Below are positions 1 to 64,000 of a stretch of DNA of 64,000 bases, piece by piece. The notes under the pieces are model-generated. The model had not been told where the DNA came from, did not search any database, and saw only the letters and a program-made list of their open reading frames with translations. Origin of the DNA: Streptomyces capitiformicae (GTDB taxonomy: Bacteria; Actinomycetota; Actinomycetes; Streptomycetales; Streptomycetaceae); assembly GCF_002214185.1 (NCBI RefSeq), contig NZ_CP022161.1:1178001-1242000 (forward strand), given 5' to 3'. The position numbers and the translations under genes were made by a program. The stretch's first letter is position 1, and each line of letters opens with the position of its first letter.

Positions 1-1236
1 CGCGACCCGCGGCGGGATGTCGTCCTGCTGGAAGGCCGTGAGGTGGGCTGGGCCGCCTCCGGCCGCAACGGCGGCTTCTGCGCCGCCTCGATCACCCACG
101 GCCTGGCCAACGGCCTCGCCCGCTGGCCCGAAGAGATCCACAAGCTGGAGGAACTCGGCGCCCGCAACCTCGACGAGATCGAGGCGGCCGTCGCCCGGCA
201 CGACCTCGACTGCGACTTCGAACGCACCGGCGAGATCGACGTGGCGACCGAGACGTACCAGGCGTGGGAACTGCGCGACCAGTACGAGGAGATGGAACGC
301 AGGGGCCTCGCCGACGGCATCGAGTTCCTGGACGCCGACGCGGTCCGCGAACAGGTCGCCTCACCGACGTTCGAGGCCGGCCTCCACGACCGCCGCGGCG
401 TGGCCATGCTGCACCCCGCCCGACTCGCCTGGGGCCTGAAGCGGGCCTGCATACGGCTCGGCGTCCGCGTCTACGAGCACACCCCGGCGCTGACGCTGAA
501 GGCGTACGGCCCGGGCATGGCCGTCCGCACGCCCTACGGCCAGGTCCGCGCCCGGCAGGTCGCGCTCGGCACGAACATCTTCCCGAGCCTGGTCAAGCGC
601 CTGCGCGCGTACACCGTCCCGGTCTACGACTACGCGCTGATGACCGAGCCGCTGACCGCCGACCAGCTGGCGTCCATCGGCTGGAAGAACCGCCAAGGGC
701 TCGCCGACACCGCCAACCAGTTCCACTACTTCCGGCTCAGCGCCGACAACCGGATCCTGTGGGGCGGTTACGACTCGATCTACCCGTACGGCGGCCGCGT
801 GCGCGCCGAGTACGACGACCGGCCCGAGACGTACGCCAAGCTCGCCGGGCACTTCTTCACCTGCTTCCCGCAGTTGGAGGGCGTCCGTTTCACCCACGCC
901 TGGGGCGGCGCGATCGACACCTGCTCGCGCTTCTCGGCGTTCTTCGGCACCGCCCACCACGGCCGGGTCGCGTACGCGGCCGGCTTCACGGGGCTCGGAG
1001 TCGGCGCGACGCGGTTCGGCGCGGACGTCATGCTCGACCTGCTCGCGGGGGAGCGCACGGAACGCACCGAGCTGGCGATGGTCCGCAAGAAGCCGCTGCC
1101 GTTCCCGCCCGAGCCGTTCGCCTGGACCGGTATCGCCCTCACCAAGTGGTCCCTGGCTCGCGCCGACTCCCACGCCGGCCGACGCAACCTGTGGCTGAAG
1201 GCCATGGACCGCCTGGGGCTGGGCTTCGACAGCTGA
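1..1236 (+). CDS. FAD-dependent amine oxidoreductase, gamma-glutamylputrescine oxidase-like (5' truncated)
   Basis: The reading frame is open to the left edge, so the N-terminus with the first dinucleotide-binding glycines is missing; 411 codons remain. The visible part begins just before GWAASGRNGGF, the signature after the FAD beta-alpha-beta fold in DAO/PuuB-type oxidases. It ends with a typical GFTGLGVGATRFGADVMLD segment that contacts the flavin. Known members oxidise gamma-glutamylputrescine or related amines to aldehydes in the cytoplasm. gabT and an aldehyde dehydrogenase lie within 9 kb, which supports a role in polyamine/GABA breakdown. The exact substrate cannot be told from sequence; other DAO-family amine or amino-acid oxidases are possible. 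Confidence 0.85.
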   Translation, partial: RDPRRDVVLLEGREVGWAASGRNGGFCAASITHGLANGLARWPEEIHKLEELGARNLDEIEAAVARHDLDCDFERTGEIDVATETYQAWELRDQYEEMERRGLADGIEFLDADAVREQVASPTFEAGLHDRRGVAMLHPARLAWGLKRACIRLGVRVYEHTPALTLKAYGPGMAVRTPYGQVRARQVALGTNIFPSLVKRLRAYTVPVYDYALMTEPLTADQLASIGWKNRQGLADTANQFHYFRLSADNRILWGGYDSIYPYGGRVRAEYDDRPETYAKLAGHFFTCFPQLEGVRFTHAWGGAIDTCSRFSAFFGTAHHGRVAYAAGFTGLGVGATRFGADVMLDLLAGERTERTELAMVRKKPLPFPPEPFAWTGIALTKWSLARADSHAGRRNLWLKAMDRLGLGFDS

Positions 1237-1441
1237 GACCCGCAAGCTGGAGGGCGTGCACGACCCGGAGGGCGTGAAGGCGCACTCGTGATCAACAGGC
1301 GTACGCTCCGCTCGATCGCCCCTACTCGATTCACCACCAAGAAGTGGTCGGAACCCGCGTAATGCCCGGCCCGAACCCCTGTCTGTGTTCCTGGCGCGAA
1401 ACCGCGTGCAAGGGAGCCCTACAGAGAGGAAGGTCCCTGTC

Positions 1442-1894
1442 ATGACTGGGGCCAAGACGGCGGTCGAGTGGCTGGCATCCGTAGCACCGGATCCCGAGGC
1501 CTGCCGCTGGGAGTGGGAACGCAACCCCCTGGGGGTCGCCCTGCTCCCGGCGGGCAGGGCCTGGGACGTCCTGATCCTGCGGGGCGAACTCGGCTACCCG
1601 ACGCTCGACGTTCTGACGCGCATCGTCGACCAGCCCGGCCCCGTGCTCGTCGACTTCGGCGACGACCGCATGGGCTTCTTCGTGCCCCCGGGAACGGCGT
1701 CCCGGTGGCTCGGCACGGGCGTGCGCGGCGTGGGCCGCGGCACCTGGATCGTGGTGCCGTACCCGGGTCGGCAGAGCGGCGGCGTCCGCTGGCTGATCCC
1801 ACCGGACGGCGTCGGCACCCTCACCGACCCGGCGCTGCTCGAACTGGCGATACACGAGGCGGCGGCGGGCCTGGCCAGGGGCGAGGACCGTTAG
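1442..1894 (+). CDS. Conserved hypothetical protein, small PrimPol-N-like
   Basis: This encodes 150 residues and no confident function is recognised. The ATG was chosen because a GAGAGGAAG ribosome-binding site lies 9-17 bases upstream; the in-frame ATG 19 codons earlier has none. The protein is soluble and Trp/Gly/Pro-rich, with no signal peptide or membrane span. Its pattern (a WEWERNPLGVALLPAGRAWDV region, then alternating strands ending in a short helix) reminds me of small streptomycete proteins annotated as 'bifunctional primase/polymerase, N-terminal', but no metal-binding acidic triad is evident. It stands alone between the amine oxidase and a convergent PAP2 gene. Confidence 0.6.
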   Translation: MTGAKTAVEWLASVAPDPEACRWEWERNPLGVALLPAGRAWDVLILRGELGYPTLDVLTRIVDQPGPVLVDFGDDRMGFFVPPGTASRWLGTGVRGVGRGTWIVVPYPGRQSGGVRWLIPPDGVGTLTDPALLELAIHEAAAGLARGEDR

Positions 1895-1931
1895 GGCCCT
1901 TCTGACGGATCTCCGTCCCTGGGGCTGGACG

Positions 1932-2603
1932 TCAGTCGGAGCCGCGACGCGAACCGAACCACCACAGCGAGGAGAGCAGCGTCGCGCACACGCACCAGCT
2001 CGCCACCACGTCGAGCGGCCAGTGGTAGCCCTGGCGCACCAGGCCGAAGCCGACGCCGATGTTCACCACGACCGCGATGACGACGACCGCGCGGCGCACG
2101 AGGGCGCCGCGCAGCCAGGGCAGTAGCAACAGCACGGCACCGCCGTACGCGAGGGAGGCGGTCGCCGTGTGGCCGGAAGGGTAGAAACCCGTCCCCGGGC
2201 CCATGATCGGCGGGCCCGACCGGGCGATGAGCTCCTTCAGCGGGATGACCCAGAGCGGTATGACGGCCATGAGGAGGGCCGCGGCGGCGGACGGCCGCCA
2301 CCAGTGGTCCCTACCGGTGGCGCGCGTACGCCATGCGACGTAGCCGAGCACGAGGGCCAGGACCGGGACGGCGACCGTGATGTTGCCGAGGTCGGCGAGG
2401 AACTGGGTGGGGGCGCCCCGCTGTACCAGGGAGTCACTGAGGCGTTCGTCCGCGCGGGCGAGTGGGCCGGCGGCGACGACCTGCCAGGTGATCAGCGCGA
2501 AGAGGGCGGCCGGAAGGCCGAAGAGGACTGAGAGGAGGAAGGTCGGCCATCCCCGAACAGGGGGGGTGGTTCGGGGATGGCCGTCCGGATCGGTGTGCCG
2601 CAC
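1932..2603 (-). CDS. PAP2-family membrane phosphatase
   Basis: An integral membrane protein of about 223 residues with five or six hydrophobic spans. The three PAP2 (lipid phosphatase/vanadium haloperoxidase) motifs are visible: KELIARSGPP (motif 1, degenerate KxxxxxxRP), PSGHTAT (motif 2) and RQGYHWPLD (motif 3, with catalytic His and Asp). Relatives dephosphorylate undecaprenyl pyrophosphate or phosphatidate at the outer membrane face. The start is uncertain. A GTG at 2603 gives a normal short N-terminus before the first span. An upstream in-frame ATG at 2759 would add about 52 Pro/Gly/Arg-rich residues that look non-coding, and neither start has a clear ribosome-binding site. It converges with the preceding hypothetical gene. 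Confidence 0.85.
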   Translation of the reverse strand: MRHTDPDGHPRTTPPVRGWPTFLLSVLFGLPAALFALITWQVVAAGPLARADERLSDSLVQRGAPTQFLADLGNITVAVPVLALVLGYVAWRTRATGRDHWWRPSAAAALLMAVIPLWVIPLKELIARSGPPIMGPGTGFYPSGHTATASLAYGGAVLLLLPWLRGALVRRAVVVIAVVVNIGVGFGLVRQGYHWPLDVVASWCVCATLLSSLWWFGSRRGSD

Positions 2604-2990
2604 GCCCCGGGGGGTTTGGGGCGGGCGGCCATCCGATCGGTGAGGAGATCCGGAGCCGGAAGCTCCGGGTGTGTGCGCGAGGGCACGACCAGGGCGAAGC
2701 TGGGGAGGCCCCGACCCGGTGTCGCCCACAGTCCCCTGTGGGCGGGGTGTATCTCTCATCTGGGGAAGAACCTACGGCAGGGAATGCGGTGACGACAGGC
2801 GAAAACGCGACCCGACATGCACCTTGCACACCTTCTTCACTCCCTCTGACCCTCATTCACAGGGAGCGGAATCCAGGTGCGGATTCCGGTTCCGGGAAGT
2901 GTGGGACGTCGGAGACGGATGAGGGATTCCGTATGCGCCCCGTGCGGGTGAGGGCTCAGTGACGGGATCGGAGCGGCATCGGATACGGAC

Positions 2991-4325
2991 TCAGATACGG
3001 GTGAACGCCTGCTCGATGATGTCGAGGCCCTCGTTCAGCAGGTCCTCGCCGATGACGAGCGGCGGCAGGAAGCGCAGCACGTTGCCGTAGGTGCCACAGG
3101 TCAGGACCAGCAGACCCTCCTGGTGGCAGGCCTTGGCCAGCGCGGCGGTCGCCTCCGGGTTCGGCTCCTTCGTCGTACGGTCCTTGACCAGCTCGATCGC
3201 GATCATCGCGCCACGCCCGCGGACGTCGCCGATGACGTCGAACTTCTCGGCCATGGCGGTGAGGCGGGCCTTCATGACCCCCTCGATCTGCTTCGCCCTG
3301 GCGTTGAGGTCGAGCTCCTTCATCGTCTCGATCGAGCCGAGGGCACCCGCGCAGGCGACGGGGTTGCCGCCGTAGGTGCCGCCCAGGCCACCCGCGTGCG
3401 CCGCGTCCATGATCTCCGCGCGCCCGGTGACGGCGGCGAGCGGCAGACCGCCCGCGATGCCCTTCGCCGTTGTGATCAGGTCCGGGACGATGCCCTCGTC
3501 CTCGCACGCGAACCACTGGCCCGTACGGCAGAAGCCCGACTGGATCTCGTCCGCGACGAAGACGATGCCGTTGTCGGAGGCGAACTGGCGGATGGCCGGA
3601 AGGAAGCCCTTGGCCGGCTCGATGAAGCCGCCCTCGCCGAGCACCGGCTCGATGATGATCGCGGCCACGTTGTCCGGGCCGACCTGCTTGGTGATCTGGT
3701 CGATGGCCTGCGCGGCGGCCTCCGAACCCGCGTTCTCCGGGCCGGTCGGCCAGCGGTAGCCGTACGCCACCGGCACCCGGTAGACCTCGGGCGCGAACGG
3801 GCCGAAGCCGTGCTTGTACGGCATGTTCTTGGCGGTCAGCGCCATCGTGAGGTTGGTGCGGCCGTGGTAGCCGTGGTCGAACACGACCACGGCCTGTCGC
3901 TTGGTGTAGGACCGGGCGATCTTCACGGCGTTCTCGACGGCCTCGGCGCCGCTGTTGAACAGCGCGGACTTCTTGGCGTGGTCACCCGGGGTCAGCTCGG
4001 CGAGGGCCTCCGCGACCTCCACGTACCCCTCGTACGGCGTGACCATGAAACAGGTGTGTGTGAAGTCCTGGAGCTGGGCGGAGGCCCGGCGGACGACGGC
4101 CTCGGCGGAGGCGCCGACGCTTGTCACCGCGATGCCCGAGCCGAAGTCGATCAGCCGGTTGCCGTCGACGTCCTCGACGATCCCGCCGCCCGCGCGCGCG
4201 GTGAACACCGGCAGCACGGAGCCCACCCCCGCCGCGACGGCGGCAATACGTCGGGCCTGCAACTCCTGCGACTTCGGTCCGGGGATGGCGGTGACGACGC
4301 GGCGCTCCTGAGGAAGTGCGGTCAT
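2991..4325 (-). CDS. gabT: 4-aminobutyrate aminotransferase (class III, PLP-dependent)
   Basis: This encodes 444 residues, the usual GabT length. It moves the amino group of 4-aminobutyrate to 2-oxoglutarate, giving succinate semialdehyde and glutamate. Class III landmarks are clear: FNSGAEAVENA (phosphate cup), DHGYHGRT, the VADEIQSG segment with the cofactor-pairing Asp, and TTAKGIAGGLPLAA carrying the Schiff-base lysine. The ATG at 4325 has an AGGAG 8-12 bases upstream. The open frame continues far upstream (to 7661), but that part lies antisense to the next gene and is not coding. With the neighbouring aldehyde dehydrogenase and PucR regulator it suggests a GABA/polyamine pathway. Confidence 0.95.
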   Translation of the reverse strand: MTALPQERRVVTAIPGPKSQELQARRIAAVAAGVGSVLPVFTARAGGGIVEDVDGNRLIDFGSGIAVTSVGASAEAVVRRASAQLQDFTHTCFMVTPYEGYVEVAEALAELTPGDHAKKSALFNSGAEAVENAVKIARSYTKRQAVVVFDHGYHGRTNLTMALTAKNMPYKHGFGPFAPEVYRVPVAYGYRWPTGPENAGSEAAAQAIDQITKQVGPDNVAAIIIEPVLGEGGFIEPAKGFLPAIRQFASDNGIVFVADEIQSGFCRTGQWFACEDEGIVPDLITTAKGIAGGLPLAAVTGRAEIMDAAHAGGLGGTYGGNPVACAGALGSIETMKELDLNARAKQIEGVMKARLTAMAEKFDVIGDVRGRGAMIAIELVKDRTTKEPNPEATAALAKACHQEGLLVLTCGTYGNVLRFLPPLVIGEDLLNEGLDIIEQAFTRI

Positions 4326-4625
4326 GCGAGGCTCCTGGGGTTCTGCGGAGGGCGTGCTACGGATGGGGGCGTTGCGGACGCTTGCTTTCTTTTCTCGCAG
4401 GCTAGGACCGGACAGGAGCAGTGGGCATGCTCCATGTGGGCGTTGTTGACGGCGCCGGTTGTCCTCGGTGGACATGGCGCGTTGTCGGTGGTGAAGCGGG
4501 GCGGACGGGTCACGGGCCCGCCGCTTCGCGGCCCGCCCGGCCGGGTAAACGGTGAACTCCCCTTGTGGGAGCGTTAGATTGGCACGCTGATGGTGGACGG
4601 AACGGCTGGTCAGGGGGCAAGCGCG
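4326..4625. promoter_or_regulatory. Divergent intergenic region gabT / TraG-like gene
   Basis: These 300 bases separate two divergent start codons and must hold both promoters. No convincing -35/-10 pair was found. The only visible structure is a short inverted repeat at 4557-4571 (CTCCC-cttgt-GGGAG), about 55 bases before the rightward start. A 63-codon frame antisense to it ends at 4322 but has no ribosome-binding site and no protein-like composition, so it was not called. Confidence 0.4.
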
Positions 4626-6755
4626 ATGAACAGCGACGGGACGCGGGACGCGCGGGGCACGCATGCGAATCCTGTGCCGCGTCCGGCGGGGTCGCCGGAG
4701 ATGCCCGCAGCGCCTCCTCCGCCTCCCCTGCCCACGGGCACGCCGGGGCTGCCGCCCAGGCCGGACGGGAACGCCTTCCTGTCCTGGCTGCGGGCGCCGC
4801 GCCCGGAGGCGGCGCCCGGTGTGTGGCGGTTCAAGCACACGCCTCGGCCCGACGAGGAACCCGAGGCCGTCCCCGGCCGGCAGCTGCTCGGCGGCGCGCT
4901 GATCGCCTTCCTCGTCGGCTGGCTGATCTGGTCCCTGCTCTGGAACGGCTACCTCGGTGGCTGGTGGCTGGTGCCGCTGTACGCGATGGTTCCCGACTCC
5001 TGGGCGCCGCCCGGCTCGTACTCCTCGGTGGTCTTCAGCTACGCCTGGTACACGATCATCGCCCTGGTGATCATGGTCGGGGTCGGGCGCCTCGGCCGCT
5101 GGGGCGAGGTCTGGCGCCGCTACGGGGCCCCGCGCTTCCGGCAGCCCCAGGAGCGGCAGGTCGTACCGCCGCCCCAGGAGGACCCGGCGGCCTGGCCGCA
5201 GCTGAGGGAGGCCGGAGCCGTCGAAGCCGCCGACCGGCTGGTCGCCGAGGCGCGGGCCGGGCTCATGCGGGACGTCGACCACGCCAGGATCATGCGCGCC
5301 TGGCAGGGGGTACGCAGCGGCCGGCACAGTCTCGCGACCTTCACCGGTGCCGTGGTGAAGGACGGCGCGGCCGCCTGTCTGCACCCCTCCGGGGAGCGGG
5401 ACCTGCCGGGCCGCCTCGCCCAGCACGACATGGTCACCGGGCAGGTCCGGCTGGGCGCCGCGGTCGACGACCCGCGCAACCCGTACGCCTACCGGGGCAC
5501 GGGCCTCGCCCTGGCCCCCGAGCTGCTCGCCACCTCTCTGCTCGCCGTCGGGCCCCCCGGCTCCGGCAAGACCGGGGGGGTGGTGTGGCCCATCGCCGAG
5601 TCGCTGTGTCTGCACGCGCTGGCGGGGCGGGCGGCGGTGGTGGTCGTGGGCGCGGCGGGCGCCGGGCTCGGACCGGCCGACGCCTACGACGTCGTCGTAC
5701 GCATCGGAAACCCCGAATCCGTCTACGACCTCGACCTCTACGGCGGGACCACGGACCCCGACGAGGCCGCCGCCGTCCTCGCCGAGGCGCTGGTCGGTGA
5801 CCTCGCCGACCCGCACCCCGGTGGCGACAGCCGGCGCTCGACCACCGTCCTCGCCCAGCTCCTCGGCCCCTTCCGGGCTGTGCACGGCCGTTTCCCCTCC
5901 GTACCGCAGCTGCGCCGGCTGCTGGACGGCGCGCCCGGCCCGCTGGGCGAGCTGCGCAAGGCGCTCCAGGACGCCGGGCAGGACTCGCTGCTGCGGGAAC
6001 TGGACGCGCGGGAACGGCAGTTGGGGCATCCCGGGGACGTCGGCTCCGTGCTGGCCGACCGGGTCGCGCTCATCGACCGGCCCGCCTTCGCCGGGTTCTT
6101 CGACACCTCCGGACAGTCCCGGCCGTTCTCCCTCCGGGCGCTCGACCACCCCGTACGGGTCCGGATCGACCTGCCCGAACGCGGCCACGCCGACGCCTCG
6201 CGCATCCTGGCCCGGCTGGTGCTGGCGCAGTTCACCGCGAGCGTGGCGGTACGGGAGGACCGGTCGCTGTTCGCCTGCCTGGTACTGGACGACGCGACGG
6301 GCGTCGTGACACCGGAAGCCGTACGCGGTATCCAGCGGCTGCGGTCCGCCAACGCCGGGACCGTGCTCACGCTCCGGACCCTCGACGACGTGCCCCGGCC
6401 GCTGCGCGGGCCGCTGCTCGGCGCCACCGGGTGCCGGATGGCGCTGTCCGGGCTGACCCCGTGGGACGGACAGGACTTCGCCGAGGTGTGGGGCAAGGAG
6501 TGGACCGAGGCGCGGGACGTCACCGACCGGCAGATCATCGCCGACTCCCCGGCGGGGAAGGCCTGGCACGCGCTGCGCCGGGTGATCACGGGCCACGCGC
6601 CGACCGCCCGCGCCGTGACCGTACGGCAGGTCGAGCGGGAGCGGTGGTCGGCGTCCGAACTGGCCCACGGGGTGCCGCCGGGCCACGCGGTGCTGTCCCT
6701 GACGAACGTGCGGGGCGAGCACGCGCCGCCACTGCTGGTGGACCTCAGGAGCTGA
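4626..6755 (+). CDS. Membrane-anchored TraG/VirD4-like ATPase
   Basis: This encodes 709 residues: a Pro-rich cytoplasmic N-terminus (to about residue 85), two membrane spans (about 90-160), then a large ATPase domain. Walker A is GPPGSGKTGG with Lys315. A later hydrophobic strand ending in Asp-Asp (LFACLVLDDATG) is a plausible Walker B, as in TraG/VirD4/TraM-type coupling ATPases. Streptomycetes carry several such chromosomal 'ATP/GTP-binding' or 'type IV/VI secretion' proteins outside conjugative elements, and their role is unknown. The ATG at 4626 follows CAGGGGG at good spacing; an ATG at 4590 would add 12 residues without a site. It lies 163 bases upstream of the PucR regulator. No relaxase or other transfer gene is nearby. 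Confidence 0.75.
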   Translation: MNSDGTRDARGTHANPVPRPAGSPEMPAAPPPPPLPTGTPGLPPRPDGNAFLSWLRAPRPEAAPGVWRFKHTPRPDEEPEAVPGRQLLGGALIAFLVGWLIWSLLWNGYLGGWWLVPLYAMVPDSWAPPGSYSSVVFSYAWYTIIALVIMVGVGRLGRWGEVWRRYGAPRFRQPQERQVVPPPQEDPAAWPQLREAGAVEAADRLVAEARAGLMRDVDHARIMRAWQGVRSGRHSLATFTGAVVKDGAAACLHPSGERDLPGRLAQHDMVTGQVRLGAAVDDPRNPYAYRGTGLALAPELLATSLLAVGPPGSGKTGGVVWPIAESLCLHALAGRAAVVVVGAAGAGLGPADAYDVVVRIGNPESVYDLDLYGGTTDPDEAAAVLAEALVGDLADPHPGGDSRRSTTVLAQLLGPFRAVHGRFPSVPQLRRLLDGAPGPLGELRKALQDAGQDSLLRELDARERQLGHPGDVGSVLADRVALIDRPAFAGFFDTSGQSRPFSLRALDHPVRVRIDLPERGHADASRILARLVLAQFTASVAVREDRSLFACLVLDDATGVVTPEAVRGIQRLRSANAGTVLTLRTLDDVPRPLRGPLLGATGCRMALSGLTPWDGQDFAEVWGKEWTEARDVTDRQIIADSPAGKAWHALRRVITGHAPTARAVTVRQVERERWSASELAHGVPPGHAVLSLTNVRGEHAPPLLVDLRS

Positions 6756-6840
6756 ACAGGACAATCCAGGAGCGAGCGCACCCGGCGACCGTACGGTGAG
6801 GCAGAATCTACACAGGTCGTTCATACGCGGTGGCCAAAGA

Positions 6841-6898
6841 GTCCTGACATTGATCGCGCCGCGGTGATCGTGGAGACCACACCGTCCTGACACTGATC
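6841..6898 (+). promoter_or_regulatory. Direct repeat in the pucR promoter region
   Basis: GTCCTGACATTGATC (6841-6855) and GTCCTGACACTGATC (6884-6898) differ at one position and start 43 bases apart, four helical turns. They end 20 bases before the pucR ATG. Spaced direct repeats on one face of the helix are typical of activator or autoregulator sites, so PucR itself is the first candidate. This is inference; no promoter hexamers could be assigned. Confidence 0.45.
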
Positions 6899-6917
6899 CG
6901 CCGATCCGAAGGTCCCC

Positions 6918-8633
6918 ATGCCCCCGACGCTCGCCTCGCTCGTCCACCACTCCGCGCTCAAGCTGACCGTGCGGGCGGGCGCCGACCACCTGGACGTGCC
7001 GGTCCGCTGGGCGCACCCGAGCGAGCTCGCCGATCCCGTGCCGTACATGGAGGGCGGCGAGCTGCTGCTGATCACCGCGCTGAAGCTGGACGCGGAGGAC
7101 CCGGAGGCCATGCGGCGCTATGTACGGCGGTTGGTGGGGGCCGGGGTCGTCGGGCTCGGGTTCGCGGTCGGCCTGCACTACGAGGAGATCCCCGAGGCGC
7201 TCGTCGACGCGGCGGAGGGGGAGGGGCTGCCCCTGCTCGAAGTGCCCCGGCGTACGCCCTTCCTCGCCATCAGCAAGGCGGTGTCGGCAGCCATCGCCGC
7301 CGATCAGTACCGGGCCGTGACGGCGGGGTTCGCAGCGCAGCGGGAACTCACCAGGAAGGCGCTCAACGACGGCCCCGAGGGGCTCGTCGCCGCGCTCGCC
7401 GGGCAGGTCGACGGGTGGGCCGCCCTGTACGACGCATCCGGTGCGGTCGTCGCGGTGGCGCCAGAGTGGGCGGAGCGGCGCGCCGGGCGGCTGACCGCCG
7501 AGGTCGAGCGGCTGCGGGACCGGCCCGCGCCGGCCAGCGCGGTCGTCGGCGGCGAGGACCGCGTCGAACTGCACTCCCTCGGCACCGGGCGCCGGGCGCG
7601 CGCCGCGCTCGCCGTCGGGACCGCCGCGGCACCCGGCACGGCCGAGCGGTACGCCGTCCACTCCGCGATCGCGCTGCTGACGCTGACGACGGAGCGGTCA
7701 CGGCCGCTGCACGCCGCCGAGCAGCGGCTCGGGGCGGCGGTGCTGCGGATGCTGCTGGCCGGGGAGTCCGACCATGCGCGGGCCGTCGCCGGGGATCTGT
7801 ACGGCGAGCTGCTGGACGCGCCGTTCCGGCTGATCCTCGCGGAGTCGGGCTCGGCGTCTGCGGCGCGGGCGCGGGTGGAGGGGGAGGCGGCCGCCGGTAC
7901 CGGGGGCGTGGTCACCGCCGCCGAGGGTGGGAGAGCGAACCCCACTCCCGCTGCCGCGCTTGCCGTCGTCGATCCGAACGCCGATCCGCTCGGGCAGCTC
8001 GCCGAGGTCGTCGAGGCCGCCGCCGCGCGGGCCGGGGAGGCGGTGCTGGTCGTGCCGGACGGGGAGCGGCTTGTCGTGCTCGCGGTGGATGGGGGCGCCG
8101 CTGTTGCCGCGTGCGGGGAGTTCGCGGTGGCGGTCGAGGCGTCGCGGGCGGCGGTGCGGGACTCGGCCGGCGGTGGCCCCGCTCCGGCTCCTGTCGAGGA
8201 GGAGGAACTCGTCGTCGGGTTGTCCGCGCCCGCCGGGCCCGTCGCGGCCGGGGCCGCGTTCAAGCAGGCTGAGCAGGCGTTGTCCGTGGCCCGGCGGCGG
8301 GGGCGGTGCCTCGTCGAGCACGAGGAGCTTGCCGCAGGCTCTGTGCTGCCGCTGCTTGCCGATGACGCGGTACGGGCTTTCGCGGATGGCATGTTGCGGG
8401 CGCTGCGCGAGCACGACGCTACGGGGCGGGGGGATCTTGTCGCCTCGCTCCGGGCGTGGTTGTCGCGGCATGGGCAGTGGGACGCGGCTGCGGCGGATCT
8501 CGGGGTTCACCGGCATACGTTGCGGTATCGGATGCGGCGGGTGGAGGAGATTCTGGGGCGGTCGTTGGATGATCCTGATGTGCGGATGGAGTTGTGGCTG
8601 GCGTTGAAGGCGACGGCCGCGGCCGGGGAGTAG
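6918..8633 (+). CDS. PucR-family transcriptional regulator
   Basis: This encodes 571 residues with the PucR layout: an N-terminal purine-catabolism-type sensor domain (about 1-135), a variable GGDEF-like middle (about 150-440), and a C-terminal helix-turn-helix (about 500-560, with HGQWDAAAADLGVHRHTLRY then RMRRVEEILGR). The family contains purine, proline and GABA regulators, usually activators. Its position between gabT and an aldehyde dehydrogenase gene suggests it senses a GABA or polyamine intermediate and controls these genes. The start ATG has GAAGG 9 bases upstream, and two spaced repeats lie in its leader. A repeat-filled gap of 393 bases separates it from the dehydrogenase gene. Confidence 0.9.
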   Translation: MPPTLASLVHHSALKLTVRAGADHLDVPVRWAHPSELADPVPYMEGGELLLITALKLDAEDPEAMRRYVRRLVGAGVVGLGFAVGLHYEEIPEALVDAAEGEGLPLLEVPRRTPFLAISKAVSAAIAADQYRAVTAGFAAQRELTRKALNDGPEGLVAALAGQVDGWAALYDASGAVVAVAPEWAERRAGRLTAEVERLRDRPAPASAVVGGEDRVELHSLGTGRRARAALAVGTAAAPGTAERYAVHSAIALLTLTTERSRPLHAAEQRLGAAVLRMLLAGESDHARAVAGDLYGELLDAPFRLILAESGSASAARARVEGEAAAGTGGVVTAAEGGRANPTPAAALAVVDPNADPLGQLAEVVEAAAARAGEAVLVVPDGERLVVLAVDGGAAVAACGEFAVAVEASRAAVRDSAGGGPAPAPVEEEELVVGLSAPAGPVAAGAAFKQAEQALSVARRRGRCLVEHEELAAGSVLPLLADDAVRAFADGMLRALREHDATGRGDLVASLRAWLSRHGQWDAAAADLGVHRHTLRYRMRRVEEILGRSLDDPDVRMELWLALKATAAAGE

Positions 8634-8639
8634 GGCGGT

Positions 8640-8888
8640 TTTTTCGCCCCCGCCGCCCCTACCCATTCCCATCCCCAGGGGCGCTGCCCCATCGCCCCCG
8701 ATCTGCGGGTGGGTGGGGGCTTGTCGCGCAGTTCCCCGCGCCCCTTCAGGGGCGCGGGGCTGTATCGATGTGCGGCTCCGCCGCGGGGGCGCGAGCAACC
8801 CAGCACAACCCGCGCGTACCAACGCACCCGGGGGTCTGGGGGCAGCAGCCCTCAGGGATGGGACGGGTAGGGGCGGCGGGGCGAAAAA
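8640..8888. repeat. Full-length modular palindromic intergenic element (copy 1)
   Basis: Nearly the whole gap between pucR and the aldehyde dehydrogenase gene is a fold-back structure. The outer arms, 8640-8680 and 8849-8887, are about 38 bases long and complementary with few mismatches. Inside them lie second arms (about 8700-8728 and 8789-8815), a perfect G+C hairpin CCCCGCGCCCCTTCAGGGGC (from about 8730), and the palindromic box GCGGCTCCGCCGC (about 8773). The same modules recur singly or together at six other intergenic places in this window. No transposase or obvious coding frame is present. Confidence 0.7.
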
Positions 8889-9026
8889 CTCCGGCCCACC
8901 AGGCCAAAGCGGCGTAACCCCCGGCGGGACTCGTACACGCCGGACAAGCGACCCCCTGCCGCCCCGGCCCTACCGTGGAGCCGAAGCCAATGCGCCGACC
9001 AACCCACCGAAGGGCCGGGATCGACT

Positions 9027-10478
9027 ATGACCGCCACGCACGCCTTCTGGCTCGCCGGCCGTGAGGCCACCGGTGAGACCACGTTCGACGTCACCTCGCC
9101 CTGGGACGGCCGCCTCGTCGGCGAGGTGAGCGTGCCGACGGACGCGCAGGTCGAGGAGGCCGTGGCCGCCGCCTACGCCGTACGGGACGAGTTCGCGGCG
9201 ACCCCGGCCCACGTACGGGCCGCCGCGCTGGACCACGTCAGCAGGCGGCTCGTCGAGCGGACCGAGGAGATCGCGCGGCTGATCTCCGCCGAGAACGGCA
9301 AGCCGATCAAGTGGGCGCGGGGGGAAGTCGGGCGCGCCGTGTCCGTGTTCCGTTTCGCGGCCGAGGAGGCGCGGCGGTTCAACGGCGGTGAGGCCCAGCG
9401 GCTCGATACCGACCTCGGCGGCCAGGGGCGGCTCGCCCTCACGCGCCGCTTCCCCAAGGGCGTCGTCCTCGGCATCGCGCCCTTCAACTTCCCGCTCAAC
9501 CTCTGCGCCCACAAGATCGCCCCGGCGATAGCGGCCGGTGTGCCGATCATCCTGAAGCCCGCTCCGGCCACTCCGCTCTCCGGGCTCGTCATCGGCGAGC
9601 TGCTCGGCGAGACCGGGACCACTCTCCCTGCCGGGTCCTGGAGCATCCTGCCGGTCGCGAACGACCGTATGCCCGCCCTCGTCCAGGACCCCCGCCTGCC
9701 CGTCATCTCCTTCACCGGGTCCGAGAAGGTCGGCTACGCGATCATGGACTCGGTGCCGCGCAAGCACTGCACGCTGGAGCTCGGCGGCAATGGCGCGGCC
9801 GTCGTCCTCGCGGACTACGCGAGCGACGAGGACCTCGACTGGGCCGCGAACCGTATCGCCACCTTCTCCAACTACCAGGGCGGCCAGTCCTGCATCTCCG
9901 TGCAGCGGGTGATCGCGGACGCGTCCGTGTACGAGCGGCTGCTGCCCCGCATCGTGGCCGCCGTCGAGGCACAGGTCACCGGTGACCCCTCCGACGACGC
10001 CACCGACGTCGGACCGCTGGTCAGCGAGGACGCCGCCAAGCGCGTCGAGGCGTGGGTGCAGGAAGCCGTGGAGGCGGGCGCACAGCTGCTCACCGGGGGC
10101 AAGCGCGACGGCGCCTCGTACGCGCCGACCGTCCTCGTCGACGTACCGGCCGACACCACCCTCTCCTGCGAGGAGGTCTTCGGACCCGTCCTCACCGTGC
10201 GGAAGGTGGACGGGGAGGGCGAGGCCTTCGCCGCCGTCAACGACTCCAAGTACGGCCTCCAGGCCGGGGTGTTCACGCACGACCTGCAGACTGCCTTCCG
10301 CGCCCACCGCGCGCTGGAGGTCGGCGGCGTGGTCATCGGCGACGTGCCGTCCTACCGCGCCGACCAGATGCCGTACGGCGGCGCCAAGCAGTCCGGTGTC
10401 GGGCGCGAGGGCGTGCAGTTCGCGATGGACGACTACACGTACGAGCGGGTCATGGTACTGACGGGGCTGAACCTCTAG
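9027..10478 (+). CDS. NAD(P)+-dependent aldehyde dehydrogenase
   Basis: This encodes 483 residues, the normal length of the soluble ALDH superfamily. Visible features are the cofactor-binding PFNFPLNL and ILKPAPATPLS strands, FTGSEKVG, the general-base Glu in TLELGGNGA, the nucleophile Cys in GGQSCISVQR, and EEVFGPVL near the C-terminus. The Lys usual in LELGGK is Asn here. The substrate is not readable; by context it could be succinate semialdehyde or gamma-aminobutyraldehyde, finishing amine degradation begun by the oxidase and GabT. The ATG lies about 390 bases from pucR, with the palindromic element between. A strong hairpin follows the gene. Confidence 0.9.
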   Translation: MTATHAFWLAGREATGETTFDVTSPWDGRLVGEVSVPTDAQVEEAVAAAYAVRDEFAATPAHVRAAALDHVSRRLVERTEEIARLISAENGKPIKWARGEVGRAVSVFRFAAEEARRFNGGEAQRLDTDLGGQGRLALTRRFPKGVVLGIAPFNFPLNLCAHKIAPAIAAGVPIILKPAPATPLSGLVIGELLGETGTTLPAGSWSILPVANDRMPALVQDPRLPVISFTGSEKVGYAIMDSVPRKHCTLELGGNGAAVVLADYASDEDLDWAANRIATFSNYQGGQSCISVQRVIADASVYERLLPRIVAAVEAQVTGDPSDDATDVGPLVSEDAAKRVEAWVQEAVEAGAQLLTGGKRDGASYAPTVLVDVPADTTLSCEEVFGPVLTVRKVDGEGEAFAAVNDSKYGLQAGVFTHDLQTAFRAHRALEVGGVVIGDVPSYRADQMPYGGAKQSGVGREGVQFAMDDYTYERVMVLTGLNL

Positions 10479-10481
10479 TTG

Positions 10482-10496
10482 TGACAATCATTTTCA
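10482..10496. promoter_or_regulatory. Zur-box-like inverted repeat
   Basis: TGACAATCATTTTCA is a 7-1-7 inverted repeat with one mismatch. It is A+T-rich in a G+C-rich setting and very close to the TGAAAATNATTTTCA type of site bound by the actinobacterial zinc repressor Zur. It lies 3 bases after the stop of the aldehyde dehydrogenase gene and 28 bases before a perfect terminator hairpin. No zinc-related gene is adjacent, so it may control a very short RNA, act as a decoy, or be coincidence. Confidence 0.4.
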
Positions 10497-10523
10497 TGTA
10501 GCCTGGGGTCAGATCCCGGGATG

Positions 10524-10563
10524 AAGGGGCCCGGCACCGATGCCTTCCGGTGCCGGGCCCCTT
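10524..10563. terminator. Bidirectional intrinsic terminator
   Basis: A perfect 16-bp stem (10524-10539 with 10548-10563) closes an 8-base loop, with AA before and TT after the G+C core. It sits between the convergent aldehyde dehydrogenase and GH3 genes and can stop transcription from both sides. Confidence 0.8.
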
Positions 10564-10591
10564 CTGTGTGTGTCGGCCTGCTTCCGGACCC

Positions 10592-13483
10592 TCAACCGGA
10601 GAAGCCGACGCGCGCGAGCCGCAGTGGGCCGCGCAGCTTGAGATGGACGTCGTGCACGCCGGCGGCCTCGATGCCGGCGCGGAGGGCGGTGTACGTGTAC
10701 GGGTCGTCCGGGTCGCCGGTGGGTTGGTCGAGCGTCAGGGTGGCGAGGACCGGACCGCCGATGAGGGAGAACTCGACGCTTCCCTCGCCTGCCACCTCCA
10801 CCGTCAACTCCGTGGCGGCCGGGCCGAAGTCGCAGTTGCGGAAGACGAGTTCACCCGTTCCACCCGATGCGCCGCCCGTCGGCGTCACCGCGTCGCCCGA
10901 CTCCTTCGCGCGGTCGACGATCTCCGTACCGCGCTGTTCGTCGAAGTCCGCCGCGTCGAGGCCGCGTTCGAGGACCGGGCGAGGGGCGATCGGGTCGCCC
11001 TCGACGTCGACGGTCGTACGGAGGCGGATGTCCTCGCTCGACGCGCCGATCAGCAACTCGTACGCGCCGGGCTCCAGATGCCACCTGCCGTGCGCCACGT
11101 CCCAGAACTCCAGGGCGGACAGCGGGAGCCGGAAGGTCAGCTCCGTCGAGGCTCCGGGGGCGAGGGTGACGCGGCGGTGGCCGAGCAACTCGCGGCGGGG
11201 GCGCGGGACCGAGGGCGCCACGGCCCGGACGTAGAGCTGGGCGACCTCGTCGGCGCTCACCCCGCTCGTGTTGGTGACCGTGAACGAGACCGTCAGCTCA
11301 CCCTCGTCCGGACCACCGCCCGCGAGGACGTTGAGGTTCTCGTACGCGAAATCCGCATACGACAGGCCGTGGCCGAACGGGAACAGCGGGGTGCCCTCGA
11401 AGTACAGATACGTCTGGCGGGCGCCGATCACGTCGTAGTCGAGGAGATCGGGGAGGTCCGCGTCGGAGGCGTACCAGGTCTGCGGGAGCCGGCCGGCGGG
11501 GGAGACGTCGCCGGCGAGGACGCGGGCCAGGGCGGTGCCCGCGGCCTGGCCGCCGTGCGCGGTCCACAGAACGGCGGGCAGGTCGGCGTGGTCGAGCGCG
11601 TAGGGGTAGGCCGAGACCAGGACCAGGGCCGTGTTCGGGTTGGCGGCGCGGGCCGCGCGCAGCAGCCGCTCCTGGTGGGCCGGGAGGGCGAGGCCGGGGC
11701 GGTCCTCCGTCTCGCGGCCGTTGATGTGCGGGTCGTTGCCCGCGACCACGACGACCACGTCGGCCGCGGCGGCGGCCCTGGTCACGGCCTCCTCGCCGGG
11801 CTCGGTCACGATGAGCTCGAAGACTTCCGGATTCGCGTCGTTCTCGTCGGCAACCTTTACGCCGTCGGCGGCGACAGTGACATACCGGCCTGTCCCCGGG
11901 TGCTTGAGGAGGTGACCGTTCTCATGGGATTCGGAGGGCTCCAGGCGGAAGATCTCCTGGACCACCCAGCCACCCGGCTGGTCGGCGGCCGCGCGGATGT
12001 AGCCGTCCTCGGCTACCGAGAGGTAACGGCCGTCCGGCGCACGGAAGGTGAGCGCGCCCTCGCCCCAGTCGATCAGCGCGAGGTCGGTGCCGGCCGGGTC
12101 GGTGGTGAGCGGCGGCAGGTCCGTGCGGCCGGCGAGCAGCGCCGGGTCGAGGGCGCCCTCCGCGCCGCGTACCTCGTCGGTGGCGTCGGCGGCCTCGGGC
12201 ACGGACAGATACGCGCCGGTGGACAACGCCTTGAGGCGTACGCGGTCCACGCCCTCCGCGAACGTCACGCGCTCGGCGCCGAACCGGTCGTTCACGCCCT
12301 CCAACGGTGTGGACCGGTGGATGAGGGCGCCGCTGTACCAGTCGAGCTTGCACTCGTCGGCGAGGAGACCGACGACCGCGATCCGGGTGTCCCCGGACAG
12401 CGGCAGCAGGCCGCCCTCGTTCTTCAGCAGGACGACCGCCTGCTCGGCGGCCTCCTGGGCGAGGTCCCGGTGGGCCGGGGTGTCGAAGTCCTTGGCGTCG
12501 GCGTACGGGTCCTGTTCCGGGTCGAACTCGGCGAGGCGGAAGCGGACCGAGAGCTGGCGGCGGACCGCCTCGTCGATGTCGTCCGCGCTCAGCAGGCCCT
12601 GGACGAGGGCGCCCTGGATTCGTTCGACGATCTTGGTGCCGTCCGTGCCGTGGTCGGTGAAGCTGTCGACGCCGGCGCGGATCGCGGCGGCGGTCGCCTC
12701 CTCGTGGGTGTCGAAGTAGTGCTCGGAATCGACCAGGTTGGAGGGCGCGCTCGCGTCCGAGCAGACCATCAGGTGCTCGTCGGTCCAGGTGCGAAGGTGC
12801 TCGGACAGGTAGGGCGAGACGTGGTTGGGGCGACCGTTGACCAGGTTGTACGCGGGCATCACGCCGGCCACCGCGCCCGCCTCGACCGTCTCCCGGAAGG
12901 CGCGCAGGTCGTACTCGTGCAGGACGCGCGGGCGGACCGAGGAGGACGTGACGTCGCGGCCGGTCTCGTTGTTGTGCGCCAGCCAGTGCTTGAGGACGGG
13001 GGCTGTCCGCCAGTACGTGGGGTGGTCGCCGCGCAGGCCGCGGGTGTACGCGGTCGCGATCGCCGAGGTCAGCTTGGGGTCCTCGGAGTAGCCCTCCTCG
13101 TTGCGGCCCCACAGGGGGTGGCGCAGCAGGTTCACCGTGGGCGCCCAGACGTTGAGGCCGACGCGGTCGTCGAGGGCGCGCATGGCGCGGACCTCGGTGG
13201 ACACCGCCTCGCCGACTCGCCGTACGAGGTCCTCGTTCCAGGTCGCGCCGAGGCCGACAGCCTGCGGGAACACCGTCGCGGGGCCCATCCAGGCCACGCC
13301 GTGCAAGGCCTCCTGCCCGGTGCGGAAGGCGGCGATCCTCAGGCGGTCGACAGCGGGGGCGAATTGGTGCAGGAGGGCGACCTTCTCGTCCAGGGTGAGT
13401 CGCTGGAGCAGATCGTCGATGCGCTTCGCGGGCGGCAGCTGCGGATCGCGGAAAGGCGGCGTGGGCAGCGTCTGTGCGGTCAC
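10592..13483 (-). CDS. Glycoside hydrolase family 3 (beta-glucosidase-type) with beta-trefoil-like insert
   Basis: This encodes 963 residues with no signal peptide, so it is intracellular. The GH3 N-terminal barrel covers about 1-320, with the likely nucleophile Asp243 in LMVCSDASAP. The C-terminal alpha/beta sandwich is interrupted at about 420-560 by an insert with repeated TGAYLSV, GRYLSVAEDG and GRYVTVAADG strands, as in fascin/beta-trefoil domains. A fibronectin-III-like domain ends the protein. GTG at 13483 was chosen because AAGGGA precedes it and GH3 homology starts soon after; the frame's earlier ATG at 13639 would overlap the promoter. Probable role: removal of terminal beta-glucose from imported xyloglucan oligosaccharides. 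It is divergent from the importer, with a LacI operator at its promoter. Confidence 0.9.
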   Translation of the reverse strand: MTAQTLPTPPFRDPQLPPAKRIDDLLQRLTLDEKVALLHQFAPAVDRLRIAAFRTGQEALHGVAWMGPATVFPQAVGLGATWNEDLVRRVGEAVSTEVRAMRALDDRVGLNVWAPTVNLLRHPLWGRNEEGYSEDPKLTSAIATAYTRGLRGDHPTYWRTAPVLKHWLAHNNETGRDVTSSSVRPRVLHEYDLRAFRETVEAGAVAGVMPAYNLVNGRPNHVSPYLSEHLRTWTDEHLMVCSDASAPSNLVDSEHYFDTHEEATAAAIRAGVDSFTDHGTDGTKIVERIQGALVQGLLSADDIDEAVRRQLSVRFRLAEFDPEQDPYADAKDFDTPAHRDLAQEAAEQAVVLLKNEGGLLPLSGDTRIAVVGLLADECKLDWYSGALIHRSTPLEGVNDRFGAERVTFAEGVDRVRLKALSTGAYLSVPEAADATDEVRGAEGALDPALLAGRTDLPPLTTDPAGTDLALIDWGEGALTFRAPDGRYLSVAEDGYIRAAADQPGGWVVQEIFRLEPSESHENGHLLKHPGTGRYVTVAADGVKVADENDANPEVFELIVTEPGEEAVTRAAAAADVVVVVAGNDPHINGRETEDRPGLALPAHQERLLRAARAANPNTALVLVSAYPYALDHADLPAVLWTAHGGQAAGTALARVLAGDVSPAGRLPQTWYASDADLPDLLDYDVIGARQTYLYFEGTPLFPFGHGLSYADFAYENLNVLAGGGPDEGELTVSFTVTNTSGVSADEVAQLYVRAVAPSVPRPRRELLGHRRVTLAPGASTELTFRLPLSALEFWDVAHGRWHLEPGAYELLIGASSEDIRLRTTVDVEGDPIAPRPVLERGLDAADFDEQRGTEIVDRAKESGDAVTPTGGASGGTGELVFRNCDFGPAATELTVEVAGEGSVEFSLIGGPVLATLTLDQPTGDPDDPYTYTALRAGIEAAGVHDVHLKLRGPLRLARVGFSG

Positions 13484-13518
13484 GTGGGGATCCCTTTGGG
13501 TGGAGCGACGGGGCGCTT

Positions 13519-13532
13519 TCGAAGCGCTTCGA
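13519..13532. promoter_or_regulatory. LacI-type operator at the GH3 promoter
   Basis: TCGAAGCGCTTCGA, a perfect 14-base palindrome with the central CG usual for LacI-family sites. It lies 36 bases upstream of the GH3 start codon, where its transcript should begin. Identical sites occur at 13713 and 38775 and a near-identical one at 38685. Confidence 0.85.
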
Positions 13533-13561
13533 TGCTGATTCGACCGAGGGGTGGGTGTCAA
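13533..13561 (-). promoter_or_regulatory. Promoter of the GH3 gene
   Basis: On the minus strand, TTGACA (13556-13561) and TCAGCA (13533-13538) are separated by 17 bases. Transcription would start inside the operator at 13519-13532, so a bound LacI repressor would block it. Confidence 0.6.
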
Positions 13562-13673
13562 GAGACCAAGGTGCAACAGATCCGTTTTCTCGCCGTCATA
13601 AAGGCGGCGATATCGGGGCTCGGGTGCGGTGGTTCCCATCCTTCACGCCTCTCGGAAATCTCGGAATCGACCC

Positions 13674-13702
13674 TTGTGCACCCTCGGTCGTTCACTTAAC
13701 CT
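13674..13702 (+). promoter_or_regulatory. Promoter of the oligosaccharide importer operon
   Basis: TTGTGC (13674-13679), a 17-base spacer and TAACCT (13697-13702) form a plausible housekeeping-sigma promoter. It starts a leader of about 160 bases before the binding-protein gene. The operator begins about 10 bases after the -10 hexamer. Confidence 0.55.
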
Positions 13703-13712
13703 CGCAGCAACA

Positions 13713-13726
13713 TCGAAGCGCTTCGA
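13713..13726. promoter_or_regulatory. LacI-type operator at the importer promoter
   Basis: A second TCGAAGCGCTTCGA palindrome, just downstream of the predicted start of the importer transcript. Its mirror position relative to the GH3-side site means both divergent promoters can be silenced by the same repressor, probably the LacI regulator encoded at 37654-38667. Confidence 0.85.
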
Positions 13727-13868
13727 CAGCAGAGGGAAAGCTTCGCGTGCTCACAACCCCTCTGTTGTTCATCAGCTCCATCGTTTCAGCACAGGCAGTT
13801 CCACTCACGACACCGCAGCCGACGGCCACCGCCGCGTGTCCTGGCGTGCGCCACGAAGGGTTGACGCA

Positions 13869-15554
13869 ATGACGCCGAACTCCGCCGCCTCCGCCGAGCC
13901 CAGCCGGAGAAGTTTCCTCGCCTCCACGGCGGTCGCCGCCGCCGTAGTGGCGGGGGGTGTGCCCCTGCTGTCTGCCTGCGGCGGCTCGCAGGAAGGCCGC
14001 AAGGAGGGCACGACTTCGGGGAAGGACGCCGCGAAGATCCTTCCGACGTTCGTCGCGTCGAGCGTCGTCGCGCCCGACATCCCGGCGAAGAACGGCGGGC
14101 CGGCCGGTTTCACCACGGCGATCGCGACGGCCGATCTGAAGACCTCGGTTCCGAAGAAGCTCGGCAGCGGCGGCAAACTGAAGATCATGTCCCCGTTCTG
14201 GGGCACCCCGCCGAAGGGCGACAACCCCTACTACGCGGCCATGAACGAGGCCATCGGCGTCGAGGTGACCTGGCAGAACCAGGACGGCGTCACCTACGAC
14301 CAGAAGCTCGGCGCGGTCCTCGCCGCCAGCGACATTCCCGATGCGGTGGTCGTCCCCGGCTGGAACCTGATGGGCAAGATACCCAGCGCCATCAACGCCA
14401 AGTTCGCCGACCTCGGCCCGTACCTCTCCGGCGACAAGGTCAAGGACTACCCGAATCTCGCGGCGGTCCCCACCGAGGCCTGGCAGCGCGGCATCTTCGG
14501 CGGTCAGCTCCGCGCGATCCCGTTGCCCGCCCCGTCCGTCACGGACGTCGCGCCCATGTACCGCAGGGACATCTTCAAGGAGAAGGGCTACAGCGTCCCG
14601 ACGAGCCCCGACGAGTTCCTGTCCTGGGCGAAGGAGGCCACCGACGCCAAGTCGAAGGTGTGGGCCTGTGACGACATGAAGTGGACGGCGTTCAACGTCT
14701 TCGGCGTCTTCCCCGGCAGCGACAAGGCGCTGTGGTGGAACATGGTCGACGGCAAGCTGGTCAACCGCGTCGAGACCGAGGAGTTCCTCGAAGCGCTGGA
14801 GTGGACGCGCAAGCTCTTCGCGGCGGGCGTGGTCCACCCGGACGCGGTCTCCGGCAAGGCGGGCGGCGATGCCAGGAACCGGTTCACGGCCGGTCAGTCC
14901 CTGGTCTTCAACGGGAACATCACCGGCTGGTGGGGCTCGGTCTCCGAACAGGCCACCCAGAAAAGCGACTTCGACATGGCCGCGTTCGACATCTTCGGCC
15001 CCGACGGCGGCGACCCCACCCTGTGGGCGGGCCAGCCGGCCAACATCTTCACCTTCGTCAGCAAGAAGGCGACCGAGCAGCAGATCAAGGACTTCCTCGC
15101 CCTCTGCAACTACTGCGCCGCGCCCTACGGCACCAAGGAGTTCATGCTCACCGCCTACGGCGTCGAGGGCACGGACTACGACATGAAGAACGGCCTGCCG
15201 GTCAGGACCACCCAGGGCGTCAACGAGGTCAACGGCGCCTACGACTACACCGGCAACCCCGCCCCCTACGTCGCCTACCCCGACTTCCCCGAGGTCACCA
15301 AGGGCATCGTCGAGTGGCAGCACCGCATGGGGGCCTTCACCAAGAAGACGTCCTTTTTCGGACTGACCGTCACCGAGCCGAACCGCTGGGCCAACCTCGC
15401 CGACAACTTCGAGCAGTTGGAGGACGATGTGGTGCGCGGTCGCAAGAAGATCAGCGACATGCAGCAGGCGGTGGCCGACTGGAAGAGCAAGGGCGGCGAC
15501 GACCTGCGCGAGTGGTACAAGAAGCTGCTCGACGACACCGGTTCGGCGAACTGA
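13869..15554 (+). CDS. Extracellular oligosaccharide-binding lipoprotein (LplA/YtcQ-type)
   Basis: This encodes 561 residues. The N-terminus has a twin-arginine motif (RRSFLAS) and a lipobox LLSAC with lipidated Cys37, so it is exported folded and membrane-anchored. The rest matches the large (>500 aa) family 1 solute-binding proteins that work with LplB/LplC permeases and bind oligosaccharides. GAAGGG lies 8 bases before the ATG. It is the first gene of an operon with two permeases and, after a repeat-bearing gap, GH42, GH95 and GH12 enzymes. As usual for such importers, no ATPase gene is present; a shared MsiK-type ATPase elsewhere probably energises it. Confidence 0.92.
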   Translation: MTPNSAASAEPSRRSFLASTAVAAAVVAGGVPLLSACGGSQEGRKEGTTSGKDAAKILPTFVASSVVAPDIPAKNGGPAGFTTAIATADLKTSVPKKLGSGGKLKIMSPFWGTPPKGDNPYYAAMNEAIGVEVTWQNQDGVTYDQKLGAVLAASDIPDAVVVPGWNLMGKIPSAINAKFADLGPYLSGDKVKDYPNLAAVPTEAWQRGIFGGQLRAIPLPAPSVTDVAPMYRRDIFKEKGYSVPTSPDEFLSWAKEATDAKSKVWACDDMKWTAFNVFGVFPGSDKALWWNMVDGKLVNRVETEEFLEALEWTRKLFAAGVVHPDAVSGKAGGDARNRFTAGQSLVFNGNITGWWGSVSEQATQKSDFDMAAFDIFGPDGGDPTLWAGQPANIFTFVSKKATEQQIKDFLALCNYCAAPYGTKEFMLTAYGVEGTDYDMKNGLPVRTTQGVNEVNGAYDYTGNPAPYVAYPDFPEVTKGIVEWQHRMGAFTKKTSFFGLTVTEPNRWANLADNFEQLEDDVVRGRKKISDMQQAVADWKSKGGDDLREWYKKLLDDTGSAN

Positions 15555-15580
15555 CCCGGGGCTGAGGCAAGGAGAAGGCC

Positions 15581-16621
15581 GTGTCCCACAGCACGGTGCC
15601 CCGGTCCAGGGCCGAGGCGAAGACCCCAGAGAAGACCCCGCAGGCGTCCGAGGGCGCCGCCGGGGACAGGTCCCGGGAGGGCAAGCGCGCGGGAAAGCTC
15701 AGCCTGCGCCTCAGATTCGGGCGAGACCGCACGCTGCTGCTGATGACCCTGCCGGCGGTGCTGTTGGTCCTGCTCTTCAACTACATACCGATCCTCGGCA
15801 ATGTGGTCGCCTTCCAGGACTACGACCCGTACCTCAGCGAGAACGGCGTCGTCGCCATCTTCCAGAGTCCCTGGACTGGCTTCGGGCAGTTCGAGCGGAT
15901 CTTCGCGGACTCGGCCTTCTGGCACGCGGTACAGAACACGTTCGTGCTGTTCTTCCTCCAACTGGTGCTGTTCTTCCCGGTCCCGATCCTGCTCGCGCTG
16001 CTCATCAACAGCGTGGTCAGGCCCCGGGTCCGGGCGATCGCCCAGGCGGTCATGTATCTGCCGCACTTCTTCTCCTGGGTCCTCGTCGTCACGGTCTTCA
16101 TGCAGATCTTCGGCGGCGCGGGCGTCATCGCGCAGACCCTCCGCCAGCACGGCGTCGAGGGCTTCGACCTGATGACCAACCCGGAGACCTTCAAGTACCT
16201 GGTCACCGTGGAGATGATCTGGAAGGACGCGGGCTGGGGAATCATCGTCTTCCTCGCCGCGCTCTCCTCCGTCTCCAACGACCTGTACGAGGCCGCCGCC
16301 ATGGACGGCGCCGGCCGCTGGCGGCGCATCTGGCACATCACCCTGCCGGCCCTGCGCCCGGTGATCGCCCTCCTCCTGGTCCTGCGTGTGGGCGACGCCC
16401 TCACCGTGGGGTTCGAACAACTGTTGCTCCAACGGCAGGCGGTGGGCGTCGATGCCTCCGACGTCCTGGACACCTATGTGTGGTGGAACGGCATCCGCAA
16501 CCAGGACTTCAGCTATGCCGCCGCCGCGGGCCTCGTCAAGGGGGTCGTCGGCCTGGCACTGGTGCTGACCGCCAACAAGGTCGCCCATCTCATGGGCGAG
16601 CAGGGGGTGTACAAGAAATGA
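15581..16621 (+). CDS. ABC sugar importer permease, LplB-type
   Basis: This encodes 346 residues: a charged cytoplasmic N-terminus of about 50 residues, then six membrane spans. The EAAAMDGAGRWRRIWHITLP loop is the EAA motif that docks the ATPase. The GTG start has AAGGAG at proper distance. The downstream permease gene overlaps it by ATGA, so the two subunits are translationally coupled. LplB-type permeases pair with large oligosaccharide-binding lipoproteins such as the one encoded immediately upstream. Confidence 0.92.
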   Translation: MSHSTVPRSRAEAKTPEKTPQASEGAAGDRSREGKRAGKLSLRLRFGRDRTLLLMTLPAVLLVLLFNYIPILGNVVAFQDYDPYLSENGVVAIFQSPWTGFGQFERIFADSAFWHAVQNTFVLFFLQLVLFFPVPILLALLINSVVRPRVRAIAQAVMYLPHFFSWVLVVTVFMQIFGGAGVIAQTLRQHGVEGFDLMTNPETFKYLVTVEMIWKDAGWGIIVFLAALSSVSNDLYEAAAMDGAGRWRRIWHITLPALRPVIALLLVLRVGDALTVGFEQLLLQRQAVGVDASDVLDTYVWWNGIRNQDFSYAAAAGLVKGVVGLALVLTANKVAHLMGEQGVYKK

Positions 16622-17571
16622 CCGCCGTCCTGGACACACCGGCCGACGAGAAGCCGGCCGTGCGGAAGCCGAGCCGCTGGGCGGCGCCACCCCGCCCGGC
16701 CTGGGAAGAGGAACCCTCCAAGGCCGGAGTGGCGGGCAAGGGCCTCGTCCTGGGCATCGCCTGCCTCGCGATCCTCTTCCCGCTGTGGATCGTCATCGTC
16801 ACCAGCCTCCAGTCGAAGCAGACCATCGACGAGGCCGGTGGCCTGGTGATGATCCCCAAGGGCATCACCTTCATCGCCTATCAGGAACTCCTCCGCGGCG
16901 GCCAGGTCCAGAAGGCCGCGCTCGTCAGCGTCGGCGTGACCCTCGTCGGCACGCTCTTCAGCATGACCGTCTCGATCCTCTGCGCCTACGGTCTCTCCCG
17001 CGTGGGCTCGCTCGCCCACCGCTGGATCCTGATGACCCTGCTCGCCACCATGTTCTTCGGCGCGGGTCTCATCCCGACCTATTTGCTTGTGCAGTCCCTG
17101 GGCCTGATGGACACCTATCTGGCGCTGATCCTCCCCAGTGCCGTGAGCGTCTTCAACATCCTGGTCCTGCGCTCGTTCTTCATGGGCATCTCACCGGAAC
17201 TCATCGACAGCGCCCGCATCGACGGCGCCGGTGACTGGCGGATCCTGTGGAAGATCGTGATGCCGCTCTCCCGGGCGGTCCTCGCGGTCATCGCCCTGTT
17301 CTACGCGGTCGGCTACTGGAGCGCCTGGTTCAACGCCTCCATCTATCTGACCGACCAGGACATGATGCCGCTGCAGAACGTCATGATCCAGCTCGTCCAG
17401 AAACAGGAACGCCCCGTCGGCCTCGCCGCCCAGATCAACACCGGCCAGCTCTCCCCGCTCGCCATCCAGATGGCGGTCATGGTGATGGCCCTGCTCCCGG
17501 TCGCCGTCCTCTCGCCCTTTGTCCAGAAACACTTCAAGAAGGGCATGCTCACCGGTGCGGTCAAGGGTTGA
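16618..17571 (+). CDS. ABC sugar importer permease, LplC-type
   Basis: This encodes 317 residues with six predicted spans and the ATPase-docking loop SARIDGAGDWRILWKIVMP. It starts at an ATG overlapping the stop of the previous permease gene (ATGA). The C-terminus FKKGMLTGAVKG is characteristic of the CUT1/LplC group. Together with LplB it forms the transmembrane channel for the oligosaccharide bound by the upstream lipoprotein. Confidence 0.92.
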   Translation: MTAVLDTPADEKPAVRKPSRWAAPPRPAWEEEPSKAGVAGKGLVLGIACLAILFPLWIVIVTSLQSKQTIDEAGGLVMIPKGITFIAYQELLRGGQVQKAALVSVGVTLVGTLFSMTVSILCAYGLSRVGSLAHRWILMTLLATMFFGAGLIPTYLLVQSLGLMDTYLALILPSAVSVFNILVLRSFFMGISPELIDSARIDGAGDWRILWKIVMPLSRAVLAVIALFYAVGYWSAWFNASIYLTDQDMMPLQNVMIQLVQKQERPVGLAAQINTGQLSPLAIQMAVMVMALLPVAVLSPFVQKHFKKGMLTGAVKG

Positions 17572-17605
17572 GCCGGGCGCCTCTTAGCTCGGGGGTCCGG
17601 GATTG

Positions 17606-17760
17606 GTCGGCGGCTGCGGGTTGTTCGTGGCTGGTCGCGCCCACGCGGCGGAGCCGCATATCGATACAGCCCCGCGCCCCTTAGTGGCATGGGGCGCGCC
17701 CGGGGCTTTTAAGGGGCGCGGGGAACTGCGCGAGCAACCACGACGAACCCGCAGCCGCTG
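17606..17760. repeat. Modular palindromic intergenic element (copy 2)
   Basis: Outer arms at about 17609-17640 and 17728-17758 share GCGGCTGCGGGTT and its complement with few mismatches. The interior holds GCGGAGCCGC and CCCCGCGCCCCTTA, facing AAGGGGCGCGGGG. It fills the gap between the permease and the GH74 remnant and could fold into one long hairpin. Confidence 0.65.
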
Positions 17761-17832
17761 ACGCACCGCACCACCCGAGTTCTCAGGCGACCCATCCCCT
17801 CCCGCACCCCCACCCGCAGAGCGAGGTATGTC

Positions 17833-18162
17833 ATGCGCACGCTCCAGCACGACCCGACCCTCTTCTACACATTCGACACCGACACAGGAACGCTGTACGC
17901 CAGCACTGACAGTGGCCGTTCCTTCACCGTTCGTGCGATCGGACTGCCCAAGGGAGACAGCCAGTTCAAGCTGTGCGGCCCGGGGCCGCGACCCACCGCC
18001 GTCTACCGCTCCGACGACGGCGCGAAGACCTGGACGCGGATCAGCGACGATGCCCACCAGTGGGGCTGGATCGGCGAGGTCGTCATCGGCGACCCGCGCG
18101 TGTACGGCCGCGTGTACCTGGCGACGAACGGGCGCGGCATCCAGTACGGGGAGATGGTCTGA
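17833..18162 (+). pseudogene. Truncated GH74 xyloglucanase remnant, translationally coupled to GH42
   Basis: An intact 109-codon frame that is only the C-terminal part of a GH74 endo-xyloglucanase. It has one beta-propeller strand set (FYTFDTDTGTLYASTDSG, then FTVRAIGLPKGDSQFK) and the characteristic ending YRSDDGAKTWTRISDDAHQW plus DPRVYGRVYLATNGRGI. GH74 enzymes are about 750-900 residues, so roughly 85% is missing, including both catalytic aspartates. The join after QFK also suggests an internal deletion of several tens of residues. The frame has its own GAGG before the ATG, and its TGA overlaps the ATG of the GH42 gene by one base. The fragment cannot be catalytic; its translation may persist because it drives the next gene. 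Confidence 0.75.
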
Positions 18163-20153
18163 TGCCGGGCCCCACGCAGCCGAAGCCGAGCCTGAACGAC
18201 GCCACCCGTGGCCGCATCCTGTTCGGCGGCGACTACAACCCCGAGCAGTGGCCCGAGGAGGTCTGGCACGAGGACGTACGCCTCATGAAGGCGGCCGGCG
18301 TCAACTCCGTCACGCTCGGCGTCTTCTCCTGGGCGAAGCTCGAACCCCGCCCCGGGGAGCGGGACTTCGGCTGGCTGGACCGGCTCATGGACCTGATGCA
18401 CGAGAACGGCATCGGCGTCGTCCTCGCCACCCCCACCTCGTCACCCCCGCCCTGGATGGGCCGCCTCCACCCCGAGACGCTCCCCCGCGACGAGAACGGC
18501 CAGATCGAGTGGTGGGGCTCCCGCCAGCACTTCTCGCACTCCAGCGCCACCTACCGCCGCTACGCCGCCGCCATCACCGAGGACCTCGCCGCCCGCTACG
18601 GCGGCCATCCGGCGCTCACGATGTGGCACATCAACAACGAGTACTGCACCTACGACTGGGGCGACGAGGCGGCGACCGCCTTCCGCGGCTGGCTCCAGCA
18701 GAGGTACGCCACGCTCGACGCCCTCAACGAGGCCTGGGGGACGGCCTTCTGGAGCCAGGGCTACGGCGACTGGGACGAGATCCTGCCCCCGCGCCGCGCC
18801 CACTACATGAAGAATCCGAGCCACGTACTGGACTTCAAGCGGTTCACCTCCGACGCGCTCCTGGAGTGCTACGTTCTCGAACGCGACATCGTCCGCGGGC
18901 ACACCCCGCACATCCCGGTGACCACCAACTTCATGCCGATGTGGGTGGGCCAGGACGCCTGGCGGTGGGCCGGGGAGGAGGACGTCGTCTCGGTCGACAT
19001 CTACCCGGATCCGCGCGACCCGCTGGGCGCCCAGAACGGGGCGCTGGTGCAGGACATGACGCGCTCGCAGGCGGGCGGTGGCTCGTGGATGCTCATGGAG
19101 CAGGCCGCAGGACCCGTCAACTGGCGCGGCGTCAACCATCCCAAGCCCCGGGGCCTCAACCGTCTCTGGTCCCTCCAGGCCGTCGCCCGAGGAGCGGACG
19201 CCGTCTGCTACTTCCAGTGGCGGCAGTCCCGACAGGGCGCGGAGAAGTTCCACTCGGGCATGGTCAGCCACGCGGGCGAGCAGGGGCGCACGTATCAGGA
19301 AGTCAAGCGGCTGGGGGCCGAACTCGCCGCCATCGGCGATGAAGTGACAGGACATCACATCCACGCCGAGGTGGCTGTGCTGTTCGACTGGCACTCCTGG
19401 TGGGCCGGTTCGCAGGACGGACGGCTGTCCTCCGAGGTCGACCACCCCCAGGTCGTACGGTCCTGGCACCGAGCCCTCTGGGAGGCGCACCTCACCACCG
19501 CCTTCGCCCACCCCGAGCACGATCTGTCCGTGTACAAGCTCGTCGTCGTGCCCCAGCTCTACCTGCTCACCGATGCGGCCATCGAGAACCTCCTCGCGTA
19601 CGTACGTTCCGGCGGCACCCTCGTCTGCGGCTTCCTGACCGGGATCGCCGACGAGGACGACCGCGTACGGCCCGGCGGCATGGACGTACGGCTGCGCGAG
19701 CTGTTCGGGATCCGGACGCTGCACGAGTGGTGGCCATTGGACCCGGGGGAGACCGTCGAGTGCGACGGCTTCCGGGGGACTCTGTGGTCCGAGGAGATCG
19801 AGGCGGCGGGGGACGCGGACGTGGTCGTCCCGTACAAGGGAGGTGAACTCGACGGCCTTCCGGCCGTGCTGCGGAAGGGACGTGCCTGGTACGTCTCCAC
19901 GCTGCCCGAACCGTCCGAGCTGCGCGGGCTGTTGGCGCGGGTGGCGGCCGACACGGGGGTGCGGCCGGTGCTCGACGGACTGCCCGACGGGGTCGAGGCG
20001 GTACGGCGCGGCGAGGTGCTCTTCGTGCTCAACCACGGCAGGGACGAGGTCATGGTCGGCGTGCCGGGCACATACCGTGATCTGCTGACGGGTGCCCAGG
20101 TCACCGGTTCGCTGTCGCTCGGCCGGTACGGTGTGGCGGTGCTCAGGCCATGA
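18162..20153 (+). CDS. Beta-galactosidase, GH42
   Basis: This encodes 663 residues, the usual three-domain GH42 size. The barrel begins ILFGGDYNPEQWPEEVW. The acid/base is Glu160 in WHINNEYCTYDWG and the nucleophile is Glu313 in WMLMEQAAG. The trimerisation domain (about 390-590) and a C-terminal beta domain follow. There is no signal peptide, so it acts on imported oligosaccharides, here probably removing galactose from xyloglucan side chains. The ATG overlaps the TGA of the GH74 fragment (TGATG), and its own stop overlaps the next start (ATGA). The whole stretch is therefore one coupled unit behind the importer. Confidence 0.93.
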   Translation: MPGPTQPKPSLNDATRGRILFGGDYNPEQWPEEVWHEDVRLMKAAGVNSVTLGVFSWAKLEPRPGERDFGWLDRLMDLMHENGIGVVLATPTSSPPPWMGRLHPETLPRDENGQIEWWGSRQHFSHSSATYRRYAAAITEDLAARYGGHPALTMWHINNEYCTYDWGDEAATAFRGWLQQRYATLDALNEAWGTAFWSQGYGDWDEILPPRRAHYMKNPSHVLDFKRFTSDALLECYVLERDIVRGHTPHIPVTTNFMPMWVGQDAWRWAGEEDVVSVDIYPDPRDPLGAQNGALVQDMTRSQAGGGSWMLMEQAAGPVNWRGVNHPKPRGLNRLWSLQAVARGADAVCYFQWRQSRQGAEKFHSGMVSHAGEQGRTYQEVKRLGAELAAIGDEVTGHHIHAEVAVLFDWHSWWAGSQDGRLSSEVDHPQVVRSWHRALWEAHLTTAFAHPEHDLSVYKLVVVPQLYLLTDAAIENLLAYVRSGGTLVCGFLTGIADEDDRVRPGGMDVRLRELFGIRTLHEWWPLDPGETVECDGFRGTLWSEEIEAAGDADVVVPYKGGELDGLPAVLRKGRAWYVSTLPEPSELRGLLARVAADTGVRPVLDGLPDGVEAVRRGEVLFVLNHGRDEVMVGVPGTYRDLLTGAQVTGSLSLGRYGVAVLRP

Positions 20154-22426
20154 CCACCGCGTACACACCGACCACACCGGCCACCGCGTACCCACCGCAC
20201 GGCACCTGGGAGCCCGCCCCCGCCGACCGCTGGGAGGACGCCTTCCTGAGTGGCAACGGCCGGCACGGCGCCATGGTGTTCGGTGATCCGAATGACGACC
20301 GTGTCATCGTTACCCATCACACCCTCGTACGGCCCAACGGAGGCGAGACCGCCAGGCCGCCGAAGCTCGCCGACGAACTCCCCGCGCTCCAGGACAGGTT
20401 GCTCGCCGGTGAGCTGACGGCGGCCGAAGGCTTCACGGACGGCCGGGAGCTGCAGTGGGTGCAGCCGTTCCACCCCGGGTTCCAGGTGCGGCTGCGGCGG
20501 TCGGCCCCGGCCGGTGGGACGTACCGTCGGTCGGTCGACTTCACCACCGGTGTCGTCGAGGCCGAGTGCGAGGGTTGGCGCAGCCGCGTCTTCGTCTCGC
20601 GGGCCGACGACGTGATCGTCCAGTACGTCACCGGCCGGGGCCTCACCCTGGACATCGCCCTCGACCACCGCCTGCCGTCCGCGCCCGCCCACCTGGCCGT
20701 GGGTCACGGCACGGTCCTCACTCCCGACGGCGCCCTGCTGAGCCTGCGCGCCCGCTACCCGGGGAGCGAGCGGGCGTACACCGGGATGACGCTCGTGATC
20801 GTCGACGGCGGCCGTACGACGCTGACCCCGCCCGGCCTGCACATCGAGCACCCCGGCCTGCACATCGAGCACGCCGACTCCGTCCTGCTCCTCACCCGCG
20901 TACGGCGGCACACCGGTGAGCTGGACGCGATGGCGGAGAGGGAGGGGCTGCGGCAACTGCTGCCGAGCGGAGAGGGGCAGGCGGCGGGGAAGGACCCGTA
21001 CGGTCACCTCCTGGAGCGGCACCTCGACCCGCACCGCACCGCGTACACCCGCGCCTCCCTCACGCTCGACGCCGATGACACGGAACGCGCCCTCCCCGGC
21101 TCCGAGCTCATCCGCCGCCCCGACAGCCCAGCCCTCCTCGAACGCCTCTTCGCCGCCGGCCGTTACCATCTGCTCTCCGCCGCCGGGATGCTCCCGCCCC
21201 GCCTCGTCGGCCTGTGGACCGGCGACTGGGACACGGCCTGGGCGGGGGCGTTCACCAACGACGCCAACCTCAACCTTCAGACCGCCTCCGCCGCGGCCGC
21301 CGCCCTCCCCGAAGTCACCGAGGCGCACGCCGCGCTGATCCACGGTCAGCTTGCCGACTGGCGGGAGAACGCCCGGGCGATCTTCGGCGCGCGGGGTGTG
21401 GTCGCCCCGCCCCACTCCGACGGGGAGACCGGTCTGACGTACCACTTCAGCCGCGAGTACCCGCTGCATCTGTGGACGGCGGGTGCCGACTGGCTGCTGA
21501 AGCCGCTCGTCGACCACGACGAGACCAGCGGCACACGAGACCCGCGCACGGCCGCGGCCCTCGCCGAAATCGCCCTGTTCTACGAGGACTTCCTCACCCG
21601 TACCGACGCCGACGGGCAGCTGGTCGTCGTCCCCTCCTACTCGCCGGAGAACCGGCCGGCGAACGCGAGCTGGGGCGCGATCAACGCGGCCATGGACCTC
21701 TCCGCGGCCCGCCACGCCCTGCTCACAGCGGCCGACTACCACCCCGACCAACCCGAGCGGGCGGACCGCTGGCGTGCGCTCGCCGACCGCCTCCCGCCCC
21801 ACCGCGTCAACGCCGACGGCGCCCTCGCCGAGTGGGCCTGGCCCGGCCTCGACGACACCTACGACCACCGTCACCTCAGCCACCTCTACGGCGTCTGGCC
21901 GCTCGACGAGATCAACCCGTACGACACCCCGGACCTCGCCGCCGCGGCCCGTCGCGCGCTCGAACTGCGCGGCTCCGAGAACGACTCGGCCCACGGCCAT
22001 CTGCACCACGCCCTCGTCGCGGCCCGGCTGCGCGACGGCGAGCGGGTCGCGCACGCCCTCGGCGAGGTCCTCAAGGGGGACTTTTTCCACAACTCGCTGA
22101 TGAGCGCGCACTATCCGAACCGCGACGTCTACAACGCGGACGCCGCGCACACCCTGCCCGCCGTACTGCTGGAGATGCTCGTGCAGTCGACGCCGGACCG
22201 CCTGGTGCTGCTGCCCGCGCTCCCGGCGATGTGCCCGGCGGGCCGACTCCGCGGTGTCCGTACACGATTCGGAGCCGAACTCGACCTCACCTGGAGCCCT
22301 CAAGAAACGACCGCGGTGATCCGCCCCACCCGGACCCACCGCGTCGAACTCCGGACTTCCGCCGGCGCGGAGCCGCTCGATCTCGTCGCCGGCGAAGACC
22401 GCGTCCTCACCCTGGGGCCGCGGTAG
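20150..22426 (+). CDS. GH95-type alpha-L-fucosidase
   Basis: This encodes 758 residues and begins with the GH95 N-terminal domain (WEDAFLSGNGRHGAMVFGDP). It continues into an (alpha/alpha)6 barrel with GLWTGDWDTAWAGAFTNDAN and later WAWPGLDDTYDHRHLSHLYG, the family's conserved active-site region. GH95 enzymes mainly remove alpha-1,2-fucose, as found on plant xyloglucan; a few act on alpha-galactose. No signal peptide is seen. It is coupled to GH42 by an ATGA overlap. An exact 21-base tandem duplication at 20831-20872 repeats PGLHIEH twice; in frame, it probably lengthens a surface loop. Confidence 0.85.
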   Translation: MTTAYTPTTPATAYPPHGTWEPAPADRWEDAFLSGNGRHGAMVFGDPNDDRVIVTHHTLVRPNGGETARPPKLADELPALQDRLLAGELTAAEGFTDGRELQWVQPFHPGFQVRLRRSAPAGGTYRRSVDFTTGVVEAECEGWRSRVFVSRADDVIVQYVTGRGLTLDIALDHRLPSAPAHLAVGHGTVLTPDGALLSLRARYPGSERAYTGMTLVIVDGGRTTLTPPGLHIEHPGLHIEHADSVLLLTRVRRHTGELDAMAEREGLRQLLPSGEGQAAGKDPYGHLLERHLDPHRTAYTRASLTLDADDTERALPGSELIRRPDSPALLERLFAAGRYHLLSAAGMLPPRLVGLWTGDWDTAWAGAFTNDANLNLQTASAAAAALPEVTEAHAALIHGQLADWRENARAIFGARGVVAPPHSDGETGLTYHFSREYPLHLWTAGADWLLKPLVDHDETSGTRDPRTAAALAEIALFYEDFLTRTDADGQLVVVPSYSPENRPANASWGAINAAMDLSAARHALLTAADYHPDQPERADRWRALADRLPPHRVNADGALAEWAWPGLDDTYDHRHLSHLYGVWPLDEINPYDTPDLAAAARRALELRGSENDSAHGHLHHALVAARLRDGERVAHALGEVLKGDFFHNSLMSAHYPNRDVYNADAAHTLPAVLLEMLVQSTPDRLVLLPALPAMCPAGRLRGVRTRFGAELDLTWSPQETTAVIRPTRTHRVELRTSAGAEPLDLVAGEDRVLTLGPR

Positions 22427-22467
22427 CTCCCCCCGCAATTCCCCCCCCCACCCATGGAAGGGACACC

Positions 22468-23202
22468 ATGGCAACACGCACCCGCACGCTCAGCCGCACG
22501 GTCAAAGCCCTGCTGGCCCCGGCGCTCGCGCTCGGCGCCACCATCGGCCTGGCCGCCGCCCCCGCCTCGGCCGCCGTCTGGAGCACCTGCGACCAGTGGG
22601 GCAACACCAGCCTCAACGGCTACACGCTCTACAACAACATCTGGGGCTCCGGCGCCGGCAGCCAGTGCATCTGGGCCAACTCCGGTACCAGCTGGGGCGT
22701 CTGGGCCAACCACCCCAACACCGGCGGCATCAAATCCTACCCCAACTCCAAGAAGGTGATCAACAAGACGATCACCTCGCTGGGCTCGCTCAACAGCAGC
22801 TACAACGTCACCGTCCCGTCCTCGGGCGCCTACAACACCTCGTACGACGTCTGGGACACGGACTACGACTACGAGATCATGCTCTGGGTCAACTACAACG
22901 GCGCGGTCGGCGCGCTCGGCGACTACCAGGGCAACGCCACGCTCGGCGGTCACAACTGGAACGTCTTCAAGGGCCGCGTCTACCGGTCCGACGGCACCTA
23001 CTGGGATGTCTTCTCGTTCCTGCGCACCGCTGACTCCACCTCCGGCACCGTCCAGATCCTCCCCGTCCTGAAGTGGATCAAGGACACCAAGGGCTGGATG
23101 GGCAACGAGACCATCGGCGACGTCCAGTTCGGCTTCGAGGTCACCTCGTCCTCCGGCGGCCTGGACTTCGTCACCAACAACCTGACCGTCAGCAGCAGCT
23201 GA
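22468..23202 (+). CDS. Secreted GH12 endoglucanase/xyloglucanase
   Basis: This encodes 244 residues with a Sec signal peptide of about 35 residues ending near ASA-AVW. The mature protein is a single GH12 jelly-roll, starting WSTCDQWGNTSLNGYTLYNN. The nucleophile is Glu136 (YEIMLWVNY) and the acid/base Glu224 (FGFEVTSS). There is no carbohydrate-binding module, unlike many streptomycete GH12 enzymes. GH12 enzymes hydrolyse beta-1,4-glucan or xyloglucan backbones; the neighbours favour xyloglucan. It is the only secreted backbone-cutting enzyme left in this locus, because the GH74 gene is broken. GAAGGGA lies 6 bases before the ATG. Confidence 0.93.
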   Translation: MATRTRTLSRTVKALLAPALALGATIGLAAAPASAAVWSTCDQWGNTSLNGYTLYNNIWGSGAGSQCIWANSGTSWGVWANHPNTGGIKSYPNSKKVINKTITSLGSLNSSYNVTVPSSGAYNTSYDVWDTDYDYEIMLWVNYNGAVGALGDYQGNATLGGHNWNVFKGRVYRSDGTYWDVFSFLRTADSTSGTVQILPVLKWIKDTKGWMGNETIGDVQFGFEVTSSSGGLDFVTNNLTVSSS

Positions 23203-23210
23203 GCCACACC

Positions 23211-23250
23211 CCCGAGTCGGCGCCGTTCCCCCATGCGGCGCCGGCTCGGG
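23211..23250. terminator. Intrinsic terminator between convergent GH12 and GH36 genes
   Basis: A 15-bp stem (23211-23225 with 23236-23250, one G-T wobble) closes a 10-base loop. It is placed to end the importer/GH operon on the plus strand and the GH36 gene on the minus strand. Confidence 0.7.
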
Positions 23251-23270
23251 CACGCGTACGTCCAGGGCCC

Positions 23271-25409
23271 TTAAGTCCCCGGCGTCAGACGGATCAGCAG
23301 CACGCCGGGTGTGCGCGGCAGCGACACCCGCAGTTCGCCGCCCTCCCGGTCCCAGACCACCGAGCCGGCGCCCGGGTCGGACGGGTGCAGGATCTCCGTA
23401 CGGACGTCCTGGCCCGCCAAGTGCCCCACCGGGAGCCGGAGTTCGTCGCACCCACCCCTCCGCCACACGGAGAGATACGACGGTCCGTCCGGCGCCCGCA
23501 GCCCCAGCACGGGCCACTCGTCGGTCCAGCCGGGCAGGCCGAGCGGCCAGAACGGCAGGGCGCGGGCCAGGTCCTCACGGATCGACTTGTACGTGTCCAC
23601 CGCGGCCCGTACGAGGCCGAGTTGGTGCTCGGACATGCGGTTCAGGTGGCCCGAGAGGTGGATGCGGCCGAGGAGGGCGCCGCCCAGGGTGAAGGTGATC
23701 AGGTCGTCGTCGTGGTCGGGCTGCGGGTAGGCCCAGACGGCGCCCTGTTCGGGGGGTACCGCCGTGGGCGCCGCGGCGGCGATGGGCGGGTAGCGGAGGG
23801 GGTCCTGTTGGTCGCTGGTGGACTGGAGCTGGGCGACGGCCAGGGTGGCGCCGTCCATGCGCATGCCGCCGGAGGCGCAGTTCTCGACGACGAGCCCGGG
23901 GTGGCGGTCCAGGACGCCGGAGAGCCAGTCCAGGTAGGCGTGGGCGTGGCCGAGGAGGCCGGCGCCGGGCGCGATGTCGCCGGGGGCGAGTGTTCCCGGG
24001 TCGATCACGATGTTGTAGTCCAGCTTCAGGTAGCCCACGCCCCAGTCGCCGACGATCCGGTCCACCGTCTTGTCGAGGTGGGCGCGGGCGGCCGGGTGCC
24101 GTAGGTCCAGCTGGTGGCGGCCCTGTTCCGTGAGACGGATACCGTCGCGCTGGAAGAAGGCGTCCGGCGGGAGGGCGGTCGCGATCGGGCTGCGTACGCC
24201 GATGACCTCCGGCTCCAGCCACAGCCCGGGCACCATGCCGCGCTCCCGGATCCGGTCCAGGACGGCCGTGATACCGCCGTCGGGGAAGCGGCGCGGCGAC
24301 GGCAGCCATGCGCCGACGCTGTCCCACCAGCCGCCGTTCTCCGAGTCGTCGTACCACCCGGAGTCGATGCAGAAGTACTCCGCGCCCGCACTCGCCGCCG
24401 CGTCGATCAGCGGCAGCAGCTTCTCCGTGGTCGGGTCGCCCATCAGGGTGTTCATGTAGTCGTTGAAGACCACGGGCAACGTCGCGTGGTCCGGGTGGGG
24501 GCGGCGGACGGCACGGCGGTACGCGGTCAGGGCGCCCATCGCGTCATCGAGCCCCGAGCCGAGGGCAAGCGCCGCCGGTACGGTCGTGAACTCGCCGCCC
24601 GGCGCCAGCCGGACCCGCCACTGGTGCTCCGCGTCCGTGGGGCCGTTGAGTGCCAGGTAGGTGCCGTGCGCGCGTTCGCCGAGGTCCCAGCGCCAGCCGG
24701 CCGGGGACTCGATCTGCCACAGCCAGGTCCGCTCGCCGCCCCGCTCCGTCAGCGCGCCCATCGGCAGATGACCGTCGCTGGGCCAGCTGCCGCGCCCCGT
24801 CAGGGCCAGCGCGGCCCGGCTGTCGTGCTGGTGGACGTCGACGCTGATGTCGGCGACGGTGTCACGCAGCGGCTCGGCGTACCAACGGCACTCCGCCAGC
24901 CAGTCGTTGCGTGCCCGGTGCACGTCCAGCGCCTCCGGGGCGGGCAGACCGCCGAGCAGGAGACTGCTGACGGACTGGACGACCAGGGGTTCGGTGCCGT
25001 CGTTGCGGAGCCGGACCCGGGAGCGGAGCACCGGCACTTTGGTGGGGGAGGTCAGCTCCACGAAGGCCGTCAACCCGGTCGCCGGGTCGTGGAGTTCGAT
25101 GGTCAGCGATTCCCACCCGTCCTCCCCGCGGCCGCTCCGGTGCCCCCGATACACCGGTCTCGCCCCGAACGCCGTCCCCGTGAAGCGCGGCCCCGACCAT
25201 CCGCTGCCATGCCCGAACGCGGTCAACTCGACGAGAGGGAGGGCGGCTTCCGGATCGGATCCGGGATCCGAGGGGCGGGCCAGCCGGGCGAGTCGAAGGG
25301 TTCCGTCGGAGGCGGCGACGAACTCGGCCTTCATCGCCGTATGGCCCCAACTGAACGCCGTCCGGGGCTGGTTGGAGACCGAGTCTGTCGCGTCCGCCGT
25401 GTCGGTCAA
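23271..25409 (-). CDS. Alpha-galactosidase, GH36
   Basis: This encodes 712 residues with the GH36 layout: an N-terminal beta-sandwich, a catalytic barrel (about 310-640) and a C-terminal beta domain. The nucleophile is Asp464 in YLKLDYNI and the acid/base is Asp519 in CASGGMRMDGA. It removes terminal alpha-1,6-galactose from oligosaccharides and is cytoplasmic (no signal). The start is an unusual TTG at 25409, supported by AGGAGGGGG 8-16 bases upstream; the next ATG is 26 codons in and has no such site. It is divergent from the LacI gene at 25536, whose two operators lie in the shared 126-base gap and could repress this gene as well. Confidence 0.92.
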   Translation of the reverse strand: MTDTADATDSVSNQPRTAFSWGHTAMKAEFVAASDGTLRLARLARPSDPGSDPEAALPLVELTAFGHGSGWSGPRFTGTAFGARPVYRGHRSGRGEDGWESLTIELHDPATGLTAFVELTSPTKVPVLRSRVRLRNDGTEPLVVQSVSSLLLGGLPAPEALDVHRARNDWLAECRWYAEPLRDTVADISVDVHQHDSRAALALTGRGSWPSDGHLPMGALTERGGERTWLWQIESPAGWRWDLGERAHGTYLALNGPTDAEHQWRVRLAPGGEFTTVPAALALGSGLDDAMGALTAYRRAVRRPHPDHATLPVVFNDYMNTLMGDPTTEKLLPLIDAAASAGAEYFCIDSGWYDDSENGGWWDSVGAWLPSPRRFPDGGITAVLDRIRERGMVPGLWLEPEVIGVRSPIATALPPDAFFQRDGIRLTEQGRHQLDLRHPAARAHLDKTVDRIVGDWGVGYLKLDYNIVIDPGTLAPGDIAPGAGLLGHAHAYLDWLSGVLDRHPGLVVENCASGGMRMDGATLAVAQLQSTSDQQDPLRYPPIAAAAPTAVPPEQGAVWAYPQPDHDDDLITFTLGGALLGRIHLSGHLNRMSEHQLGLVRAAVDTYKSIREDLARALPFWPLGLPGWTDEWPVLGLRAPDGPSYLSVWRRGGCDELRLPVGHLAGQDVRTEILHPSDPGAGSVVWDREGGELRVSLPRTPGVLLIRLTPGT

Positions 25410-25500
25410 CGCGTTCCCCCTCCTGAGACAGGTGAGTCGGATGAGTCAGCCGACTCCTGAGTCAGGTGAGTCAGCCGAGTGAATCCGTCATTACGTTCTC

Positions 25501-25529
25501 TTGACGCCCCCTGTGTGACCGGTCACAAT
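25501..25529 (+). promoter_or_regulatory. Promoter giving a leaderless lacI transcript
   Basis: TTGACG (25501-25506), a 17-base spacer and CACAAT (25524-25529). The ATG of the regulator begins at 25536, seven bases after the -10 hexamer, where transcription should start. The mRNA would therefore be leaderless, consistent with no ribosome-binding site before this ATG. Confidence 0.6.
25514..25527. promoter_or_regulatory. LacI operator O1, overlapping the -10 box
   Basis: TGTGACCGGTCACA, a perfect 14-base palindrome covering part of the spacer and of the -10 hexamer of the regulator's own promoter. Binding there would exclude RNA polymerase. Confidence 0.8.
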
Positions 25530-25535
25530 CCTGGC

Positions 25536-26573
25536 ATGAATGTGACCGGTCACACAAGGCGCCCGGCGAGCATCCGGGACGTCGCGACCGCCGCCGGGGT
25601 CTCGTACCAGACCGTCTCCCGGGTGATCAACGGCCACCCCAGCGTCAAGCACACGACCCGGGAGCGGGTGCTCGCGGCCATCGACGAGCTGGGCTTCCGC
25701 CGCAACGCCACCGCGCTCGCGCTGGCCAGCGGCCGCAGCCGGGCGGTGACGGTACTGACCGCCAACACCACCCACTACGGCTACGCCTCGATCCTCCAGG
25801 GCGTCGAGGAGGCGGCGCGCGCGGCCTCGTACGCGGTCGGGATCGGCGTCCTGGAATCGGCCGACGAGGCCGCGGTCGCCGCCGAGGTGCAGCGGGCCGC
25901 GGACGCCGGCGGCGGCCTGATCGTGATCGCCTACGATCCGGCCGGTGTCGGCGCCCTGGCCGCCGTCCCCGCCGAACTACCGGTCGTCGGTGTCGTCGAG
26001 ACCCCGGCGAGCCCACCCGGTGACGACCGCCCCTGGGTGTGGACCGACGACCGCGAGGCCGCCTACGAGGTGACCCGCCACCTCCTCTCCCTCGGCCACG
26101 AGACCGTGCACTACGTCGCCATCCCGTCCAGCACCCGGCGCACCAGCGCCCGCACCACCGGCTGGCGGCAGGCACTGAAGGAGGCCGGCGCGCCCGAACC
26201 CCGTCCCGTGCAGGGCAGTTGGGGTCCGGCGGGCGGTCACGCGGTCGGCGTCGGGCTCGCCGCGGACCCGTCCGTCACCGCGATCCTCTGCGGCAACGAC
26301 GACCTCGCGCTCGGTGTGCTGCGCGCCCTGCACGAGGCCGGCCGGTCCGTTCCCGGCGAGGTCAGCGTGGCCGGGTTCGACGACGCCCCGCACTCCGCCT
26401 ATCTGACCCCGGCCCTGACGACCGTACGTCTGGACTTCACCGGCCTCGGGCGCTCCGCGTTCGCCCTCCTCCACGGGGTGCTGGAGGAGTCCGCCCAGAT
26501 CGCCCCGCATCCGGTGTCCGTACCGGAACTCGTGGTGCGGGAGAGCTCGGGTCCGCCGCCGGGCCACGACTGA
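25536..26573 (+). CDS. LacI-family transcriptional regulator of the alpha-galactoside locus
   Basis: This encodes 345 residues. The N-terminal helix-turn-helix is SIRDVATAAGVSYQTVSRVI and the hinge helix region is TALALASGRS, followed by a periplasmic-binding-protein-like sugar sensor domain (about 65-345). An earlier in-frame ATG (25479) would read through operator O1 and the promoter. The ATG at 25536 fits the family start and a leaderless transcript. Two copies of the palindrome TGTGACCGGTCACA flank the start codon, so autoregulation is likely, with control of the divergent GH36 gene and the downstream importer. The inducer is probably galactose or an alpha-galactoside. Confidence 0.9.
   Translation: MNVTGHTRRPASIRDVATAAGVSYQTVSRVINGHPSVKHTTRERVLAAIDELGFRRNATALALASGRSRAVTVLTANTTHYGYASILQGVEEAARAASYAVGIGVLESADEAAVAAEVQRAADAGGGLIVIAYDPAGVGALAAVPAELPVVGVVETPASPPGDDRPWVWTDDREAAYEVTRHLLSLGHETVHYVAIPSSTRRTSARTTGWRQALKEAGAPEPRPVQGSWGPAGGHAVGVGLAADPSVTAILCGNDDLALGVLRALHEAGRSVPGEVSVAGFDDAPHSAYLTPALTTVRLDFTGLGRSAFALLHGVLEESAQIAPHPVSVPELVVRESSGPPPGHD
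25541..25554. promoter_or_regulatory. LacI operator O2, inside the coding start
   Basis: A second TGTGACCGGTCACA copy forms codons 3-6 of the regulator itself (V-T-G-H with flanking bases). It begins 27 bases after O1, about 2.5 helical turns. The operator has been built into the coding sequence. Confidence 0.75.
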
Positions 26574-26679
26574 CCACCGCCCCCGCCCCCGCCCCCGCTC
26601 GCGCACCGCCCCCGCTCGCGCACCGCTCCGCTCCGAATCCTGCTCTGCCCTGAACCGCCCGTTCTCGAAAGGCACGCGC

Positions 26680-28005
26680 ATGTACAGAAGAGCTCTCCCC
26701 TCCCTGGCCCTCCTATGTGCCATAGGCCTGGCCGCCACCGCGTGCAGCGATCCGACTGCCGGGGACTCCGGGGCGTCGGACACGAAGAACACGGCGGTCG
26801 ACCCCACCGCCCGCCTCGACGGCGTGAAGCTGACGATGTGGACGGCGCAGAACACGGTCAATGCCCCCAAGCAGGTCATCGACGCCTTCGAGAAGGCGAC
26901 CGGCGCCCAGGTGGAGACCCAGGCGGTCCCGGACCTCTACGAGCAGAACGTGCCGACCAAACTGGCCTCCGGTGACCGCCCCGACCTGATGTTCTGGCAG
27001 CCGTCCATCTCCACACTCCCCTTCATCCAGCCGCAGCAGAACCTCCTCACGCTCGACGGGGAGGAGTGGGAGTCCAAGCTCGGCGACACCGAGAAGTCGC
27101 TCGGCATCATCGACGGCAAGCGGTACGCGGCGATCGTCACCAGCCCCGCCATGCTCGGCGTCTACTACAACAAGGACGTCTTCAAGGCGGCCGGGCTGAG
27201 CGAGAAGGACTTGCCGAAGTCGTACGACGAGCTGCTGGCCCTCGGTCACAAGGTCGTCGACAACTCCGACGCGGCCGCCTTCTACGAGGCCGGCGGCGAC
27301 AAGTGGCCGTTGCAGTGGCAGATGCAGGTCCAGCTCACCGACCTCGACAAGCAGTGGTGGGCCGACCTGAACGAGAACAAGGAGAAGTGGACCGACCCGG
27401 TCGTCGTCGGCGCGATCAAGAAGTACAAGGAGAAGCTGCTCGACGCCGGGCTCGCCCAGAAGAACCACAGAACGGGCACCTTCACCGGGCAGGCCGACGC
27501 GCTGTGGAAGGGCGAGGTCGGCATGGTCCTCAACGTCACCTCCTTCCAGACCCAGTTGCAGGCCAAGTACTCCACCGAGGAGATCGACGAGAAGATCGGC
27601 TGGTTCCCGATCGCCAACTCCGCCGCCACCGGCATGTACTCGCCGGACCAGACCAACGGGGTCGTCGCCTTCAAGACCGGTGATGAGAAGCGGCAGAACG
27701 CGGCCCGGCAGTTCCTCGCCTTCTGGCTCGGTCCCGACTACGCGGACTACATCAAGACGATGAAGATTCCGTCCGTACAGCCGTCCGTGCCCACCCCGGA
27801 CGGGCTGCCGCAGACGTCGACGGCCCAGGTCGCCGCCCTGCCCACGGCCATCGGGGTCTTCCAGGCCAAGGCGATCGTCGCCCCCGACACGCACCTCTAC
27901 CTCGCCGACATGCTCTACGACAAGAAGAGCCCGCAGCAGGTCGCCCAGGCCATCCAGGACCAGTTCGCGCAGGTGGCCAAGGCCCAGGGCGCGCCCGGTT
28001 TCTAG
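26680..28005 (+). CDS. Extracellular sugar-binding lipoprotein (CUT1)
   Basis: This encodes 441 residues. The signal ends in the lipobox ATAC with lipidated Cys22, followed by a Ser/Asp linker and a family 1 solute-binding fold (KLTMWTAQNTVNAPKQVIDA; PTKLASGDRPDLMFWQ). It starts an operon with two permeases and a secreted glycosidase. The 106-base gap after lacI is C-rich, with a 17-base direct repeat (CCCCCGCTCGCGCACCG, from about 26593), and shows no operator. The gene may therefore be read from the lacI promoter. Likely ligands are alpha-galactosides or products of the downstream enzyme; specificity is inference from context. Confidence 0.9.
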   Translation: MYRRALPSLALLCAIGLAATACSDPTAGDSGASDTKNTAVDPTARLDGVKLTMWTAQNTVNAPKQVIDAFEKATGAQVETQAVPDLYEQNVPTKLASGDRPDLMFWQPSISTLPFIQPQQNLLTLDGEEWESKLGDTEKSLGIIDGKRYAAIVTSPAMLGVYYNKDVFKAAGLSEKDLPKSYDELLALGHKVVDNSDAAAFYEAGGDKWPLQWQMQVQLTDLDKQWWADLNENKEKWTDPVVVGAIKKYKEKLLDAGLAQKNHRTGTFTGQADALWKGEVGMVLNVTSFQTQLQAKYSTEEIDEKIGWFPIANSAATGMYSPDQTNGVVAFKTGDEKRQNAARQFLAFWLGPDYADYIKTMKIPSVQPSVPTPDGLPQTSTAQVAALPTAIGVFQAKAIVAPDTHLYLADMLYDKKSPQQVAQAIQDQFAQVAKAQGAPGF

Positions 28006-28007
28006 CC

Positions 28008-28934
28008 ATGGCGGACACTGTCGTACGTACCGCACGCAAGCAGGCACCCGCGCCGGGCGCACCGAAGGGCGTGGGGCGGCTGCCGCGCGCCGCAGTGCAC
28101 CACCCCTGGTGGTTCGCGCTCCCCGCGATCGTCGTCTTCGCAGGCTTCTTCCTGGTGCCCAACCTACTCAATTTTTACTACCCGTTCACCAACTGGTCCT
28201 CGTACCACTCGGACATCGCCTTCACCGGCCTCGACAACTTCACGACCATCGCCGACGACGGCACCCTCGTCCGGGCGATCCGCACGACCCTGCTGTACGC
28301 GTTCCTCGCGGCCGCCTTCCAGAACGGCTTCGGGCTCGTGCTCGCCCTGTTGCTGGAGGACGACACCCGCTTCAACCGGTTCTTCCGTGCCGTCTTCTTC
28401 CTCCCGGTGCTGATCTCGGCCCTCGCCACGGGCTATGCCTTCCAGGCCCTCCTGGACCAGGACGGCGCGGTCAACTCGGTCCTCGGCACGGACATTCCCT
28501 GGCTGGGCTCGACGACCTGGACGATCGTCCTCGTCACCCTCATCCACGGCTGGAAGTGGATGGGCCTGTCGATGCTGATCTATCTGGCGGGGCTGAAGGG
28601 CGTCCCCAAAGACATGCTGGAAGCCGCTCGGATGGACGGCGCCGGGCCCTGGCGGACCTTCTGGTCGGTGCGCTGGCCGATGCTCGCGCCCGCCGTCACC
28701 TTCAACGTCACCACGGCGCTCATCGGCTCGATGAACACCTTCGACATCGTGCAGGCCACCACCGGCGGCGGGCCCGCGGCCTCCACCGAGGTCTTCAACA
28801 TCTACATGTTCCGGATCTTCGGACAGGGCCTGTACGCCCAGGCCTCCGCGATGAGCCTCGTCCTCTTCCTGGTGGTGGTCGCCGTCGCGATCCCGCTGGT
28901 CGTCGGCCTGCGACGAAGGGAGCAACTCCTGTGA
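28008..28934 (+). CDS. ABC sugar importer permease (MalF/UgpA-type)
   Basis: This encodes 308 residues with six spans; the first is at about 35-60 after a basic N-terminus. The docking loop reads EAARMDGAGPWRTFWSVRWP. Its ATG lies two bases after the stop of the binding-protein gene. Its stop overlaps the next start (GTGA). It forms the transmembrane channel with the following permease. Confidence 0.92.
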   Translation: MADTVVRTARKQAPAPGAPKGVGRLPRAAVHHPWWFALPAIVVFAGFFLVPNLLNFYYPFTNWSSYHSDIAFTGLDNFTTIADDGTLVRAIRTTLLYAFLAAAFQNGFGLVLALLLEDDTRFNRFFRAVFFLPVLISALATGYAFQALLDQDGAVNSVLGTDIPWLGSTTWTIVLVTLIHGWKWMGLSMLIYLAGLKGVPKDMLEAARMDGAGPWRTFWSVRWPMLAPAVTFNVTTALIGSMNTFDIVQATTGGGPAASTEVFNIYMFRIFGQGLYAQASAMSLVLFLVVVAVAIPLVVGLRRREQLL

Positions 28935-29758
28935 GCGCCGTGATGTGGCGGTACGGCCGCCCCGGCCTCGTCGTCCTCCTCGCCGGCCTCGCCGTCGGCG
29001 TCCCCCTGTGGCTGGTCCTCGTCACCTCCGCCAAGCCGCAGGCGGAGGCCATCAAGCCGAACCTGGACCTGCCGGAGCAGTGGCAGCCGGGCAGCAACTA
29101 CGCGGACGCCGTCGCCCAGGGCGAGATGCTGCGGGGCTTGCTCAACTCCCTGCTCGTCGTGGTCCCTTCGGTGGTCCTCGTCCTCATCCTCGGCGCGGGC
29201 GCGGCCTGGGTCTTCGCCCGCCGCAAGTCGAAGCTGGTCGCGGCGGCGTACGCCCTCTGCATCAGCGGACTGCTGCTGCCGCCCGCCGTCATCACCATCG
29301 TGATGGAGCTACGGCAGCTGGGCCTCGCGAACACCCGCCCCGGAATGATCGCCGTCTACACCGGCATGTACCTCTCCACCTCCATCTTCTTCATGACCGG
29401 CTTCATCCGTGCCATCCCCATGGAGCTGGAAGAGGCCGCCCGGATCGACGGGGCGAAGCCCTTCCGGATCTTCGCCCGGATCGTCCTCCCGCTCCTCCGG
29501 CCGGTCATCGCCACCGCGACGATCATGGTGATGCTCTACGCCTGGAGCGACATCTTCTACGCCTTCTTCGTCCTCGGCGGCGGCGAGCGGACCACCCTCC
29601 CCCTGAACCTCTACAAGGTCGCCAGCGCCCAGCTCTACCTCAACAACTGGCATCTCGTCTTCGCGTACGTCGTGGTGATGAGCCTGCCGATGGTCGCCGT
29701 GTTCCTCGTCGGCCAGCGAAAGATCGTGTCCGGAATCACCAGTGGAGCCGTCAAATGA
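28931..29758 (+). CDS. ABC sugar importer permease (MalG/UgpE-type)
   Basis: This encodes 275 residues and six spans, with the docking loop EAARIDGAKPFRIFARIVLP and a C-terminus GQRKIVSGITSGAVK typical of MalG-like subunits. The GTG start overlaps the previous stop (GTGA) and has GAAGGGAG upstream. No ATPase gene accompanies the importer, as with the first importer, so a shared ATPase is expected. Confidence 0.92.
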   Translation: MSAVMWRYGRPGLVVLLAGLAVGVPLWLVLVTSAKPQAEAIKPNLDLPEQWQPGSNYADAVAQGEMLRGLLNSLLVVVPSVVLVLILGAGAAWVFARRKSKLVAAAYALCISGLLLPPAVITIVMELRQLGLANTRPGMIAVYTGMYLSTSIFFMTGFIRAIPMELEEAARIDGAKPFRIFARIVLPLLRPVIATATIMVMLYAWSDIFYAFFVLGGGERTTLPLNLYKVASAQLYLNNWHLVFAYVVVMSLPMVAVFLVGQRKIVSGITSGAVK

Positions 29759-29792
29759 CCGGAGTGACCGGAATGGCTGGAGGTCCAGCAGC

Positions 29793-32330
29793 GTGATCAC
29801 CCCCACCCGCACAAGATCCCGTATCAGAACCGCCCTTGCCGCCACCGCCCTTGGAGCAGCCGCCATGGCAGGCACCCTCCCCGCAGCCGGTCCCGCGTCA
29901 GCGGCCGACCCGCAGCGCCTGACCGTCGACCTCTCCGCCTCCGAGGGCCCGGTGATGCTGGGCGCCAACGGCGCGCTGTACGGGCTCAGCGACGACGGGG
30001 TGCCCAGCGACGCCGCCCTGGAACCCCTGAAGATCACCAGCATCTCGCAGAAGCCGGAAGGGGGCGCCCAGCACCCCAACGGCGACGCGCTCACCGTCTC
30101 CAAGTCGTTCTTCCGTAACGGCGGCGGCGAGATCAACGTGATGATGCAGGACATCTACGCCAAGTGGCCCTACGAGGACCTCGGCATCGACGACTACCTC
30201 CCCAAGGTCGACAAGATCGCCAAGGAGGTCGCGGCCGACCCGAACAGCGACCGCTTCGTCTACATCCCGTTCAACGAGCCCGACCAGATCTGGTACAAGC
30301 TCGGCGTCTCCGACCAGGCCCAGTACGAGGCCAACCGCGACCGGTTCTTCCGGGACTGGAAGACGGTGTACGAGCGCATCCGCGCCATCGACCCCGACGC
30401 GCGGATCGCCGGCCCCAACGAGGCCGCCTACCACACCCGCCTGCTGACGGACTTCCTCGCCTTCGCCAAGCGCGAGAACGTCCTGCCCCAGGTGATGACC
30501 TGGCATGAGCTGGGCTCCGGCTCCCTCAGGGACTTCCAGGCCCACTACGACGACTACCGCGCCCTGGAGCGGGAGGCGGGCATAGCCCCGCTGAAGATCA
30601 ACATCGACGAGTACGCCAACCGCCGCGACCTCTCCGTCCCCGGCCAACTCGTCCAGTGGGTCTCGATGTTCGAGAGGAACAAGGTGTACGCCAACCAGGC
30701 GTACTGGGACGCCGCCGGCAACATGGACGGCAACGTCGTCCGCTCCAACATCCCCAACGGCGGCTGGTGGTTCTTCCGCTGGTACGCGGGCCTGACCGGC
30801 GACACCGTCAAGGTCACGCCGCCGCAGGCCAACACCATCGACACGCTCCAGGGCCTCGCCTCCCTCGACACCTCCCGCCGCCAGGCCCAGGTCCTGCTCG
30901 GCGGCTCCGCCGGTGACACCGACGTCGTCGTCGACAACGTCTCCCGCTCCCTCTTCGGCCGCACGGTCACCGCGACCGTCGCCGAGGCCGCCTGGTCCGG
31001 CTACGAGGGCCGGCACGCGGCGCCCCGCGTCCTCGCCCGTACGAAGGTGAAGGTCGCCGACGACGGCACGGTGACCGTCCCGCTGCGCGGCATGCACAAG
31101 ATGTCCGCCTACCGGATCGTCCTCACCCCCGGCGGCTCCGGCACCCCGGCCACGCCGTCCGTCCCCTGGACCGCCTCCCACGAGGCCGAGGAAGCCGCCA
31201 TCACCGACGGCAAGGTCTACACCCAGGGCACGGTCAGCAACGCCAACGGCTACGCCGCCTCCGGCACCAAGGACGTCGGCTCCCTCAACCAGGCCACCAG
31301 CAAGGTGGACTTCACGGTGACGGTCCCGAAGGACGGCACGTACGATCTGGCGATCCTGTACGGCAACCAGTCCGGCACCCCCGCCACGCAGAAGCTGTCG
31401 ATCGACGGCGGCGACCCGGTCACGCTGACCTACCCGTCCACCGAGAACTGGACCTACCGCGCGAAGAAGGACGTCCGTGTGGAGCTGTCGGCGGGCACCC
31501 ACACCCTGACCCTCGCCAAGGGCGCCGCCGAGGTCACCCTCGACCGGATCGACCTCACCGCCCACACCGCCGAGCCCTCCGCCTCGTACGAGGCCACGCT
31601 CGCCGACATCGGCGGCAAGCCGTCGTACGACTACTCGTCGTCGGCCGGCGTCGGCACCGGCGCGCTCGTCCTGCGCTCCGGCGACAAGGCGGTCTTCGAC
31701 GTCTACGCCCCCCGCGACGGCTACTACCGCGTGGTGCCGCGCGCCTCGGCCCCGGTGCGGCTCGCCCTGCACGGAGAGACGGTTGCGGCGGTACCCGGCC
31801 GGCCGCTGAAGCTGTACCTCGTCGCGGGCAACAACCGCGTCACGGCGACGGCCAAGTACGCCGCCCTCCGCTCCCTCGACGTCACCGGCGACGGCTCGAC
31901 CGCCGGCACACTCTCCTACGAGGGCGCCTCGGCCACCCTCGCCGGCGGGACCAAGCTCGTCGACTCGGCGCACGCCACCGCCGGTTCGTACATCGGCTGG
32001 CTCGGCAACAGCGCCGACAGCACCGCCGAGTTCACGGTCGACGCGCCCACCGCCGGCCGCTACGTCCTCGTCGTCCACTACGCGCACAACGACCGCCGCG
32101 ACAACGGCCACGCCTACAACACGGACATCATGTCCCGCACGGCCGACATCACGGTCGGGGACGGCGAGCCCCGGAAGGCCACCTTCAAGAACACCTGGAG
32201 CTGGGACGACTACTGGACGGTGGGCGTCCCCGTCGACCTGAAGAAGGGCGCCAACAAGGTCACGTTCGGCAACGCGACCGCTTGGGCGCCGAACATCGAC
32301 CGGATCGAGCTGGGCCGGGTCATCGGCTAG
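29793..32330 (+). CDS. Secreted GH39-like glycoside hydrolase with two CBM35/CBM6-type modules
   Basis: This encodes 845 residues. The Sec signal ends near ASAAD (about residue 38). The catalytic TIM barrel (about 40-370) places Glu162 in YIPFNEPDQIWY as acid/base and Glu273 in INIDEYANRRD as nucleophile, the clan-A arrangement seen in GH39. A beta domain follows (about 370-455), then two jelly-roll carbohydrate-binding modules (about 460-590 and 690-845, each beginning with an EAE or YEG pattern). The GTG start at 29793 has GGAGG upstream. Specificity is not recognisable; galactose- or arabinose-containing polysaccharide is a guess from the adjacent GH36 gene and importer. Confidence 0.7.
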   Translation: MITPTRTRSRIRTALAATALGAAAMAGTLPAAGPASAADPQRLTVDLSASEGPVMLGANGALYGLSDDGVPSDAALEPLKITSISQKPEGGAQHPNGDALTVSKSFFRNGGGEINVMMQDIYAKWPYEDLGIDDYLPKVDKIAKEVAADPNSDRFVYIPFNEPDQIWYKLGVSDQAQYEANRDRFFRDWKTVYERIRAIDPDARIAGPNEAAYHTRLLTDFLAFAKRENVLPQVMTWHELGSGSLRDFQAHYDDYRALEREAGIAPLKINIDEYANRRDLSVPGQLVQWVSMFERNKVYANQAYWDAAGNMDGNVVRSNIPNGGWWFFRWYAGLTGDTVKVTPPQANTIDTLQGLASLDTSRRQAQVLLGGSAGDTDVVVDNVSRSLFGRTVTATVAEAAWSGYEGRHAAPRVLARTKVKVADDGTVTVPLRGMHKMSAYRIVLTPGGSGTPATPSVPWTASHEAEEAAITDGKVYTQGTVSNANGYAASGTKDVGSLNQATSKVDFTVTVPKDGTYDLAILYGNQSGTPATQKLSIDGGDPVTLTYPSTENWTYRAKKDVRVELSAGTHTLTLAKGAAEVTLDRIDLTAHTAEPSASYEATLADIGGKPSYDYSSSAGVGTGALVLRSGDKAVFDVYAPRDGYYRVVPRASAPVRLALHGETVAAVPGRPLKLYLVAGNNRVTATAKYAALRSLDVTGDGSTAGTLSYEGASATLAGGTKLVDSAHATAGSYIGWLGNSADSTAEFTVDAPTAGRYVLVVHYAHNDRRDNGHAYNTDIMSRTADITVGDGEPRKATFKNTWSWDDYWTVGVPVDLKKGANKVTFGNATAWAPNIDRIELGRVIG

Positions 32331-32352
32331 GACACGGCCCATCGGTTGGGAC

Positions 32353-32388
32353 GCGGCCCTCGGCCACCTGCCTGTGGCCGAGGGCCGC
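32353..32388. terminator. Intrinsic terminator between convergent genes
   Basis: A perfect 15-bp stem (32353-32367 with 32374-32388) with loop CTGCCT, between the secreted glycosidase gene and the sulfotransferase gene on the opposite strand. Confidence 0.75.
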
Positions 32389-32393
32389 TGCCG

Positions 32394-33590
32394 TCAGGCG
32401 CGGTCCACCTCCTCCCGCAGCGCGTTGTAGTCGGCGAACACCGACTCGACGGCGGCGCGGGTCAGGCCGTAGCGGGCGAGGTCGTAGCGGTGGGGGCGGC
32501 TGCCCTTGGGCCGGGCGGTGATCCCCGGGAGCCGGGCGGCGTCCGCGTCGGTCCAGTGGGCGCCGATGGCGTCGTAGAGCTTCGGGGCGCCCGTGGCCGG
32601 GTCGGTGCCGAGCCAGGAGTAGGGGACGTCCACGAGCGCCTCGCGGGGGACGGTGGACCGGGCGGCCATGCCGCGCCGCACGAGGTGATGCAGCAACTCC
32701 AGCCATTGGGCACCGAGTTCGTGCAGGTCGAGCGGGGAGAGGGTGCCGATCATGCCCTGCTCGACCAGGCTGCAGAACGAGGCCACGACGGTCGCCGGGT
32801 CCCGGTGGGTCCACACGATCGTGGCGTCGGGGAAGACGGTGCGCAGCGCGGTCAGGTGCTCGGTGTGCATGGGGGACTTCAGGACCCAGCGGCGGCGCGG
32901 CCGGCCGTACTGGAGGACCTGGTAGACCTGCTTGAGGTGGCGGTAGTCGGCGACGAAGTCCCGCTCGTAGTGCCAGGTCTGGTACGCGGGTATGCGGGCC
33001 TGGGACAGCGGCACCAGGGCGTGCGGGAGGAGGAAGGTGCACTCCTCGGGGCCCTCGGCGGTCATCGGGTGGATGTCGCGGAAGCGGGGGGCGAGCAGAT
33101 TGATGCCGTCGACCCAGCGGCGCGTGGACGCGATCGCCTTCCGGCGCTGCTGCTCGGACGCGTAGAGGTCGGGGGCGGTCAGCTCCCACAGCAGGGGACA
33201 GCGGTGGTCGTCGGAGATGGACAGCACGTTGTGGGTGAGCGTGGTGGCGGTGCGCGGCAGCCCCACCACGAACACCGGCCGCTCGATGGGCTCCCGCTCG
33301 ATCTCGGGGTGCTCGGCGATCAGCCGTTGGACCCGGGCCCGGTTGGTGAGATGTCTGCGGACATGGGACTGCGCGGACTGCCAGCCGACCGGAGTCAGAT
33401 GCTCGTCGCCCGCCCAGCCCCGCAGCAGGAACCGGAAGCCGTCGGTGAACTCCTGGTCCCCTTCCGCCTGCCCGGCCTTGGCGAGGATCCGCTCGAAGGC
33501 CCGGTCGGGGTCGCGCCGGGAGCCCGCGACGGGCCGGAGCAACAGGTTCGCCAGCTTGAGCGAGAGCGGCACGGAGTACGAGGACGACAC
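32394..33590 (-). CDS. PAPS-dependent sulfotransferase family protein
   Basis: This encodes 398 residues. VFVVGLPRTATTLTHN (about 110-125) is the 5'-phosphosulfate-binding loop, and later WVLKSPMHTEHL and IVWTHRDPATVVASF form the 3'-phosphate-binding region of the Sulfotransfer_3 family. Such enzymes move sulfate from PAPS to carbohydrates or small molecules; the acceptor is unknown. GTG at 33590 was chosen for its AAGGAG site; the open frame extends 51 codons upstream without one. It is single and convergent with the sugar operon, and no other sulfur genes are near. Confidence 0.85.
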   Translation of the reverse strand: MSSSYSVPLSLKLANLLLRPVAGSRRDPDRAFERILAKAGQAEGDQEFTDGFRFLLRGWAGDEHLTPVGWQSAQSHVRRHLTNRARVQRLIAEHPEIEREPIERPVFVVGLPRTATTLTHNVLSISDDHRCPLLWELTAPDLYASEQQRRKAIASTRRWVDGINLLAPRFRDIHPMTAEGPEECTFLLPHALVPLSQARIPAYQTWHYERDFVADYRHLKQVYQVLQYGRPRRRWVLKSPMHTEHLTALRTVFPDATIVWTHRDPATVVASFCSLVEQGMIGTLSPLDLHELGAQWLELLHHLVRRGMAARSTVPREALVDVPYSWLGTDPATGAPKLYDAIGAHWTDADAARLPGITARPKGSRPHRYDLARYGLTRAAVESVFADYNALREEVDRA

Positions 33591-33673
33591 GGGCGGGGCT
33601 CCTTTCGACGGCGGAACGGCGAAACGGGGGAACGATGACCGACCCGAACCCCCGTGCCGTACACAGGAGTTGA

Positions 33674-34004
33674 TCACACCGCCGGTACGGCCACCCGGGC
33701 GGCCCACCCGCTCCGCCGCTGGGACGTCGTCTCCCTCACCCACGGCAGCAGCAGCCGCTCCGCAGGCACCAACAGGTAGAACAGGGCCACGCTCATCACG
33801 GCCAGCAGCGCGACCGCGGCGAACGCCAGGGCGGTGGCGTAGTTCGCGCCGGACTGCACGACGACGAAGCCCAGCCCTTCGTCGCCCGCGCTGACCCCCC
33901 GATCACCGCGCCCACCGCGGCCAGGTACATGGCCGCTTTCAGCCCGACGAAGACGGCGGCAGCGCGGCCGGGAACCGGAAGCGCAGGAAGGTCCGGACGG
34001 TCAC
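33674..34004 (-). pseudogene. Frameshifted C-terminal remnant of an ABC importer permease
   Basis: Read across frames, the minus strand gives VTVRTFLRFRFPAALP, then KAAMYLAAVGAVIG, then AGDEGLGFVVVQSGANYATA and a final membrane span. This is the last third of a NitT/TauT- or thiamine-pyrimidine-type ABC permease. At least two single-base frameshifts separate the pieces, one after AALP and one in a run of G at about 33894-33900. The last piece (33674-33859) is still an open frame of 61 codons. Its first GTG overlaps the stop of the AI-2E gene (GTGA), so it may once have been coupled to something at this junction. No partner binding-protein or ATPase gene remains. Confidence 0.65.
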
Positions 34005-35251
34005 GGGGCCGCCGCGGGGCTTGCGTCCGGTTCGTCGGTACGGGCGCCTCCGTCGCCGTAGCGCGCCCGGAGTTCCGACAGCACGCCGGACGCCGCCGCG
34101 ACGAGCGGCACCGCGAGGAGCATGCCGAGGATGCCGGCGATGGAGGCGCCCGCGGTGAGCGCCAGCAGGATCGCCGCCGGGTGCATCTGCACGGTCCGGC
34201 TGTGGATCATCGGCTGGAACACGTTCCCTTCGAGGAACTGCACCACGGCGATCACCCCCAGCACCCACAGCGCCGTCACCGCGCCACGGTCCGCGAACGC
34301 CACCAGGATGGCGACCGAGCCCGACAGGAAGGCGCCCAGATACGGGATGTACGCGCCGATGAACACCAGGGCTGCGAGCCCCAGGGCGCCCGGCACCTTG
34401 AGGACCAGCAGGCCGATCGCGATGCAGACCGCGTCGATGAACGCGATGATCGTCGTCCCGCGCATATAGCCCTCGATCGCCAGGAAGGCGCGCCGGGTCA
34501 TCACCTCCAGCGTCTCACCGGAGCGGCGGGGCGCGAACGAGTGCAGGGCGGCGACCGCCCGGTCCGAGTCGCGCAGGAAGAAGAACATCAGCGTCAGTGC
34601 CAGGATCGCCATCGTGATGATCTCGCTGACGACCCCGACCCCGCTGAGCACCCCGGAGGCCGCCGTGCCCCCGAACTTGGACAGCAGTTCCTTCGCGTTC
34701 TTCGCGAGGTCGTCCAGCGACGTCCCCGCCAGTCCGAAGTCCTCGCTGAGCGACTTCGCCGCGTCCCGCAGCGAGGAGATGATCTGGTCACCGGTGTCGA
34801 TCAGCGCGGCCACGACGATGTACGTGGCCCCGCCCATGACCACCACCACGGCAGCACACGTCAGCCCGGCGGCAAGGGACTTGTTGAACTTCATCGCCAC
34901 CAGCCGCCGATAGAACGGCCCCAGCAGCGCGGTCCCCAACAACGCGAGCAGCACCGGCGTGACCGCCGTCTGAAACGTGATGCACAGCCACACCACCACC
35001 GACACCACCCCGGTGACGAGCAGCGTCAGCGCGCTCCACACGGCGATGTGCCGGGCGGGCCCCGGCAGAAAACCACGGGGGATGTCTGTCCCGGCCGGTG
35101 CCGCCGGGACGGCCGGCGCCGGTACACCGACGTACGCGCCGGTCGTCCGTATCGTCGTACGCGTCCGGTGCGTCGGCCTGCGCAGGGGCCCACCCCGACG
35201 GCCCGGCCGTCCCCCGCGGCTTCCACGAGGGTCTCCCGTACGGCTGTTCAT
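34001..35251 (-). CDS. AI-2E family transporter (PerM/YdiK-type)
   Basis: This encodes 416 residues: a Pro/Gly/Thr-rich N-terminus of about 75 residues, then about eight spans. The family signature is present near the end (AGASIAGILGMLLAVPLVAA). The family includes the autoinducer-2 exporter TqsA and Na+/H+ antiporters, so the substrate cannot be stated. ATG at 35251 was chosen over upstream frame positions because GGAGA precedes it and MNSRTGDPRG is a plausible start. It is followed at once by the permease remnant. Confidence 0.85.
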   Translation of the reverse strand: MNSRTGDPRGSRGGRPGRRGGPLRRPTHRTRTTIRTTGAYVGVPAPAVPAAPAGTDIPRGFLPGPARHIAVWSALTLLVTGVVSVVVWLCITFQTAVTPVLLALLGTALLGPFYRRLVAMKFNKSLAAGLTCAAVVVVMGGATYIVVAALIDTGDQIISSLRDAAKSLSEDFGLAGTSLDDLAKNAKELLSKFGGTAASGVLSGVGVVSEIITMAILALTLMFFFLRDSDRAVAALHSFAPRRSGETLEVMTRRAFLAIEGYMRGTTIIAFIDAVCIAIGLLVLKVPGALGLAALVFIGAYIPYLGAFLSGSVAILVAFADRGAVTALWVLGVIAVVQFLEGNVFQPMIHSRTVQMHPAAILLALTAGASIAGILGMLLAVPLVAAASGVLSELRARYGDGGARTDEPDASPAAAP

Positions 35252-35353
35252 GCTCAGCGTTCTCCGCTCGCTCAGGGGGTGACGCACACCCCCGAGGATC
35301 ATGCGATGGCGGCCATAGCGTAGACCGGGCCCGGAGACCACGGACCAAGGGAG

Positions 35354-35371
35354 GCGGGGCTGTTGCCCCGC
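35354..35371 (-). terminator. Possible terminator after the GH31 gene
   Basis: A 7-bp stem (GCGGGGC at 35354-35360 with GCCCCGC at 35365-35371) with a TGTT loop, 18 bases beyond the stop of the alpha-xylosidase gene. It is short and has no clear U-tract. Confidence 0.35.
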
Positions 35372-35388
35372 TCCAGCGGCCGGGTGCC

Positions 35389-37440
35389 CTACTCGGCGAT
35401 CGGCAGGACCACCCCGTCCCGCAGGAACACCGGAATACGGTCCAACGGCGCGTCCACGGTCACCGACGTAGCCCCCTCATACGTCTGCCCGGTCCACGCA
35501 TCGGTCCACCGAGCCCCCGCCGGAAGGTACGTCGTCCACGTCGTCGCCCCCGCCTCCAGCACCGGCGCGACCAGCACATCCCGCCCGAACAGATACGCGT
35601 CGTCGACCGACCAGGCCCGCTCGTCCCCGGGGAACTCCAGGAACAGCGGCCGCATGACCGGCAGCCCCTCCTCGTGGGCCTCCCGCATGACCTGGAGGAC
35701 GTACGGCTTCAGCCGCTCCCGCAGCCGCAGGTACTTCTCCAGCACGGCCCCGGCCTCTTCACCGTACGACCAGACCTCGTTGGGACCGCCGGTCATCGTC
35801 GGACCCAGCGGCATGCCGGGGTCGCGGAAGCCGTGCAGCCGCATCAGCGGAGAGAACGCGCCGAACTGGAACCAGCGGACCATGACCTCGCGGTACGCCG
35901 GGTCGTCCGGGTTCCCGCCGTGGAAGCCGCCGATGTCGGTGTTCCACCAGGGGATGCCCGAGAGGGCCGTGTTGAGTCCGGCCGCGATCTGGTGGCGCAG
36001 GGTCGTGAAATCGGTGCCGATGTCGCCCGACCACAGGGCGGCGCCGTAGCGCTGACTGCCTGCCCACGCCGAGCGGTTGAGGGAGACGATCTCCTCCTCA
36101 CCGGTCGCCTTCAGCCCCTCGTAGAAGGTGCGGGCGCTCTCGGCCGGGTAGATGTTGCCGACCTCCAGGCCGGGGCCCGCCCAGTAGCGCAGGTTCTCCT
36201 GGAAGCCCGGCTTGATCTCCGGTTCGCAGGCATCGAGCCAGAACGCCTTGATGCCGTACGGCTCCAGATAGTTCTCCTTCACCCGCGACCACACGAAGTC
36301 CCGGGCCTCGGGGTTCGTCGCGTCGTAGAAGGCCACCTGGACCGTCGACGCGACCTCCTTGTCGGGCCAGTCGGCGTGTGCCATCGGGCCGTACTGGGTG
36401 CCGATGAAGTAGCCGCGCTGCTCCATGAGGTGGTGGTTCTCGCTCAGCGGCGAGACCGACGGCCACACGGACACCACCAGCTTGATGCCCAGCTCGTCCA
36501 GCTCCCGGACCATCGCCGCCGGGTCGGGCCACTCGGCCGGGTCGAACTTCCACTCGCCCAGGTGCGTCCAGTGGAAGAAGTCGCACACGATGACGTCGAT
36601 GGGCAGGTTCCGGCGCTTGTACTCCCGTGCCACGGCGAGGAGTTCGTCCTGGGTGCGGTAGCGCAGCTTGCACTGCCAGAACCCGGCCGCCCACTCCGGC
36701 AGCATCGGCGTACGGCCGGTCACGGCGCTGTAGCGGCGCTGCGCGTCGGCCGGGTCGCCGGCCGTGATCCAGTAGTCGATCTGCCGGGCCGAGTCCGCCA
36801 CCCAGCGCGTGCCGTTGCCAGCCAGCTCGACGCGGCCGATCGCCGGGTTGTTCCACAGCAGGGTGTAGCCGCGGCTGGAGGTGAGCACAGGGATGCCGAC
36901 CTCGGCGTTGCGCTGGACGAGGTCGAGGACCAGGCCCTTCTGGTCCAGCCGTCCGTGCTGGTGCTGGCCCAGGCCGTACAGCTTCTCGTCGTCGTACGCG
37001 GCGAACCGCTGCTCCAGCCGGTGGTAGCCGTTGCCGACCGCGGTGTACAGGCGCGAGCCCGGCCACCAGAAGTGGGCGCGCGCCTCCGACAGCAGCTCGC
37101 CGCCGTCCGCCGTACGCGTGTACCGGATCAGGCCCTCGGCGTCGACCTCGACGGTGAGCGCGCCGACGGTCAGCTGGCCGTGCCCGTCCTCGATCTTGAC
37201 GCTGCTCTCCGTGGATTCCGCCTCGTCGAGCAGGGCACCCGGCAGTCCGTCGAGGACCGGACCGCCCAGCCGGGCGCGGACCCGGACCGCGTCCGGCCCC
37301 CAGGGCTCGATCCGCAGGGTCTCCTGACGTCCGCTCCACTCCAGCGCACCGTCCCGCTCACGGAACGTGCCGACGGTGGGGGAGGACTGGGCGAGGCTGA
37401 CCGCGCCCGACGGGGTCTGGTTCTCGGCAGGCTGATTCAC
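35389..37440 (-). CDS. GH31 alpha-xylosidase
   Basis: This encodes 683 residues with an N-terminal beta domain (about 1-230), the catalytic barrel (about 240-560) and C-terminal beta domains. The nucleophile is Asp403 in KAFWLDACEPE and the acid/base is Asp473 in LWSGDIGTDF. The WLDAxEPE form is typical of YicI/XylS alpha-xylosidases, which remove alpha-1,6-xylose from the non-reducing end of xyloglucan oligosaccharides. There is no signal, so it is cytoplasmic. The GTG start has AGGAG 8 bases upstream. It lies 213 bases downstream of the LacI gene on the same strand and is probably cotranscribed with it. This enzyme links the distant LacI gene to xyloglucan use. Confidence 0.9.
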   Translation of the reverse strand: MNQPAENQTPSGAVSLAQSSPTVGTFRERDGALEWSGRQETLRIEPWGPDAVRVRARLGGPVLDGLPGALLDEAESTESSVKIEDGHGQLTVGALTVEVDAEGLIRYTRTADGGELLSEARAHFWWPGSRLYTAVGNGYHRLEQRFAAYDDEKLYGLGQHQHGRLDQKGLVLDLVQRNAEVGIPVLTSSRGYTLLWNNPAIGRVELAGNGTRWVADSARQIDYWITAGDPADAQRRYSAVTGRTPMLPEWAAGFWQCKLRYRTQDELLAVAREYKRRNLPIDVIVCDFFHWTHLGEWKFDPAEWPDPAAMVRELDELGIKLVVSVWPSVSPLSENHHLMEQRGYFIGTQYGPMAHADWPDKEVASTVQVAFYDATNPEARDFVWSRVKENYLEPYGIKAFWLDACEPEIKPGFQENLRYWAGPGLEVGNIYPAESARTFYEGLKATGEEEIVSLNRSAWAGSQRYGAALWSGDIGTDFTTLRHQIAAGLNTALSGIPWWNTDIGGFHGGNPDDPAYREVMVRWFQFGAFSPLMRLHGFRDPGMPLGPTMTGGPNEVWSYGEEAGAVLEKYLRLRERLKPYVLQVMREAHEEGLPVMRPLFLEFPGDERAWSVDDAYLFGRDVLVAPVLEAGATTWTTYLPAGARWTDAWTGQTYEGATSVTVDAPLDRIPVFLRDGVVLPIAE

Positions 37441-37653
37441 GAAAGGCTCCTGGAAGGGAGGAGTGGTGGCCCGCCCGGCTCGGCTCTGGTGGGCCGGGCG
37501 GTGAGGAGGTGGAGGGCACAGCCGGGGAGGACCCTCGACTGCCGTACAGATGGGGAGTTGGGCTGTCGTCGACGGGAGTTCGTTGATGGGAGTCCGTCGA
37601 CAGGGCTCCGGCGAACGGGCCGGGCAGCTGCCCGCCGCCGGCACGCGACGGGC

Positions 37654-38667
37654 TCAGTCGGCCGTGGACTGCGGCCCCGTGCTCGCGCGGACCGTCAACT
37701 CGGGGGCGAGCAGCACCACTTCCTCGGTGTCCCGCCCCTCCAGCTTCGCGACCAGCTGCTCCACGGCCCGCCGCCCCATCTCCTGGGCCGGGATGGCGAC
37801 GGAGGTCAGCCGTACCGAGGCCTGCACGGCGACCTGCTCGGGGCAGATGGCGATCACCGAGATGTCCTCGGGCACCGCCCGGCCCTGCTGGCGCAGCAGC
37901 GAGAGCAGCGGCTCGACCGCGGACTCGTTCTGCACGACGAACCCCGTGGTGCCCGGCCGCTCGTCGAAGACCCGGGCCAGCGTCGCGGCCATCGCGTCGT
38001 AGCCGCCCTCACAGGGGCGGTGCAGTACGCGCAGGCCCAGCTCCCGTGCCCGGGACCTGAGTCCGTCGAGGGTGCGCTCGGCGAAACCGGTGTGCCGTTC
38101 GTAGACCGCGGGCGCCTCGCCGATGACGGCGATGTCGCGGTGACCGAGCATCGCCAGGTGCTCCACACAGAGCGCGCCCGTCGCCCCGAAGTCGAGGTCG
38201 ACGCAGGTCAGGCCGCTGGTGTCGGCCGGCAGACCGATGAGCACCGACGGCTGGTCGGTATCGCGCAGCAACGGCAGCCGCTCGTCAGCGAGCTCGACGT
38301 CCATCAGGATCATCGCGTCGGCGAGCCCGCTGCCGGTGACGCGGCGCACCGCGTCGGGGCCCTCCTCGCCGGTGAGCAGCAGCACGTCGTAGCCGTGCGT
38401 GCGGGCCGTCGTCGCCACGGCTATGGCGATCTCCATCATCACGGGGACGTACATGTCGGTCCGCAGGGGGACCATCAGCGCGATGATGTTCGACCTGCTG
38501 CTCGCCAGGGCTCGGGCCCCCGCGTTCGGGTGGTAGCCGAGCTCCTGGATGCTCCGCTCGACCCGCTGCCGGGTGCCCGCGGAGATGGACCGCTTGCCGC
38601 TGAGGACATAGCTCACCGTGCTCGCCGAGACTCCGGCGTGCTGGGCGACCTCGGCGAGGGTGACCAT
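37654..38667 (-). CDS. LacI-family regulator of the xyloglucan regulon
   Basis: This encodes 337 residues. The N-terminal helix-turn-helix is TLAEVAQHAGVSASTVSYVL, the hinge helix contains ARALASSRSN, and a sugar-sensing type I periplasmic-binding-like domain follows. ATG at 38667 has GGAG 6-9 bases upstream; a TTG four codons earlier is possible but unsupported. Palindromes matching TCGAAGCGCTTCGA flank its promoter, and the same site controls GH3 and the importer operon at 13.5 kb. This LacI protein is therefore the best candidate repressor for both ends. The inducer is probably a xyloglucan oligosaccharide or xylose derivative. Confidence 0.9.
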   Translation of the reverse strand: MVTLAEVAQHAGVSASTVSYVLSGKRSISAGTRQRVERSIQELGYHPNAGARALASSRSNIIALMVPLRTDMYVPVMMEIAIAVATTARTHGYDVLLLTGEEGPDAVRRVTGSGLADAMILMDVELADERLPLLRDTDQPSVLIGLPADTSGLTCVDLDFGATGALCVEHLAMLGHRDIAVIGEAPAVYERHTGFAERTLDGLRSRARELGLRVLHRPCEGGYDAMAATLARVFDERPGTTGFVVQNESAVEPLLSLLRQQGRAVPEDISVIAICPEQVAVQASVRLTSVAIPAQEMGRRAVEQLVAKLEGRDTEEVVLLAPELTVRASTGPQSTAD

Positions 38668-38684
38668 CCAGCTCTCCAAGCGTG

Positions 38685-38697
38685 TGAAGCGCTTCGA
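38685..38697. promoter_or_regulatory. LacI operator downstream of the lacI promoter
   Basis: TGAAGCGCTTCGA, one base different from the perfect site, 17 bases before the lacI start and about 35 bases into the predicted transcript. With the site at 38775 it brackets the promoter. Confidence 0.75.
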
Positions 38698-38738
38698 CAG
38701 CGCGTTTTCTCTGAACCAGGGTGAGTGAGGGTGACTCG

Positions 38739-38767
38739 ACAGTAGCCTGACGGTGGGTGGGTGTCCA
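38739..38767 (-). promoter_or_regulatory. Promoter of the lacI-GH31 unit
   Basis: On the minus strand TGGACA (38762-38767), a 17-base spacer and TACTGT (38739-38744). The -35 and early spacer (GGACACCCACCC) closely match those of the GH3 promoter (TTGACACCCACCC), suggesting common descent. Confidence 0.6.
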
Positions 38768-38774
38768 TAGGTTG

Positions 38775-38788
38775 TCGAAGCGCTTCGA
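38775..38788. promoter_or_regulatory. LacI operator upstream of the lacI promoter
   Basis: A perfect TCGAAGCGCTTCGA palindrome just upstream of the -35 box of the lacI-GH31 promoter, 90 bases from the downstream site. The pair could support a repression loop. Confidence 0.8.
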
Positions 38789-38825
38789 CTCCGGTTGGTG
38801 TGAGCCGGGGCGCCTCATGGGGTGG

Positions 38826-38965
38826 GGTTGGATTTGTTCGGCGGGTGCGGGTGTGTGGTGGCTTGTCGCTCCCCCACTCTCGGCTTCGCTCGAGCGGGAG
38901 GGACCCCCATCGTGGCGGAGCCGCATATCGACGCAGCCCCGCGCCCCTTCCTTGCTCGCCCCTTC
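38826..38965. repeat. Modular palindromic intergenic element (copy 3) in a 613-base gene-poor gap
   Basis: The gap 38668-39281 holds the lacI promoter region, then element modules: a GGGTGCGGGTGTGTGG...CTTGTCGCTCC arm, a CTCGAGCGGGAGGG box, GGCGGAGCCGC, and GCCCCGCGCCCC. Beyond it, 38996-39226 has codon-like composition with an open frame of 68 codons from GTG 39020 (VKSYASTVLGRHRGW...), but no family, signal or ribosome-binding site was recognised, so no gene is called there. Confidence 0.5.
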
Positions 38966-39281
38966 GTTGCGCGGGCGCCGCGAATCCCAGCTTAGAACCG
39001 ACGGCAATTTTTCCGCGACGTGAAGTCGTACGCCTCCACCGTCCTCGGCCGACACCGGGGCTGGAAGGTCGATGCGGCGTCCACCCAGCTTCCCATCCGG
39101 GTGGGCGACCGCAAGCCGGTGAACCAGGTGGTAATTCTCGGTCGGCGGTTCAAGAGGCCGAGGCTTCGGCCGAATGGCGCGAGGGGTGGCGGGCTCACCC
39201 CGTATCGGGTACCAACGATCGAGTAGCACCCATCAGTAACCGATGTGGTCCATGATCCCGATTCGCGGCGAGGTGAGCCTC

Positions 39282-41222
39282 ATGTCCGCACCACCCCTCA
39301 AGAAGCCCACTGTCACCGAGCGTGAGGCCCGCCAGGTGGCGGAGGCCGCCCGGGAGCAGGAATGGCGCAAGCCCAGCTTCGCCAAGGAACTGTTCCTGGG
39401 CCGGTTCCGCCTCGACCTCATCCACCCCCACCCGCTCCCCACCGACGAGGCCGTCCGGCGCGGTGAGCAGTTCCTGACCAAGCTCCGTGACTTCTGCGAG
39501 ACCAAGGTCGACGGTGCCCTGATCGAGCGCGAGGCCCGTATCCCCGACGGGGTGATCAACGGCCTCAAGGAGCTCGGCGCCTTCGGCATGAAGATCGACC
39601 CCAAGTACGGCGGCCTCGGCCTCACCCAGGTGTACTACAACAAGGCCCTGGCCCTGGCGGGCTCGGCCAGCCCGGCGATCGGCGTGCTGCTGTCGGCCCA
39701 CCAGTCGATCGGCGTACCGCAGCCGCTGAAACTGTTCGGCACCCCCGAACAGAAGCAGAAGTTCCTGCCGCGCTGCGCCCGCACCGACATCAGCGCCTTC
39801 CTCCTCACCGAGCCCGACGTGGGGTCCGACCCGGCCCGGCTGGCCACTTCGGCGGTACCCGACGGCGACGACTACGTCCTCGACGGCGTGAAGCTCTGGA
39901 CGACCAACGGCGTGGTCGCCGACCTCCTGGTCGTCATGGCCCGCGTCCCGAAGAGCGAGGGTCACAGGGGCGGCATCACCGCCTTCGTCGTGGAGACGGA
40001 CTCGCCCGGTATCACCGTCGAGAACCGCAACGCCTTCATGGGCCTGCGCGGCATCGAGAACGGCGTCACCCGCTTCCACCAGGTCCGGGTCCCCGCAGCC
40101 AACCGCATCGGCCCCGAGGGCGCCGGCCTGAAGATCGCCCTCACCACCCTCAACACCGGCCGCCTCTCCCTGCCCGCCTCCTGCGTGGCCGCCGGCAAGT
40201 GGTGCCTCAAGATCGCCCGCGAGTGGTCGGCCGCCCGTGAACAGTGGGGCAAGCCGGTCGCCCACCACGAGGCGGTCGGGCAGAAGATCTCCTTCATCGC
40301 GGCGACGACCTTCGCCCTGGAGGCGGTCCTGGACCTCTCGTCCCAGATGGCCGACGAGGACCGCAACGACATCCGCATCGAGGGCGCCCTCGCCAAGCTC
40401 TTCGCCTCGGAGATGGGCTGGCGCATCGCCGACGAACTGGTCCAGATCCGCGGCGGCCGGGGCTTCGAGACCGCCGACTCCCTGCGGGCACGCGGCGAAC
40501 GGGCCGTCCCCGCCGAGCAGGTCCTGCGCGACCTGCGCATCAACCGGATCTTCGAGGGCTCCACGGAGATCATGCACCTGCTGATCGCCCGCGAGGCCGT
40601 CGACGCCCACCTCTCCGTGGCCGGTGACCTCATCGACCCGGAGAAATCCCTCTCCGAAAAGGCGAAGGCGGGGGCGGGCGCGGGCGTCTTCTACGCCAAG
40701 TGGCTGCCGAAGCTGGTCACGGGCACCGGCCAACTCCCGCGCGCCTACGGCGACTTCCACCCGCCGGGACACCCCGACCTCTCCACCCATCTGCGCTACG
40801 TCGAACGCAACGCCCGCAAGCTCGCCCGCTCCACGTTCTACGCCATGTCCCGCTGGCAGGGCCGTATGGAGACCAAGCAGGGCTTCCTCGGCCGCATCGT
40901 CGACATCGGCGCCGAACTCTTCGCGATGAGCGCGGCCGTCGTACGCGCCGAACTCCTCCGCACCACTGAGGCCCACGGCCGCGAGGCCTACCAACTGGCC
41001 GACACCTTCTGCCGCCAGTCCCGCATCCGGGTGGAGGAACTCTTCGCCCGCCTGTGGACCAACACCGACACCGTGGACCGCAAGGTGGTGAAGGGCGTAC
41101 TGGCCGGTGCGTACGAGTGGCTGGAACGGGGAGTGATCGACCCGTCCGGCGAAGGCCCCTGGATCGCGGACGCGACCCCGGGCCCAAGCGAAAAGGAGAA
41201 CGTCCACCGCCCCGTCCGCTGA
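39282..41222 (+). CDS. Acyl-CoA dehydrogenase, long-chain/VLCAD-like
   Basis: This encodes 646 residues, much longer than the usual 380, because a C-terminal domain of about 200 residues follows the ACAD core, as in VLCAD-type enzymes. FAD/substrate signatures are AFLLTEPDVGSDPARLAT, the LWTTNG strand, and the C-terminal core RINRIFEGSTEIMH; the Glu there is at the position of the catalytic base in FEG(T/S)xEI-type enzymes. It catalyses alpha,beta-dehydrogenation of fatty acyl-CoA, passing electrons to ETF. ATG at 39282 follows GAGGTGAG; an earlier in-frame ATG at 39243 has none. It is single, with no other beta-oxidation genes adjacent. Confidence 0.92.
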   Translation: MSAPPLKKPTVTEREARQVAEAAREQEWRKPSFAKELFLGRFRLDLIHPHPLPTDEAVRRGEQFLTKLRDFCETKVDGALIEREARIPDGVINGLKELGAFGMKIDPKYGGLGLTQVYYNKALALAGSASPAIGVLLSAHQSIGVPQPLKLFGTPEQKQKFLPRCARTDISAFLLTEPDVGSDPARLATSAVPDGDDYVLDGVKLWTTNGVVADLLVVMARVPKSEGHRGGITAFVVETDSPGITVENRNAFMGLRGIENGVTRFHQVRVPAANRIGPEGAGLKIALTTLNTGRLSLPASCVAAGKWCLKIAREWSAAREQWGKPVAHHEAVGQKISFIAATTFALEAVLDLSSQMADEDRNDIRIEGALAKLFASEMGWRIADELVQIRGGRGFETADSLRARGERAVPAEQVLRDLRINRIFEGSTEIMHLLIAREAVDAHLSVAGDLIDPEKSLSEKAKAGAGAGVFYAKWLPKLVTGTGQLPRAYGDFHPPGHPDLSTHLRYVERNARKLARSTFYAMSRWQGRMETKQGFLGRIVDIGAELFAMSAAVVRAELLRTTEAHGREAYQLADTFCRQSRIRVEELFARLWTNTDTVDRKVVKGVLAGAYEWLERGVIDPSGEGPWIADATPGPSEKENVHRPVR

Positions 41223-41230
41223 CTTCCCGA

Positions 41231-41297
41231 CTCCCCGCGCCCCCGTTCTTCAGGGGCGCGGGGCTGTATCGAGGTGCGGCTCCGCCGCGTGGCCGCG
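41231..41297. repeat. Modular palindromic intergenic element (copy 4, short)
   Basis: CCCCGCGCCCCCGTTCTTCA facing GGGGCGCGGGG, then CTGTATCGAGGTGCGGCTCC and GCCGCG. Only the central hairpin and the GCGGCTCCGCCGC box are present. It lies between the acyl-CoA dehydrogenase and the convergent lamin-tail gene and may act as their terminator. Confidence 0.6.
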
Positions 41298-41299
41298 GA

Positions 41300-41761
41300 T
41301 CAGCAGTACTTGTAGCCCCTGCCGATCGAGGACCACGAACAGGTGTGGGCCTTGGCCCCCGCGGAGTTGTACAGCGTCGCCGTGTCGCCGGTGTTGTTCC
41401 ACACGTACCAGGAGCGACCCCAGTACTTGTCGTACGCGGTGTTGGTCCCCTTGCCGGTGTGCACCTTCTTGGACTTGCCCGCGCTGACCTTCACATCGCC
41501 GAAGGTGTACGTGTAGCCGGTCTTGTCCTTGAGCTTCCAGCCCTTCAACGACACCGTCGTGGACTTGGTGTTCTTGATGATGACCCACTCGGCGTTCAGG
41601 CTCGCGTTGGAGCCGCGGTCCGACCCGGGGCTGTCGTAGTACACCTCGTAGATGTAGACGCGCCCGGCGGCCTCTGCAGGAGAGCTGAGCAGCGTGCCGG
41701 TCAGGGCGACCGCTCCGGCGAGCGCGGGCAGGGCGGCGCGGGCGCGTATGCGCACAGACAT
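41300..41761 (-). CDS. Secreted lamin-tail-domain protein
   Basis: This encodes 153 residues: a Sec signal of about 33 residues (basic start, hydrophobic core, ending SPAEAAG), then one lamin tail (LTD) beta-sandwich with the hallmark NAEWVIIKNT and SLKGWKLKDKTGYTYTF strands. The last residue is Cys, pairing perhaps with the Cys in HTCSW. LTD domains occur in extracellular nucleases and adhesins; this one stands alone with no catalytic partner. GGGGGGAT precedes the ATG. Role unknown. Confidence 0.85.
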   Translation of the reverse strand: MSVRIRARAALPALAGAVALTGTLLSSPAEAAGRVYIYEVYYDSPGSDRGSNASLNAEWVIIKNTKSTTVSLKGWKLKDKTGYTYTFGDVKVSAGKSKKVHTGKGTNTAYDKYWGRSWYVWNNTGDTATLYNSAGAKAHTCSWSSIGRGYKYC

Positions 41762-41993
41762 GGAGATCCCCCCAGGATCCTCGTTCACGATCGCCATCAA
41801 CCACCGGCCCGGCGATCGGTTGATCCGACTATCGGATCAGTTCAGGGGAGAAGTCATACCACCTCCGCCTTCACTTGTGCTTCACAAACGGAGAAATCCA
41901 CTCGTCAACCACGCTTGGCCACACACGGCACGAAGTGGGTCAACAGGGGGACGCGCGGTCCTGCCGGACACCGGATGCGGCCACAATGGGGGG

Positions 41994-43268
41994 ATGAGTG
42001 ACAGTCCAGCCCCTCTCGCCGATCCGCATCTCGTCTTCGACCCGGTCGACGGCGTACGGGATGCAGTGATCCTCGGATCGACCGGCTCGATCGGCACCCA
42101 GGCCATCGACCTCGTCCTGCGCAACCCGGACCGCTTCCGCGTCACCGGGCTCTCCGCCGCCGGAGGGAGGGTGGAGCTGCTGGCCGAGCAGGCTCACCGT
42201 CTGCGGGTACGGACCGTCGCCGTGGCCCGGGAGGACGTCGTACCGGCGCTGAAGGAGGCCCTGGCCACCGTCTACGGGGCGGGGGAGGCTCTTCCCGAGA
42301 TCCTGGCCGGCCCGGACGCGGCCACCCAACTCGCCGCCTCCGACTGCCACACCGTCCTCAACGGCATCACCGGCTCCATCGGCCTCGCCCCCACCCTCGC
42401 CGCCCTGGAGGCGGGCCGCACCCTCGCGCTCGCCAACAAGGAGTCGCTCATCGTCGGCGGCCCGCTGGTCAAGGCCGTGGCGAAGCCGGGCCAGATCATC
42501 CCCGTCGACTCCGAGCACGCGGCCCTCTTCCAGGCCCTCGCCTCGGGCACACGGGCCGACGTGCGCAAGCTCGTCGTGACCGCCTCCGGGGGCCCGTTCC
42601 GCGGCCGTACGAAGGCGGAGCTGGCGGATGTGACGCCCGCCGACGCGCTCGCGCACCCCACCTGGGCCATGGGCCCGGTCATCACGGTCAACTCCGCGAC
42701 CCTCGTCAACAAGGGCCTGGAAGTCATCGAGGCACACCTGCTCTACGACATTCCCTTCGATCGCATTGAGGTCGTCGTGCACCCGCAGTCGTATGTCCAC
42801 TCGATGGTTGAGTTCACGGACGGATCGACGCTGGCGCAGGCGACGCCCCCCGACATGCGCGGGCCCATCGCCATCGGCCTCGGCTGGCCGCAGCGCGTCC
42901 CCGACGCCGCGCCCGCCTTCGACTGGACCAAGGCCTCCAGCTGGGAGTTCTTCCCGCTCGACAACGAAGCGTTCCCGTCGGTCGCTCTCGCCCGGCACGT
43001 GGGAGAGCTCGCGGGCACCGCCCCGGCGGTGTTCAACGCGGCCAACGAGGAATGCGTGGACGCCTTCCTGAAGGGCGCCCTGCCCTTCAACTCGATCATG
43101 GAGACCGTGACCCGCGTGGTCGAGGAGCACGGCACCCCCGGAACGGGAACTTCCCTCACCGTGGCGGACGTCCTCGAAGCGGAGACGTGGGCCCGCGCCC
43201 GGGCCCGGGAACTGACCACCCCGACCGACAAACCCACCGAGCGGACGACCGCGGAGGCCCGTGCATGA
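41994..43268 (+). CDS. dxr: 1-deoxy-D-xylulose 5-phosphate reductoisomerase
   Basis: This encodes 424 residues for the second step of the MEP isoprenoid pathway: NADPH-dependent rearrangement of DXP to MEP. The NADPH loop is [22 protein letters not shown] and [10 protein letters not shown] bind substrate and metal; and [20 protein letters not shown] plus [18 protein letters not shown] are the conserved catalytic segments. ATG at 41994 is preceded directly by a G-run and gives the family-type start; the open frame runs 100 codons further up through the region before the divergent LTD gene. It overlaps the next gene by ATGA. The third gene downstream, ispG, belongs to the same pathway. Confidence 0.95.
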
Positions 43269-44569
43269 CGACCCTGATGTTCATCCTCGGCATAGTCGTC
43301 TTCGTGATCGGCCTGGGGTTCTCGATCGCCTGGCACGAGCTGGGCCACCTGTCGACGGCCAAGATGTTCGGCATCCGCGTACCCCAGTACATGGTGGGCT
43401 TCGGCCCGACGATCTGGTCGCGCAAGAAGGGCGAGACCGAGTACGGCATCAAGGCGATCCCGCTCGGCGGCTTCATCCGCATGATCGGCATGATCCCGCC
43501 CGGCCCCGACGGCCGGATCGAGGCCCGCTCGACGTCCCCGTTCCGCGGCATGATCGAGGACGCCCGCGCGGCCTCGTTCGAGGAGCTCCAGCCCGGCGAC
43601 GAGAGCCGCCTGTTCTACACGCGCAAGCCGTGGAAGCGCGTCATCGTGATGTTCGCGGGCCCGTTCATGAACCTGGTCCTCGCCGTCGTGATCTTCCTCG
43701 GCGTAATGATGACCTTCGGCGCCCAGACCACGACGACCACGGTCGGCAAGGTCTCGGACTGCGTGATCGAGGCCAGCGAGAACCGCTCCAAGTGCGAGAA
43801 GGGCGACGAGACGGCCCCCGCCAAGGCCGCGGGCCTCAAGCCCGGCGACAAGATCGTCGCGTTCAACGGCACCCCCGTCGAGGACTGGTCCGCGCTCCAG
43901 ACCGACATCCGCGCCAACCCCGGCAAGGAAGTCACCGTCACGGTCGAGCGCGAGGGCGAGAAGCTCGACCTCACCGCCACCCTCGTCAAGAACCTGGTCA
44001 GCAGGACCGACGGCGAGGGCGGCTACGTCGAGGGCAAGTACGACTACGCCGGCTGGTTCGGCTTCACCCCCGCCACCGACGTCCTCCCGCTCTCCTTCGG
44101 CGAGTCCGTGAACCGCATGGGCGACATGATGGAGAACGGCGTCGAGTCCCTGATCTCCCTGCCCGCCAAGATCCCCGCCCTGTGGGACGCCACCTTCGGC
44201 GATGGCGAGCGCGAGGCCGACTCGCCGATGGGCGTGGTCGGCGCGGCCCGCGTCGGCGGCGAGATCTTCACCCTGGACATCCCCGCCACCCAGCAGCTCG
44301 CGAGCTTCCTCATCCTGCTCGCCGGCTTCAACCTCTCCCTCTTCCTGTTCAACATGCTCCCGCTCCTCCCCCTCGACGGCGGGCACATCGCGGGCGCCCT
44401 GTGGGAGTCGGTCCGCCGAAACACGGCCAAGGTGCTGCGCCGCCCGGACCCCGGCCCGTTCGACGTGGCGAAGCTGATGCCGGTCGCGTACGTGGTGGCC
44501 GGAATCTTCATCTGCTTCACGCTCCTGGTACTGATCGCGGACGTGGTGAACCCGGTGCGCATCTCCTAG
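43265..44569 (+). CDS. Site-2 zinc metalloprotease (RseP/Rip1-type)
   Basis: This encodes 434 residues. The active-site HELGH (His24, Glu25, His28) lies in the first membrane span, a PDZ domain occupies about 150-270, and the third zinc ligand is Asp371 in the late LDGGH motif. The family cleaves membrane-embedded anti-sigma factors and remnant signal peptides. It is translationally coupled to dxr (ATGA), an arrangement common in bacteria. The anti-sigma substrates are not in this window. Confidence 0.93.
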
Positions 44570-44586
44570 TCACACGGCGTTCACGG

Positions 44587-44615
44587 CGGCCGGGCACCCT
44601 GGGTGCCCGGCCGCT
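44587..44615 (+). terminator. Intrinsic terminator after dxr-site-2 protease
   Basis: A perfect 13-bp stem (44587-44599 with 44603-44615) with a 3-base loop, followed by TTTCCC. It begins 18 bases after the protease stop. Confidence 0.75.
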
Positions 44616-44783
44616 TTCCCGTTCCGGCGGACCGCCTTCCGCACGGGTGGGGCGGCTGGGGCGGCTGGGGTGCATGGCCCGCGATGTGCTCGGGGCCAAG
44701 CCGGTGCCGTAATCTCGAAGCCTGGAGCCCGCCCGTACCGGGACCCGATCGATCCTGATCCACAACTTGGGGTTGCACAGCAG

Positions 44784-45941
<1,158 letters not shown>

Positions 45942-45942
45942 G

Positions 45943-45985
45943 GGGAGCGACCAGCCACAACGAACCCGCAGCCGCCCAAGCACAG
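45943..45985. repeat. Half-copy of the modular repeat (copy 5)
   Basis: Only the outer arm module is present (GAGCGACCAGCCACAACGAA followed by CCCGCAGCCGC), directly after the ispG stop. It matches the right arm of copy 2. Confidence 0.55.
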
Positions 45986-46073
45986 TTCCTCCCGAGCTAC
46001 AAGGCGACCGGCCACAGCCCCGCGGGGTATCGTGCGGGAATCAGCGCATACCCCCAGGGTGAGGCCCCCGCAC

Positions 46074-46928
46074 GTGTTGACCCAGACGACCACCAGGGTC
46101 CTCGAACCGAGTGACCTGGACGCCGCGCTCGCCGTCCTCGACCGCGAGCCGGTCGCGAACGCCTTCGTGACGTCCCGCGTCCAGGTCGCCGGCCTGGACC
46201 CCTGGCGGCTCGGCGGCGAAATGTGGGGCTGGTACGAGCACGGCGCCCTCACCTCCCTCTGCTACGCCGGCGCCAACCTCGTCCCCATCTGCGCCAACCC
46301 CCGCGCCGTCCGCGCCTTTGCCGACCGCGCCCGCCGGGCAGGCCGCCGCTGCTCCTCCATCGTCGGCCCCGCCGAATCCACGGCCCAGCTCTGGCGGTTG
46401 CTCGAACCCAGCTGGGGCCCGGCCCGCGAGGTCCGTACCCACCAGCCGCTGATGGTCACCGACCGGCTCCCCGACCCCGCCGACGTCACCCCGGACCCCT
46501 ACGTCCGTCGCATCCGCAAGGACGAGATGGAGACGATCATGCCGGCGTGCGTGGCCATGTTCACCGAGGAGGTCGGCGTATCCCCCCTGGCCGGCGACGG
46601 TGGCCTCCTCTACCAGGCCCGAGTGGCCGAACTGGTCGGCTCCGGCCGCTCCTTCGCCCGCCTCGACGCCGACGGCCGAGTCCTCTTCAAGGCCGAGATC
46701 GGCGCGGCCACCCCCCACGCCTGCCAGATCCAGGGCGTATGGGTCGCCCCCGAGCACCGAGGCCGGGGCCTGGCGGCCCCCGGCATGGCAGCGGTACTGC
46801 GCTACGCGCTGGCCGACGTGGCCCCGGTGGCGAGCCTGTACGTGAACGACTTCAACACGGCGGCGAGGCGCACGTACCGACGGGTGGGCTTCCAGGAAGT
46901 GGGCGCGTTCATGAGCGTCCTGTTCTGA
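46074..46928 (+). CDS. GNAT acetyltransferase with DUF4081-type N-terminal domain
   Basis: This encodes 284 residues. The N-terminal half (about 1-140) is the DUF4081-like degenerate GNAT domain. The C-terminal half has the acetyl-CoA-binding loop GVWVAPEHRGRGLAAPGM and the final NDFNTAARRTYRRVGF helix-strand. The substrate is unknown. GTG at 46074 follows GGGTGAGG; the TTG next to it is also possible. This gene is regularly seen after ispG in streptomycetes, although no link to isoprenoids is known. Confidence 0.85.
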   Translation: MLTQTTTRVLEPSDLDAALAVLDREPVANAFVTSRVQVAGLDPWRLGGEMWGWYEHGALTSLCYAGANLVPICANPRAVRAFADRARRAGRRCSSIVGPAESTAQLWRLLEPSWGPAREVRTHQPLMVTDRLPDPADVTPDPYVRRIRKDEMETIMPACVAMFTEEVGVSPLAGDGGLLYQARVAELVGSGRSFARLDADGRVLFKAEIGAATPHACQIQGVWVAPEHRGRGLAAPGMAAVLRYALADVAPVASLYVNDFNTAARRTYRRVGFQEVGAFMSVLF

Positions 46929-47066
46929 GCGCGGGGCTGTACCGATACGCGGCTCCGCCGCGATGGGGGTCCCCCCGCTCATGGGGGTCCCTCCCGCTCG
47001 AGCGAAGTCGAGAGTGGGGGAGAAGCCGTGAGTGAGGGAGCGACCAGTCCCACGACCCGCAGCCGA
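46925..47066. repeat. Modular palindromic intergenic element (copy 6)
   Basis: GCGCGGGGCTGTACCGATAC then GCGGCTCCGCCGC, two GGGGGTCCC boxes, CTCGAGCGAAGTCGAGAG, and an arm GAGCGACCAGTCCCACGACC followed by CGCAGCC. It fills the gap between the two GNAT genes. Confidence 0.6.
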
Positions 47067-47099
47067 TCAACTCCCCACGGTCCCCTGTAATCTCCCCCC

Positions 47100-47675
47100 A
47101 TGCGTCTACCCGGTCACGGACACGGCCATCGCCCCCGCCCCGACGACATCGTGATCGGCCCCCTGGACCTCTCCACCCACGTGGACGAGGCCCTCGCCGT
47201 CCAAGCCCTCGCCTTCGGCCTCGGCCCCGACGAGGTAGCCGTACGCCGCCAGATCGTCCTCCGCCACATGACTTACCTCGGCGCAAGGGCCCTCGGAGCA
47301 ACAACGGCCGCAGGCAGACTCATCGGCTTCGTCTACGGCATGCCCAACGACCGCACACACTGGTGGTCCACCGTCGTGGAGCCCTACCTGCGCGCCCTCG
47401 GCCACGAGGCCTGGCTGGACGACTCCTTCGTGATCACCGAACTGCACGTCCACCCGGCCTACCAGAACAAGGGCATCGGCCGCGCCCTGATCACCGCCAT
47501 CACCGACACCGCGACGCAGCCCCGCTCGATCCTCTCCGCGATCGACGTCGACAGCCCGGCCCGCGGCCTGTACCGCTCCCTTGGCTACGAGGACCTGGCC
47601 CGCCAGGTCGTCTTCCCCAGCGCCCCCAGGCCGTACGCCGTGATGGGAGCCCCCCTCCCGCTGCGCCGCCGCTGA
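47100..47675 (+). CDS. GNAT family N-acetyltransferase
   Basis: This encodes 191 residues, a single GNAT domain. The acetyl-CoA loop is HVHPAYQNKGIGRALIT, followed by AIDVDSPARGLYRSLGYE. The substrate is not identifiable. The ATG lies just after a run of C with no clear ribosome-binding site, so a leaderless mRNA or a slightly different start is possible. It ends 72 bases before proS. Confidence 0.85.
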   Translation: MRLPGHGHGHRPRPDDIVIGPLDLSTHVDEALAVQALAFGLGPDEVAVRRQIVLRHMTYLGARALGATTAAGRLIGFVYGMPNDRTHWWSTVVEPYLRALGHEAWLDDSFVITELHVHPAYQNKGIGRALITAITDTATQPRSILSAIDVDSPARGLYRSLGYEDLARQVVFPSAPRPYAVMGAPLPLRRR

Positions 47676-47747
47676 CCGATTTCCACGGTCCCGCACCACC
47701 CGGCTAACCTCCTGCCATCAGTCAACGGCAGCAGGAGTACGAGAATC

Positions 47748-49472
47748 ATGGCGAACCCACCGGTCCAGCGCATGTCCCAGTTGATGGCGAAGACGCTGCG
47801 CGACGACCCGGCCGACGCCGAGGTCCTCAGTCACAAGCTGCTCGTCCGCGCCGGTTACGTGCGCCGCACGGCGGCCGGCGTCTGGACGTGGCTGCCGCTC
47901 GGCAAGAAGGTCCTCGCCAACGTCGAGCGCATCGTCCGTGAGGAGATGGACGCGATCGGCGCCCAGGAGGTCCTGCTCCCCGCACTGCTGCCGAAGGAGC
48001 CGTACGAGGCGACCGGCCGCTGGGACGAGTACGGCCCGGAGCTGTTCCGCCTGAAGGACCGCAAGGGCGGCGACTACCTCCTCGGCCCCACCCACGAGGA
48101 GATCTTCACGCTGATCGTGAAGGACCAGGCGTCCTCCTACAAGGACCTGCCGGTGATCCTCTACCAGATCCAGACCAAGTTCCGTGACGAGGCCCGCCCC
48201 CGCGCCGGCATCCTGCGCGGCCGTGAGTTCCTGATGAAGGACTCGTACTCCTTCGACACCGAGGACGAGGGCCTCGCCCAGTCGTACGCCCTGCACCGCC
48301 AGGCCTACCAGAAGGTGTTCGAGCGCCTCGGCCTCGACTACCGCATCTGCGCCGCGACGGCCGGAGCGATGGGCGGCTCGAAGTCGGAGGAGTTCCTGGC
48401 CCCGGCCGGCGCCGGCGAGGACACCTTCGCGGACTGCCCCGCCTGCGACTTCGCGGCCAACACCGAGGCGATCACGTACGAGTTGAAGCCGGTGGACGGT
48501 TCCGCGGTGCCCGCCGCCGAGGAGATCCCGACCCCGGACACCCCGACCATCGAGACCCTCGCCGCCCACCTCGGCGTCCCGGCCTCCGCCACCCTGAAGA
48601 ACCTCCTCGTCAAGGTCGACGGCGAGATCGTCGCGGTCGGCGTCCCCGGCGACCGCGAGGTCGACATGGGCAAGGTCGAGGCGCACTTCGCCCCGGCGGT
48701 CGTCGAAATGGTCACCGAGGCGGACTTCGCGGGCCGCCCCGACCTGGTCCGCGGCTACGTCGGCCCGCAGGGCCTGGGCGAGAAGGTCACGTACATCGCC
48801 GACCCGCGCGTGGCCCCCGGCACCTCCTGGATCACCGGCGCCAACAAGGACGCCACGCACGCGAAGAACGTTGTCGCCGGCCGTGACTTCGAGGTCGGCG
48901 AGTACGTCGACGTCGTGGTCGTCCAGGAGGGCGACCCCTGCCCGAACTGCGGCACCGGCCTCAAGCTCGACCGCGCCATCGAGATCGGCCACATCTTCCA
49001 GCTCGGCCGCAAGTACGCCGACGCCCTCAAGCTCGACGTCCTCGGCCAGAACGGCAAGCCCGTCCGCGTCACCATGGGCTCGTACGGCATCGGCGTCTCC
49101 CGCGCGGTCGCCGCCCTCGCCGAGCAGACCGCCGACGACAAGGGCCTGTGCTGGCCCGAGGAGGTCGCCCCGGCCGACGTGCACGTCGTCGCCGCCGGCA
49201 AGGCCCTCCAGACCGAACTGGCCCTCGACGTCTCCGAGAAGCTGCGCACGGCCGGCCTGCGTGTCCTGGTCGACGACCGCGCCGGTGTCTCCCCGGGCGT
49301 GAAGTTCACCGACTCCGAGCTCATCGGCGTACCGAAGATCCTGGTCGCGGGCCGCCGCTCAGCCGAGGGCGTCCTGGAACTGAAGGACCGCCGCACCGGC
49401 GAGCGCGAGGAGCTGACGGTCGACGAGGCGATCGCCCGCCTGACCGCGTCCACCGCGTCCACCGCGTCCTGA
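47748..49472 (+). CDS. proS: Prolyl-tRNA synthetase (bacterial type with INS editing domain)
   Basis: This encodes 574 residues of class II synthetase. Motif 1 lies in the first 100 residues, motif 2 is at [20 protein letters not shown], and motif 3 is [17 protein letters not shown] near 450. The insertion (about 225-400) is the YbaK-like editing domain that hydrolyses Ala-tRNA(Pro). A C-terminal anticodon-binding domain follows. Three 9-base repeats (ACCGCGTCC, 49448-49470) add TAS repeats at the very end. CAGGAG precedes the ATG; an upstream CTCCTG could pair with it. Confidence 0.96.
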
Positions 49473-49581
49473 GGAAACCCTCAGAATCTTCTCCCGAGGC
49501 CTATAGGTACCTCACAGGCTTCTCTCAGACCGTTCCCCGACCGTAGGGCGTGACAGAACGTCACTACGGAGGGGAACGGTC

Positions 49582-49926
49582 ATGGCGACCAGAGAACGAG
49601 GTGCCGTCGCGGGCATCCGCGGAGGGGCTCGGCGTACGGCGGCCGCGGCCGCGGCGGTGACGCTCCCGGCCGCGGCCGGGATGTTCGCGCTGATCGGCAG
49701 GGTGCAGGCGGACGCGGACACGACGGCGAGCGGCAGCAACTCGGGTTCCGCGTCGTCGAGTTCGTCGAGTTCGAGCAGCGACACCGGTACGGACAGCAGC
49801 ACGAACTCGTCGAGCTCTTCCTCGGACAGCTCGACCGACTCCTCCTCGGACCTCCAGTCCTCCTCCGACGGCATGACCTCGGCCACGGACGACTCGGCGG
49901 CGGACTCGACCTCGGGGGCGTCGTGA
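49582..49926 (+). CDS. Exported Ser-rich protein with ApbE-type flavinylation-like motif
   Basis: This encodes 114 residues. After a basic start there is one Ala/Leu-rich hydrophobic segment (about 18-42), a signal or anchor. From about 48 to the end the protein is almost only Ser, Thr, Asp and Gly. Residues 96-102 read DGMTSAT, one substitution away from the Dxx(S/T)GAT motif whose Thr receives FMN from ApbE. CGGAGGGG precedes the ATG. Its TGA overlaps the ATG of apbE (TGATG), so the two are coupled. Typical ApbE targets have a folded FMN-binding domain; none is present here. It could be a stripped-down flavoprotein or a decayed target that kept only the anchor and linker. Confidence 0.7.
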   Translation: MATRERGAVAGIRGGARRTAAAAAAVTLPAAAGMFALIGRVQADADTTASGSNSGSASSSSSSSSSDTGTDSSTNSSSSSSDSSTDSSSDLQSSSDGMTSATDDSAADSTSGAS

Positions 49927-50903
49927 TGACCGTGTCCACGACCGACCGACCCACGGCCGCCATGGACTGGCGGGCCCTTGGAACGAGGGTCCGCCTGGTC
50001 ACGACCGACCCGGCCCTGCTGGACTCCTGCAACCTGCTCCTCGCCCGCCACCTGGCCGAGGTCGACGCCGCGTGCAGCCGGCTCCGCGCGGACTCGGAGC
50101 TGTCGGCGCTGAACGCCGCCGAAGGCCGACCGGTCAAGGTCAGCCCCTTGCCGGCCGAGGCCCTGGCGGTGGCCCTGCGCGCCGCCCGGGCGACGGACGG
50201 CGCCGTGGACCCCACGGTCGGCTCGGCGATGGAGGCCCTCGGCTACGACCGCGACTTCACCCTGGTCCAGGAGGACGACCGCCCGGTGCGGCTCACGGTG
50301 AAGCTTGTGCCGGGCTGGAGCCTGGTCGAGCCGGCCCGCGCCACGAACACGGTGACCCTCCCGCCCGGTGTCAGCCTGGACCTGGGCGCCACGGCCAAGG
50401 CCTGGGCGGCCGACAAGGCGGCACACATGCCGGCCCGCGCCGCCGACTGCGGCATCCTGGTCGGCCTCGGCGGCGACACGGCCGTCGCGGGCGAACCCCC
50501 GGCCGGCGGCTGGCGCATCCGCGTCCAGGACGAGACGGGCCCGGTGGACGACCTCCCGGCCCACGGCTCGTACGCCACGGTCGGCATCCGCAGCGGCGGC
50601 CTCGCCACCTCCGGCACCACCGCCCGCCGCCGTCGCCGAGGCGACCGACACCTCCACCACATGGTCGACCCCCGCACAGGCACCCCCGCCGCCACTCCCT
50701 GGCGCACCGTCTCGGTGGCCGCCGCCACCTGCGCCGACGCCAACGCGGCGAGCACAGCGGCCCTGGTGAAGGGCGAGCACGCGGTCCGCCGGCTGTCGCG
50801 GCTGGGCCTGCCGGCCAGGCTGGTCACGCACGACGGCACGGTCGTCACGACCCCGGGCCGGCCGTCCGCCACTCCCAGCCCGGACGCCGAGCTCACCTCA
50901 TGA
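49926..50903 (+). CDS. apbE: FAD:protein FMN transferase
   Basis: This encodes 325 residues. ApbE moves FMN from FAD to a threonine of exported redox proteins. The conserved pattern is visible: EVDAACSRLRADSELSALNA near the start, AVDPTVGSAMEALGYD, SLDLGATAKAWAADKAA (FAD/Mg), ILVGLGGDTAVAG, and HHMVDPRTGTPA near the C-terminus. No lipobox or signal is seen, so it is likely cytosolic or membrane-associated. The ATG at 49926 shares one base with the upstream stop; an adjacent GTG at 49923 is equally possible. No ferric reductase gene, the usual third member, is intact here. Confidence 0.9.
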   Translation: MTVSTTDRPTAAMDWRALGTRVRLVTTDPALLDSCNLLLARHLAEVDAACSRLRADSELSALNAAEGRPVKVSPLPAEALAVALRAARATDGAVDPTVGSAMEALGYDRDFTLVQEDDRPVRLTVKLVPGWSLVEPARATNTVTLPPGVSLDLGATAKAWAADKAAHMPARAADCGILVGLGGDTAVAGEPPAGGWRIRVQDETGPVDDLPAHGSYATVGIRSGGLATSGTTARRRRRGDRHLHHMVDPRTGTPAATPWRTVSVAAATCADANAASTAALVKGEHAVRRLSRLGLPARLVTHDGTVVTTPGRPSATPSPDAELTS

Positions 50904-51025
50904 GCTACGAGATCCGCCTGCTCCCTCTCCAGGACACGAGCGCGGCCCTGATCGGCGGCTACCCGGCCCCTGCCGCACAACGACCATCCCCCCTACGGTG
51001 CAACGCCCCTCACACCCCCGACTAA
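50900..51025 (+). CDS. Possible 41-residue coupled peptide after apbE
   Basis: An open frame beginning MSYEIRLLPLQDTSAALIGG, whose ATG overlaps the apbE stop (ATGA). The first 25 residues look protein-like; the rest is Pro/Arg-rich. It ends 4 bases inside the convergent APH-like gene. It could be the start of a lost third gene of the flavinylation operon or simply chance. No family recognised. Confidence 0.3.
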   Translation: MSYEIRLLPLQDTSAALIGGYPAPAAQRPSPLRCNAPHTPD

Positions 51026-51969
51026 AGCCACCCCGCGAACTCCAACAACAACTCCGCATCCCGCGGCCGTCCGACCCTCCGCGCCCGCACCCCCGACTCC
51101 ACAGCCCGGAACAACGTCCACCCCCGCAACCGCTCCTGATCCACATCCAACGACTCGGCAAGCTTCCTCACCCGCCGCCGAGTGGTCGCGGCCCCCGACG
51201 GCGAAGCGATCAGATCCTCCACCCGATCCCGAACCAGCCGAGCCAGATCGAACGCACACTCACCGATCACCGGATCAGGCCCCACGGCCAACCAGGGCAA
51301 CCGCTCCCCGGCGAGCACCTTGCTCTGCCGGAAGGTCCCGTGCAGCAACCGTTCCTCGGGAGCCGCGGCAAGCAGTTCCTCCCGTGCGGCAAGGGCGGCG
51401 TCGACCAGGGCCCGTACCTCGCTGTCCCCGGCGGAGCCGCCCCGCATCGCCTCGGCCTGCCGCCCCGTCCGCTCCGCCACGGTCTCGAACACATGCGCCG
51501 CGGGCGGCTCGACCCACAGCCGCCGCAGAGTCGCGGCGGCCTCCAGCAGGGCCTTCGCCTCCGGCAACGACCGCACCGACAGATCGGGATGCAGTCGCTC
51601 CAACAGCAGCACGCCATGACTGTCACCGGGATTCAGCAACTGCACCGCACCCCGCCCGTCCCAGTGGGCGAGCGCCGCCCGCTCGCTCTCCGGCCGCGCC
51701 CGCTCCGGCGCCAGCTTCAGCACGGCCGGAGTGCCGTCGATCTGCCGTACGAGGAGCACCAGACTGCTGCGCCCGCCGGGCGCCTGCACCCGCTCCACGG
51801 TCAACTCGCGTAGAGCGACGGCCTGTTGAACGAGATGCGGCAGCGCCTCCAGCCACTCGTCCGCCCCGCCGCCCCCACCCAGCCGACTCTCGGCGAGCGC
51901 GCGCACAAGCCGCTGCGGGGGTTCGAAGGACTCGAACGCCTCGGACGCCTCGAAAGCCTTGCGAGTCAT
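51022..51969 (-). CDS. Aminoglycoside/hydroxyurea phosphotransferase-like pseudokinase
   Basis: This encodes 315 residues with the fold pattern of the APH(6)/Hur family: ATP-lobe strands (SLVLLVRQIDGTPAVLKLAP with the Lys), LLNPGDSHGVLLLERLHP, and the C-lobe. The catalytic loop that should read HGDxxxxN is HGTFRQSKVL: Asp is Thr212 and the metal-binding Asn is Lys217. The second metal Asp (usually in IDP) is Gly230. All three residues needed for transfer are therefore absent and the protein is probably not an active kinase. It is the last gene of a three-gene minus-strand unit with a ferritin-like protein and a lipoprotein. Confidence 0.8.
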   Translation of the reverse strand: MTRKAFEASEAFESFEPPQRLVRALAESRLGGGGGADEWLEALPHLVQQAVALRELTVERVQAPGGRSSLVLLVRQIDGTPAVLKLAPERARPESERAALAHWDGRGAVQLLNPGDSHGVLLLERLHPDLSVRSLPEAKALLEAAATLRRLWVEPPAAHVFETVAERTGRQAEAMRGGSAGDSEVRALVDAALAAREELLAAAPEERLLHGTFRQSKVLAGERLPWLAVGPDPVIGECAFDLARLVRDRVEDLIASPSGAATTRRRVRKLAESLDVDQERLRGWTLFRAVESGVRARRVGRPRDAELLLEFAGWL

Positions 51970-51996
51970 GCGCGAGTCGTTCCTTCCAAGCAGCGA

Positions 51997-52461
51997 TCAG
52001 GTGTGCGGGGCCGCCGGCGCCGCCGAAGACACCGCACCGGCCGCCCGCTCGGCGAGACCAGGGAAGGCTACGCTTCCTCCCCGCCACCGAACCGCCCGCA
52101 CCGCCGCTTCGCGCAGCGCCTCGGCAGCCGCGGCACGCCGACCATCCTCGGATGCCCGTACGAGGTCGGAGTACACCCCGGCCACCCGTTCCTCCAACTC
52201 GGCGGCGAGTCGTACGGCGGAGTCGGCGTCCGTCACCGGGAAGGGCAGCGCGTACGCGGCGGCCGAGGCCTCGGGCCTGCCGCCCAGGTCCCGTACGGTC
52301 CGCGTCAGCTCGTCCCGCCGGGCCCGGTGCGCGTCGTACGCCTCCCGCGCCTCGCTCTGCCGGGGCTCGCCGATCTTCCCGCCGACGACCCCGTATCCGT
52401 ACACGGCGGCATGCTCGGCCCCGAGCGCCGCCTGCACCGCCTTCAGCTCCTCGCTGCTCAC
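51997..52461 (-). CDS. Ferritin-like DUF4439 protein
   Basis: This encodes 154 residues, all helical, beginning SSEELKAVQAALGAEHAAVY. The Glu/His pattern in helix 1 and the spaced Glu residues are typical of DUF4439, a ferritin-like four-helix fold. Whether it binds iron is unknown. Its GTG overlaps the stop of the lipoprotein gene (GTGA), so the two are translated together, and the APH-like gene follows after 27 bases. Confidence 0.8.
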   Translation of the reverse strand: MSSEELKAVQAALGAEHAAVYGYGVVGGKIGEPRQSEAREAYDAHRARRDELTRTVRDLGGRPEASAAAYALPFPVTDADSAVRLAAELEERVAGVYSDLVRASEDGRRAAAAEALREAAVRAVRWRGGSVAFPGLAERAAGAVSSAAPAAPHT

Positions 52462-52988
52462 TTCGCACCCTCCACCAACAAGTACGCGTGCCCGGCCCCC
52501 GCCGCCGCCACGGACGCCATCAACCGCGCCACCTCACCCGGCACCTCCAGCAGCGCCTTGGCCCGCCCGTCGGCAAGCTTCCGCTCGGCAGCGGCCAGTT
52601 CGGTGAGGGCGGCCTTCGGGTCGGCGGGCACGGGCGAGGGGGAGGCCGAAGCGGAGGGTGAGCCCGAGGGGGAGGCGCTCGCCGTGGCCGTACCCTTCCC
52701 ACCCCCGAACGCCTGGACATGCCGTACGACCTCCGCCCGCAGCGGCGTCAGCAGCGCGGCCAGATCCGGATGCGCCGCGATCACGGCGTCGTACCGCTCC
52801 ACGAGCCCTCCACTGTCCTTCGCCGCCCGGGCCCGCGCCTTCTCCACCACCGACGGACCGCCACCGGCGGCATCCGACCCCTCACCCCCGGCCGAACACC
52901 CCACGAGCAGACCCGCACCCGCGGCCCCGACCAGCAGACTCCTCCTACGCGGACCCGAAGGGGTACGCGACGGCACGGTGAACGACAC
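52458..52988 (-). CDS. TAT-type lipoprotein, helical
   Basis: This encodes 176 residues. RRRSLLVGAAGAGLLVGC is a twin-arginine-type signal with lipobox LVGC. The mature part is helical, with a Thr/Ala/Ser/Pro-rich linker in the middle (about 100-125). The GTG at 52988 was chosen because AGGACG precedes it and a signal begins soon after; the frame extends 34 codons further up without support. Its neighbour suggests it is the lipid-anchored partner of the ferritin-like protein. Function unknown. It is divergent from rimP. Confidence 0.75.
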   Translation of the reverse strand: MSFTVPSRTPSGPRRRSLLVGAAGAGLLVGCSAGGEGSDAAGGGPSVVEKARARAAKDSGGLVERYDAVIAAHPDLAALLTPLRAEVVRHVQAFGGGKGTATASASPSGSPSASASPSPVPADPKAALTELAAAERKLADGRAKALLEVPGEVARLMASVAAAGAGHAYLLVEGAK

Positions 52989-53179
52989 GACAGACGTCCT
53001 AGGGGATTCGTACGAACAAAGAAGCGGTGTGATCACGGTACCCGCGCATCTGCTCCAAGGCCGCCACCACCGCGCCCCACGGGAACCCACTTGGACGGCA
53101 ACACCCCAGCGGAGCGGCTACCCTTTGACCTGACACGCGCCCTACCCACAACAGCACACGCGGCCGAGGAGTCACCCGG

Positions 53180-53692
53180 ATGAGCACCACCCAGAGCGAG
53201 AGGCTGCGAGAACTGCTGGAACCGCTCGTACGCTCCCAGGGCCTGGATCTCGAAGAGATCGCAGTGGACTCGGTCGGACGCAAGCGGGTGCTGCGCGTGG
53301 TCGTCGACTCCGACGAGGGTGCCGATCTGGACGCGGTCGCCGACGTCAGCCGCGCGCTCTCGGCCAAACTGGACGAGACGGACATGATGGGCCAGGCGGA
53401 GTACACCCTGGAAGTCGGCACCCCGGGCGCCGAGCGCGCCCTCACCGAGCACCGCCACTACCGCAGAGCGGTGGACCGGCTGGTGAAGTTCCAGCTTCAC
53501 GATGGCGGCGGCGAGTTGGTCGCCCGCATCCTGACCGTGGACGACGACGGCCTCGACCTCGAGGTGCCCGGAGTGAAGGGCCGCAAGGCCACCACCCGCA
53601 GGCTCGCCTTCGACGAGATCGACAGGGCCCGCGTCCAGGTCGAGTTCAACCGCAAGGACAAGAAGGACATGAAGGAAGAGGAGGAGGCGTAG
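53180..53692 (+). CDS. rimP: Ribosome maturation factor
   Basis: This encodes 170 residues with the two RimP domains: an alpha/beta N-domain ([31 protein letters not shown]) and an SH3-like C-domain, ending in a lysine/glutamate-rich tail. It assists 30S subunit maturation. It heads the rimP-nusA-infB operon and is separated from nusA by two bases. Its promoter must lie in the 191-base gap from the divergent lipoprotein gene; no clear hexamers were found. Confidence 0.93.
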
Positions 53693-53694
53693 CC

Positions 53695-54681
53695 GTGGAC
53701 ATCGACATGAGTGCCCTCAGGGGCTTGGTTCGGGAGAAGGAGATCTCCTTCGACCTGCTCGTCGAGGCGATCGAGGCGGCCCTCCTCATCGCCTACCACC
53801 GCACCGAGGGAAGCCGCCGCCACGCGCGCGTGGAGCTCAACCGGGAGACCGGCCATGTGACCGTGTGGGCGAAGGAGGACCCCGAGGACCTGGAGGAGGG
53901 GCAGGAGGCGCGTGAGTTCGACGACACCCCGTCCGGCTTCGGCCGTATCGCCGCCACCACCGCCAAGCAGGTGATCCTGCAGAGACTGCGGGACGCGGAG
54001 GACGACGCCACGCTCGGTGAGTACGCGGGGCGCGAGGGCGACATTGTCACCGGTGTGGTCCAGCAGGGCCGCGACCCGAAGAACGTGCTCGTCGACATCG
54101 GCAAACTGGAGGCCATCCTGCCTGTGCAGGAGCAGGTCCCCGGGGAGTCGTACCAGCACGGCATGCGGCTGCGGTCGTACGTCGTTCGAGTGGCGAAGGG
54201 CGTGCGCGGTCCGTCCGTCACGCTGTCGCGCACGCATCCGAACCTGGTCAAGAAGCTCTTCGCCCTTGAGGTGCCGGAGATCGCCGATGGGTCGGTCGAG
54301 ATCGCGGCCATCGCACGTGAGGCGGGTCACCGTACGAAGATCGCGGTCCGCTCCACCCGCTCCGGGCTGAACGCCAAGGGCGCCTGCATCGGTCCGATGG
54401 GCGGTCGTGTGCGCAATGTCATGGGCGAGCTGAACGGCGAGAAGATCGACATCGTCGACTGGTCGGACGACCCGGCCGAGATGGTGGCGAACGCGCTGTC
54501 GCCGGCCCGGGTCTCCAAGGTCGACGTGGTGGACCTCGCGGCCCGCTCCGCGCGCGTGACGGTCCCCGACTACCAGCTGTCGCTGGCGATCGGCAAGGAG
54601 GGCCAGAACGCCCGTCTCGCCGCCCGTCTGACCGGCTGGCGGATCGACATCCGCCCGGACACCGAGCAGCCGTCCGAATAG
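53695..54681 (+). CDS. nusA: Transcription termination/antitermination factor NusA
   Basis: This encodes 328 residues, the short actinobacterial form without the C-terminal acidic repeats of proteobacteria. The order is an N-terminal RNA-polymerase-binding domain (1-125), S1 domain (about 130-200, [10 protein letters not shown]), KH1 with [10 protein letters not shown] and KH2 with [19 protein letters not shown] start follows rimP after two bases, so the genes are coupled. It acts with NusB/NusG in rRNA antitermination and in pausing. Confidence 0.96.
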
Positions 54682-54818
54682 TCCCCGAAGTGCGACCGGC
54701 GGTTGATCGGGAATAGATACAAGCCGCAGGTCGTTGAGATCACGTCAGTTATATGCGCGGCAACTGTTCGATTCTTGCCCCAAAGGGGTGAGGTCGGTGC
54801 GGGGAGGTAGACTTAGCA

Positions 54819-55097
54819 GTGTCTGGCCGGACGCGTGCCCGCGCATGCCCTGAGCGCACCTGTGTGGGGTGCAGGCAGCGAGCGGCCAAGACCGAGCTGC
54901 TGCGCGTCGTGGCGATCGAGGGTGAATGCGTCCCCGATCATCGCGGTACGCTGCCCGGCCGGGGTGCGTACGTACACCCCGCCCCGGTCTGTCTCGACCT
55001 GGCGGTTCGCCGCCGGGCGTTCCCACGGGCGCTGCGTGCCCCGGGACCGCTCGACACAGTGGCGTTGCGCCTCACCGTCGAGCAGGCAACACAGTAA
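54819..55097 (+). CDS. ylxR: YlxR/RnpM family RNA-binding protein
   Basis: This encodes 92 residues. The family signature is RTCVGCRQRAAKTELLRVV, then GRGAYVHP. YlxR proteins bind RNA; in Bacillus one (RnpM) modulates RNase P. The GTG start lies 137 bases after nusA. It sits at its standard place between nusA and infB. Confidence 0.92.
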   Translation: MSGRTRARACPERTCVGCRQRAAKTELLRVVAIEGECVPDHRGTLPGRGAYVHPAPVCLDLAVRRRAFPRALRAPGPLDTVALRLTVEQATQ

Positions 55098-55244
55098 GAC
55101 GTGTCGCACGGAACCTCCGTGCGGCCCTGGTACCCCGCGAGTTGGAAGTAGGTCGAGATTGCGATGAGCACTCGATGAGCACGCGATGAGTACGCCCATG
55201 AAGTAGCGACGGTCCGGACGCAACCCGGACCTAAAAGGAGCGAA

Positions 55245-58340
<3,096 letters not shown>

Positions 58341-58350
58341 GCCGGTGGTT

Positions 58351-58391
58351 CACACCGGCCGGGGGTGACTGGTTCACCCCCGGCCGGTGTG
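58351..58391 (+). terminator. Strong hairpin after infB
   Basis: A perfect 18-bp stem (58351-58368 with 58374-58391) with a 5-base loop, starting 11 bases after the infB stop. No U-tract is present, as usual in streptomycetes. It suggests that most transcripts end here and that ylxP-rbfA-truB have extra promoter input. Confidence 0.75.
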
Positions 58392-58396
58392 GCCGT

Positions 58397-58537
58397 ATCT
58401 GGGGCTGCCGCGCCCCTTCAGGGGCGCGGGGAACTGCGCGACAAGCCCCCACCGACCCGCACCCGGAATCGGGGGGCGAAGGGGCGCAGCCCCTGGGGAT
58501 GGGACGGGTGGGCGGCGGGGGCGAAACAATCCCGTCG
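58397..58537. repeat. Modular palindromic intergenic element (copy 7)
   Basis: Reverse orientation relative to the left half of copy 1: the central hairpin CGCGCCCCTTCAGGGGCGCG, the arm GAACTGCGCGACAAGCCCCC and CACCGACCCGCAC, then GGGGCGCAGCCCCTGGGGAT and the GGGACGGGTGGGCGGCGGGG arm ending GGCGAAA. About 120 bases align with 8640-8757. Confidence 0.65.
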
Positions 58538-58637
58538 AGCCGCCCGCAGGGTTCGTTGTACGGTTCTGATGTTCCCGCCCAGGCACATCGCCGGACGGGC
58601 CACCTATCCCGTACCGGCGGGTGAACCGGACACACAC

Positions 58638-58931
58638 ATGTACGTGGGGACTCTGTCCTTCGATCTCCTGCTCGGCGACGTACGGTCGCTGAAGGAGAAG
58701 CGCTCCGTCGTCCGCCCGATCGTGGCAGAACTCCAACGCAAGTTCGCGGTGAGCGCGGCGGAGGTCGACCACATGAATCTGCACCGCCGGGCCGGCATCG
58801 GAGTGGCCATGGTGTCCGGCGACACGGGGCACCTGAGCGACGTACTGGACCGGTGCGAGCGGATGGTCGCCGGCCGCCCCGAGGTGGAACTGCTCTCGGT
58901 CCGACGGCGCCTGCACGGCGACGACGACTGA
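58638..58931 (+). CDS. ylxP: DUF503 (YlxP-like) protein
   Basis: This encodes 97 residues. The family start is MYVGTLSFDLLLGDVRSLKE, then KRSVVRPIVAEL. It is a small alpha/beta protein almost always placed between infB and rbfA; function unknown, probably linked to ribosome assembly. The frame is open for 91 codons upstream, with another ATG at 58569, but the alignment start is this ATG. No good ribosome-binding site is seen. Confidence 0.9.
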   Translation: MYVGTLSFDLLLGDVRSLKEKRSVVRPIVAELQRKFAVSAAEVDHMNLHRRAGIGVAMVSGDTGHLSDVLDRCERMVAGRPEVELLSVRRRLHGDDD

Positions 58932-59015
58932 CCGACTGAACGACCGCCCGACTGCCCGACCGCAGAGACAATTCAAGAAACAGCAGTAACGCAGAACGAG
59001 CTAGGAGACGGACCA

Positions 59016-59462
59016 GTGGCCGACAACGCGCGTGCCAAGAGGCTGGCGGACCTCATCCGAGAGGTGGTGGCCCAGAAGCTGCTGCGCGGGATCAAGGACC
59101 CGCGGCTCGGCTCACACGTCACCATCACGGACACCCGGGTGACCGGGGACCTGCGGGAGGCGACCGTCTTCTACACGGTGTACGGGGACGACGAGGAGCG
59201 GGCGGCAGCCGCCGCGGGGCTGGAGAGCGCCAAGGGCATCCTCCGCTCCGAGGTCGGGCGGGCCGCGGGTGTGAAGTTCACGCCGACCCTCACCTTCGTG
59301 GCCGACGCCCTCCCGGACACGGCCAAGACCATCGAGGACCTCCTCGACAAGGCGCGGACCTCGGACGCCAAGGTGCGCGAGAGCGCGTCGGGGGCCGAGT
59401 ACGCCGGTGGCGCCGACCCGTACAAGAAGCCGGGCGACGACGAGGACGACGCCGCCGTATGA
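59016..59462 (+). CDS. rbfA: 30S ribosome-binding factor A
   Basis: This encodes 148 residues with the single KH-like RbfA domain (ARAKRLADLIREVVAQKLLR; DPRLGSHVTITDTRVTGDLR), followed by an acidic tail. It is a late 16S rRNA/30S maturation factor. GTG follows AGGAGAC. Its stop overlaps the truB start (ATGA). Confidence 0.95.
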   Translation: MADNARAKRLADLIREVVAQKLLRGIKDPRLGSHVTITDTRVTGDLREATVFYTVYGDDEERAAAAAGLESAKGILRSEVGRAAGVKFTPTLTFVADALPDTAKTIEDLLDKARTSDAKVRESASGAEYAGGADPYKKPGDDEDDAAV

Positions 59463-60373
59463 CCCAGCAGCGCCAGAAGAACACCACGCCCGACGGCCTT
59501 GTCATCGTCGACAAGCCGTCGGGCTTCACTTCGCACGACGTCGTCGCCAAGATGCGGGGCATCGCCCGGACCCGGCGGGTCGGGCACGCGGGCACGCTCG
59601 ACCCCATGGCCACCGGCGTCCTCGTCCTCGGCGTCGAGAAGGCGACCAAGCTCCTCGGCCATCTCGCGCTGACCGAGAAGGAGTATCTGGGGACCATCCG
59701 GCTCGGACAGACGACGATCACCGATGACGCCGAGGGGGAGATCACGTCCTCCGTGGACGCCTCCAAGGTCACCCGGGAGGCCGTCGACGCCGGGATCGCC
59801 AAGCTGACCGGCGCCATCATGCAGGTGCCGTCCAAGGTCAGCGCCATCAAGATCAACGGCGTGCGGTCGTACAAGCGGGCCCGGGACGGCGAGGACTTCG
59901 AGATTCCCGCCCGGCCCGTCACCATCTCCTCCTTCGCCGTGTACGACGTCCGCGACGCCGTCGCCGAGGACGGCACCCCGGTCCTCGACCTGGTCGTCTC
60001 GGTGGTGTGCTCCTCCGGGACGTACATCCGGGCCCTCGCCCGCGACCTGGGCGCCGACCTCGGCGTCGGCGGCCACCTCACCGCGCTGCGCCGGACGCGC
60101 GTGGGGCCGTACAAGCTGGACTCCGCGCGGACCCTCGACCAGCTCCAGGAGGAGCTGACCGTGATGCCGATCGCCGAAGCGGCCGCCGCCGCGTTCCCGC
60201 GCTGGAACGTGGACGACAGGCGCGCGCGGCTGCTGCTGAACGGGGTGCGGCTGGAGATGCCCGAGGAGTACGCGGAGCGCGGGCCCGTGGCGGTCTTCGA
60301 CCCCACCGGGCGCTTCCTTGCCCTCGTGGAGAACCAGAAGGGCAAGGCGAAGAGCCTGGCCGTCTTCGGCTGA
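59459..60373 (+). CDS. truB: tRNA pseudouridine-55 synthase
   Basis: This encodes 304 residues. The catalytic Asp is in RVGHAGTLDPMATGVL. The conserved VPSKVSAIKINGVRSYKRAR segment and the GTYIRALARDLG strand are present, and a PUA-like C-terminus completes it. It makes the T-loop pseudouridine in all elongator tRNAs. It is coupled to rbfA and is the last gene of the operon. Confidence 0.96.
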   Translation: MTQQRQKNTTPDGLVIVDKPSGFTSHDVVAKMRGIARTRRVGHAGTLDPMATGVLVLGVEKATKLLGHLALTEKEYLGTIRLGQTTITDDAEGEITSSVDASKVTREAVDAGIAKLTGAIMQVPSKVSAIKINGVRSYKRARDGEDFEIPARPVTISSFAVYDVRDAVAEDGTPVLDLVVSVVCSSGTYIRALARDLGADLGVGGHLTALRRTRVGPYKLDSARTLDQLQEELTVMPIAEAAAAAFPRWNVDDRRARLLLNGVRLEMPEEYAERGPVAVFDPTGRFLALVENQKGKAKSLAVFG

Positions 60374-60397
60374 CCGTTTTCGGTTGACCGGCTTTCG

Positions 60398-60443
60398 CCG
60401 TGGAGCGGCGTTCACGGGGCTCGCTGTTCCCGCCGCTCCACGG
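60398..60443 (+). terminator. Terminator of the rimP-truB operon
   Basis: A perfect 13-bp stem (60398-60410 with 60431-60443) with a 20-base loop, followed by a C-run, 25 bases after truB. Confidence 0.65.
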
Positions 60444-60566
60444 TCCCCCCCCCCGGTTCCCCCACACAAAGGTGTATCCATCCGCTGACGGCTATTCACC
60501 CCTTCGTGCAGGCGCTCGGAGTGAACCGAGGGAGCGGAAGGGGGCGCGTTCGCAAGGGCACCTGTT

Positions 60567-61704
60567 TTGCTGATCTTCACATGCCTACCGTCGGAGCAGA
60601 GGTACGACGGGGAGGTCGGGAAGGGCGGTACGGGGCCGTCGGGCAACGGGCGACGGCGGCCGTGCGGCACGGGCTTCGTGGCCGCTCACCACGGCACGGG
60701 TGTCACCAGCCATGAGGCGGTGGACGGGGGCTGGCCCGCATCGTTCTGCACGCAGCCGGGGACCGCAGCTGCGCGGCGACCTCCGACGCGATGACGGTGA
60801 CCCCGCTGCCCTTCGCGCCGCGGGACGAGGTCGAGACCGGGGCGTACGTCCGTGTCGCCGCCGCCGGCCGGCGCGAGGCCCGGGCGCTGGGCGCGGCGGA
60901 CGTCACCTACACCGCGACCGACGGCTCTCCTCTGCTGTTCGGCGCCCTGGAACCCGCCTGCCGGTGAGGGGCAGGCGCTGCCGGAGGGCGCCGTCTGGCG
61001 AGGACGGCCGATCGGGACGCGACGGGCCGGGGGCTTCGGAGCGGGCGGGGCCGGGTCTCCGGCCGGGGCTCCGGGATACCCCGACCGCGACGAGGTGCTT
61101 GGCGCCTACCTCGACCTGAAGTGCCTGCGTATCGCCGTCCGGTTCGCCGCCGCGAACGGGATGCGGGGCACGGCTGTACGGCGGCTCGCCGCGCAGGTGT
61201 CGGGGCGGCGGCTCGGCGCGACCAACGGCTGGGGCACGATGCCGTCGGAGGCCCGCGTCCGGTGCCAGGTCCCGGCAGGCCACCGGCAACCTCCCCGTGC
61301 CCCGCCACCGCATCGGCCCCGTCGTCCCCGGATCGGGATACTGCTCGTCCGTACGCCGGAGGAAGGCGACCCGTTTCGGCTGGGCGCTCACCGACCTGGC
61401 CCGGCATGTTCCGGGCTTCGAGAGACTGGTCGCGGGCTTCGAGAGACTGGTCGCGGGCTGGTTGAGCGGAACGCCCGAGGAGTGGGCGGCGGTCGTCGGG
61501 CCGAGCACCCGCCGCATGATCGAGAACCTGGCGAGGGGTTTCGGGGGTGCTGGTGCCGGCGTGAAGCGAGGACGAGTGCGCGGAGGAACGCGGCGGCGGG
61601 TTTCGTGCTCCGGGTCACAGGCCGGATGCCGATGCGGGCAGAGGACACCGGGCATGGCACCCTTAGACCTGCGTATGAGGCAACCACGGACACGGGTTCG
61701 ATGA
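60567..61704 (+). pseudogene. Decayed trypsin-like-peptidase domain gene (multi-frameshift)
   Basis: The 1.3-kb gap between truB and ribF has protein-like codon use that jumps frames. Frame 3 gives CGTGFVAAHHGTGVTSHEAV (about 60665-60727). Two extra G in a G-run move it to frame 2, ARIVLHAAGDRSCAATSDAM up to VTYTATDGSPLLFGALE and a stop at 60966. Frame 3 then gives DEVLGAYLDLKCLRIAVRFA (about 61087-61260), and frame 1 gives KATRFGWALTDLARHVPGFE up to PEEWAAVVGPSTRRMIENLA (to about 61540). The first parts match my memory of streptomycete proteins that start with a degenerate trypsin-like domain followed by an ATPase or other modules. A 21-base tandem repeat (about 61408-61449) adds FERLVAG twice. 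No continuous frame could encode the whole protein. Confidence 0.6.
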
Positions 61705-61716
61705 GGAGCGGTCACA

Positions 61717-62670
61717 GTGCAGCGCTGGCGTGGCTTGGAGGACATCCCCGAGGACTGGGGGCGCAGCGTCGTCACCATCGGTTCCTACGACGGGGTGCAC
61801 CGGGGGCACCAGCTGATCCTCCGGCACGCGGTGGAACGCGCCCATGAGCTGGGCGTTCCGACCGTCGCCGTCACCTTCGACCCGCACCCCAGCGAGGTCC
61901 TGCGCCCCGGCAGCCACCCCCCGCTGCTCGCCCCGCACCACCGCCGCGCCGAACTGATGGGCGAGCTGGGTGTGGACGCGGTCCTGATCCTGCCCTTCAC
62001 GACCGAGTTCTCGCGGCTGTCGCCCGCCGACTTCGTCGTCAAGGTCCTCGTCGACAAGCTGCACGCCAAGGCCGTCGTGGAGGGCCCCAACTTCCGCTTC
62101 GGCCACAAGGCCGCCGGGGACGTGGCGTTCCTCGCCGAGCAGGGCAAGACGTACGACTTCGAGGTGGAGGTCGTGGACCTGTTCGTCACCGGCGAGGCGG
62201 GCGGCGGCGAGCCGTTCTCCTCGACCCTGACCCGGCGGCTGGTCGCCGAGGGGGATGTCGAGGGCGCCCGCGAGATCCTCGGCCGCCCGCACCGCGTCGA
62301 GGGCGTCGTCGTACGCGGTGCCCAGCGCGGCCGCGAGTTGGGCTTCCCCACGGCCAACGTCGAGACCCTCCCGCACACCGCGATCCCCGCCGACGGCGTC
62401 TACGCCGGGTGGCTGCACGTCGAGGGCGAGGCCATGCCGGCCGCGATCTCCGTCGGCACGAACCCCCAGTTCGACGGCACCGAGCGCACGGTGGAGGCGT
62501 ACGCCATCGACCGGGTGGGGCTCGACCTCTACGGGCTCCATGTCGCCGTCGACTTCCTCGCGTTCGTGCGCGGGCAGGCGAAGTTCGATTCGCTGGAGGC
62601 GCTGCTCGTGGCGATGGGGGAGGACGTGAAGAAGTGCCGGGAGTTGATCGCGGCGTATGAGGGGGAGTAG
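61717..62670 (+). CDS. ribF: Bifunctional riboflavin kinase/FAD synthetase
   Basis: This encodes 317 residues. The N-terminal FAD synthetase is a nucleotidyltransferase (SVVTIGSYDGVHRGHQLIL with the HxGH-type site, later FRFGHKAAGD). The C-terminal riboflavin kinase starts near 185 (RRLVAEGDVEGAREILGRPH; GFPTANVE is the ATP/Mg site). It makes FMN and FAD, the donor used by the ApbE encoded 11 kb upstream. GTG follows GAGGAG. It is separated from truB by the decayed gene; in many bacteria the two are adjacent. Confidence 0.95.
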   Translation: MQRWRGLEDIPEDWGRSVVTIGSYDGVHRGHQLILRHAVERAHELGVPTVAVTFDPHPSEVLRPGSHPPLLAPHHRRAELMGELGVDAVLILPFTTEFSRLSPADFVVKVLVDKLHAKAVVEGPNFRFGHKAAGDVAFLAEQGKTYDFEVEVVDLFVTGEAGGGEPFSSTLTRRLVAEGDVEGAREILGRPHRVEGVVVRGAQRGRELGFPTANVETLPHTAIPADGVYAGWLHVEGEAMPAAISVGTNPQFDGTERTVEAYAIDRVGLDLYGLHVAVDFLAFVRGQAKFDSLEALLVAMGEDVKKCRELIAAYEGE

Positions 62671-62690
62671 CCCCACTGCGCTTCGGAATC

Positions 62691-62736
62691 GCAGAGGGCC
62701 CGCACCGTTCGTTCGTGAACGGTGCGGGCCCTCTGC
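62691..62736. terminator. Bidirectional terminator between ribF and the ParA-like gene
   Basis: A perfect 20-bp stem (62691-62710 with 62717-62736) with a 6-base loop between convergent genes. Confidence 0.85.
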
Positions 62737-62753
62737 GCTGTCAGCTAGGTCCG

Positions 62754-64000
62754 CTACTGCTGGGGCGGCGGGTTCTGGCCCTGGGGCGGATACGGCTGCT
62801 GGTAGGGCTGCCCCGGCGCCGGCTGCCCGGGGTGGCCGTAAGGCTGCGGCGGTTGCTGGGGCTGCTGGCCGGGCTGTGGGGCGGCCTGGCCCGGGTAGGG
62901 CTGACCGGGGTACGGCTGGGCCTGCTGCGGCGGGTAGGGCTGGCCCGGATACGGCTGGCCCGGCATCGGCGGGGCGGCGACCGGCGGCGGGTTGCCGTCG
63001 GACGTCCACAGGCCGTGCGACTGCTGGTGCCGGGCGATGTCCTCGGCGACCATCGCCGCGAGCGTGAAGTACGCCTCCCGCACCTTCGGCCGCATCATGT
63101 CGAGGTCCAACTCCGCACCGGCGGCGAGGTGTTCGTCGAAGGGCACGACGACCACGCCACGGCACCGGGTCTCGAAGTGCGCGACGATGTCCTCCACCTT
63201 GATCGTCTTACCGGTCTCGCGGACACCGGAGATGACGGTGATGGAGCGCGCCACCAGGTCCTGGTACCCGTGCGCGGAGAGCCAGTCCAGCGTCGTACTG
63301 GCGCTGCTCGCCCCGTCCACGGACGGCGTCGAGATGATGATGAGCTGGTCGGCGAGGTCGAGCACTCCGCGCATCGCGCTGTAGAGCAGACCCGTACCCG
63401 AGTCGGTCAGGATGATCGGGTACTGCTTGCCGAGGATGTCGATCGCGCGCCGGTAGTCCTCGTCGTTGAAGGTCGTGGAGACGGCAGGGTCGACGTCGTT
63501 GGCGATGATCTCCAGGCCGGAGGGGGCCTGGGAGGTGAACCGCCGGATGTCCATGTACGAGTTGAGGTACGGGATCGCCTGGACCAGGTCACGGATGGTG
63601 GCACCGGTCTCGCGCCGCACCCGGCGGCCGAGCGTGCCCGCGTCCGGGTTGGCGTCGATCGCGAGGATCTTGTCCTGGCGCTCGGTCGCGAGCGTGGAGC
63701 CGAGTGCCGTTGTGGTCGTCGTCTTGCCGACACCGCCCTTGAGGCTGATGACCGCGATCCGGTAGCAGGACAGCACCGGGGTCCTGATCAGCTCCAGCTT
63801 CCGCTGCCGCTCGGCTTCTTCCTTCTTACCACCGAGCTTGAACAGCCCACCGCCGGACGCCGGCCGACTGCTCCTCTGCTTCTGCTTCTTGCTGTTGAGC
63901 AGCCGGTCGGAGGACAGCTCCACCGCCGCCGTGTAACCGAGCGGCGCCACACCCGGGTTGGTGGGCTGCCGCTGATCGTGCTGCACGGGCTGCGGCCAGG
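62754..64000 (-). CDS. ParA/MinD-like ATPase with Pro-rich tails, ESX-locus type (5' truncated)
   Basis: The frame stays open to the right edge; upstream of the GTG at 63986 the codons continue as WPQP, in keeping with a Pro/Gln-rich N-terminus, so the true start is outside the window. The central domain has the deviant Walker [11 protein letters not shown] with its signature Lys, the Asp-rich [11 protein letters not shown] strand, and the switch [10 protein letters not shown]. The C-terminal 85 residues are [14 protein letters not shown] repeats. This layout resembles EspI-like and other ParA-type ATPases found beside type VII secretion genes, and streptomycetes have their ESX locus close to ribF. 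It is convergent with ribF. Plausible role: ATPase that regulates or positions the secretion machinery. Confidence 0.85.

Follow-up and report, generated by a model that had tools for sequence, protein, structure and literature searches.

What does a short protein with no recognisable domain do at the head of a gene for a flavin transferase? This question is raised by a locus in the 64,000-nucleotide stretch of Streptomyces capitiformicae DNA that we analysed (hereafter the window). An open reading frame for a protein of 114 residues (49582..49926, plus strand), here called the carrier, runs directly into an apbE gene (49926..50903, plus strand). Its stop codon TGA (49924-49926) overlaps the ATG of apbE at 49926, and the TGATG overlap described in the initial annotation is thus real. 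We consider it quite likely that the 114-residue protein represents a family of minimal ApbE substrates made up of an N-in/C-out helix, a flexible tether and a terminal FMN site, and that the copy in the window is a remnant of such a system.

The carrier chain begins with a basic segment, continues through a single hydrophobic helix and ends in a low-complexity tail rich in Ser, Thr and Asp. The predicted anchor helix spans residues 16-42 (49627..49707, plus strand; hydropathy peak 1.9), and the tether spans residues 43-107 (49708..49902, plus strand). This bears out the earlier description of a 114-residue protein with a hydrophobic anchor and a Ser/Thr/Asp tail. The AlphaFold model places a helix at residues 16-42 and coil after it, with a mean pLDDT of 52.5 and no residue above 70. 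Since confidence is low throughout, helix included, the model gives no confident fold, and disorder of the tail, with which it is consistent, is not proven. The carrier had no Pfam or NCBIfam match above cut-off, and FMN_bind (PF04205) gave no match in it at E<=0.1. The 35 carriers that were scanned contained neither FMN_bind (cut-off E<=0.01) nor any other Pfam domain, so there is no sign of a domain lost from the carrier protein. The suggestion that we are looking at a domain-loss relic thus does not apply to the protein. It applies in part to the locus, where the cytochrome and ferredoxin genes that accompany the pair elsewhere are missing, along with most of the NuoF-like gene.

The neighbouring gene product is, by its sequence, a member of the FAD:protein FMN transferase family (PF02424; 172.6 bits against a cut-off of 25.6, E=1.6e-50), with predicted activity. 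It matched 13 solved FMN transferase sequences at E<=0.001, through the LDLGATAK, LGGD and HHxxDPxTG stretches in the three for which alignments were made. The window ApbE is off-consensus at 3 of 65 conserved columns (F53L, W236R and W312R), and the mean number of such departures in 23 close relatives is 0.26. Two ordinary FMN_bind/ApbE loci are present elsewhere in the genome. At L060 (about 5.5-6.8 kb; genome C1 6.370 Mb), an FMN_bind reading frame with two DAVSGAT motifs adjoins an ApbE gene.

Comparison with relatives provided the main insight into the function of the carrier. Relatives were first gathered with an ApbE query against 61 genomes, and a script run over the matches showed that small proteins precede most orthologous apbE genes, with freely variable linkers and constant last residues. 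Upstream open reading frames were then picked blind to any motif, on position, hydropathy, tail length (15-170 residues permitted) and codon bias only. The first set comprised 121 stretches (the window and 120 others), which omit the weakest ApbE matches of the genus and class searches. The first set gave 110 picks; Ser is the last residue of 104, and 102 close with [ST]-x-[GA]-S. No pick came from 11 of the 121 stretches, and in two of these apbE lies at a contig edge. A second set, the best 80 named loci, gave 76 picks, of which 70 have a terminal Ser and 65 the whole of [ST]-x-[GA]-S. Across both sets, 15 of 201 loci yielded no pick. Removal of duplicates left 173 distinct picks, and the terminal tetrad [ST]-x-[GA]-[ST] is present in 155 of these, or in 164 if it is sought inside the last ten residues; the stricter [ST]-G-[AG]-[ST] ends 128 of the 173. 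Among the 18 picks that lack the terminal motif are some evidently wrong reading frames, SGSS ends (L038, L249, L250) and chains with the motif slightly upstream (L217, L256, L261, L262, L266, L279). Evidently wrong frames such as L134 and L202 remain in the counts of 110, 76 and 173.

In the window, the last seven residues of the carrier (DSTSGAS, residues 108-114; 49903..49923, plus strand) are a full match to the published ApbE motif D-x-x-[S/T]-G-A-[S/T], whose minimal length is seven residues according to a 2025 review (PMC12052999). We propose that this is the FMN attachment motif, with S114 as the acceptor. The terminal form D-x-x-[ST]-G-A-S-stop is shared by 27/27 carriers of the Streptomyces clade; these members were listed by hand, and L134 (a wrong pick), L139 (which gave no pick) and the majority of the named Streptomyces loci are not among them (L220, L221 and L225 are). 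The wider family is looser than the published motif. Position -6 is Asp in 62 of 186 picks and His in 44, so that only part of the family has the Asp, and distant members often have another residue in place of Gly at -2. According to the same review, replacement of the motif Asp has a minor effect, the tag works best at chain ends, and Thr is preferred as acceptor although Ser is accepted (PMC12052999); in the family the acceptor is mostly Ser. Two further counts are to be read with care. A profile search of predicted proteins, in which 7994 candidates were scored, recovered 73 relatives, 72 of which end in [ST]G[AG][ST]; the profile includes the motif, so this count is not independent. These 73 are hypothetical or uncharacterized proteins wherever they are named, and none has a precomputed Pfam domain. 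Likewise, alignment A2 consists of 35 hand-chosen rows, none lacking the terminal Ser, and the invariance of S114 there is therefore no independent count.

The genes that follow apbE in the relatives point to an electron transfer system. Their usual order is carrier, apbE, a Ferric_reduct cytochrome (PF01794), a NuoF-like protein (PF01512, PF10589) and a ferredoxin (PF13459). PF01794 is matched within the apbE clusters of relatives, for example in L033 (E=1.7e-10). All three partners, counted as profile matches within the fetched stretch, were found in 100 of the 121 stretches (either strand, fragments included), and several of the remaining 21 are short, ending with the contig or the fetched stretch. 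Among the best 80 named loci, for which only the plus strand was counted, 60 had all three. In L046 the partners lie on the strand opposite to apbE. The cytochrome has four conserved His, each in 104 or 105 of 105 sequences, which is enough for two haems; the ferredoxin has three conserved Cys (93 or 94 of 94); and the NuoF-like protein has Cys 298, 318, 321 and 361 in 98 to 101 of 103 sequences, with a further Cys 390 in 96 of 103. In addition, the minus strands of L042 and L046 encode a second carrier ending in ATSGGS that is immediately followed by another cytochrome gene and lacks an adjoining apbE (in L046, carrier 3358-3765 and cytochrome 2675-3361). This ties the carrier to the cytochrome itself. 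An electron acceptor was sought among ten flanking genes from six loci, which held no common oxidoreductase: they encode three histidine kinases, a response regulator, a Na+/H+ antiporter, ABC and FtsX parts, TetR and WYL regulators and a GtrA-type protein. Histidine kinase genes lie near the operon in the distant relatives L264, L271 and L298, accompanied by a response regulator gene in L264, and may hint at regulation.

The system is widespread among soil bacteria. Of the genomes sampled, 45 of 392 from the genus and 80 of 394 from the class, the latter spread over 52 of 137 genera, encode an ApbE of this subfamily (E<=1e-45). The best 80 named loci include Streptomyces, Catenulispora, Frankia, Streptosporangiaceae, Acidimicrobiia and Solirubrobacterales, as well as MAGs labelled Chloroflexi and Dormibacterota, although such labels can be wrong.

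Alternative readings of the conserved C-terminus were weighed against these data. The initial annotation had placed the flavin on T102, within DGMTSAT (residues 96-102; 49867..49887, plus strand). That motif is present and resembles D-x-x-[S/T]-G-A-[S/T], with Ser in place of Gly, a substitution at a position where exchange of Gly for Ala is reported to leave about half the flavinylation (PMC12052999). It is also peculiar to the window, being found at its place in 1 of the 27 clade members, and patterns of the type D..[ST].A[ST] occur elsewhere in the tail of three others. Conservation among orthologues had been chosen beforehand as the test of this site, and DGMTSAT as the attachment site is rejected on the clade comparison (1/27 against 27/27 for the terminal motif); T102 is almost certainly not the FMN site. 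The proposal of a minimal domainless carrier paired with ApbE survives with the terminal motif in its place, and the comparison with relatives and their conserved C-terminus support it well. Another possible explanation for the terminal conservation is that it is a by-product of translation: carrier stop and apbE start often overlap or touch, the last carrier codons are rich in G (GGG, GGC, GGT, GCG) and are located where the Shine-Dalgarno sequence of apbE is expected, and such codons, and hence Gly, would be kept for that purpose. This explanation is very improbable. The motif [ST]x[GA]S is absent from three other junctions of the same operons (0/108, 0/66 and 0/82; 0/256 in total), controls that are unmatched for start-codon overlap, and this result makes the artefact unlikely. 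Terminal Ser codons are mixed (91 TCN and 13 AGY, n=104), Ser or Thr at -3 has no Shine-Dalgarno role, and some relatives carry Thr at the acceptor position or the motif a few residues inward. Inside the tails the tetrad occupies 3.0% of positions (236/7758), and it is kept at the end of 27 of 32 Ser-poor tails. Judging from these sequences, selection on the protein is a better account of the terminal motif than a translation artefact. It is also conceivable that the terminus serves a role other than FMN attachment, such as docking to the cytochrome or a different modification. In favour of this, the motif is more exact in its terminal placement and laxer at -2 and -6 than the published one, and carriers are found beside a cytochrome alone. 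We nevertheless hold this to be unlikely, given the fit to the published motif, the constant pairing with apbE and the lack of any other recognisable candidate ApbE substrate in the operon.

Based on these findings, we propose that the neighbouring ApbE would move FMN from FAD onto the terminal Ser of the carrier (S114 in the window). The helix would be oriented N-in/C-out, leaving the tail outside. Electrons could then pass from NADH to the NuoF-like protein, to the ferredoxin, to the two-haem Ferric_reduct cytochrome, to the tethered FMN and finally to an extracytosolic acceptor, with the flavin swinging on its tether to meet the cytochrome and then the acceptor. The orientation is predicted from charge. 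In 167 picks (the 173 minus L134, L202, L196, L195, L274 and L293, dropped solely on tail length and charge), the 25 residues N-terminal of the anchor contain a median of 7 Lys or Arg and the tail a median of one, so the positive-inside rule predicts that the tail is outside. The tail in these picks has a median length of 77 residues (range 32-168) and a median of 91% S/T/G/P/A/Q/N/D. No consistent twin-arginine motif for Tat export was seen when the carrier alignment was inspected by eye. Meanwhile, no leader is evident by eye at the N-termini of 17 ApbEs of carrier operons, whereas the review describes ApbE as typically membrane-anchored and periplasmic (PMC12052999). Hence, modification of the carrier before its export must be assumed. 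A cytosolic ApbE would also suit a flavinylated tail that never leaves the cytosol and carries electrons within it; we think this improbable, since the charge distribution puts the tail outside and the two ApbEs encoded beside FMN_bind genes in this genome also start without an evident leader.

The copy in the window no longer has the electron transfer module. Downstream of apbE is a scar, an open reading frame of 41 codons (50900..51025, plus strand) in which the start of the cytochrome gene is fused to the middle of the NuoF-like gene; the rest of both genes and the ferredoxin gene are absent (blastn against L031-L033 and L121). The first five codons correspond to the start of the cytochrome gene and the next stretch to the middle of the NuoF-like gene, the two pieces matching L121 at 80% and 88%, at sites about 1.35 kb apart. 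The Ferric_reduct, NuoF and ferredoxin profiles had no match within window positions 44001-56000, so that PF01794 in the apbE cluster, the mark of MsrQ-like systems, is represented at this locus by the scar only. On the minus strand, the locus is adjoined by a gene of the APH(6)/hydroxyurea-kinase family (51022-51969; PF04655, E=4e-78, far below the NCBIfam resistance cut-offs) and by a DUF4439 ferritin-like gene (51997-52461); the operon in L031-L033 is likewise succeeded by DNA of the kinase gene.

These deletions suggest that the window carrier and ApbE are probably the decaying relic of a working family. Repeated loss of the system seems to be under way in this clade: in L122 the cytochrome start is joined to ferredoxin pieces, in L225 almost nothing is left of the module and, in L220, the cytochrome reading frame is shifted, possibly by sequencing error (one draft contig). 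Yet the carrier and apbE frames are open in the window and DSTSGAS is intact, and the pair may still work, the ApbE flavinylating a carrier fed by another reductase or serving other substrates. Dedicated partners can sit apart from apbE, as in L042 and L046, and the genome holds a distant module (L058:7246-10220; genome C1 about 2.125-2.128 Mb) with a NuoF-ferredoxin fusion (NuoF 38% identity) and a Ferric_reduct-like protein with a long C-terminal extension (cytochrome 35% identity), a possible alternative electron source. Its 18-kb stretch contained no ApbE match and no short open reading frame with the terminal motif. Pairwise dN/dS (NG86, 290 codons) is ordinary between the window and four other close relatives (0.22-0.33); against L225, the nearest relative compared, it is 0.54, a value to which the decay of L225 itself may contribute. 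Against continued function stand the disappearance of the dedicated module here and, by different routes, in L122, L225 and perhaps L220, the loss from the L225 ApbE of the segment bearing HHxxDPxTG, and the three departures of the window ApbE from conserved columns. We therefore consider a functioning pair a minority possibility, and a relic whose function has probably been lost the better reading of this copy.

For the family as a whole, we think it likely that we are dealing with a "flavin on a string", in which an unfolded tail tethered to the membrane bears FMN on its final residue and offers it no protein pocket, and which occurs in Actinomycetota and in the MAGs labelled Chloroflexi and Dormibacterota. 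Such a carrier architecture would be added to those already known, folded flavin domains and multi-flavinylated repeats. A domainless tethered flavin carrier was not found described at the level of titles and abstracts in open-licence PMC literature (preprints lying outside that scope), which does not prove its absence. If true, these findings have implications for the understanding of ApbE-dependent electron transfer, which would need no flavin-binding fold; a terminal tag on a flexible tether would be enough, and the exposed flavin would resemble a tethered soluble shuttle more than a flavoprotein. They would also point to a probable substrate in the many operons that combine apbE, cytochrome and NuoF genes, and make these operons testable.

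The FMN_bind (PF04205) carriers, such as NqrC and RnfG, share with the family described here the transfer of FMN by ApbE to a Ser or Thr of a [S/T]GA[S/T]-like motif and the role of membrane-anchored electron carrier, which for our family is proposed. They differ in that the present carrier has no FMN-binding fold around the motif, which is at the very end of the chain. The kind of system that joins apbE to a cytochrome is already known; the domainless carrier is the kind that was not found described. MsrQ-like flavinylation clusters number 1797 and are broadly conserved in Actinobacteria, 31 of them with a NuoF-like gene (PF10589), according to a published census (PMC8238504). They likewise place apbE beside a PF01794 two-haem cytochrome, but they typically hold a gene for an FMN-binding domain, whereas the carrier here is domainless. 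To enter that census, a cluster needed one of four target genes to encode a signal peptide or lipidation site (PMC8238504), a filter that would exclude the carrier loci if their ApbEs truly lack a leader and no further target gene lies close by. This suggests that a census based on known domains and signal peptides would miss such carriers. The ApbE-associated FMN_red proteins of Lactococcus also bear their flavinylation site on an unstructured C-terminal extension, which is near a folded flavin-binding site that the present carrier does not have (PMC11334425). A man-made parallel to the terminal motif is the engineered flavin-tag, in which ApbE needs no more than seven residues placed at the end of a chain (PMC12052999), hinting at what the family would do in nature, where the motif belongs to a carrier on a membrane tether rather than to a label.
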